Source of the DNA: Bacteroidales bacterium
GTDB taxonomy: Bacteria > Bacteroidota > Bacteroidia > Bacteroidales > UBA932
Reading direction: 5' to 3'
Assembly: GCA_017555965.1 (NCBI GenBank)
Contig: JAFZFH010000056.1
Location: 1-32,561, forward strand
Length of the DNA: 32,561 nucleotides
The first letter of the stretch is position 1, and each line of letters starts with the position of its first letter. Made by a program: the position numbers and the translations under genes. The notes beneath the pieces were generated by a model. The model saw only the letters and a program-made list of their open reading frames with translations. It did no database searches and had not been told where the DNA came from. Of this stretch, positions 1-32,561 are shown in pieces.

Positions 1-35
1 CCTTTGGGCACGCAACGTCTGTAAGTGAATGATGG

Positions 36-809
36 TTAGTCGATTGTGAGTTCGACGGGGCAGTGGTCGGACCCGAAGATTTCGGTGTGGATCCTTGCGC
101 CTTTGAGCCTGTCCTTCAGGTTTTCTGATGTCACGAAATAGTCAATACGCCAACCTACATTCTTCTGACGTGCCTGGAAGCGGTATGACCACCATGAGTA
201 AATGTCTGCCTGGTCAGGGTAGAAGTATCTGAACGTGTCGATGAAGCCGGCATCCAGGAGGGTAGTGAACTGTCCGCGTTCCTGATCTGTGAAGCCCGGG
301 TTCATTCGGTTGCCTTTCGGATTCTTGAGGTCAATCTCCTTATGGGCGACATTCAGGTCTCCGCATACGATGACTCCCATCTTTTCTCCCTTTGCATTTG
401 TCCTTTCGGCAAGACCCTTCAGGAACTCTCTGAAATCGTCTTCCCATTTCATTCTGTAGTCAAGTCTCTTCAGGCCGTCCTGTGCATTGGGTGTGTATAC
501 GCAGACAAGGAAGAAGTCTTCCATCTCCAGCGTTATCACTCGACCTTCGTGGTCGTGCTCGTCGATGCCGATGCCATAGGATACACTGACAGGGTCGTGC
601 TTTGTGAAAATTGCAGTTCCCGAATAACCCTTCTTGTCTGCATAGTTCCAGTAGGATCTGTAGCCTAGGAACTCCAGGTCTATCTGTCCCTCCTGGAGCT
701 TGGTCTCCTGAAGACAGAAGAAGTCGGCGTCAAGCTCTGTGAATATGTCGGCGAAGCCCTTGCCGCATACGGCCCTCAGGCCGTTCACGTTCCATGAAAT
801 GAACTTCAT
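36..809 (-). CDS. xth: Exodeoxyribonuclease III (AP endonuclease)
   Basis: Predicted 257-residue member of the exonuclease III / AP endonuclease family, a cytoplasmic Mg2+-dependent enzyme that nicks DNA 5' of abasic sites in base excision repair. Visible family motifs are WNVNGLR at residues 6-12, QETK at 34-37 with the metal-binding Glu35, GDLNVAH in the middle of the protein, and the C-terminal SDHCPVEL with catalytic Asp248-His249. Length is typical of the family. The frame stays open 12 codons further upstream, but the start is placed at 809 because MKFISWNVNGLR is the usual N-terminus and the longer version would overlap the end of cysS. The start lies one base after the cysS stop codon, so the two genes are probably one transcript. 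No terminator is visible in bases 1-35. Confidence 0.95.
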   Translation of the reverse strand: MKFISWNVNGLRAVCGKGFADIFTELDADFFCLQETKLQEGQIDLEFLGYRSYWNYADKKGYSGTAIFTKHDPVSVSYGIGIDEHDHEGRVITLEMEDFFLVCVYTPNAQDGLKRLDYRMKWEDDFREFLKGLAERTNAKGEKMGVIVCGDLNVAHKEIDLKNPKGNRMNPGFTDQERGQFTTLLDAGFIDTFRYFYPDQADIYSWWSYRFQARQKNVGWRIDYFVTSENLKDRLKGARIHTEIFGSDHCPVELTID

Positions 810-810
810 A

Positions 811-2349
811 CTATTCCAATGTCCATTCTGTGCCGTCCTTGCCATCCTTGATCAGGATGCCAAGTGCCTTGAGGTCGTCACGGATACGGTCGCTGGTAGC
901 CCAGTCCTTCGCAGCCTTTGCAGCCTTTCTCTGCTCGAGGACCATGTTTACAAGGCCGTCGATTGTCTGAACAGCCTTTCCGCCTTCGCTTTCCTCATCG
1001 CGGAGTCCGAGAACTCCGAAGACTACGTTGTCGAAGAGGTCTGTCAGTGCCTTGTAGTCTGAAGCGTCAAGAGTGAGCTTCTTGTCCTTTGCTGTATTGA
1101 TGATGCGTACTGCGTCAAATACATGGGAGAGTGCGATAGGTGTGTTGAGGTCATCGCAGAGAGCCTCATAAACACCTTCCGCCAGAGTGCGCACCTCAGC
1201 GTTCGAAGCGGTAACTTCTGCAGGGGCTGTTGCGGATACGAATTCACCATAGGCAAGTGCCGGTGCAGATGCTACGCCTGCTGCGCCTGCCAATGCCTTG
1301 AGGTCCTTGGCTGCCTGCATGATTCTCTTGAGACCTTTCTCTGCAGCCTGCAGAGCCTCGTTGCTGAAATCGAGAGTTCCGCGATAGTGCGCCTGGAGGA
1401 TGAAGAAGCGTACAGTCATAGGAGTGTATGCCTGAGCAAGCTTGTCATGCTTTCCGGCGAAGAGCTCAGGAAGAGTGATGAAGTTGCCGAGCGACTTGCC
1501 CATCTTCTTTCCCTCGATAGTGATCATGTTGTTGTGCATCCAGTACTTCACTCCGCTGCATCCGCGCGAAGCTGTGTTCTGAGCAATCTCGCACTCGTGG
1601 TGAGGGAAGAGGAGGTCCATTCCGCCTCCGTGGATGTCGAATTCCTTTCCGAGATATTTCTCGCTCATGGCAGAGCACTCAAGGTGCCATCCCGGGAAGC
1701 CGTCACTCCAAGGTGAAGGCCAGCGCATGATATGCTCAGGTGAAGCCTTCTTCCAAAGTGCGAAGTCGTACGACGCTCTCTTGTCCTGCTGGCCGTCGAG
1801 GTCGCGTGTTCCTTCCTTTACCTCATCCAATGTGCGGCCTGAGAGAATGCCGTACTTGTGATCCTTGTCATACTTTAGGACGTCAAAATAAATGGAACCG
1901 TTGCTTTCGTATGCATAACCGGCATCGAGAATCTTTTTCACGAGGTCGATCTGCTCGATGATGTGTCCCGAAGCACGTGGCTCGATCGAAGGTGGAGCTA
2001 CGTTGAGCATTCGCATTGCCTCATGGTATGCGAGCGTACATCTCTGTACAACCTCCATCGGCTCGAGCTGCTCGAGGCGAGCCTTCTTTGCAATCTTGTC
2101 CTCTCCCTCGTCAGCATCGTGCTCGAGGTGTCCTACGTCTGTGATGTTGCGTACATAGCGGACCTTATAGCCCAGGTGCTTGAGGAGCTTTACGAATACG
2201 TCATATGTAACTCCCGGTCTTGCATGGCCGAGGTGTGCGTCGCCGTATACGGTCGGACCGCAGACATAAAGTCCCACATGGCCCTCATTGAGGGGCTTGA
2301 ACAATTCTTTCTTTCTTGAAAGTGAATTGGTAATATATAATTCTCTCAT
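811..2349 (-). CDS. cysS: Cysteinyl-tRNA synthetase
   Basis: Predicted 512-residue class I aminoacyl-tRNA synthetase that charges tRNA-Cys. The N-terminus carries [16 protein letters not shown], containing the zinc ligand Cys30 and the HIGH-type signature HLGH at 39-42. HHECEIAQ supplies further zinc-site residues, and KMGKS near residue 282 is the KMSKS loop. The C-terminal DALR-like helical region ends in WTLE. An alternative start 24 codons upstream (GTG) was rejected because a -7 promoter box on the same strand (2371-2378) would lie inside that extension, while the ATG at 2349 fits the family N-terminus. xth follows with a one-base gap. Confidence 0.96.
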
Positions 2350-2370
2350 AATCTCATAATCTACAATCTG

Positions 2371-2378
2371 CAAATATA
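2371..2378 (-). promoter_or_regulatory. Bacteroidota -7 promoter box for cysS-xth
   Basis: On the minus strand this reads TATATTTG, an exact TAnnTTTG match, 21 bases before the chosen cysS start. No clear TTTG box is seen at the expected upstream distance. It is back to back with the plus-strand box at 2392-2399. Confidence 0.55.
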
Positions 2379-2391
2379 GTGAATTATTTAG

Positions 2392-2399
2392 TACCTTTG
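2392..2399 (+). promoter_or_regulatory. Bacteroidota -7 promoter box for the 2430 gene
   Basis: TACCTTTG matches TAnnTTTG exactly and lies 30 bases before the ATG at 2430. Together with the minus-strand box at 2371-2378 it makes a compact divergent promoter region of about 80 bp between cysS and the exported protein gene. Confidence 0.55.
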
Positions 2400-2429
2400 A
2401 ATGATTTTTATAATGCCGCACACTAAATA

Positions 2430-4448
2430 ATGAGAAGACTATTTGCCGTTACTGTAATATGTATGCTTTTCGCGTCTTGTCTGTCACTTTATGCCCAGAA
2501 GAAGGAAAAGCTGACATTCGAGACAATCTACAGGCCTGTCTATGGCTATCTTATTGATTCATTGACAAATACCCCGTTCAAAAAAGCTGCCGTATATGCT
2601 TTTGATTCCATTGAGGATGCAAGAAAAGGAGAGGAGGCTCTGATGAGGTCCCGTAACCCGATGACCCTCAAGCTGAAAGGCGATGTCGTGGAGACTTTTA
2701 CGGATGAGTCCGGAAGATATATGGTTCCGGCCAGAAATACTGGAGCGCTGATCTTCTATCTCAAGGAAAGGGACGAGATCATCGTCGAGGAAATCGCAGA
2801 CCGTTCTGAAGTGAGCCGAGGCAGGAAGGTAGTAAAGCCGGAGTATGATTTTGATATCTCTGAATATCTTGGAGCCGATTATGTCAGGGAGCCGGGCCGA
2901 GTCCGCAAGAAGGGACCGGAAGGAGTGGTTCTCGACATGAATTTCAAGGCATATATTCCTCGTCCTGGAGATAAGGGAAAGGAATCTCGTGTGGTTGTGG
3001 AAAGACGTATAGAGGATATGGAGACAGGAGAAATCCTGTCCGTTGAGGTGCCTGTAGTAAGGGATGGAAAATCATTGCATAAGCAGAGAAGAAAGATGAT
3101 TTCCAAAGGGTTGATCATCGACGATCTTTATGAGATCGCTGAGAATCATCCGGTCCTGTCGGACAGCACTACCAGCATAAGGGTTGTCGACCATATGGAT
3201 ACCGAGCCATGGAAGGAGAGACCTTTCCGTCTGGGTTATTATGTGAGCATGGAGACTGCCGGCGAAACAAGGCCGATCGATACGCTGTACATGCTGTCAA
3301 ACCGCATCAACAAGCCTTTGAAATATCTTGAATATGAATTCGATCCATACGGATGGGACGTGGAGGAGACTACGGACCAGCGTCGTTCTGTCATGAGAAG
3401 GTTGGTTCTTGAAGGAGAATATGACGGTAATGTTTCTGAAGTTCTGAAGGATCCGTCATATGTCCTCAGGGAACTTCATGTGAAGGCGACTGTAGCTCAG
3501 AATATGGAATACAGTGAGTGTATCGCATTGGCTGACAGTATGGTGGCCGGAGTCATGGATGAACTTCGCGTTGCCTTTGCTGAAAAGATTGACGACCAGG
3601 TGCGCATTACAAAGACTTCTCAGGTGTCGTCCGATGCCTCGTACAGAAATAATGTCTCTTACCGTTATATTTTCAGCACCGGACGTCAGTTTTCAAAGAA
3701 CGATTATCTGCTGCAGATAAAGCGTGCGAAGGAAGATGCCAGAGTCGAGAGGCTTTGCAGGCAGGCGATGGAAGAACGCCAGATTCTTGAAGGTACTACA
3801 TGGGATTATGCTGCAAATGTCCTTGCCTCCCTTTATCTGAAGCAGGGAAGGACCGATCTGTCGCTTCTTGCTCCATTCATAGACAAATCACTGGTTGAAT
3901 GTGATATCCGGATCGAGGATCCGGTCACATTTGAGCCGGCCGTGATGAACAGGAGGGAGGTTGTAGCGAATCAGGTGCTGATGCTCATGAGGATGCAGGA
4001 GTTTGCGGAGGCCGCTTCGCTTGCCGGGATGCTGCCGGCGGAATATGCTTCGCTGCGCCAGATTGCGCTCTGCAAGAACGGTGACGCGCTGTCTGATGAT
4101 GCTTCGAAGAATGCTGTGAGACTCTCGTCATCTAGAAACAGTGTGCTGGTGGATATGCTTTCAGGCAAGGTTTCGGATTCGACTTTCGAAACTTTGGCTG
4201 TCATGTCCGAAGACGATGCGATGACATGGTATCTGAGGGCCAGGGCATACTGCATGAAGTATGATAATGAGTCCTGGGAGATGCAGGCTGCAGCGCTCGA
4301 TGCTTCGGACCAGACGGTCTATAATCACGTCATGGATTGCCTCAGAAGGTGTTTTGACATGGATCCGTCTTTGGTACCCGCAGCTAAATTTGACTCGGAA
4401 ATCAATGAATATGCACTCAAGGAAGTATTAGGTATTTATGTTCTTTGA
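2430..4448 (+). CDS. Exported protein of unknown function, carboxypeptidase-regulatory-like N-terminus
   Basis: A 672-residue protein I do not recognise by name. The N-terminus is a clear signal peptide: basic MRR, a hydrophobic core, then CLSLYAQKK. The YA|Q junction typical of Bacteroidota suggests signal peptidase I cleavage near residue 22. A lipoprotein reading with Cys17 is possible but the lipobox (FASC) is weak. Roughly residues 35-115 look like a carboxypeptidase-regulatory-type beta domain ([20 protein letters not shown], later [10 protein letters not shown]). The rest is charged; the C-terminal third is helical and could be TPR-like. It is probably periplasmic or attached to the outer membrane. 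Its stop codon overlaps the -33 box of the purE promoter, so the purine genes are probably not simply co-transcribed with it. No membrane segments other than the signal were seen. Confidence 0.8.
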
Positions 4449-4474
4449 TTGTTGCTCTTTTTTGTTTACATTTG
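4444..4474 (+). promoter_or_regulatory. Promoter of purE-purL-purF (TTTG-N19-TACATTTG)
   Basis: TTTG at 4444-4447 and TACATTTG at 4467-4474 are separated by 19 bases, an almost ideal Bacteroidota sigma-ABfr promoter. The -33 box overlaps the stop codon of the preceding gene. The ATG of purE is at 4493, so the untranslated leader would be only about 10-15 bases, too short for a riboswitch. Confidence 0.7.
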
Positions 4475-4492
4475 CCACTTAATTCAGAAAAT

Positions 4493-4960
4493 ATGAAAGT
4501 AGCAATCATCATGGGTTCGACCAGCGACCTCGAGATCATGTCGCAGGCAATCAATGTCCTCGAAGGATTCGGGGTTGAGGTTGTAAAGAAGGTCATCAGT
4601 GCCCACAGAACTCCTGATCTCATGTGCGAGTTCGCAAAGTCAGCAAAGTCAAACGGAATCGGTGTAATCATCGCAGGCGCAGGTGGAGCAGCTCATGTTG
4701 CCGGTGTTGTTGCCGGAATGACTACAGTGCCGGTGATCGGAGTTCCTATCCAGACTAAGGCTCTCGGCGGTATGGATTCACTTCTGTCCATCGTTCAGAT
4801 GCCTGCAGGTATCCCTGTAGCGACAATGGCTATCAACGGCGCAAAGAATGCCGGTCTTTTTGCTGCACAGATCCTTGCTCTGACAGACGAGGCTCTTTCT
4901 GCAAAACTCGACGAGTTCAGAAAGGAGCAGACACAGAAAGTACTTGACGCAACGATATAA
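4493..4960 (+). CDS. purE: N5-CAIR mutase / phosphoribosylaminoimidazole carboxylase catalytic subunit
   Basis: A 155-residue PurE that interconverts carboxyaminoimidazole ribonucleotides in de novo purine synthesis. Motifs include [11 protein letters not shown] at residues 6-16, [11 protein letters not shown] with the active-site [20 protein letters not shown], and the GIPVATMAI segment. Length and motifs look like class I PurE, which normally works with PurK on N5-CAIR; no purK is in the window, so a partner elsewhere or direct AIR carboxylation cannot be told apart here. The start at 4493 was chosen over an in-frame ATG 16 codons upstream because the promoter lies inside that extension. 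purL follows after 5 bases. Confidence 0.95.
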
Positions 4961-4965
4961 CAATC

Positions 4966-7900
4966 ATGAACAATTATCGCATTTACGTAGAAAAATACCC
5001 TGAATTTCAGGTGGAGGCACGCAGCCTTCTGAGTGAGCTGAACGAAAACCTTCAGCTTAACCTCGGAACGCTGCGTTTCCTTAATGTCTATGACCTTTTC
5101 GGTTTTTCAGAGGAACTTCTCGAGAAGAGCCGTTACAGTGTCTTCGGAGAAATTGTTACCGACAGCGTTACCGACGAGTGTGACCTGACAGGTACAAAGT
5201 ACATCGCAGTGGAGTTCCTCCCTGGTCAGTTCGATCAGAGAGCAGCATCTGCTGTCGATTGTGTCCGCCTTATCGATCCTTCGGCAAAGGTGAGCATCAA
5301 GAGTTCAAAGCTCATCATCCTTTCAGGGGACACTTCTGACGAGGTTGTTGAGAAGATCAAGAAGTATTATATCAACGCAGTGGAGTCCCGTGAGAAGGAT
5401 CTTTCAAAGCTGACAGCGATGGAGCAGCCTGAGGTCGTTCCTGTAAATGTCCTTGAAGGCCTTACAGCACTTACAGAGGAGGATCTTGCTCCTTTCTGCA
5501 AGAAGATGGGACTTGCCATGAATGCGGACGACCTTCGTGAGGTCGTGAATTATTTCAAGGCGGAAGGCCGCGATCCATATGAGACCGAACTCCGTATCCT
5601 TGATACATACTGGAGTGACCACTGCCGTCATACAACCTTCACTACCGAACTCGATGACATCGATGTTGAGGAGTCATTCATGAAGGAGGAACTTGACGGT
5701 ACATTGAACCTCTATATGAAGATCCGCAAGGAACTTGGACGCGAGAACAAGGGTCTGAACCTTATGGATATGGCATGTATAGGTGCTCGTTACCTCAAGG
5801 CAAACGGTTACCTCGACGATATGGAGGTCAGCGAAGAGAACAATGCATGCAGCATATATGTAGACGTGGATATCGTCAATGACGAGGGAGAGATGACCAC
5901 AGAGAAGTGGCTCCTCCAGTTCAAGAACGAGACACACAACCACCCTACAGAGATCGAGCCGTTCGGTGGTGCAGCCACATGTCTTGGCGGTGCGATCCGT
6001 GACCCGCTCTCTGGTCGTGCATATGTTTACCAAGCTATGCGTGTGACAGGTGCCGGTGACATCTGGCAGCCGGTTGCAGACACTATCCCTGGCAAACTTC
6101 CTCAGAGCATCATCTCTCGTAAGGCGGCTCACGGATATTCAAGTTACGGTAACCAGATCGGTCTTGCGACAACCCACGTACGTGAGGTATACCACGAGGG
6201 TTATGTGGCAAAGCGTCTCGAGGTAGGTGCTGTTGTAGGTGCAGTAAAGGCTGACAGCGTACGTCGCGAGAGCCCTGCTCCTGGAGACATCGTCCTTCTT
6301 CTCGGAGGCCGTACAGGCCGCGACGGTGTAGGTGGTGCTACAGGTTCATCGAAGGAACACACCGAGGAGTCTCTCGAGACTTGCGGAAGTGAGGTTCAGA
6401 AGGGTAACGCTCCTGAGGAGAGAAAGCTTCAGAGACTTTTCCGTCGTCCGGAAGTTACAAAACTCATTAAGAAATCAAATGACTTCGGTGCCGGTGGTGT
6501 CAGCGTGGCAATCGGCGAGCTTACCGACGGTCTTGACATATATCTCGACAGAGTTCCTACCAAGTACAGCGGACTCAACTCTACAGAACTTGCAATCAGC
6601 GAGTCTCAGGAGCGTATGTCCATTGTGATCGAGGCTAAGGATAAGGAAGAGATGATTGCATACTGCTTGAGCGAGAACGTTGAGGTGACACATGTCGCTG
6701 ACGTTACAGACAAGGGCCGTATGCGTATGTTCAACGGTGACAGACTTATCGTTGACCTTTCACGCGAATTCATCGACAGTGCCGGAGCAAAGCATTATGC
6801 AAAGGCTACTGTAGGCGCAGTGGAGCAGAAGAATCCGTTCGAGCGCACTGTTGCAGGTGAAACTTTTGAAGACAAGGTATTCCACAATCTCCAGGATCCT
6901 AACGTGACTTCACAGAAGGGTCTCATCGAGATGTTCGACTCTACTATCGGTCGTTCGACAGTCCTCATGCCGTTCGGAGGTATGCTCCAGACGACTGAGA
7001 CTCAGGTTTCAGTCCAGAAACTTCCTACAGACGGATACACTGACACTGCTTCGATCATGGCATTCGGATACAACCCGTTCATCGCAAGCTGGAGCCCATA
7101 TCATGGTGCTGCTTATGCGGTTGTCGAGGCTTGTTCGAAGGTTGTGGCTGCCGGTGCTTCATATGAGAAGATGCGCTTCTCATACCAGGAGTATTTCGAG
7201 CGTATGACAGACCGCAAGTCATGGGGTAAGCCGCTTTCGGCTCTCATGGGTGCATTGAAGATGCAGGTGGAGTTCGGCCTTCCTTCAATCGGAGGAAAGG
7301 ACTCTATGAGCGGTACATTCGAGAACATCAACGTACCTCCAATGCTCATGGCCTTCGGTATCACTACCGTTGACGCAGGTCAGGTGATCTCTCCTGAACT
7401 CAAGTACGAGGGCAACAGGCTTTATCTGATAAAGCATACTCCTCTTGCTAACTATATGCCTGATGTAGAACAGCTTAAAGCAAACTGGAACTATGTGCAC
7501 GAGCAGATCCAGGCAGAGAACATCGTTTCGGGTTATGCACTCGGATTCGGTGGACTTGCAGAGGCTATCTGCAAGATGTCATTCGGTAATGCTCTCGATG
7601 CAAGAATCAAGTATGATGAGGCAGAACTCTTCAACTACGGTTACGGTTCGATCCTCGTAGAGGCTGAAGAGGCTTTGGATTATCCTAACGCAATCCTCAT
7701 CGGTGAGGTTACTGACGGAGAGGACAGCGAGCTCACAATCAACGGCAAGAAGTTCGATATCTTCGAACTCATGTCTGTAAACGGAGCGAAGTTCGCGGAG
7801 GTATATCCTGACACAGCCGAGGCATATCATAAGAATGTGGTACCTGCAGGTCTTGAGGGTGTGAAGCCGTTCAAGGCCAAGAGAGCAGACCTCAAGTATA

Positions 7901-8724
7901 AGGGTGAGCCGGTTGAGACGCCTGTCGCTTATCTCCCTGTATTCCCTGGAACTAACTGTGATTACGATTCTGCGAAGGCATGGCGCAATGCCGGTGCTGA
8001 GGTCCGTATGAGCGTATTCTGCAACCTTACAGAAGATGATATCTTCAGATCTATCGCAGAAATGAAGAAGAATATCGATGAGTGTCATATCCTCATGCTT
8101 TGCGGAGGATTCTCGGCAGGTGACGAGCCGGACGGCAGCGGTAAGTTCATTGCAAACGTACTCAACAACAAGGATATTGCAGATGCTATCCATGCACTGA
8201 TCGACCGCGGAGGTCTTATCCTCGGTATCTGTAACGGATTCCAGGCTCTTGTGAAGTCAGGTCTCCTTCCTTACGGACGCCTCGGTCAGGTTACAAAGGA
8301 CAGCCCTACACTCTTCCGTAACGACATCAACCGTCACATCTCACAGATGGTGACAACACGTGTCGGTACGACAAATTCTCCATGGCTCAAGGACTTCGCT
8401 ATCGGCGATCTCCATACTATTGCAGTGAGCCACGGCGAGGGTAAGTTCGTTGTGAATGAGGACTTTGCGCGTGAACTCTTTGCAAATGGTCAGGTGGCAT
8501 TCCAGTATGTGGATCCTCTCGAGGAGGAGCCGACAATGGAGTCTCCATACAACCCTAACGGTTCATACTACGCAATCGAGGGTATCATCAGCAAGAATGG
8601 CCAGATCCTCGGAAAGATGGGACATACTGAGCGTTTCGAAGATAATCTCTTCAAGAATATCGACGACGATACACGTGAGCAGCCGTTGTTCCACAATGCT
8701 GTCGCATATTTCCGCGGCGAATAA
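4966..8724 (+). CDS. purL: Phosphoribosylformylglycinamidine synthase, single-chain
   Basis: A 1252-residue large-type FGAM synthase, which converts FGAR, glutamine and ATP to FGAM. The N-terminal linker domain is followed by the synthetase core, with YWSDHCRHTTF near residue 215 and FKNETHNHPTEIEPFGGAATC near 320. A second AIR-synthase-like half follows (GGKDSMSG near residue 780). The C-terminal class I glutaminase domain begins near residue 985 (FPGTNCDYDSA) with the nucleophile Cys1089 in GICNGFQ and the SHGEGKF segment. All domains are fused, unlike the split PurL/PurQ/PurS type. It is in the same operon as purE (5-base gap) and purF (61-base gap containing a palindromic repeat). Confidence 0.97.
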   Translation: MNNYRIYVEKYPEFQVEARSLLSELNENLQLNLGTLRFLNVYDLFGFSEELLEKSRYSVFGEIVTDSVTDECDLTGTKYIAVEFLPGQFDQRAASAVDCVRLIDPSAKVSIKSSKLIILSGDTSDEVVEKIKKYYINAVESREKDLSKLTAMEQPEVVPVNVLEGLTALTEEDLAPFCKKMGLAMNADDLREVVNYFKAEGRDPYETELRILDTYWSDHCRHTTFTTELDDIDVEESFMKEELDGTLNLYMKIRKELGRENKGLNLMDMACIGARYLKANGYLDDMEVSEENNACSIYVDVDIVNDEGEMTTEKWLLQFKNETHNHPTEIEPFGGAATCLGGAIRDPLSGRAYVYQAMRVTGAGDIWQPVADTIPGKLPQSIISRKAAHGYSSYGNQIGLATTHVREVYHEGYVAKRLEVGAVVGAVKADSVRRESPAPGDIVLLLGGRTGRDGVGGATGSSKEHTEESLETCGSEVQKGNAPEERKLQRLFRRPEVTKLIKKSNDFGAGGVSVAIGELTDGLDIYLDRVPTKYSGLNSTELAISESQERMSIVIEAKDKEEMIAYCLSENVEVTHVADVTDKGRMRMFNGDRLIVDLSREFIDSAGAKHYAKATVGAVEQKNPFERTVAGETFEDKVFHNLQDPNVTSQKGLIEMFDSTIGRSTVLMPFGGMLQTTETQVSVQKLPTDGYTDTASIMAFGYNPFIASWSPYHGAAYAVVEACSKVVAAGASYEKMRFSYQEYFERMTDRKSWGKPLSALMGALKMQVEFGLPSIGGKDSMSGTFENINVPPMLMAFGITTVDAGQVISPELKYEGNRLYLIKHTPLANYMPDVEQLKANWNYVHEQIQAENIVSGYALGFGGLAEAICKMSFGNALDARIKYDEAELFNYGYGSILVEAEEALDYPNAILIGEVTDGEDSELTINGKKFDIFELMSVNGAKFAEVYPDTAEAYHKNVVPAGLEGVKPFKAKRADLKYKGEPVETPVAYLPVFPGTNCDYDSAKAWRNAGAEVRMSVFCNLTEDDIFRSIAEMKKNIDECHILMLCGGFSAGDEPDGSGKFIANVLNNKDIADAIHALIDRGGLILGICNGFQALVKSGLLPYGRLGQVTKDSPTLFRNDINRHISQMVTTRVGTTNSPWLKDFAIGDLHTIAVSHGEGKFVVNEDFARELFANGQVAFQYVDPLEEEPTMESPYNPNGSYYAIEGIISKNGQILGKMGHTERFEDNLFKNIDDDTREQPLFHNAVAYFRGE

Positions 8725-8743
8725 CTTACAACGGCACCAGTCA

Positions 8744-8769
8744 GTCATCCCCGGCCTGACCGGGAATCT
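8744..8769 (+). repeat. 26-bp palindromic repeat, copy A (purL-purF gap)
   Basis: Begins GTCATCCCCGG and ends CCGGGAATCT with a 5-base centre, so the arms ATCCCCGG and CCGGGAAT pair with one mismatch. It matches copy B at 26884-26909 at 24 of 26 positions. It lies in the same orientation as the host operon and accounts for nearly half of the 61-base gap. I recall similar dispersed palindromes from other bacterial genomes; copy number in this genome is unknown. Confidence 0.75.
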
Positions 8770-8785
8770 AACTAAAACGAACGAA

Positions 8786-10180
8786 ATGTGTAAATGCAAT
8801 AAATACAGAGATGACAAGATCCACCATGAGTGTGGCGTGCTTGGCATCTATGGAGTTGAAGATGCTGCAGGCCTTGCATATTATGGCCTGCATGCGCTTC
8901 AGCACAGAGGACAGCAGGGATGCGGTATAGTTACCGTAGATGATGAGAAGGTCTTCCACAGAGTAAAGGGTGACGGCCTTGTTACTGAGGTCTTCAACGA
9001 GAAGAAGATGAACCAGCTTCCTGGAAAGATGGCGATCGGTCATGTGCGTTACAGCAATGCCGGCTGCAAGGGAACTGAGAACATCCAGCCTTTCCTCTTC
9101 CACCACAACTCGGGAGACTTCGCAATGGCCAATAACGGAAGCATTGTGAACTACGTGCAGCTGCGCAAGGAACTTGAGGACAAGGGAAGCCTTTTCCAGT
9201 CATCTTCTGATGCTGAGGTCCTCGCCCACCTCATCAAGAAGCAGGGTGCTTACAACAACGTACCGCGAATCAATGCGATAAGGGATGCCTTGAACCAGAT
9301 GGATGGTGCCTATTCGTTCGTGATCATGACAGGACGCAGGATCTATGCCTGCCGTGACAAGTACGGATTCCATCCCCTTGCGCTCGGAAAGCTCGGTGAC
9401 GGTTATGTCGTAGCCAGTGAAACATGTGCATTCGATGTTCTCGGAGCAGAACACATAAGGGATATCGAGCCAGGTGAGATCGTTACAGTGGACCACCACG
9501 GCATCCGCAGCCAGTTCTATTCAGAACCTCAGCGCCATGCCATGTGTGCAATGGAATATGTATACTTCGCACGTCCTGACAGCGACATTGAGGGATGCAA
9601 TGTCCACAACTATCGCAAGGAGTCCGGCAAGATCCTCTTCCAGGAGGCTCCGGCAGATGCTGATATCGTGATCGGTGTTCCGGATTCAAGTCTCAGTGCG
9701 GCACAGGGTTATGCTGAGGCCAGCGGTATGCCTTATGAGATGGGTCTTATCAAGAACAAGTATGTGGGACGAACATTCATCCTTCCTACTCAGGCTCTTC
9801 GTGAGAAGGGTGTGAAGATGAAGCTCTCTCCTGTAAGATCTATCGTCAAGGGTAAGAGGGTTGTGCTTGTGGATGATTCGATTGTCCGTGGTACAACTTC
9901 GCTCAAGATTGTAAAGATGCTTCGAGAGGCCGGTGCTGCAGAGGTACATGTCCGTATCGCAAGTGCTCCTCTGAAATACACTTGCTATTACGGTGTGGAT
10001 GTACATACTCCGCAGGAACTTATCAGCAACAGTAACAGTGTTGAGCAGGTGTGCAAGCTCATCGATGCGGATTCGCTCGCATTCCTCTCTCACGAGGGTA
10101 TGCTCAAGGCCGGCAAGCGCGACGACCTCTGTCTTGCCTGCTTCAATCACGAATATCCTACCAAGCTCTACGAAGAATAA
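8786..10180 (+). CDS. purF: Amidophosphoribosyltransferase, Fe-S type
   Basis: A 464-residue PurF that makes phosphoribosylamine from PRPP and glutamine, the first committed step of purine synthesis. A short propeptide (about 15 residues) precedes the N-terminal nucleophile Cys16 in ECGVLGIYG, then GLHALQHRGQQG of the Ntn glutaminase domain. The phosphoribosyltransferase half has the PRPP loop VLVDDSIVRGTTS. Cys254, Cys400, Cys449 and Cys452 (LCLACF near the end) correspond in context to the four cluster ligands known from Bacillus subtilis PurF, so a 4Fe-4S enzyme with a cleaved propeptide is inferred. The frame is open far into purL, but the start at 8786 gives the family N-terminus and avoids a 270-base overlap. 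Confidence 0.96.
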   Translation: MCKCNKYRDDKIHHECGVLGIYGVEDAAGLAYYGLHALQHRGQQGCGIVTVDDEKVFHRVKGDGLVTEVFNEKKMNQLPGKMAIGHVRYSNAGCKGTENIQPFLFHHNSGDFAMANNGSIVNYVQLRKELEDKGSLFQSSSDAEVLAHLIKKQGAYNNVPRINAIRDALNQMDGAYSFVIMTGRRIYACRDKYGFHPLALGKLGDGYVVASETCAFDVLGAEHIRDIEPGEIVTVDHHGIRSQFYSEPQRHAMCAMEYVYFARPDSDIEGCNVHNYRKESGKILFQEAPADADIVIGVPDSSLSAAQGYAEASGMPYEMGLIKNKYVGRTFILPTQALREKGVKMKLSPVRSIVKGKRVVLVDDSIVRGTTSLKIVKMLREAGAAEVHVRIASAPLKYTCYYGVDVHTPQELISNSNSVEQVCKLIDADSLAFLSHEGMLKAGKRDDLCLACFNHEYPTKLYEE

Positions 10181-10215
10181 TTAGCATTTTCAATCGCCTG
10201 ATTTTCAGTATATTG

Positions 10216-10255
10216 CAGAACGTGCGTGCTCCCTTTTGGTGGCACGCGCGTTCTG
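10216..10255. terminator. Bidirectional hairpin between purF and the BASS transporter
   Basis: Arms CAGAACGTGCGTGC (10216-10229) and GCACGCGCGTTCTG (10242-10255) pair over 14 bp with a single T-G wobble and a 12-base loop. It lies between the purF stop and the stop of the convergent gene, where a shared terminator is expected. Neither side has a long U tract. Confidence 0.6.
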
Positions 10256-10290
10256 TATGTGTCTGATGCTTAATGAGTTGCAAAATGGAT

Positions 10291-11304
10291 CTACTGGTGG
10301 TTGGCACGATACAGCTGCCATGAGTTGTAGATGTTATGCCAGATGCTGTAGAGGCCGCCTACGATGGCTGTTTCCGGGGTCATGAAGGTGTAGGCAAGCC
10401 AGATTGCGAAGACGGTGTTCTTCTGTCCGAGGGACTGTCCGGCTGTGACCTTGCGCATTTCCTTGCCTCTTTCTTCGATTTCCGGGGAAACGCTTCTGCG
10501 TGGACGGTATCGGCTTCCGATGTGTCGGCCCATGAAGAACTGGAACGCACAGCATATGAGGGAAGCAGCTGACATGGCCATGATCAGGCCGAACTTCATG
10601 TCGCTCTGCACGATGGACTTTGTGGTTACTGCAATCGCGAGGGTGAGGGCGACTGACCAAAGGTAGAATGGAAGGTCAGGATATTGCAGGACCTTTCTGT
10701 GGAGTTTCGGACATAGGTATCTTACAAGCCATGCGCAGAGGCATGGGGTTATCAGAAGAGGGAACACCTTTGCCAGGATCAGGCTGAACGATGTCCAGAA
10801 ATCTGTGTCTGATGCTGGATGGACCATCGGAACCACAAGCGGAACAAGCAGGGCAGTCAGAAGGTTGATCAGTACTATGTATGTGGTGATTCCCGGCACG
10901 TCGCCTCCAAGCTTGCGCGTAACCACTGCGGCAGCAGTGGCTGTGGGGCATATCATGCATAGCATGGCACTTTCAAGTACGACAATCACGCCCAGAGATA
11001 TACCCGGTATGAATTTCTGAAGAAGGAAGGCTGCAAGGCCGAGCACTGTGAAGAGACCTCCCTGTATAAGCAGGAGCCACCAATGCCAGCGATGCGGCTT
11101 CAGGTCTTTCGGCTCTATGCGGCAGAAAGTGAGAAAGAGCATCGCGAAAATCAGCATCGGCTGCATGAGTGCAACTATATCAGCCAACACCGGCCCAGCC
11201 TTGTGTACAGGTTCCGGAAGAGCATCATATATGAGATAAACTGACGCTCCTGCCACCATCGCGATAGGCAGCATCCAGTCCTTTATCATTTTCCAGAATC
11301 TCAT
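10291..11304 (-). CDS. BASS/SBF-family membrane transporter
   Basis: A 337-residue polytopic inner-membrane protein with about nine or ten hydrophobic segments. The sequence resembles the bile acid:Na+ symporter (SBF/BASS) superfamily: the region around ESAMLCMICPTATAAAVVTRKLGG has the small-residue/proline crossover character typical of these carriers. Substrate is not predictable; the family moves bile acids, pantoate, keto-acids and other organic anions with sodium. The start is set at 11304 (MRFWKMIKDWM). A TTG start 7 codons upstream falls inside the -7 box at 11323-11330. It is convergent with purF and downstream of, but separately promoted from, the sigma-factor module. Confidence 0.8.
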   Translation of the reverse strand: MRFWKMIKDWMLPIAMVAGASVYLIYDALPEPVHKAGPVLADIVALMQPMLIFAMLFLTFCRIEPKDLKPHRWHWWLLLIQGGLFTVLGLAAFLLQKFIPGISLGVIVVLESAMLCMICPTATAAAVVTRKLGGDVPGITTYIVLINLLTALLVPLVVPMVHPASDTDFWTSFSLILAKVFPLLITPCLCAWLVRYLCPKLHRKVLQYPDLPFYLWSVALTLAIAVTTKSIVQSDMKFGLIMAMSAASLICCAFQFFMGRHIGSRYRPRRSVSPEIEERGKEMRKVTAGQSLGQKNTVFAIWLAYTFMTPETAIVGGLYSIWHNIYNSWQLYRANHQ

Positions 11305-11322
11305 ATGATTGCATTTATACTG

Positions 11323-11330
11323 CAAATATA
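11323..11330 (-). promoter_or_regulatory. -7 promoter box for the BASS transporter
   Basis: Minus strand reads TATATTTG, an exact TAnnTTTG match, 18 bases before the ATG at 11304. It decides the start codon, because the longer TTG-started version would need a message beginning upstream of this box. Confidence 0.55.
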
Positions 11331-11340
11331 AGAATCTTAT

Positions 11341-11706
11341 CTATAAACTCTCTTTTCGGGTACCTAAAGCAATACTTAGGAATCCTGCACATAAAGTGAC
11401 GGGAACCAGAAGAACTTCTGCGTGTGCCTCAAAATAATCTTTGATCTGGCTAAATATACTTATATCGGTTAATTTCAGCTCTATCGGGAATGTCAGGACT
11501 ATGACAAGAGCGATGGCTCCGAGGATGAGACCTGCCATGAACACAACCGTCATGGTGAGTCTTCCTCTTTTCCGCTGCCTGTCCACTTCGTTCTTGATTC
11601 CGTCTACAGCACGCATCTTCTGCTCCACCTCAAGAAGAAATGTAGGGTCGTCCTTTATCTGGGGTTTATTCGCTCTCAGATAGGCATCTATATCTGTTTC
11701 TTTCAT
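11341..11706 (-). CDS. Small two-TM membrane protein, candidate anti-sigma factor
   Basis: A 121-residue protein with a charged cytoplasmic-looking N-terminus (about 1-48, MKETDIDAYLRANKPQIKDDP) and two hydrophobic segments, near residues 52-73 and 98-115. Its ATG overlaps the stop of the ECF sigma gene (ATGA), so translation is probably coupled. Genes in this position next to ECF factors often encode membrane anti-sigma factors, and that is the inferred role here. No zinc-binding anti-sigma HxxxCxxC motif is present, so it is not a ZAS-type protein. It resembles uncharacterised Bacteroidales membrane proteins found beside sigma factors. The alternative is an unrelated membrane protein in the same regulon. 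Confidence 0.7.
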   Translation of the reverse strand: MKETDIDAYLRANKPQIKDDPTFLLEVEQKMRAVDGIKNEVDRQRKRGRLTMTVVFMAGLILGAIALVIVLTFPIELKLTDISIFSQIKDYFEAHAEVLLVPVTLCAGFLSIALGTRKESL

Positions 11707-12185
11707 AATAACTTGTCTCTAAGGTGGTTTCTTCCGATTGACAGATGGTATTTGACAGTTCCGACCGGTATCTGAAGGATTGCTGCAATGTCCTTGATGC
11801 TCAGGTCTTCAAAGTAATGAAGTACAATGGCTGCTTTTTCTTTTTCAGGAAGACTTTCCATTGCCTGATAAAGTTTCTGATATCTGAATTTTGCATCTGC
11901 CTCATCCTCAGAAAGAATATTCAATGCAGGCGGGCTGTCTGCGGATATTAAATCCGGTTTAGGTTTTCGTTGGTGGTCTATGTAACAATTATATGCGATA
12001 CGAAACAGCCATGTGCTGAATTTGGATAATCCTAAAAAGGAACCGGAAGCGACATAGGCTCTGATAAGGGCATCCTGTGCGATGTCGTCTGCAAGATTAT
12101 CATCTCCGCCACACAGAGCCAGCAGGAATCGTCTTAACGAATCCTGCTCGTTTCTGATCAAATCAATGAAACGCTCCGGTGACAT
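11703..12185 (-). CDS. ECF-family RNA polymerase sigma factor
   Basis: A 160-residue sigma-70 family protein of the extracytoplasmic-function class. Region 2 spans about residues 8-75 (DDIAQDALIRAY, then FSTWLFRIAYNCYIDHQRK, the -10-recognition and core-binding part). Region 4 spans about 108-158 (LPEKEKAAIVLHYFEDLSIKDIAAILQIPVGTVKYHLSIGR, a helix-turn-helix). Regions 1 and 3 are absent, as expected. It sits between two membrane protein genes: 6 bases after the upstream one and overlapping the downstream one by 4 bases. The arrangement suggests a membrane-stress or nutrient-responsive module. No FecR-type anti-sigma or SusC/SusD genes are present nearby, so it is not a typical polysaccharide-utilisation ECF system. 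Confidence 0.92.
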   Translation of the reverse strand: MSPERFIDLIRNEQDSLRRFLLALCGGDDNLADDIAQDALIRAYVASGSFLGLSKFSTWLFRIAYNCYIDHQRKPKPDLISADSPPALNILSEDEADAKFRYQKLYQAMESLPEKEKAAIVLHYFEDLSIKDIAAILQIPVGTVKYHLSIGRNHLRDKLL

Positions 12186-12191
12186 CTTATG

Positions 12192-12656
12192 TTATTCCTT
12201 GTTTTTTAATGCCTTTGTCTCAGCTTCAATTTCGGCCTCAAACAGTTTCTTGCCGGATGAATATACGAAGAATAATGCAATTCCGACGGCAAGCATAACA
12301 CCTCCAAAGCCAGAAATCATTAATACAGACTCTTGTGGGCGCTCCAGGAGGATATATGTCGTGATTCCGAACACGATGAAAGGAATACCCACAAGTGTTG
12401 TCACCCATGCTGCTGTAAGTCTGTTCAGGAGAATCTCTTTAATGCTTCTGACTCTCTTGTTTTCCTTCAGGATACTTGGGTCGATAGCAACTCCTGATTC
12501 AATTGCCTTGAGTAATATCTCGGCCTTTCGGTTGGTGTCGTTAGTGCGCTTGCGGTTTACAAGCCAGACGACCAGGACAGGAAGTACAACCCAGATGCCG
12601 ATAGTAGTAACCATCTTCTGAATGGCGTACATGTTTATTTCCAATAGTGTGAACAT
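12192..12656 (-). CDS. Membrane protein of the sigma-factor module (DUF6249-like)
   Basis: A 154-residue protein with three likely membrane segments: residues about 15-33 (VTTIGIWVVLPVLVVWLV), about 81-103 and about 112-132. A short charged loop follows the first (NRKRTNDTNRKAEILLKAIESG) and the C-terminus is an acidic/lysine-rich helix. The IGIWVVLPVLVVWLVNRKR segment followed by KAEILLKAIESG recalls Bacteroidota proteins annotated as DUF6249, often found beside ECF sigma genes. First gene of the three-gene unit. Met9 is an equally possible start (12632). A weak 7-of-8 -7 box (AACCTTTG on the minus strand, 12730-12737) lies upstream. Function unknown. Confidence 0.72.
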   Translation of the reverse strand: MFTLLEINMYAIQKMVTTIGIWVVLPVLVVWLVNRKRTNDTNRKAEILLKAIESGVAIDPSILKENKRVRSIKEILLNRLTAAWVTTLVGIPFIVFGITTYILLERPQESVLMISGFGGVMLAVGIALFFVYSSGKKLFEAEIEAETKALKNKE

Positions 12657-12754
12657 AAATGTGGTATGATTAAAGGTTAAACTTCTGATGCATCATTTTC
12701 ATTTTGTCCATTAGACGGATGTACCGGTGCAAAGGTTGGGAAATATTAATGGTC

Positions 12755-12785
12755 TTGTATATGTGATGATAAATTACTAAACTTG
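12755..12785 (+). promoter_or_regulatory. Candidate promoter (TTG-N20-TAAACTTG)
   Basis: TTG at 12755-12757 and TAAACTTG at 12778-12785 (one mismatch to TAnnTTTG) are 20 bases apart. There is no coding sequence between here and the intrinsic terminator at 12833-12877, so it would make a short RNA or a leader for the ORF6N gene. Confidence 0.4.
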
Positions 12786-12791
12786 CATCAT

Positions 12792-12877
12792 ACAATATTG
12801 GTAGCCGTGGGTCGAAAGGAAGAGTCCCACAACGCGATATAGGCATAGTCGTATGGCCTGTATTGCGTTTTTTTTTT
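12792..12877 (+). ncRNA. Candidate small RNA or terminator-leader upstream of ORF6N
   Basis: About 86 bases bounded by a predicted promoter and a strong intrinsic terminator. It contains a first small hairpin (GTGGG 12807-12811 with CCCAC 12826-12830) and ends in the terminator stem and ten Ts. The ORF6N ATG is only 21 bases after the T run, so the element could instead be a 5' leader in which termination controls that gene. No Rfam family was recognised. The 5' end is inferred from promoter spacing. Confidence 0.4.
12833..12877 (+). terminator. Plus-strand intrinsic terminator before ORF6N
   Basis: CGCGATATAGGCATA (12833-12847) pairs with TATGGCCTGTATTGCG (12852-12867) over 15 bp with a GTCG loop, one bulged G and two G-U wobbles, then ten consecutive Ts (12868-12877). 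The wobbles would be A-C mismatches in minus-strand RNA, so it is directional. No plus-strand gene precedes it. Confidence 0.75.
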
Positions 12878-12897
12878 GTTTTTATACGGCAGATGTA

Positions 12898-13479
12898 ATG
12901 AATATTATGGAACTTGATGTCATTCAAAACAAGATTTATGAAGTGCGTGGAACACGTGTGATGCTGGACTTTGATCTGGCTAGACTTTATCAGGTGGAGA
13001 CAAAAGTCTTGAAACAAAGTGTAAGAAGAAATCTGGATCGTTTTCCAGGAGATTTTATGTTTGAACTTACGGAAAATGAGTATAACTCGCTGATAATCAG
13101 TTTGAGGTCACAAATTGTGACCTCAAACGACAAAGGCGGAAGACGACATATGCCCTTTGCTTTTACAGAACATGGGGTAATAATGCTTGCCGGATTGCTG
13201 CGTAGCGAACTTGCTATACAGATCAGCATAACTATTACCCGCGCATTTGTGACAATGCGCAATTATATCATGGCTGCAAAGCATGTCGAATCCGAACTTA
13301 TAGCCCTGAAGGCTAAACTGGAACTTCTTGAACGGAACAATGAGGATAATCTCGAAGCAATCAATGATCTGTCAGAAGATATGCGCCACGAGATCGACAA
13401 TATTTATATGGCAATTGCGGCCTTGTCTGCAAAACCGTCTCAATCGTCTCCTGCACCAAAGAAAATAGGATTCAAATGA
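12898..13479 (+). CDS. ORF6N-domain protein
   Basis: A 193-residue protein with an N-terminal ORF6N domain (about residues 5-95): IYEVRGTRVMLDFDLARLYQVETKVLKQSVRRN, FPGDFMFELTENEY, then FAFTEHGVIMLAGLL. The C-terminal part (about 110-175) is a charged helix likely to form a coiled coil (ELIALKAKLELLERNNEDNLEAI), followed by a Ser/Pro/Lys tail. ORF6N is a DNA-binding-type domain related to KilA-N/Bro regions of phage antirepressors and is common on Bacteroidota mobile elements; the role of chromosomal solo copies is unknown. Met1 at 12898 or Met4 at 12907 are both possible starts. It stands alone between unrelated genes, preceded by a terminator, and contains a perfect palindrome at 13100-13128. 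Confidence 0.85.
   Translation: MNIMELDVIQNKIYEVRGTRVMLDFDLARLYQVETKVLKQSVRRNLDRFPGDFMFELTENEYNSLIISLRSQIVTSNDKGGRRHMPFAFTEHGVIMLAGLLRSELAIQISITITRAFVTMRNYIMAAKHVESELIALKAKLELLERNNEDNLEAINDLSEDMRHEIDNIYMAIAALSAKPSQSSPAPKKIGFK
13100..13128. repeat. 29-bp perfect odd palindrome inside ORF6N
   Basis: GTTTGAGGTCACAA (13100-13113), a single central A, then TTGTGACCTCAAAC (13115-13128). All 14 arm positions pair. In frame it encodes part of SLRSQIVTSND, a stretch that resembles the conserved LRSQ...TS segment of ORF6N proteins, so it is part of the real coding sequence and not an insertion. Confidence 0.9.
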
Positions 13480-13492
13480 TGGAAAAAATTGT

Positions 13493-13500
13493 TATATTTG
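13493..13500 (+). promoter_or_regulatory. -7 promoter box for purM-purH-purD-folD
   Basis: TATATTTG matches TAnnTTTG exactly and lies 36 bases before the purM ATG. No clear TTTG box is seen 19-21 bases upstream. Confidence 0.55.
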
Positions 13501-13535
13501 CAGTTTGAATCAACTAACAAATCTTAACACCTGTT

Positions 13536-14705
13536 ATGAGCAACCAAAGGTACATGCAGCGTGGTGTTTCAGCATCCAAGGAAGATGTGCACAACGCTAT
13601 CAAGAACATCGACAAAGGCGTTTTCCCAAAAGCATTCTGTAAGATTATTCCCGACATTCTCGGCGGCGATCCTGAATACTGCAACATCATGCATGCAGAC
13701 GGTGCAGGAACAAAATCATCACTTGCTTATCTTTATTGGAAGGAGACAGGCGATCTGAGCGTATGGAAAGGTATTGCCCAGGACGCCCTCATCATGAATA
13801 TCGATGACCTTCTTTGTGTAGGAGCAGTCGACAACATTCTCGTATCTTCTACAATCGGTCGAAACAAGATGCTCGTGCCAGGTGAAGTCATCAGCGCAAT
13901 CATCAACGGCACAGACGAACTTCTCGCAGAACTTCGCGAGATGGGTGTCGGTGTATATGCTACCGGAGGCGAGACAGCCGATGTGGGTGACCTTGTGCGC
14001 ACCATCATCGTTGACTCGACAGTTACCTGCCGTATGAAGCGCAGCGACGTGATCGACAATGCAAACATCCGTCCTGGTGATGTCATTGTGGGTCTTGCGT
14101 CTTATGGACAGGCTACTTACGAGAAGGAATACAATGGCGGTATGGGCAGCAACGGTCTTACCAGCGCCCGTCACGACGTGTTCGCAAAATATCTTGCAGA
14201 GAAATATCCTGAGAGCTATGACAAGGCGGTTCCTGATGAACTTGTCTACAGCGGCGGTCTCAAGCTGACTGATGCTGTAGAGGGTTCTCCTCTTGATGCA
14301 GGCAAGCTTGTGCTTTCTCCTACAAGAACATATGCTCCTGTAGTGAAGAAGCTTCTTGATGCGCTCCGTCCTGAGATCCATGGTATGGTTCACTGCTCAG
14401 GCGGTGCACAGACCAAGATCCTCCACTTTGTAGGCGACGACATCCGTGTCATCAAGGATAATCTCTTCCCTGTACCTCCTCTCTTCAAGACTATCCACGA
14501 GCAGAGCGGTACAGATTGGGCGGAGATGTATAAGGTATTCAATATGGGACACCGTCTCGAGGTTTACCTCTCGCCTGAGCACGCTGAGGAGGTTATCGCA
14601 ATTTCAAAGAGTTTCGGCATCGACGCGCAGATCGTAGGACGCGTGGAGGCATGCGATCATAAGGAACTCATCATCCGTTCAGAATTCGGAGAATTTATTT
14701 ACTAA
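13536..14705 (+). CDS. purM: Phosphoribosylformylglycinamidine cyclo-ligase (AIR synthetase)
   Basis: A 389-residue PurM that closes FGAM to aminoimidazole ribonucleotide using ATP. The AIR-synthase N-terminal domain shows HADGAGTKSSLAYLYWKETGD, DALIMNIDDLLCVGA (the conserved D-rich ATP/Mg region) and YATGGETADVGDL. The C-terminal domain contains HGMVHCSGGAQTKI and FNMGHRLEVYL. Slightly longer than the roughly 345 residues of the E. coli enzyme. First gene of the second purine block; purH follows after 14 bases. Confidence 0.95.
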   Translation: MSNQRYMQRGVSASKEDVHNAIKNIDKGVFPKAFCKIIPDILGGDPEYCNIMHADGAGTKSSLAYLYWKETGDLSVWKGIAQDALIMNIDDLLCVGAVDNILVSSTIGRNKMLVPGEVISAIINGTDELLAELREMGVGVYATGGETADVGDLVRTIIVDSTVTCRMKRSDVIDNANIRPGDVIVGLASYGQATYEKEYNGGMGSNGLTSARHDVFAKYLAEKYPESYDKAVPDELVYSGGLKLTDAVEGSPLDAGKLVLSPTRTYAPVVKKLLDALRPEIHGMVHCSGGAQTKILHFVGDDIRVIKDNLFPVPPLFKTIHEQSGTDWAEMYKVFNMGHRLEVYLSPEHAEEVIAISKSFGIDAQIVGRVEACDHKELIIRSEFGEFIY

Positions 14706-14719
14706 AGAAATATACAAGC

Positions 14720-16270
14720 ATGAGAGCACTATTTTCAGTATCTGATAAGACAGGCGTAGTAGAATTTGCCAGTCAGTTGGTGGAACTCGGTTGGGAGATC
14801 ATCGCAACCGGAGGTACCATGAAGCTTCTGCAGGATGCAGGACTCAACGTGATCAACATCAGCGAGGTTACAGGTTTCCCTGAAATCTGTGACGGACGTG
14901 TGAAGACCCTTCATCCGAAGGTTCATGGAGGTCTCCTCGGACGTCGTGACCTTGACAGCCACATCGCGCAGCTCAAGGAGAACGGCATTGAGTTCATCGA
15001 CATGGTATGTGTGAACCTCTATCCGTTCAAGCAGACAATAGCAAAGCCTGACGTGACAATGGAGGACGCAATCGAGAATATCGATATCGGAGGTCCTTCA
15101 ATGCTCCGTTCAGCAGCAAAGAACTGGAGCGCTGTCACAGTAGTGTGCAACCCTGAGAACTATGCGAAGATCATCGCAGAGATCCGCGAGACAGGCAACA
15201 CTACAAAGGAAACACGTCTTCAGCTTTCAGCAGAGGCATATACACACACTGCAGAGTATGACATGATGATTGCCACATACATGCGTAAGGCTGCAGGACT
15301 TAACGAGAAGCTCTTCCTCGAGTACGACCTCAAGCAGAGCCTCCGTTACGGTGAGAACCCACACCAGAACGCCAAGTTCTATGCGACTCTTGATAAGGTT
15401 CCTTTCTCTCTTGCAACAGCAGAGCAGCTTAACGGTAAGGAGCTTTCTTACAACAATATCCAGGACGCGAATGCTGCCCTCAATATTGTACGTGAGTTCG
15501 AGGCTCCGTTCTGCGTAGGTCTCAAGCACATGAATCCATGCGGCGCTGCAATCGGTACAGACGTTGTGGATGCATGGACAAAGGCATATGAGGCAGACAA
15601 GGTAAGTATCTTCGGAGGTATCGTTGCTGTGAACCGTGAGGTCAATAAGGAGGTAGCTGAACTCATGAAGCCTATCTTCCTTGAGATCATCATGGCTCCT
15701 TCATTCACCGATGAGGCACTCGAAGTTCTCTGCACAAAGAAGAACCTCCGTCTCCTCAAGGTCGACATGAGCAAGGAAGAGGGTGGCCACAACATGTATG
15801 TGAGCATGAACGGCGGTATCCTCGTTCAGGAGCAGGATATCGATACAAAGACTGTAGTGGCAGACATGTGCGTGACAGAGGCTAAGCCTACTGATGCACA
15901 GCTTACAGACCTCGACTTCGCTTGGAGAATCGTGAAGCATGTCAAGTCAAATGCTATCGTAGTTGTGAAGGACGGTGCAACCCTCGGAGTAGGAGCAGGT
16001 CAGATGAACCGCGTGGGTTCTGCAAAGATCGCTCTCGAGCAGGCGACTGCAGCTCTCGCTGAGGCTGGTAAGGACATCAAGGCTGAAGGCGTAGTTCTCG
16101 GTTCTGACGGATTCTTCCCATTCGACGATACAGTTACTCTCGCTGCTGAGTATGGCGTGAAGGCTATCGTACAGCCAGGCGGAAGCGTTCGCGACGAGGA
16201 TTCTGTCAACAAGTCTAACGAGTGCGGAATCACAATGCTCTGCACAGGCATGCGCCACTTCAAACATTAA
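14720..16270 (+). CDS. purH: Bifunctional AICAR formyltransferase / IMP cyclohydrolase
   Basis: A 516-residue enzyme for the last two steps of IMP synthesis. The N-terminal IMP cyclohydrolase domain (about 1-195, MGS-like fold) shows FSVSDKTGVVEFA, GGTMKLL and SEVTGFPEICDGRVKTLHPKVHGG. The C-terminal AICAR transformylase shows LRYGENPHQNA and KHMNPCGAAIG, carrying the catalytic Lys-His pair, and ends in SDGFFPFDDTV and the usual MRHFKH terminus. It uses 10-formyl-THF, which the operon's last gene folD makes. A 113-base gap with a long inverted repeat separates it from purD. Confidence 0.97.
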   Translation: MRALFSVSDKTGVVEFASQLVELGWEIIATGGTMKLLQDAGLNVINISEVTGFPEICDGRVKTLHPKVHGGLLGRRDLDSHIAQLKENGIEFIDMVCVNLYPFKQTIAKPDVTMEDAIENIDIGGPSMLRSAAKNWSAVTVVCNPENYAKIIAEIRETGNTTKETRLQLSAEAYTHTAEYDMMIATYMRKAAGLNEKLFLEYDLKQSLRYGENPHQNAKFYATLDKVPFSLATAEQLNGKELSYNNIQDANAALNIVREFEAPFCVGLKHMNPCGAAIGTDVVDAWTKAYEADKVSIFGGIVAVNREVNKEVAELMKPIFLEIIMAPSFTDEALEVLCTKKNLRLLKVDMSKEEGGHNMYVSMNGGILVQEQDIDTKTVVADMCVTEAKPTDAQLTDLDFAWRIVKHVKSNAIVVVKDGATLGVGAGQMNRVGSAKIALEQATAALAEAGKDIKAEGVVLGSDGFFPFDDTVTLAAEYGVKAIVQPGGSVRDEDSVNKSNECGITMLCTGMRHFKH

Positions 16271-16289
16271 TAGTCAGATAATAATTCAA

Positions 16290-16364
16290 TCAACGACTTT
16301 TTATGGAAACCGTATTGTCTTTACATGGTATAAAGCAGTTCTTTGACCATGAAAAAATCGTTGA
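16290..16364 (+). other. Long inverted repeat in the purH-purD leader
   Basis: TCAACGACTTTTTATGG (16290-16306) can pair with CCATGAAAAAATCGTTGA (16347-16364) over about 17 bp with one C-A mismatch and one bulge. Inside it CTTTA (16319-16323) can pair with TAAAG (16331-16335). The rest of the 113-base gap shows no clear promoter. Could be an RNA stability or attenuation element between purH and purD. Confidence 0.45.
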
Positions 16365-16383
16365 GACCACAATAACCTTATAT

Positions 16384-17652
16384 ATGAAGAAAGTATTGGT
16401 CATCGGCAGCGGCGGACGCGAACATGCGATTGTTGACGCTTTGAGTCGTTCTCCGCAGGTTGGAAAGATTTATTGCGCACCTGGTAATGCAGGAATCGCT
16501 GCTCAGGCAGAATGTGTCGCAATCAAGGATACTGATGTAGAGGGACTTAAGGCATTTGCTCTCGCAAACGAGATCGATCTCGCTGTTGTGGGACCTGAGG
16601 TTTCTCTTGCAGCAGGTGTTGTAGATGCATTCAAGGATGCAGGACTCCGTATCTTCGGCCCATCCAAGGCAGCTGCAACAATCGAGGCAAGCAAGGACTT
16701 CGCAAAGCAGCTCATGGCGAAGTATGATATCCCTACTGCAGCGTTCGAGACATTCGAGGATTATGAGGCTGCTCTTGAGTATGTAAAGAAGGGTTCATTC
16801 CCGGTAGTGCTCAAGTATGACGGTCTTGCAGCAGGTAAGGGTGTGGTGATTCCTGAGACCCTTGAGGAGGCTGACGAGACACTCAAGGATATGCTTCTCG
16901 ACGACAAGTTCGGAAAGGGCAAGGTCGTTGTTGAGGAGTTCCTCACAGGTCCGGAATTCTCATTCATGTGCTTTGTTGACGGTCTGGATGTATATCCGAT
17001 GACTCTTTCGCAGGATCATAAGCGTGCTTATGAGGGTGACAAGGGTCCAAATACAGGCGGTATGGGTGCATATTCACCTGTTCCTATCATCACAGATGAG
17101 GATGTGGAGTATGCAATGGAAAAGGTGATGAAGCCTACTGCTGCCGGAATGGTTGCAGAAGGATGTCCGTTCACAGGTGTTCTCTACGGCGGTCTCATGA
17201 AGACTCCGACCGGAGTGAAGGTGATCGAGTTCAACTGCCGTTTCGGAGATCCTGAAACTGAGGTTGTGCTTCCTCGTCTTGCTTCAGACATCTATGATAT
17301 CTTCTCTGCTGTTGCAGACCATACTCCTATGCCGCAGATCGAGTGGAAGAAGGAGGTTACAATGGGCTTCGTGATGGCTTCCAAGGGATATCCTGGAGAC
17401 TATGAGAAGGGTCATGAGATCAACTTCCCACCTGTCATTTCGAGCGAAGTCGAGAAATCTTCTATACGTATCTACCATATGGGAACATCTGTAAAGGATG
17501 GCAAGTACTATACTGCCGGCGGTAGAGTCCTTATGGTGGTAGGCTTCGGTGCTGACCTTCAGGAGGCTCATGACAAGGCGCTTGCAGCAGTCGAGTCTAT
17601 CGAGTGTGACAATCTTTTTTATCGTAGAGACATTGGTTGGAGAGTATTATAA
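16384..17652 (+). CDS. purD: Phosphoribosylamine-glycine ligase (GAR synthetase)
   Basis: A 422-residue ATP-grasp enzyme joining phosphoribosylamine and glycine. N-terminal motif KVLVIGSGGREHAIVDAL, then FGPSKAAATIEASKDFAK, the ATP-grasp core with LKYDGLAAGKGVV, the DKGPNTGGMGAYSP loop, and EFNCRFGDPETEVVLPRL. Residues 351-359 (VISSEVEKS) are encoded exactly by a 27-bp palindromic repeat (17434-17460) and lie in a surface loop of the C-terminal domain, before IYHMGTSVKDGKY and the AGGRVL motif. All core motifs are intact, so the enzyme is probably active. The start at 16384 is chosen over an upstream in-frame ATG at 16303, which lies inside the leader inverted repeat. The TAA stop shares its last A with the folD ATG. 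Confidence 0.95.
   Translation: MKKVLVIGSGGREHAIVDALSRSPQVGKIYCAPGNAGIAAQAECVAIKDTDVEGLKAFALANEIDLAVVGPEVSLAAGVVDAFKDAGLRIFGPSKAAATIEASKDFAKQLMAKYDIPTAAFETFEDYEAALEYVKKGSFPVVLKYDGLAAGKGVVIPETLEEADETLKDMLLDDKFGKGKVVVEEFLTGPEFSFMCFVDGLDVYPMTLSQDHKRAYEGDKGPNTGGMGAYSPVPIITDEDVEYAMEKVMKPTAAGMVAEGCPFTGVLYGGLMKTPTGVKVIEFNCRFGDPETEVVLPRLASDIYDIFSAVADHTPMPQIEWKKEVTMGFVMASKGYPGDYEKGHEINFPPVISSEVEKSSIRIYHMGTSVKDGKYYTAGGRVLMVVGFGADLQEAHDKALAAVESIECDNLFYRRDIGWRVL
17434..17460 (+). repeat. 27-bp palindromic repeat, copy C, in frame within purD
   Basis: Begins GTCATTTCGAG and ends GTCGAGAAATCT. TCGA at 17440-17443 pairs with TCGA at 17450-17453, extended by ATT/AAT with a two-base bulge. Length is a multiple of three and it starts on a codon boundary, adding VISSEVEKS to PurD. 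It shares the GTCAT start and ATCT end with copies A and B but has a different stem. Confidence 0.75.
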
Positions 17653-18509
17653 TGGCAAAGGTTATATCAGGTAAGGAACTTTCAGCACAGCTGAAGGATG
17701 AAATGAAGGCTCAGGTAGCCGGTTTTCCTGAGAAGTATGGTCGTGTGCCGCATCTTGTAGTGATCCTCGTAGGTGAGGATCCGGGCAGTGTGTCATATGT
17801 GACAGGAAAAGCCAAGGCTTCCGAGTATGTCGGAATCAGGAATACGACAATACGTAAGCCAGATACCATCACAGAAGCAGAACTTCTCGCAATGATCGAG
17901 GAACTCAATGCTGATGACAGCGTAGACGGCATTCTTGTCCAGCTTCCGCTTCCTAGGCATATCAGCGAGGACAAGGTCATCGCTACGATTGCAAAGGAAA
18001 AGGATGTTGACGGTTTCCATCCGCTCAATGTTGCTGCCCTCTGGCAGAAGCAGGACTGCATCCTTCCATGTACACCTAAGGGCATCATCAAGATGCTCAA
18101 GGTGGCAGGTGTCGAGATAAAGGGAAAACGAGCAGTGGTGATCGGACGAAGCAATATCGTAGGTCTCCCTGTTTCAAAACTTCTCCTTGATGAGAACGCT
18201 ACAGTGACCATCGCCCACAGCAGAACAGCAGATCTCCCGACAGTGACACGTAATGCAGAGATTCTAGTGGTTGCCATCGGCCGTCCTAAGTTTGTGACTG
18301 CGGATATGGTGTCGGAGGGTGCTGTGGTGATCGATGTCGGAGTGAACCGTGATCCTGAGACCGGAAAGCTCTGTGGTGATGTAGACTATGCGGCAATCGA
18401 GCCAAAAGCGTCTGTAATCACTCCTGTTCCAGGAGGTGTTGGCCCGATGACCATCACCTGTCTGATGGAAAATACAATCGAATGCTTCCTTAGAAAGATG
18501 AACAGATAA
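17652..18509 (+). CDS. folD: Bifunctional methylene-THF dehydrogenase / methenyl-THF cyclohydrolase
   Basis: A 285-residue FolD converting 5,10-methylene-THF to 5,10-methenyl-THF and then 10-formyl-THF. Motifs include VILVGEDPGSVSYVTGKAKASE with the catalytic Lys of the cyclohydrolase/dehydrogenase site, DGILVQLPLP, DVDGFHPLN, PCTPKGI, the dinucleotide-binding VVIGRSNIVGLP, and PGGVGPMTI. Its ATG overlaps the purD stop (TAATG), indicating coupled translation. Placement at the end of a purine operon fits its supply of 10-formyl-THF to PurH. A strong terminator follows at once. Confidence 0.97.
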   Translation: MAKVISGKELSAQLKDEMKAQVAGFPEKYGRVPHLVVILVGEDPGSVSYVTGKAKASEYVGIRNTTIRKPDTITEAELLAMIEELNADDSVDGILVQLPLPRHISEDKVIATIAKEKDVDGFHPLNVAALWQKQDCILPCTPKGIIKMLKVAGVEIKGKRAVVIGRSNIVGLPVSKLLLDENATVTIAHSRTADLPTVTRNAEILVVAIGRPKFVTADMVSEGAVVIDVGVNRDPETGKLCGDVDYAAIEPKASVITPVPGGVGPMTITCLMENTIECFLRKMNR

Positions 18510-18514
18510 TGTAG

Positions 18515-18541
18515 AAGGGTGACAATTCAGTCACCCTTTTT
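18515..18541 (+). terminator. Intrinsic terminator of purM-purH-purD-folD
   Basis: AAGGGTGAC (18515-18523), loop AATTCA, GTCACCCTT (18530-18538), then a T run to 18541. Nine perfect base pairs, 6 bases after the folD stop. Confidence 0.9.
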
Positions 18542-18545
18542 GTTT

Positions 18546-18660
18546 GCACATATCGGTTGTTTTGTGCTATGCTATCGGTGTGTGCGGTGATCATGGGATC
18601 CATCTGCAGCAAATGCAATCTAAGCGCACATGTCGGTATCATATTTGAACCGATGTGTGC
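18546..18660 (+). repeat. Two related hairpins upstream of rnr
   Basis: Hairpin 1: GCACATATCGGT (18546-18557) with ATCGGTGTGTGC (18574-18585), 12 bp with three G-U pairs. Hairpin 2: GCACATGTCGGT (18626-18637) with ACCGATGTGTGC (18649-18660), 12 bp with two G-U pairs. Left arms match at 11 of 12 positions. They fill most of the gap between the folD terminator and the rnr promoter. The wobbles favour a plus-strand RNA structure. Confidence 0.55.
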
Positions 18661-18679
18661 AGTTGTATGATAAAAATGT

Positions 18680-18687
18680 TAATTTTG
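18680..18687 (+). promoter_or_regulatory. -7 promoter box for rnr
   Basis: TAATTTTG matches TAnnTTTG exactly, 23 bases before the ATG at 18711. No convincing -33 box at 19-21 bases. Confidence 0.5.
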
Positions 18688-18710
18688 TAAGGATTAAAAC
18701 ATTTGACTTT

Positions 18711-21029
18711 ATGGCAAGAAAGAACAGCTCACGCGGACGTGGACGTGGAAAAAAGGAGAAGAAAGTCGTTCCTTTAGTTGAGGGAAGAGTGCAGATGACT
18801 CGTGAAGGTTATCTGTTTGTGATTGTTGATGGTGAGGATGATGATGTCTTCGTAAAGGCATCAAAGACCCGCGGAGCATTGCATGGTGACATCGTGCGTG
18901 TGGCAGTGACCAGGGAAAAGACCGACCGCCGCAGAGAGGGAGAAGTTGTTGCAATCATCGAGCGTTCACCGAAGCCGTTCATCGGTGTCCTCCATATCGT
19001 TGCCGGACAGGCATGGGTTCTTATGCAGAGCCGCTTCATGCCGTACGACATAACAATTCCTTTCACTGAAAGCGATAAGGTCCGCTACCGTCGTCATAAT
19101 GTCAAGGGACAGTCGCTGGCTGAGCCGAAAGATGATACCGGATATCTGAAGCCGCTTCCGGAAAAGGACATTTATGCGGTTCATAAGATCTTCGAAGTTT
19201 GCGAGGACGGATATGGCAGAAGAGAACTTCAGGTGCGTTCCGGCATGAAGGTGGCTGCGGTCGTGGACGACTGGCCGAGAGGTGAGATGAGCCCTCGAGG
19301 ACATATTGTAGACGTCCTTGGTGAGCCGGGAGAAAATGATACGGAAATGCATGCGATCCTCGCAGAATATGGACTTCCATATCGTTTCGAGTCGGCTGTT
19401 GCCAATGCTGCTGACCAGATTCCTGAAGAGATAACAGCGGAAGAGATCGCTCAGCGTCGCGATTTCAGAAACATACTCACATTTACCATCGACCCGGCTG
19501 ATGCGAAGGACTTTGACGATGCCCTTTCTTTCCGTGTGCTAGAAAACGGAAACTATGAGGTGGGTGTCCATATCGCTGATGTGACCCATTATGTGCATCC
19601 TGGTTCAGTGGTGGATGAGGAGGCCAAGAGCCGCGGTACGTCAGTCTATCTTGTGGACAGAACCGTTCCGATGCTTCCTGAAAAGCTTTGTAACAAGCTT
19701 TGTTCTCTCCGCCCTAATGAGGAGAAACTTACATTCTCTGCTGTGTTCGAGATGACTCCTAGAGGAAGAATCGTAGAGCAGTGGTTCGGAAAGACCGTGA
19801 TCTACTCTGATTTCCGTTTTGCATATGAAGATGCTCAGGCTATAATCGAGGCAGGACCGAATGTTTCGCATGAAGGCGTGCCTGAAGCTGTGAAGGATGC
19901 CGTACTTGTGTTGAACGACCTTGCTTCAAAGCTTCGTAAGAAGAGGTTTGCAAGCGGTGCTATCAGCTTCGAGCGTCCGGAGATGAAGGTTGAGGTCGAT
20001 GAAAGAGGAAAGCCTGTAAATGTTTATCAGAAGGTCACCAAAGAAGCTAATTGGCTTATCGAAGAGTTCATGCTTCTTGCAAACAGAAGTGTGGCCGAGT
20101 TCGTGGCAAAGGCGAAGAAGACCTTCGTTTATCGAGTTCATGATGAACCTAATCAGGAAAAGGTGGAGAGTCTCCGTAACTTCATCAGCAATTTTGGATA
20201 CAGGATGGGCCCTACAAGCAATGGTAAGGAGATTTCTAAAGAGTTGAATACATTGTTTGCTGCTGCCAAGGATACTCCGGAGTACAATGCCATAGAACTT
20301 CTTTCATTGAGAACAATGGCCAAGGCACGTTATGATACTGATAATCTCGGACACTACGGACTTGCATTCAAGTATTATACACATTTCACATCTCCGATCA
20401 GACGTTATCCGGATATGATGGTGCACCGACTTCTGGACTATTATCTTTCAGGAGGTGCATCCGCTCCGGTGGACAAGTATTCCAAGATGTGTAAATATGC
20501 GACTGAAAGGGAAATTGTTGCTGCAGAGGCTGAGAGATCCAGCATCAAGTATAAGCTCGTGGAGTTTATGGAAGACAAGGTCGGCTTTACTTTCGGAGGT
20601 CACGTTTCCGGCCTTACAGAGTGGGGTATGTATGTGGAGATCGAACCTACCATGATCGAGGGTATGGTTGCGCTCCGTGACATAAACAGCGATTTCTTTG
20701 AATTTGATCCTGACAGATACAGAATTGTCGGCAGACGTTCGAAAGTTGTATATAATCTTGGAGATCCAGTCAGAATTCGAGTGAAGAAGACTAATCTGGA
20801 GCAGAAACTTCTCGATTATGAACTTATCGAGACCGGACTTGAAGAAAGAATATACGACCGTATCGATTATGAGCACGGACGAGGAACATCCTTTATCAAG
20901 GGAGAGGATGGATCGTTTGATAACGTTACTGTCGGAATCAATAAGGCGGCTCGCAAGGAAAAAGTTCGCAAGGCTATCCAGGAATCTAAGCGAAAATCAA
21001 AAAAAATTGCAAAAATCAGGAAAAAATAA
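18711..21029 (+). CDS. rnr: Ribonuclease R (RNB/VacB family exoribonuclease)
   Basis: A 772-residue 3'-5' exoribonuclease. The N-terminus is short and basic (ARKNSSRGRGRGKKEKK). Cold-shock/OB-type domains span roughly residues 20-210. The RNB catalytic domain follows, with TIDPADAKDFDDALSF near residue 260 carrying the metal-binding aspartates, and HFTSPIRRYPDMMVHR near 557. An S1 domain spans about 620-705 (GHVSGLTEWGMYVEI), then a Lys/Arg-rich tail. Length fits the bacterial RNase R family. The start is placed at 18711, just after the -7 box; an in-frame ATG 27 codons upstream overlaps hairpin 2. It degrades structured RNA during turnover; pnp, the other main 3' exonuclease, is also in the window. 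Confidence 0.95.
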   Translation: MARKNSSRGRGRGKKEKKVVPLVEGRVQMTREGYLFVIVDGEDDDVFVKASKTRGALHGDIVRVAVTREKTDRRREGEVVAIIERSPKPFIGVLHIVAGQAWVLMQSRFMPYDITIPFTESDKVRYRRHNVKGQSLAEPKDDTGYLKPLPEKDIYAVHKIFEVCEDGYGRRELQVRSGMKVAAVVDDWPRGEMSPRGHIVDVLGEPGENDTEMHAILAEYGLPYRFESAVANAADQIPEEITAEEIAQRRDFRNILTFTIDPADAKDFDDALSFRVLENGNYEVGVHIADVTHYVHPGSVVDEEAKSRGTSVYLVDRTVPMLPEKLCNKLCSLRPNEEKLTFSAVFEMTPRGRIVEQWFGKTVIYSDFRFAYEDAQAIIEAGPNVSHEGVPEAVKDAVLVLNDLASKLRKKRFASGAISFERPEMKVEVDERGKPVNVYQKVTKEANWLIEEFMLLANRSVAEFVAKAKKTFVYRVHDEPNQEKVESLRNFISNFGYRMGPTSNGKEISKELNTLFAAAKDTPEYNAIELLSLRTMAKARYDTDNLGHYGLAFKYYTHFTSPIRRYPDMMVHRLLDYYLSGGASAPVDKYSKMCKYATEREIVAAEAERSSIKYKLVEFMEDKVGFTFGGHVSGLTEWGMYVEIEPTMIEGMVALRDINSDFFEFDPDRYRIVGRRSKVVYNLGDPVRIRVKKTNLEQKLLDYELIETGLEERIYDRIDYEHGRGTSFIKGEDGSFDNVTVGINKAARKEKVRKAIQESKRKSKKIAKIRKK

Positions 21030-21045
21030 TCTGGCGTCCGTTGTT

Positions 21046-21061
21046 TGGCACACCCTTTGCA
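21046..21061 (+). promoter_or_regulatory. Sigma-54 (RpoN) type -24/-12 promoter
   Basis: TGGCACACCCTTTGCA matches the -24/-12 consensus TGGCAC-N5-TTGCA at every fixed position, with GG and GC ten bases apart as required. The start site would fall near 21072, ahead of the CYTH gene at 21206. It lies only 17 bases after the rnr stop, in non-coding DNA. Confidence 0.65.
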
Positions 21062-21107
21062 AATTACAACAGCAAACAAGATAGTTGTTAATAATAGGGT
21101 ATAAGTT

Positions 21108-21143
21108 AACAAGGGCTTTCGCATCAATGCGGAAGCCCTTGTT
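21108..21143 (+). terminator. Hairpin between rnr and the CYTH gene
   Basis: AACAAGGGCTTTCGCA (21108-21123), loop TCAA, TGCGGAAGCCCTTGTT (21128-21143): 16 bp with a single T-G wobble, followed by GCTTTAT rather than a long T run. Probably the rnr terminator, but it also lies downstream of the sigma-54 site and could end a short RNA from it. Confidence 0.65.
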
Positions 21144-21169
21144 GCTTTATGCATTTATTCCTATCTTTG
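21139..21169 (+). promoter_or_regulatory. Housekeeping promoter of the CYTH gene (TTG-N20-TATCTTTG)
   Basis: TTG at 21139-21141, inside the right arm of the hairpin, and TATCTTTG at 21162-21169, an exact TAnnTTTG, are 20 bases apart. The ATG is at 21206. With the sigma-54 site upstream, the gene may have two promoters. Confidence 0.5.
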
Positions 21170-21205
21170 CCTTAAGCCGGATGTCGTGTAATTTATTGAA
21201 TAGAA

Positions 21206-21697
21206 ATGGCTGAATTTCAGGAAATAGAAAGAAAATATCTTGTTGCAGGCGATTTCAGATCGTATTCATACAGCAGTCAGCGCATTGTTCAAGGATATAT
21301 GTGCTCTGATTCGAAACGTACTGTCCGTATAAGGATTTATGGGGACAAAGGATATCTTACGATCAAGGGTAAGAGCAAGGATGGCGGCTTGTCAAGATTT
21401 GAGTGGGAGAAGGAGATCCCAGTGGATGAAGCTGAGGCTTTGCTGCACTTGTGTGAGCCGGGAATCATTGATAAGGTCAGATATCTTGTGGAGTACGAAG
21501 GACATGTCTTTGAAGTCGACGAGTTCCATGGTGAGAACGAGGGACTTCTCATGGCAGAGATAGAACTTTCTTCCCCAGATGAGGAATTCTCCCGCCCGGA
21601 TTGGTTGGGAAAGGAAGTGACCGGAGACAGACGTTACTACAACTCATATTTGACCAGATATCCATTCAGGACGTGGGACATGACGGCTTCGGAGTAA
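21206..21697 (+). CDS. CYTH-domain protein (triphosphate tunnel metalloenzyme family)
   Basis: A 163-residue single-domain protein. EIERKYLV at residues 6-13 is the ExExK signature of CYTH proteins. The alternating basic/acidic strands TVRIRIYGDKGYLTIKGKS, FEWEKEIP, KVRYLVEYEGHVFEVDEF and LLMAEIELSS build the expected tunnel. Short bacterial CYTH proteins of this type are mostly triphosphatases acting on inorganic triphosphate; adenylate cyclase activity is known for some class IV enzymes, so substrate is uncertain. The next gene begins 30 bases later without a clear promoter, so the two are probably co-transcribed. Confidence 0.9.
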   Translation: MAEFQEIERKYLVAGDFRSYSYSSQRIVQGYMCSDSKRTVRIRIYGDKGYLTIKGKSKDGGLSRFEWEKEIPVDEAEALLHLCEPGIIDKVRYLVEYEGHVFEVDEFHGENEGLLMAEIELSSPDEEFSRPDWLGKEVTGDRRYYNSYLTRYPFRTWDMTASE

Positions 21698-21727
21698 TAA
21701 TAATTGAAAATTTAATCTTTATCAGAT

Positions 21728-23965
21728 ATGGCAATCTTTAATAACGACAAGAAGTATAAGTGGGAGTTCGTGAATCTAGGCGGCTCCTCAAGAGTCAGGA
21801 TCGCTTCAGGCGAGGATATCGCTCATCTTGCAGAGCTTGATCCGAAGATGTGGACAGTTCTTTCATGTCCGTCAACCGGATTGGAGATCGATGAAAAGAG
21901 TCTTGCCTACATGGATATTGACGGAGATGGAAAGATCCGTGTAAATGATGTGATTGCGACTTCGCAGTGGGTTACAGGCGCCCTTAAGAATAATGACCTT
22001 ATTCTCGAGGGTAAGGATTATATTGATGTAGAGGAGTTCAATCAGGAGAACGAGGCTGGAAAGAAACTCTACTTCTCAGCAAAGCAGATTCTCGAAAATC
22101 TCGGCAAGGAAGGTACTGTAATCACTCTTGCTGACACTGTAAATCTTGCAGCTATATTTGCAAATACCAGATTCAATGGTGACGGTGTCATTACTGAAGC
22201 GACTTCCGAGGATGCAGACGATAAGGCTGCAGTTGCCGCTGCAGTTGCTGCGATGGGCGGTGTAGCTGACCGTAGCGGTGCAGCCGGAGTGAATGCTGAT
22301 TTGATCGAGGGATTCTATAAGAATCTTGCTGCTTATGTGGCTTGGGCAGAAGCAGCTGTCGAAGCTCCATATGGCGATAAGACTGACGCTGCCATTGAGG
22401 CATACAATGCATTGGATGCAAAGGTGAAGGATTTCTTCATGCGTTCAAAGCTTGCTGCCTTCTCTCCTGACAGCACAGCATCTCTTGATGTTCAGACATC
22501 AGGCATTCAGGCAATAAGCGCCGAGAATCTTACAGGAAAGGTTGACGAGATCGCATCTTATCCTATAGCTCGCGTGACAGGAAAGGCTGAAATCGATCTT
22601 ACAGCTCCGGTAAACCCTGCATGGGCTGCCAAGTTTGAACTTGTAAAGTCTGTCGCTTTTGCTGACAAGAAGGTTCTTACTGAGGCGGATTGGGCAGCAG
22701 TGGGGGCTGAGTTTGCTGCCTATACAGCATGGAAGGGATCTAAGGCTGGCGCATGTGTGGAGTCTTTAGGCCTCGATGCAATCAAGGATTTCCTTGCTAA
22801 GGACAGAAAGGCTGCTCTTCTTGATCTCGTGGCTCAGGATGCGGCTCTCGCAGAAGAGGCTTCGAACATTGAGCTTGTAAACAAGTTCCTCCATATTTTC
22901 CGCGACCTGTACAGACTCATCAGAAACTTCGTTACTCTTGATGACTTCTATACAAAGGACAAGGACGTGTCTGCAATCTTCCAGTCAGGAAGACTCATCA
23001 TCGACCAGAGAGAGTGCCGTTTCTGTATGAATGTAGCGGATATGGGCAAGCACAATGCATCTGCTGCAACAAGCGGAATGTTCCTTGTATACTGCGACTG
23101 TTCTACTAAGCTGAAACCAGGAAAGATCACTATCGTGGCTGCGGTCACAGTAGGTGAAATCGGCGACCTTATCGTAGGAAAGAATGCAGTTTATTATGAT
23201 AATGCAGGTGTTGAGTGGGATGCAGTGATTACAAAGATCATTGACAATCCTATCAGCGTAGCTCAGGCATTCTGGTCACCATATCGCAGAATGGCTACAG
23301 CAGTCGAGAACCTCATCAACAAGAGCGCTGCAGATAAGGATGCAAAGATTCTTGCAGATGCAACAGCCAAGATCAATGCGGCTCCTGCAGCAGGCGCAGC
23401 CGGCGCCGCTCCGGCACAGCCTTTCGATATCGGTAAGTTTGCCGGTATCTTTGCTGCCTTCGGTATGGCTTTGGGAGCTCTCGGTACAGCTTTGACAACC
23501 ATCTTCTCTGGCGTTCTTGAAATGCCTGTATGGAAGACTGCTCTTGTTATCGTGGCTATCTTGCTTTTGATTTCAGGTCCTGCAATGGTAATGGCATGGA
23601 TGAAGCTCCGTCGCCGCAATATCGCACCTCTTCTTAATGCAAACGGTTGGGCTGTCAATGCCGCATCAAAGATCAGCATTCCGTTCGGAGAGACACTTAC
23701 AGATGTAGCGAAATATCCTAAGATGAAGCTTAAGGATCCATATGCAAAGGCAGGAATCCCTACTTGGAAGAAATGTGTGATTACTTTGGTGGCTCTTGCA
23801 CTTGTTGCTGGAGGACTCTGGATCTTCAATCTTCTTGCTTGCGTCGGATTGAATTCTCCGCTTCCGCGCTACAACCAGCCAGAGGAAGTGGTTGAGTGTT
23901 CAGATTGCACCGGAGACTGTGCGGACTGCAATCAGGAATGTCCGGACTGTGCAATGGTAGAGTAA
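21728..23965 (+). CDS. EF-hand membrane protein with cysteine-cluster tail, unknown function
   Basis: A 745-residue protein without a signal peptide. Residues 63-74 (DIDGDGKIRVND) fit an EF-hand loop with acidic residues at positions 1, 3, 5 and 12; a second, degenerate FNGDGVITE stretch lies near residue 150. The middle (about 160-540) is alanine-rich and helical and includes RECRFCMNVADMGKH. Two hydrophobic segments lie near 570-590 and 597-620 and a third near 682-705. The last 22 residues hold three CxxC pairs spaced by three residues (CSDCTGDCADCNQECPDC, 724-741), which may bind metal or undergo thiol chemistry. The N-terminal part matches my memory of a conserved Bacteroidales family without assigned function. 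Which side of the membrane the tail faces cannot be settled by eye. Confidence 0.8.
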   Translation: MAIFNNDKKYKWEFVNLGGSSRVRIASGEDIAHLAELDPKMWTVLSCPSTGLEIDEKSLAYMDIDGDGKIRVNDVIATSQWVTGALKNNDLILEGKDYIDVEEFNQENEAGKKLYFSAKQILENLGKEGTVITLADTVNLAAIFANTRFNGDGVITEATSEDADDKAAVAAAVAAMGGVADRSGAAGVNADLIEGFYKNLAAYVAWAEAAVEAPYGDKTDAAIEAYNALDAKVKDFFMRSKLAAFSPDSTASLDVQTSGIQAISAENLTGKVDEIASYPIARVTGKAEIDLTAPVNPAWAAKFELVKSVAFADKKVLTEADWAAVGAEFAAYTAWKGSKAGACVESLGLDAIKDFLAKDRKAALLDLVAQDAALAEEASNIELVNKFLHIFRDLYRLIRNFVTLDDFYTKDKDVSAIFQSGRLIIDQRECRFCMNVADMGKHNASAATSGMFLVYCDCSTKLKPGKITIVAAVTVGEIGDLIVGKNAVYYDNAGVEWDAVITKIIDNPISVAQAFWSPYRRMATAVENLINKSAADKDAKILADATAKINAAPAAGAAGAAPAQPFDIGKFAGIFAAFGMALGALGTALTTIFSGVLEMPVWKTALVIVAILLLISGPAMVMAWMKLRRRNIAPLLNANGWAVNAASKISIPFGETLTDVAKYPKMKLKDPYAKAGIPTWKKCVITLVALALVAGGLWIFNLLACVGLNSPLPRYNQPEEVVECSDCTGDCADCNQECPDCAMVE

Positions 23966-23991
23966 TTCAAAATGTTGAATCTTAGATAATT

Positions 23992-24033
23992 ACAGACAGA
24001 GCGTGCTCCTCAAAGGGAGCACGCTCTGTCTGT
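23992..24033. terminator. Bidirectional hairpin between the EF-hand gene and hutI
   Basis: ACAGACAGAGCGTGCTCC (23992-24009) pairs perfectly over 18 bp with GGAGCACGCTCTGTCTGT (24016-24033), loop TCAAAG. It sits between convergent genes and would act on either strand. No T run on either side. The inner sequence GCGTGCTCC also occurs in the hairpin at 10216-10255. Confidence 0.7.
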
Positions 24034-24065
24034 AAGATACTGGTATACAGCTATTGTATTTTGCG

Positions 24066-25394
24066 TTAAAGCGAGATTCCGTTAAGGATGACCTGTTCGA
24101 TTACAGGTGTCTGGTGGCTGTATGGGATGAATGCGAGTGATGGAACCGGCTTGGTGATGATAAGGTTCGCCTTTTTTCCAACTGTAATAGATCCCAAGAT
24201 GTCGCTTACTCCCATGGCATATGCCGTATTGATCGTACATGCATTGAATGACTGTTCCGGAGTAAGACGCATTCTGATGCAGCCGAGAGCCATTACAAAA
24301 CGCATGTTGCCGCTCGGACTTGATCCCGGGTTGTAGTCGGATGCCAGTGCTACAGGCAGGCCTGCTTCTATATATCCTTTGGCATTTCCATATGGGATTC
24401 CAAGGAAGAAGGAGCATCCTGGCAACATGGTAGGCATGGTTCCGCTTCCGCGAAGTGCTTCGATTTCCGCATCAGTGGTCTTTTCAAGGTGGTCTACTGA
24501 AAGTGCCCCATGCTTCACTCCCACCTGTACTCCTCCTGATACCTCCAGTTCGTTGGCGTGAATCTTAGGAGTGATGCCATACTCTGCAGCCTTGCTCAGA
24601 ATCTTGTCCGTGTCTTCTACAGTGAAGAATCCTTCGTCGCAGAACACATCGACAAAGTCTGCAAGACCTTCCTCGGCAACGCGAGGGAGCATTTCATTGC
24701 ATACAAGGTCGACATATTCACTCTGGCGGCCTTTGTATGCACGGCCGACTGCATGAGCTCCAAGGAAATTCGCGCGTACTGTAATCGGGGCAGTTTCCTT
24801 TATGCGTCTGATGACGCGGAGCATCTTGAGTTCGTCCTCGACTGTAAGTCCATAGCCGCTCTTTATTTCTACAGCACCTGTTCCCATGCTCATGATTTCG
24901 AGCACACGGACCATTGACTGTCCGTAGAGTTCTTCTTCTGATGTTTCATGAAGAAGGTCTGCGGAATTCAGGATTCCGCCTCCGCGAGCTGCGATCTCCT
25001 CATACGAGAGTCCGGCAATCTTATCTCTGAATTCGCCGTCTCTGCATCCTGCATATACAATATGGGTGTGGCTGTCGCAGAATGCAGGCATCACATATCC
25101 TCCCTTCGCATCAATATATGTGGCGTCTGCCTCCTCAGATTCCGGATTGTGTGTTCTGCTGTCGGGTGTTGTTTCCAGAACCGTGCTACCCCCCTGGCCG
25201 CAGGTGGAGGAGTCGTTTGGGAAATGGCATCTGTCAGCAGAATATTCACCGAAATCAGTGATGACTCCGTCTTCGATGACAAGGTACGCATTCTCGATGC
25301 ATTCCACCTGATTCATCTCCGCACCATCCAGTTTCCTGACATCAGATGGCAGAATACCCGCAAGCGTGCCGATATTGTATATTATCGTCTTCAT
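24066..25394 (-). CDS. hutI: Imidazolonepropionase
   Basis: A 442-residue amidohydrolase that hydrolyses imidazolonepropionate to formiminoglutamate, the third step of histidine degradation. CDSHTHIVYAG (HxH metal site at His109/His111), EIKSGYGL, HANELEVSGGVQVG, ALASDYNPGSSPSGNM and TINTAYAMG are family motifs. Length exceeds the usual 400-420 residues because of a stretch at about residues 53-91 (DNA 25122-25238), rich in Ser, Thr and acidic residues, between the N-terminal strand region and YIDAKGGYVMPAF. The insertion precedes the catalytic barrel, so activity is probably kept. Last gene of the hut operon; its start is three bases after the hutH stop. Confidence 0.95.
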   Translation of the reverse strand: MKTIIYNIGTLAGILPSDVRKLDGAEMNQVECIENAYLVIEDGVITDFGEYSADRCHFPNDSSTCGQGGSTVLETTPDSRTHNPESEEADATYIDAKGGYVMPAFCDSHTHIVYAGCRDGEFRDKIAGLSYEEIAARGGGILNSADLLHETSEEELYGQSMVRVLEIMSMGTGAVEIKSGYGLTVEDELKMLRVIRRIKETAPITVRANFLGAHAVGRAYKGRQSEYVDLVCNEMLPRVAEEGLADFVDVFCDEGFFTVEDTDKILSKAAEYGITPKIHANELEVSGGVQVGVKHGALSVDHLEKTTDAEIEALRGSGTMPTMLPGCSFFLGIPYGNAKGYIEAGLPVALASDYNPGSSPSGNMRFVMALGCIRMRLTPEQSFNACTINTAYAMGVSDILGSITVGKKANLIITKPVPSLAFIPYSHQTPVIEQVILNGISL

Positions 25395-25397
25395 GAA

Positions 25398-26870
25398 TTA
25401 TCTGATGAAAGCAATCGATTTCTCGATCAGCGGATGCATGTATGTGTCGTCATCAATGAATGGAACCACCTTGCGGTAGCCTGCATGAATCTTTTCGATA
25501 TGCCATGATGATTTCAAAGGTCTGCGGAACTCAAGAGCCTGTGCTGCATTGAAGAGCTCGATTGCAAGAACGCGCTCTGTGTTCTCAACTACACGTACGA
25601 GCTTTGTAGCTGCATTCGCTCCCATGCTGACATGGTCCTCCTGACCCTGCGAAGATGGAATAGAATCTGCAGAAGCCGGCATGCAGAGACCCTTGCTCTG
25701 GCTTACAATCGATGCCGCAGTATACTGAGGAATCATGAATCCGCTGTTAAGACCAGGCTTCGCTACAAGGAAATTAGGCAGACCTCTCTGTCCTGAGATA
25801 AGCTTGTAGATGCGTCGTTCAGAGATATTGGCAAGCTCTGAAAGAGCGAGGGTGAGCATATCCATAGGAAGTGCGATTGGCTGACCGTGGAAGTTTCCTG
25901 CTGAAATTATCAGATCTTCGTCAGGGAAGACTGTAGGATTGTCTGTCGCACTGTTGATCTCAATTTCGATGACTGACTTGACATAACGGATAGTATCCTT
26001 TGATGCGCCATGAACCTGAGGCATGCATCGGAATGAGTAAGGATCCTGAACGTGAATCTTCTTCTGGCGGATGATCTCACTGCCATCAAGAAGTTCGCGG
26101 ATTCGTGCTGCCGTATCAATCTGACCCTGATGTGCACGGACCTCATGAACCTGAGGATAGAAAGGCTCGATGCGGCCGTCATAAGCCTCAAGAGACATTG
26201 CTCCGATCTTATCTGCCCAATCTGAGAGTCTTTCCGCCTGGATGAGCGACCATACTGCATGTGAACTCATGAACTGAGTTCCGTTCAGCAGGGCAAGGCC
26301 CTCCTTCGATTGCAGTCTGATTACTTCCCATCCGAGTTCCTTCCAGACATCTGCAGCCGCGTGCACTTTTCCCTTATATGTCACTTCACCCATTCCGATA
26401 AGCGGAAGGCAGAGGTGGGCAAGGGGAGCGAGGTCGCCGGAGGCACCGAGCGAACCCTGCTGGTACACAACAGGCAGAACGTCATTGTTGAACATGTCGA
26501 TAAGACGCTGCACGGTGATGAGCTGTACACCGGAATATCCGTATGAAAGCGACTGTATCTTGGTAAGAAGCATGAGCTTGACGATTTCCGGACGCACTGT
26601 CTCTCCTGTACCGCATGCGTGCGACATCACGAGATTGTGCTGGAGCTGTGACAGATCCTCTGCAGGAATCGAGATGTTACAGAGAGAACCGAATCCGGTT
26701 GTGATGCCGTATACCGGACGTCCGATGTCTCCCATCTTGCTGTCCAGGAACTTGCGGCATTTTATAATAGCCTCTTCTGACTCCTTGCTGAGAACCAGCT
26801 TCTTGCCTTTTGTGATTATCTCATTGACCTTTTCGATGGTCAAATGTTTATTGGAAATGGTATGTGTCAT
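25398..26870 (-). CDS. hutH: Histidine ammonia-lyase
   Basis: A 490-residue enzyme that deaminates histidine to urocanate. GSLGASGDLAPL contains the Ala143-Ser144-Gly145 triad that cyclises to the MIO cofactor. YGITTGFGSLCN near residue 54 is the active-site loop, and QGQEDHVSMGANAA is the conserved C-terminal motif. The start at 26870 (MTHTISNKHLTIEKVNEI) is preferred over an in-frame ATG 9 codons upstream, whose extra residues come from the palindromic repeat at 26884-26909. hutI follows by three bases. Confidence 0.97.
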   Translation of the reverse strand: MTHTISNKHLTIEKVNEIITKGKKLVLSKESEEAIIKCRKFLDSKMGDIGRPVYGITTGFGSLCNISIPAEDLSQLQHNLVMSHACGTGETVRPEIVKLMLLTKIQSLSYGYSGVQLITVQRLIDMFNNDVLPVVYQQGSLGASGDLAPLAHLCLPLIGMGEVTYKGKVHAAADVWKELGWEVIRLQSKEGLALLNGTQFMSSHAVWSLIQAERLSDWADKIGAMSLEAYDGRIEPFYPQVHEVRAHQGQIDTAARIRELLDGSEIIRQKKIHVQDPYSFRCMPQVHGASKDTIRYVKSVIEIEINSATDNPTVFPDEDLIISAGNFHGQPIALPMDMLTLALSELANISERRIYKLISGQRGLPNFLVAKPGLNSGFMIPQYTAASIVSQSKGLCMPASADSIPSSQGQEDHVSMGANAATKLVRVVENTERVLAIELFNAAQALEFRRPLKSSWHIEKIHAGYRKVVPFIDDDTYMHPLIEKSIAFIR

Positions 26871-26883
26871 TTTATTGTCTGTG

Positions 26884-26909
26884 AGATCCCCGGTCAAGCC
26901 GGGGATGAC
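26884..26909 (-). repeat. 26-bp palindromic repeat, copy B (hutU-hutH gap)
   Basis: Minus strand begins GTCATCCCCGG and ends CCGGGGATCT; the ATCCCCGG and CCGGGGAT arms are perfectly complementary around CTTGA. It starts two bases after the hutU stop and fills 26 of the 40 bases between hutU and hutH, in transcription orientation. Only two differences from copy A. Confidence 0.8.
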
Positions 26910-26910
26910 A

Positions 26911-28932
26911 TTATGCTAATATGGTTCTAATCAAATCTTCATCTGCGATGTTAGGGAGTGTGACCTTGAGGCCAGGAGTACGTTCCATCTCACGCTTGAT
27001 AGCATTCATGGCACCCTCGTTGCGTGCCCAGCTGCGACGTGCGATTCCGTTGTTCACATCCCAGAGGAGCATCTCCTGGATGTGACGGTCAGAATCCTCA
27101 GAACCGTCGATGACCATGCCGAATCCACCGTTCATGACTTCTCCCCAGCCTACTCCACCACCATTGTGGATCGATACCCATGTCGCGCCGCGGAATCCGT
27201 CTCCGATGACGTTATGAACCGCCATATCTGCGCAGAACTGCGAGCCGTCGTAGATGTTTGAAGTCTCACGGAAAGGTGAATCAGTGCCGGATACATCGTG
27301 GTGGTCGCGGCCGAGAACGATCGGTGCTGTTATCTCACCGTTGCGGATGGCCTCGTTGAATGCGAGGGCGATCTTCGTGCGGCCTTCGCAGTCGGCATAG
27401 AGGATACGTGCCTGCGAACCTACCACGAGGTTGTTGCGGCCTGCCTCTTCGATCCAACGGATATTGTCCATCATCTGACCCTGGATCTCCTCCGGTGCAT
27501 CTGCCATGATCTCGCGAAGCACCTTTGCTGCAATCGCATCCGATTTCGCAAGGTCCTCCGGATTTTCCGACATGCAGACCCATCTGAACGGACCGAATCC
27601 ATAGTCGAAGAAGAGCGGACCCATGATGTCCTGTACATATGAAGGATATCTGAACTTTCCGTCCTCGCGGAGCACATCTGCTCCTGCGCGGGATGCCTCA
27701 AGAAGGAAGGCATTGCCATAATCGAAGAAGTACATTCCTTTATCTGCCAGTCTGTTGACAGCTGCCGCATGTCTGCGGAGTGACTCCTGGACACATTCCT
27801 TGAACTTCTCAGGCTCTTCAGCCATCATCCTGTTGGACTCCTCGTATGAATATCCTACAGGGTAGTAGCCGCCTGCCCATGGATTGTGCAGAGATGTCTG
27901 GTCAGAACCAAGGTCTACATGGATGTCCTCATCAGCGAGTCTTTCCCAAAGGTCTACAACGTTACCCTGATATGCTATTGATACAACTTCCTTGTCTGCC
28001 ATGGCCTTGCGGATACGCGGGATGAGTTCGTCAAGGTTTTCGTGGATCTCATCTACCCAGCCCTGGCTATGTCTCTTGTGTGCTGCATGAGGGTTCACCT
28101 CTGCACACACGCTTACAACTCCTGAAATGACTCCAGCCTTAGGCTGTGCACCTGACATACCGCCAAGTCCTGCAGTAACGAAGAGCATGCCTTTCATGTT
28201 TTCCTCTGTTCCGGCAAGTCCGCGTGCCTTAAGCTGTTTGCGTGCTGCGTTCATCACGGTAATTGTTGTTCCGTGAACGATTCCCTGCGGGCCGATGTAC
28301 ATATATGAACCGGCAGTCATCTGACCGTATTGTGACACTCCGAGAGCATTGAACTTCTCCCAATGGTCAGGTTTCGAGTAGTTAGGGATGACCATACCGT
28401 TTGTAACGATCACTCTAGGTGCATCCTTGTGGCTAGGGAAAAGTCCGAGAGGATGTCCGGAGTACATTACGAGGGTCTGTTCGTCAGTCATTGTGGCAAG
28501 ATACTGCATCACGAGACGGTACTGAGCCCAGTTCTGGAACACAGCTCCGTTTCCTCCGTATGTGATCAGTTCGTGAGGATGCTGGGCGACACGGTAGTCC
28601 AGATTGTTCTGGATCATTGCCATGATGGCTGCAGCCTGCTTCGATCTCGCAGGATATTCGTCAATCGGACGAGCGTACATCTCGTAGTCAGGACGGAAAC
28701 GGTACATGTAGATACGTCCGTAGTCCTTAAGTTCCTGAGCGAATTCTGCAGCGAGGACAGCATGGTGCTCCTGAGGGAAATATCTGAGGGCGTTTTTTAT
28801 AGCCAGCACCTTTTCCTCTGCGCTGAGGATTTCCTTTCGCTTCGGAGCATGATTGACTGACGTATCATATGCCTTTGGCTCCGGCAGCACCGCCGGAATA
28901 CCTGCCAATATGTCTGTTTTAAAATCTATCAT
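26911..28932 (-). CDS. hutU: Urocanate hydratase
   Basis: A 673-residue NAD-dependent enzyme converting urocanate to imidazolonepropionate. Recognised by RPDYEMYARPIDEYPARS near the N-terminus, ITYGGNGAVFQNWAQYR, YSGHPLGLFPSHKDAP, VTNGMVIPNYS, AGLGGMSGAQPKA and the C-terminal HNGGGVGWGEVMNGGFGMVIDG region. It is longer than the roughly 555-residue B. subtilis type and resembles the extended form found in Bacteroidales. The start at 28932 (MIDFKTDILAG) is favoured over an upstream extension of 30 basic, low-complexity residues that would overlap ftcD. The 8-base gap to ftcD indicates one operon. Confidence 0.96.
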   Translation of the reverse strand: MIDFKTDILAGIPAVLPEPKAYDTSVNHAPKRKEILSAEEKVLAIKNALRYFPQEHHAVLAAEFAQELKDYGRIYMYRFRPDYEMYARPIDEYPARSKQAAAIMAMIQNNLDYRVAQHPHELITYGGNGAVFQNWAQYRLVMQYLATMTDEQTLVMYSGHPLGLFPSHKDAPRVIVTNGMVIPNYSKPDHWEKFNALGVSQYGQMTAGSYMYIGPQGIVHGTTITVMNAARKQLKARGLAGTEENMKGMLFVTAGLGGMSGAQPKAGVISGVVSVCAEVNPHAAHKRHSQGWVDEIHENLDELIPRIRKAMADKEVVSIAYQGNVVDLWERLADEDIHVDLGSDQTSLHNPWAGGYYPVGYSYEESNRMMAEEPEKFKECVQESLRRHAAAVNRLADKGMYFFDYGNAFLLEASRAGADVLREDGKFRYPSYVQDIMGPLFFDYGFGPFRWVCMSENPEDLAKSDAIAAKVLREIMADAPEEIQGQMMDNIRWIEEAGRNNLVVGSQARILYADCEGRTKIALAFNEAIRNGEITAPIVLGRDHHDVSGTDSPFRETSNIYDGSQFCADMAVHNVIGDGFRGATWVSIHNGGGVGWGEVMNGGFGMVIDGSEDSDRHIQEMLLWDVNNGIARRSWARNEGAMNAIKREMERTPGLKVTLPNIADEDLIRTILA

Positions 28933-28940
28933 AATTTGTG

Positions 28941-30644
28941 TTAAATCTTGCTGTTTACGATTTTCAGTACATCTGCTTCTGCGGCGATGGCCTGTGCAGC
29001 GATTTCTTCCGCTTCTGCGCAAAGCCTGTCAGCAGCTTCGCGGTCTGCAAGACCAGCTGCATTGATGCGTACATTGAGCTGTGCTCCGAGGACTGCGCTG
29101 CGTGCTGCAAGTGCACCTACTCCTGCATCTGAAACAGAATTCGGATTACCGTCAGCTGCCATGGCCTTCACGATAGGGAAGACCTGGAGAGCTGTCTTCA
29201 TGGTCTTGAGAGGAACCTCGGTCGCATAAAGCGTTGCAGCCTCGAGTGCTGCTGCGCGTGCTGCCTTCTCTTCCTCAGATCCCTTAGGCATGCCGATGGC
29301 CGCCATGATCTTGTCGAATGCTGCAGTGTCCTCGTCAACCAGTGCAAGGAGACGGCGCATTACATCCTGACCCTGGTCTGCCCAGTCTGAGAACTCCTTC
29401 CATCTTGCATCCCAACCGGCCTTGTGCGAAGAAAGGTTGGCTACCATTGTGCCGAGTGCCGCACCGAGTGCTCCCATATATGCTGAAATTGATCCGCCGC
29501 CTGGAGCAGGTGACTCTGATGCAGTTTCGTATGCAAAGCCCTTACATGTCATGCGGACAAGTCTTTCGCGAGCAGCGGCCTCCTTCTCATCCTCGATAAG
29601 GAACTCGACCACCTTCTCCTTCGGATTGAACGGCTTGAGGTCATCAAGTCCCATCGACTTGACTGCGATCTTCATCACTTCGTCCTCTGAAATACCTGTC
29701 GAGCGCTGCTGCTTCTCAAGGAAGTAGCGTCCTGCCTCAATGAGTGTGCGCTTAGGTACAAGACCCACGATCTCTGTGCCGGTTACGCGAAGACCGCGCG
29801 CCTGCGCTGCACGGCATACCTCGTCGAATGCCACATGAAGCGGAGTCGTGTTGATGTCTGTGATGTTCATGGATACCTGTGCGATTCCATACTCGTCGAT
29901 GAACCATCCGATGGCCTTGCAGCCCTTCAATGTTCCAGGAATCATTACGGTCTTTCCATTCTCGTCCTTTACGATCTTTCCTGTGATAGGATTGCCCTCT
30001 CTCTTCGGACGACCCTTTTCACGTACGTCAAATGCTATCGCATTTGCGCGACGTGTAGAAGTTGTATTGAGGTTATAGTTTACTGCAATAAGGAAATCGC
30101 GTGCACCTACGTTGGTGGCACCTGCTTGAGCAGCTCTTTCTGTATAGTGTCCAGGTCCGAAGTCAGGCTGACGGTCAGGGTCTGCCATCTTTTCTGGAAG
30201 AGCCTCATACTCGCCTGCGCGGCAGACAGCAAGATTCTTGCGTTCCGGCTTCTGAGCAGCCGACTCGTAGCAGTAGCATGGGATTTCAAGCTCGTTGTAG
30301 ATGCGCTCCGCAAGCTTTCTTGCAAGTTCAGCACACTCCTCGAGTGTTATTCCTGAGATAGGGATGAGCGGAAGCACGTCTGTCGCTCCTGAACGAGGGT
30401 GAGCTCCGTGGTGGTTTCTCATGTCAATGAGTTTACCTGCTGTCTTCACCCCTTGGAATGCCGCTTCAACGACAGCCTCCGGACTACCCACGAATGTTAC
30501 TACTGTTCTGTTTGTAGCTTCGCCCGGATCGACGTCAAGTACCTTTACTCCACCTGATTTTTCGATGGACGCTACGATTGCGTCGATTACTTCCATGTTG
30601 CGGCCTTCACTGAAGTTAGGCACGCACTCGATTATTCTTTCCAT
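28941..30644 (-). CDS. ftcD: Bifunctional glutamate formimidoyltransferase / formimino-THF cyclodeaminase
   Basis: A 567-residue fusion protein. The N-terminal formiminotransferase (about 1-330) begins IIECVPNFSEGRN and contains MRNHHGAHPRSGATDVLPLIPI and ARDFLIAVNYNLNT. The C-terminal cyclodeaminase (about 355-567) has ASESPAPGGGSISAYMGALGAALGTMV. It transfers the formimino group of FIGLU to THF, giving glutamate, and then releases ammonia and 5,10-methenyl-THF. It is the first gene of the hut operon here and replaces hutG/hutF. Its one-carbon product can be used by FolD. Length matches the fused enzymes of animals and other Bacteroidota. Confidence 0.96.
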   Translation of the reverse strand: MERIIECVPNFSEGRNMEVIDAIVASIEKSGGVKVLDVDPGEATNRTVVTFVGSPEAVVEAAFQGVKTAGKLIDMRNHHGAHPRSGATDVLPLIPISGITLEECAELARKLAERIYNELEIPCYCYESAAQKPERKNLAVCRAGEYEALPEKMADPDRQPDFGPGHYTERAAQAGATNVGARDFLIAVNYNLNTTSTRRANAIAFDVREKGRPKREGNPITGKIVKDENGKTVMIPGTLKGCKAIGWFIDEYGIAQVSMNITDINTTPLHVAFDEVCRAAQARGLRVTGTEIVGLVPKRTLIEAGRYFLEKQQRSTGISEDEVMKIAVKSMGLDDLKPFNPKEKVVEFLIEDEKEAAARERLVRMTCKGFAYETASESPAPGGGSISAYMGALGAALGTMVANLSSHKAGWDARWKEFSDWADQGQDVMRRLLALVDEDTAAFDKIMAAIGMPKGSEEEKAARAAALEAATLYATEVPLKTMKTALQVFPIVKAMAADGNPNSVSDAGVGALAARSAVLGAQLNVRINAAGLADREAADRLCAEAEEIAAQAIAAEADVLKIVNSKI

Positions 30645-30683
30645 ATAGGTTATGATGTTTTATAAATTTTCTTTTCCAACCCA

Positions 30684-30714
30684 TAAAGTTATAGACTTTC
30701 GGGCAATAAACAAA
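30684..30714 (-). promoter_or_regulatory. Promoter of the hut operon (TTTG-N19-TAACTTTA)
   Basis: On the minus strand TTTG (30714-30711) and TAACTTTA (30691-30684) are 19 bases apart; the -7 box has one mismatch to TAnnTTTG. The ftcD ATG is at 30644, leaving about 35 bases of leader. The -33 box overlaps the U-rich tail of the pnp terminator, so pnp and hut are separate transcripts placed end to end. Confidence 0.5.
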
Positions 30715-30748
30715 GCAGCCGACTGACTTTAACGTCAATCGGCTGCTT
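30713..30748 (-). terminator. Intrinsic terminator of pnp
   Basis: AAGCAGCCGA (30713-30722) pairs with TCGGCTGCTT (30739-30748), extended by TGAC/GTCA after one mismatch, loop TTTAAC. On the minus strand it is followed by the T-rich TTTGTTTATTG. It lies 22 bases after the pnp stop. Confidence 0.75.
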
Positions 30749-30770
30749 CTGTATTGTGTGTCAAAGATGA

Positions 30771-32561
30771 TTAGAACATCTCTGGCTCGTTGTTCTGCTC
30801 TGGAACGTCAGCTGGACGCTCGCGGCGTGGACCTCTTGGACCTCTGTCATCGCGACGTGGGCCTCTGTTGTCATCACGACGTGGACCACGGTTGTCACGG
30901 CGGTCGTTGTCACGACGTGGACCCTTGTCTCCGCGTGGCTTGCGCTCAGGCTCAACATAACCCTCAGGCTTCTCGATGAGAGCCTTGCGTGAAAGTCTCA
31001 TCTTACCTGTCTTCTCGTCGATCTCGAGGAGCTTCACGTCCACCTCGTCGCCGATGTTGAGTACATCCTCTACCTTCTCAGTCTTCTTCCAGTCGATTTC
31101 AGATACGTGGAGGAGGCCTTCCTTACCAGGGAGGATCTCTACGAATGCACCGAACTCAAGGATAGAAACAACCTTTCCGTGGTAAACTGTACCAGCCTCT
31201 GGAACTGCAGTGATGCCGTTGATCCAGTTAAGAGCCTTGTCCATAGCTTCCTTGTCGTTTCCGAAGATGTCAACAACACCCTGTGATACGCCGTTAACCT
31301 GCTCCTCAGTGATAGTGATTGTTGTACCAGTCTCACGCTGGATGCGCTGGATAGTCTCACCACCCTTTCCGATGATTGCACCGATGAACTCACCTGCAAC
31401 ACGGATCTGGATCATACGAGGAACAAACTCCTTGTAGTCCTCACGTGGCTCGCTGATTGTCTTCATCATCTCGCCCATGATGTGGAGACGACCCTGACGT
31501 GCCTGCTCGAGAGCTCTCTCGAGAACGTCATATGAAAGACCGTCAACCTTGATATCCATCTGAGTGGCAGTGATACCGTCCTTAGTACCTGTTACCTTGA
31601 AGTCCATGTCTCCGAGGTGGTCCTCGTCACCGAGGATGTCGGTAAGGATAGCATAACGCTCGTTAGGGTTGTCCTTGTCTGTGATAAGACCCATTGCAAC
31701 ACCTGCAACCGGCTTCTTGATCTTCACACCTGCATCCATGAGTGCAAGACATCCTGCACAAACTGTAGCCATTGAAGATGAACCGTTAGACTCGAGGATA
31801 TCTGAAACTACGCGTACTGCGTATGGATTCTCAGGAGCCATTGGGATCATAGGCTTGAGTGCACGGTATGCAAGGTTTCCGTGTCCGATCTCACGACGGC
31901 CGATACCACGCTGTGGACGAGCCTCGCCAGTTGAGAATGGAGGGAAGTTATAGTGAAGTACGAACTGGTCAGTCTCCTGGATAAGAACCTCGTCGCGCTC
32001 CTTCATGTCAAGCTTTGTGCCGAGTGTTACAGTCGAAAGTGACTGAGTCTCACCACGTGTGAAGATTGCTGAACCGTGTGCGCATGGGAGATAGTCAGTC
32101 TCGCACCAGATCGGACGTACTGTAGTTGTATCACGGCCGTCGAGACGGATGCCCTCGTCGAGGATCATGTTTCTCATGGCTGCCTTCTCAACTGCATGAT
32201 AGTATCTCTCGATCATCATTCTCTTCTCTTCCTGCTCCTCCTCTGGAAGTGTTGCGTAGAACTCTTCCTTGAGTGCCTCGAATGCGTCTGAACGCTCGTG
32301 CTTTGCAGAGCCTGACTTAGCGATTGCGTAGCATCTGTCGTAGCAGAACTCCTGGATTGCCTGGCGGAGAGCCTCGTCGTTCTCCTCGTGGCAGTAAGCT
32401 CTCTTCTCAGTCTTGCCTACAGCCTCCATGAGCTCCATCTGAACCTTGCAGTGCTTCTTGATCTCCTCGTGAGCGAACTTGATAGCCTCGAGCATATCCT
32501 TCTCGCTTACCTCCTTCATCTCACCCTCAACCATCATGATGTTGTCGTATGTTGCGGCAAC
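30771..32561 (-). CDS. pnp: Polyribonucleotide nucleotidyltransferase (PNPase), 5' part outside window
   Basis: The last 596 residues of PNPase, a phosphorolytic 3'-5' exoribonuclease of the RNA degradosome. The frame is open to the window edge and reads [20 protein letters not shown], so the internal Met codons near 32537 are not the start; about 100-150 residues should lie beyond. The helical linker is followed by the second RNase PH core ([43 protein letters not shown]), the KH domain ([17 protein letters not shown]) and S1 ([28 protein letters not shown]). The tail of about 55 residues is made of Arg/Asp/Gly/Pro repeats (DNRGPRRDD-type), an RGG-like disordered RNA-binding extension. Terminated at 30713-30748. 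Confidence 0.97.

Follow-up and report, generated by a model that had tools for sequence, protein, structure and literature searches.

The window analysed in this work, that is, the whole stretch of 32,561 nucleotides, carries purD, and within this gene the 27-nucleotide repeat GTCATTTCGAGCGAAGTCGAGAAATCT starts at a codon boundary and is read in frame as VISSEVEKS (Table 1), as had been proposed in a previous interpretation made without database searches (hereafter, the sequence-only reading). By inspection, no stop codon interrupts any of the three forward frames of this copy. The enzyme is left intact, also as proposed, since PurD reaches 525.7 bits with the model TIGR00877 (cut-off 288), and GARS_N, GARS_A and GARS_C are all matched in Pfam. 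The 27-mer is single-copy in the window, where the expected number of matches with up to three mismatches is 0.00 (100 shuffles). The genome from which the window derives comprises 2.56 Mb in 165 contigs and is 86% complete; the PurDs closest to its own come from Bacteroidales MAGs, many with titles that mention the ruminant gut, and PurD records of Candidatus Cryptobacteroides display 75-79% identity to its PurD.

Table 1. Features of purD and of the repeat unit that it contains (positions in the window).
Feature	Position	Strand	Remarks
purD, phosphoribosylamine-glycine ligase, 422 aa	16384..17652	+	REP peptide is residues 351-359, in the C domain (GARS_C, 327-420)
Variable PurD loop, 21 codons	17413..17475	+	In relatives, other REPs or ordinary loops of 12-18 residues
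REP-like unit of type a: T-GTC head, arms, apical part and CT tail; 28 nt including the head T	17433..17460	+	27-mer at 17434-17460
Left arm ATTTC	17437..17441	+	Pairs with 17454-17458; covariation
Apical part GAGCGAAGTCGA, conserved	17442..17453	+	Inner pair G17444-C17451 (C-G in a sub-type)
Right arm GAAAT	17454..17458	+	Covariation

The loop was measured from the residue after KG of YEKG to the Y before HMGT. Reading one strand, PurD was recovered at 94 of 110 loci (16 gave none), and both loop anchors were located in 88 of the 94; several loci correspond to the same genome reached twice (e.g., L008/L037, L010/L056 and L011/L059). Ordinary loops have 12-18 residues and REP-bearing ones 15-40. 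The loop studied here has 21, whereas close relatives sharing 93-95% PurD identity have 16 (L038 and L008/L037) or 15 (L039), which agrees with the earlier statement that the loop is shorter in other PurDs; in both phmmer alignments examined, from 2 of 11 solved PurD sequences, the structure is likewise 5 residues shorter at this point. None of the nearest relatives, nor of the more distant ones listed, has the nine residues in its PurD loop, and they are therefore not a feature conserved across genera. The claim that the repeat adds exactly nine codons is wrong, the net growth being 5-6 codons relative to close relatives, and the expected absence of residues 351-359 at a precise site was borne out for the absence and not for the site, given that the flanking sequence differs too. 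A clean 27-bp insertion was thus rejected, as the difference from relatives amounts to 5 or 6 codons and extends to the sequence adjoining the unit; in the sister L038, nothing clearly corresponds to the DNA that flanks it. Because the sequence beside the repeat also differs from that of relatives, we describe this loop as rewritten, by replacement plus growth.

Other units occupy the same loop in related genomes. A 33-nt unit read in another frame (CHPEERSDV or close) is found in L056/L010, L061 and L064, a CGTC-headed variant (RHCGERSDVAI) in L059/L011, three tandem head units in L052 and an extended unit in L049, and in L041 and L050 an inverted unit was read by eye as paired head to head with a direct one. 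Loops were scored with four consensus models and 300 shuffles per loop, and a REP was counted when the score was at least 12 and no shuffle (0/300) equalled it. Twelve of 37 loops were at 0/300 shuffles, among them those of G068 (10.9) and L068 (9.9), which score below 12 and were not counted. Accordingly, of the 26 genomes in which all three genes were followed, 10 (the present one included) have a confident REP in the PurD loop, as do 0 of the 11 other rows, and across these 10 genomes the REPs vary in type, orientation and tandem state. The unit of the window matches the consensus at 22 of 22 positions. The loop of G066 (L053), at 19/300 shuffles and hence uncounted, may hold a decayed unit.

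The case for a palindrome rests on covariation between copies, and not on calculated stability: as an isolated single strand, a 35-nt stretch is predicted to fold weakly (-1.5 kcal/mol), a value equalled or bettered by 153 of 200 shuffles. Copies in the genome of origin follow the layout (T/C)GTC, AYNNC, GAGCGNAGYCGA, GNNRT and mostly CT, with both N positions of the arm pattern varying jointly across the arms. With the right-hand partners of the covarying outer pairs left unspecified in the search patterns, type a units gave 18 distinct rows with 99.1% of cells paired and 17 both-side cells (0/500 shuffles), and the 33-nt types b and c gave 19 distinct rows with 99.3% paired and 21 both-side cells (0/500 shuffles). 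The stem starts with AT and comprises 5 continuous pairs plus 1-3 inner pairs set off by GA/GA; in a chosen set of 9 type a and 3 sub-type rows, the inner pair changes from G-C to C-G in 3 of the 12. The GA/GA flanking the inner pair is likely a tandem sheared G.A mismatch, and the energy model may credit such tandem G.A pairs little. Regarding the ends, the head is TGTC or CGTC in 36 of 37 distinct type a and b/c rows and AGTC in 1, GTC being fixed by the search pattern and the first base free, and the tail is CT in 28 of the 37 and CC in 4. An extended unit with an additional apical hairpin resembling GGCCGAAGGCC (EAEGRVEKS) was also observed in purD and lpd loops (L049, L246, L247, L248 and L263).

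The unit recurs in its own genome and in relatives, so that the 27-mer is not confined to purD. Counting with mismatches, as the sequence-only reading had suggested, yielded 6 copies of the 27-mer with up to three mismatches, and the core GTCAYNYCGAGCGNAGYSGAG with up to one mismatch occurs at 10 places, with 0 matches in the backward controls of either search; the copy number is low, about ten. Four of the 10 places lie in frame inside ORFs (purD, metG, lpd and a 632-aa ORF without a family match in TIGR/Pfam-type models), 1 overlaps a gene end and 5 are outside the kept ORFs; the 33-nt pattern was found 0 times in this genome. Among 20 relatives, type a was present in all (2-35 places each; backward controls 0-1 per genome, 3 in total) and types b/c in 18 (up to 28 places; controls 0). 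The exact palindrome pattern with free arms was detected in 67 of 200 genomes of the genus (1-60 copies) and in 14 of 296 genomes of a phylum sample, the genome studied being included in both and the controls being 0, while the exact 27-mer had 0 matches in viral contigs. The genomes compared were mostly MAGs or drafts. One distant genome of the same class in the phylum sample (G251) carries 28 type a copies, some of them arranged as inverted pairs in which the tails face each other and the starts are separated by 68 bp.

Core genes other than purD carry units as well. metG was found in 25 of the 26 genomes, with two copies in G079, and has two REP sites, filled in 8 of 26 rows (site 1) and 14 of 26 (site 2); in lpd, after rows without anchors were dropped, the two sites are filled in 9 of 17 and 4 of 19 rows, respectively (score at least 12 and 0/300 shuffles in all cases). 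In G067, 42 of 43 reported places (30 type a, 13 type b/c) were examined, the remaining one, on C42, being left out: 9 units lie in frame in genes, 1 at a C terminus, 8 over the ends of kept ORFs and 24 outside, fractions that are rough since coding calls were made by longest ORF. The in-frame carriers are purD, metG (twice; named by likeness to the metG of the present genome), aroC, nadE, murB, an ArsP_2-like exporter, an M3 peptidase and a TonB-receptor-like barrel. In the aroC gene of G067 (chorismate synthase, L280:680-1738), an antisense unit (DFSTSLEMT) is followed, in frame, by a short tandem GGPLEMT repeat. Units at 3' ends were also observed. Some read SSRA-stop, with the TAG sitting within the apical part, and give the gene its last residues and stop (L118:1501-1516 on C34 of the present genome; L292, L301 and L303 in G067), and VIPSEVEESK or close variants followed by a stop form REP-derived C-termini at the ends of several ORFs (L195, L197, L204, L212 and L214).

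Our results thus reveal a dispersed family with covarying arms, in-frame copies, and sister species that differ in presence or type at one loop. With the integration of these findings, the 27-mer is very probably a copy of a small, non-autonomous REP-like palindrome that spreads at low copy number in some species of the genus. The sequence-only reading, which saw a spreading palindrome tolerated as a peptide in the manner of Rickettsia palindromic elements (RPEs), fits this recurrence and the in-frame copies and is supported; it understated the case, as the PurD loop and several core genes are repeatedly affected, and overstated the precision of the nine codons.

The history of these loops was examined in trees built without them. 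In the PurD tree, the type a sequence of the window is sister to the unit-less L038 (98/84), L064 (type b) to the unit-less L042 (100/98) and L059 (type c) to the unit-less L060 (100/95), and L049/L052 (type a) are grouped with L047/L056 (type b) (100/93). A three-gene tree of 26 genomes, built with the loops removed and with stars on only 9 of its 23 inner branches, requires a minimum of 6 presence/absence changes for purD, 7 and 6 for metG sites 1 and 2, and 3 and 4 for lpd sites 1 and 2, counts that cannot separate gain from loss. The loops might instead have been filled once in an ancestor, their variety arising from descent, deletion and homologous exchange of alleles rather than from repeated insertion, an alternative that we consider unlikely although several alleles are compatible with it: those of metG site 1 share flanking residues (AYD..(P/A)Y-NRY) in G061, G066 and G067; the PurD alleles of G062 and G067 are separated by a 24-nt gap between short direct repeats; and in L056, compared with both L052 and L047, similarity stops directly after purD, near the variable loop, so that import of an allele is possible there. 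However, a single filling has to accommodate 27-nt, 33-nt and extended types, in both orientations, at one site, and a pattern of recurrence common to five sites in three genes. It also has to account for the sisters G071 and G073 (100/100), whose loops differ (PurD, type b vs. none; metG site 2, type b vs. type a) even though the nearest full segments flanking the purD and metG loops are 54-58/60 identical. Length differences were noted at further places: at metG site 2, G067 is 27 nt longer than G065 by a partial copy of its unit, and in a murB-like gene beside metG (by likeness to L311) 48 nt encoding the REP-like CHPEQSEG are present in G071 and lacking in G073.

If the repeat is indeed a spreading REP-like palindrome, copies would land in many places, and the intragenic ones that survive would be those sitting in open frames, in loops or linkers tolerating extra residues. 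Once in a loop, a unit could serve as a substrate for slippage, yielding tandem head units, and for deletion between units, and might also be open to head-to-head pairing with another unit and to exchange with other alleles or REPs; the expected outcome would be a fast turnover of the loop with the enzyme kept intact. In this way, the palindromes seem to remodel tolerant loops of core enzymes continually. A more speculative extension, to which we give only limited credence, is that resident REPs act as landing pads, where a unit in a permissive loop preferentially recruits or converts further REPs through shared head and arm sequence, so as to form a running loop-diversifying system; the exchange of types a and b in metG of G071/G073, the tandem head units and the head-to-head pairs would then, just as tentatively, be its traces. 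Separately, at one metG site the units of the present genome (L217) and of G073 (L220) differ by a compensated pair (ATCCC..GGGAT vs. ATTCC..GGAAT), a difference that suggests either conversion between units or a constraint on the DNA palindrome.

Selection could alternatively act on the peptides themselves (VISSEVEKS, CHPEERSDV, etc.), for instance as a shared interaction motif, the palindrome being incidental. A few identical peptides do recur across several enzymes, and units in the sense orientation outnumber those in the opposite one (6 vs. 3) among the 9 that lie within ORFs of G067, but two sense frames and an antisense frame are all in use within the PurD loop, unrelated peptides are freely exchanged at one site, the peptide is missing altogether in many relatives, and copies outside genes (e.g., L119 and L121-L123) have matched arms as well; we therefore find this explanation highly improbable. 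Chance resemblance or low-complexity drift of a variable loop, for which the short motif, the variability of the loop, the weak calculated fold and an outgroup loop at 0/300 shuffles (L068) could be invoked, was rejected for the PurD copy on its full consensus match, the shuffles with no expected match in the window and the empty backward controls of its own genome, and is barely conceivable.

Regarding what could move such a REP-like unit, Y1_Tnp matches were found in 46 of 61 genomes of the genus, 43 of them above the cut-off. Eight were translated: the seven from other genomes are proteins of 305-365 aa with a Y..NNP motif, and the only match in the present MAG is a 134-aa ORF ending in YIENQ, like an IS200-type TnpA. 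No unit was found beside Y1_Tnp genes at 30 loci, within up to about 1.5 kb and with some loci cut by contig ends, two motif matches at such loci (L129 and L143) being ascribed to chance; a looser hairpin scan gave 4.5 matches per 100 kb at 29 Y1_Tnp loci, compared with 6.3 and 6.6 at 44 and 29 PurD loci. Three of four hairpin-scan matches near Y1_Tnp genes (L138:125, L148:1151 and L150:770; e.g., CGTCATGCCCGTCCCCGACCGGGCATCTT) resemble REPs of another kind. The exact pattern was present in 22 of the 46 genomes with a Y1_Tnp match and in 1 of the 15 without (Fisher p 0.005, uncorrected for relatedness); the co-occurrence corresponds to a Spearman coefficient of 0.35 in the 61 genomes, with p 0.09 in the 25 that are at least 90% complete, and G052 (98% complete) has 8 units and no Y1_Tnp match. 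Movement in trans by a Y1_Tnp protein is possible; as candidate machinery, we consider a RAYT/HUH transposase that would act in trans, or template switching at the hairpin coupled to replication.

Searches by title and abstract opening of the literature on REPs in Bacteroidales, on RAYT in Bacteroidetes and on RPEs retrieved no description of these units, and the matches listed for the motif strings look, by title, like unrelated primers. As far as the literature was searched, the units in these Bacteroidales look new, above all the repeated re-colonisation and exchange of types at loops of core enzymes. Such loops constitute a natural, replicated record in which short repeat DNA is converted into part of the sequence of core enzymes and close relatives provide both empty and filled sites. 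Two questions thereby become testable, namely by what means REPs lacking a neighbouring transposase move, and at what frequency mobile DNA gives rise to new loops in proteins. They also call for caution, as recurring short peptides in these proteins (VISSEVEKS, CHPEERSDV) are translations of REPs and not motifs.

In descriptive terms, the units in purD, metG and lpd of the present genome, and in purD, metG, aroC, nadE and murB of G067, are intragenic REPs, a class of which in-frame members are known in several phyla, from both the CGTC and the GTAG family (Di Nocera et al., 2013, PMC3733652, in the sections used here, as for all statements below that cite this work). They behave like RPEs, which are small palindromes in frame in genes of known proteins and tolerated as peptides, a likeness of behaviour alone; unlike these, they reside in a Bacteroidales gut bacterium and several unit types occur at one site. 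As in RAYT (TnpA-REP) systems, for which the portion of PMC6006769 consulted describes REPs inserted within tnpAREP genes (subclass 2.4), the genus has Y1_Tnp proteins of the Y..NNP kind, but the head is TGTC/CGTC and not the GTAG of RAYT-mobilised REPs, and no units flank the Y1_Tnp genes at the loci examined.

The closest resemblance is to the CGTC-tagged REPs, palindromes of 20-40 bp with a CGTC/TGTC head and a stem starting with AT, described in five phyla including Bacteroidetes, and to which RPE-4 and RPE-6 of Rickettsia belong (PMC3733652). These are defined by an unpaired terminal CGTC, TGTC or CCTC, an 8-9 bp stem, a loop of 4-5 and a short tail that is mostly CCA; head-to-head dimers predominate among them, intragenic in-frame copies occur, and no transposase gene adjoins them (PMC3733652). 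The units described here share the TGTC/CGTC head, the AT stem start and the lack of an adjacent Y1 transposase gene, and a few may form head-to-head pairs (those read by eye in the PurD loops of L041 and L050), whereas their stem consists of 5 pairs plus inner pairs flanked by GA/GA, rather than 8-9 bp, and their tail is mostly CT rather than CCA. We call them CGTC-REP-like, because stem and tail fall outside the CGTC definition. A single same-site case of CGTC REPs is given in that source, in recB of two Xanthomonas, the other REP-bearing genes of the class differing in site (PMC3733652); unlike CGTC REPs, the present units form tandem head units in loops, and the purD, metG and lpd loops appear to have been refilled repeatedly within one genus.
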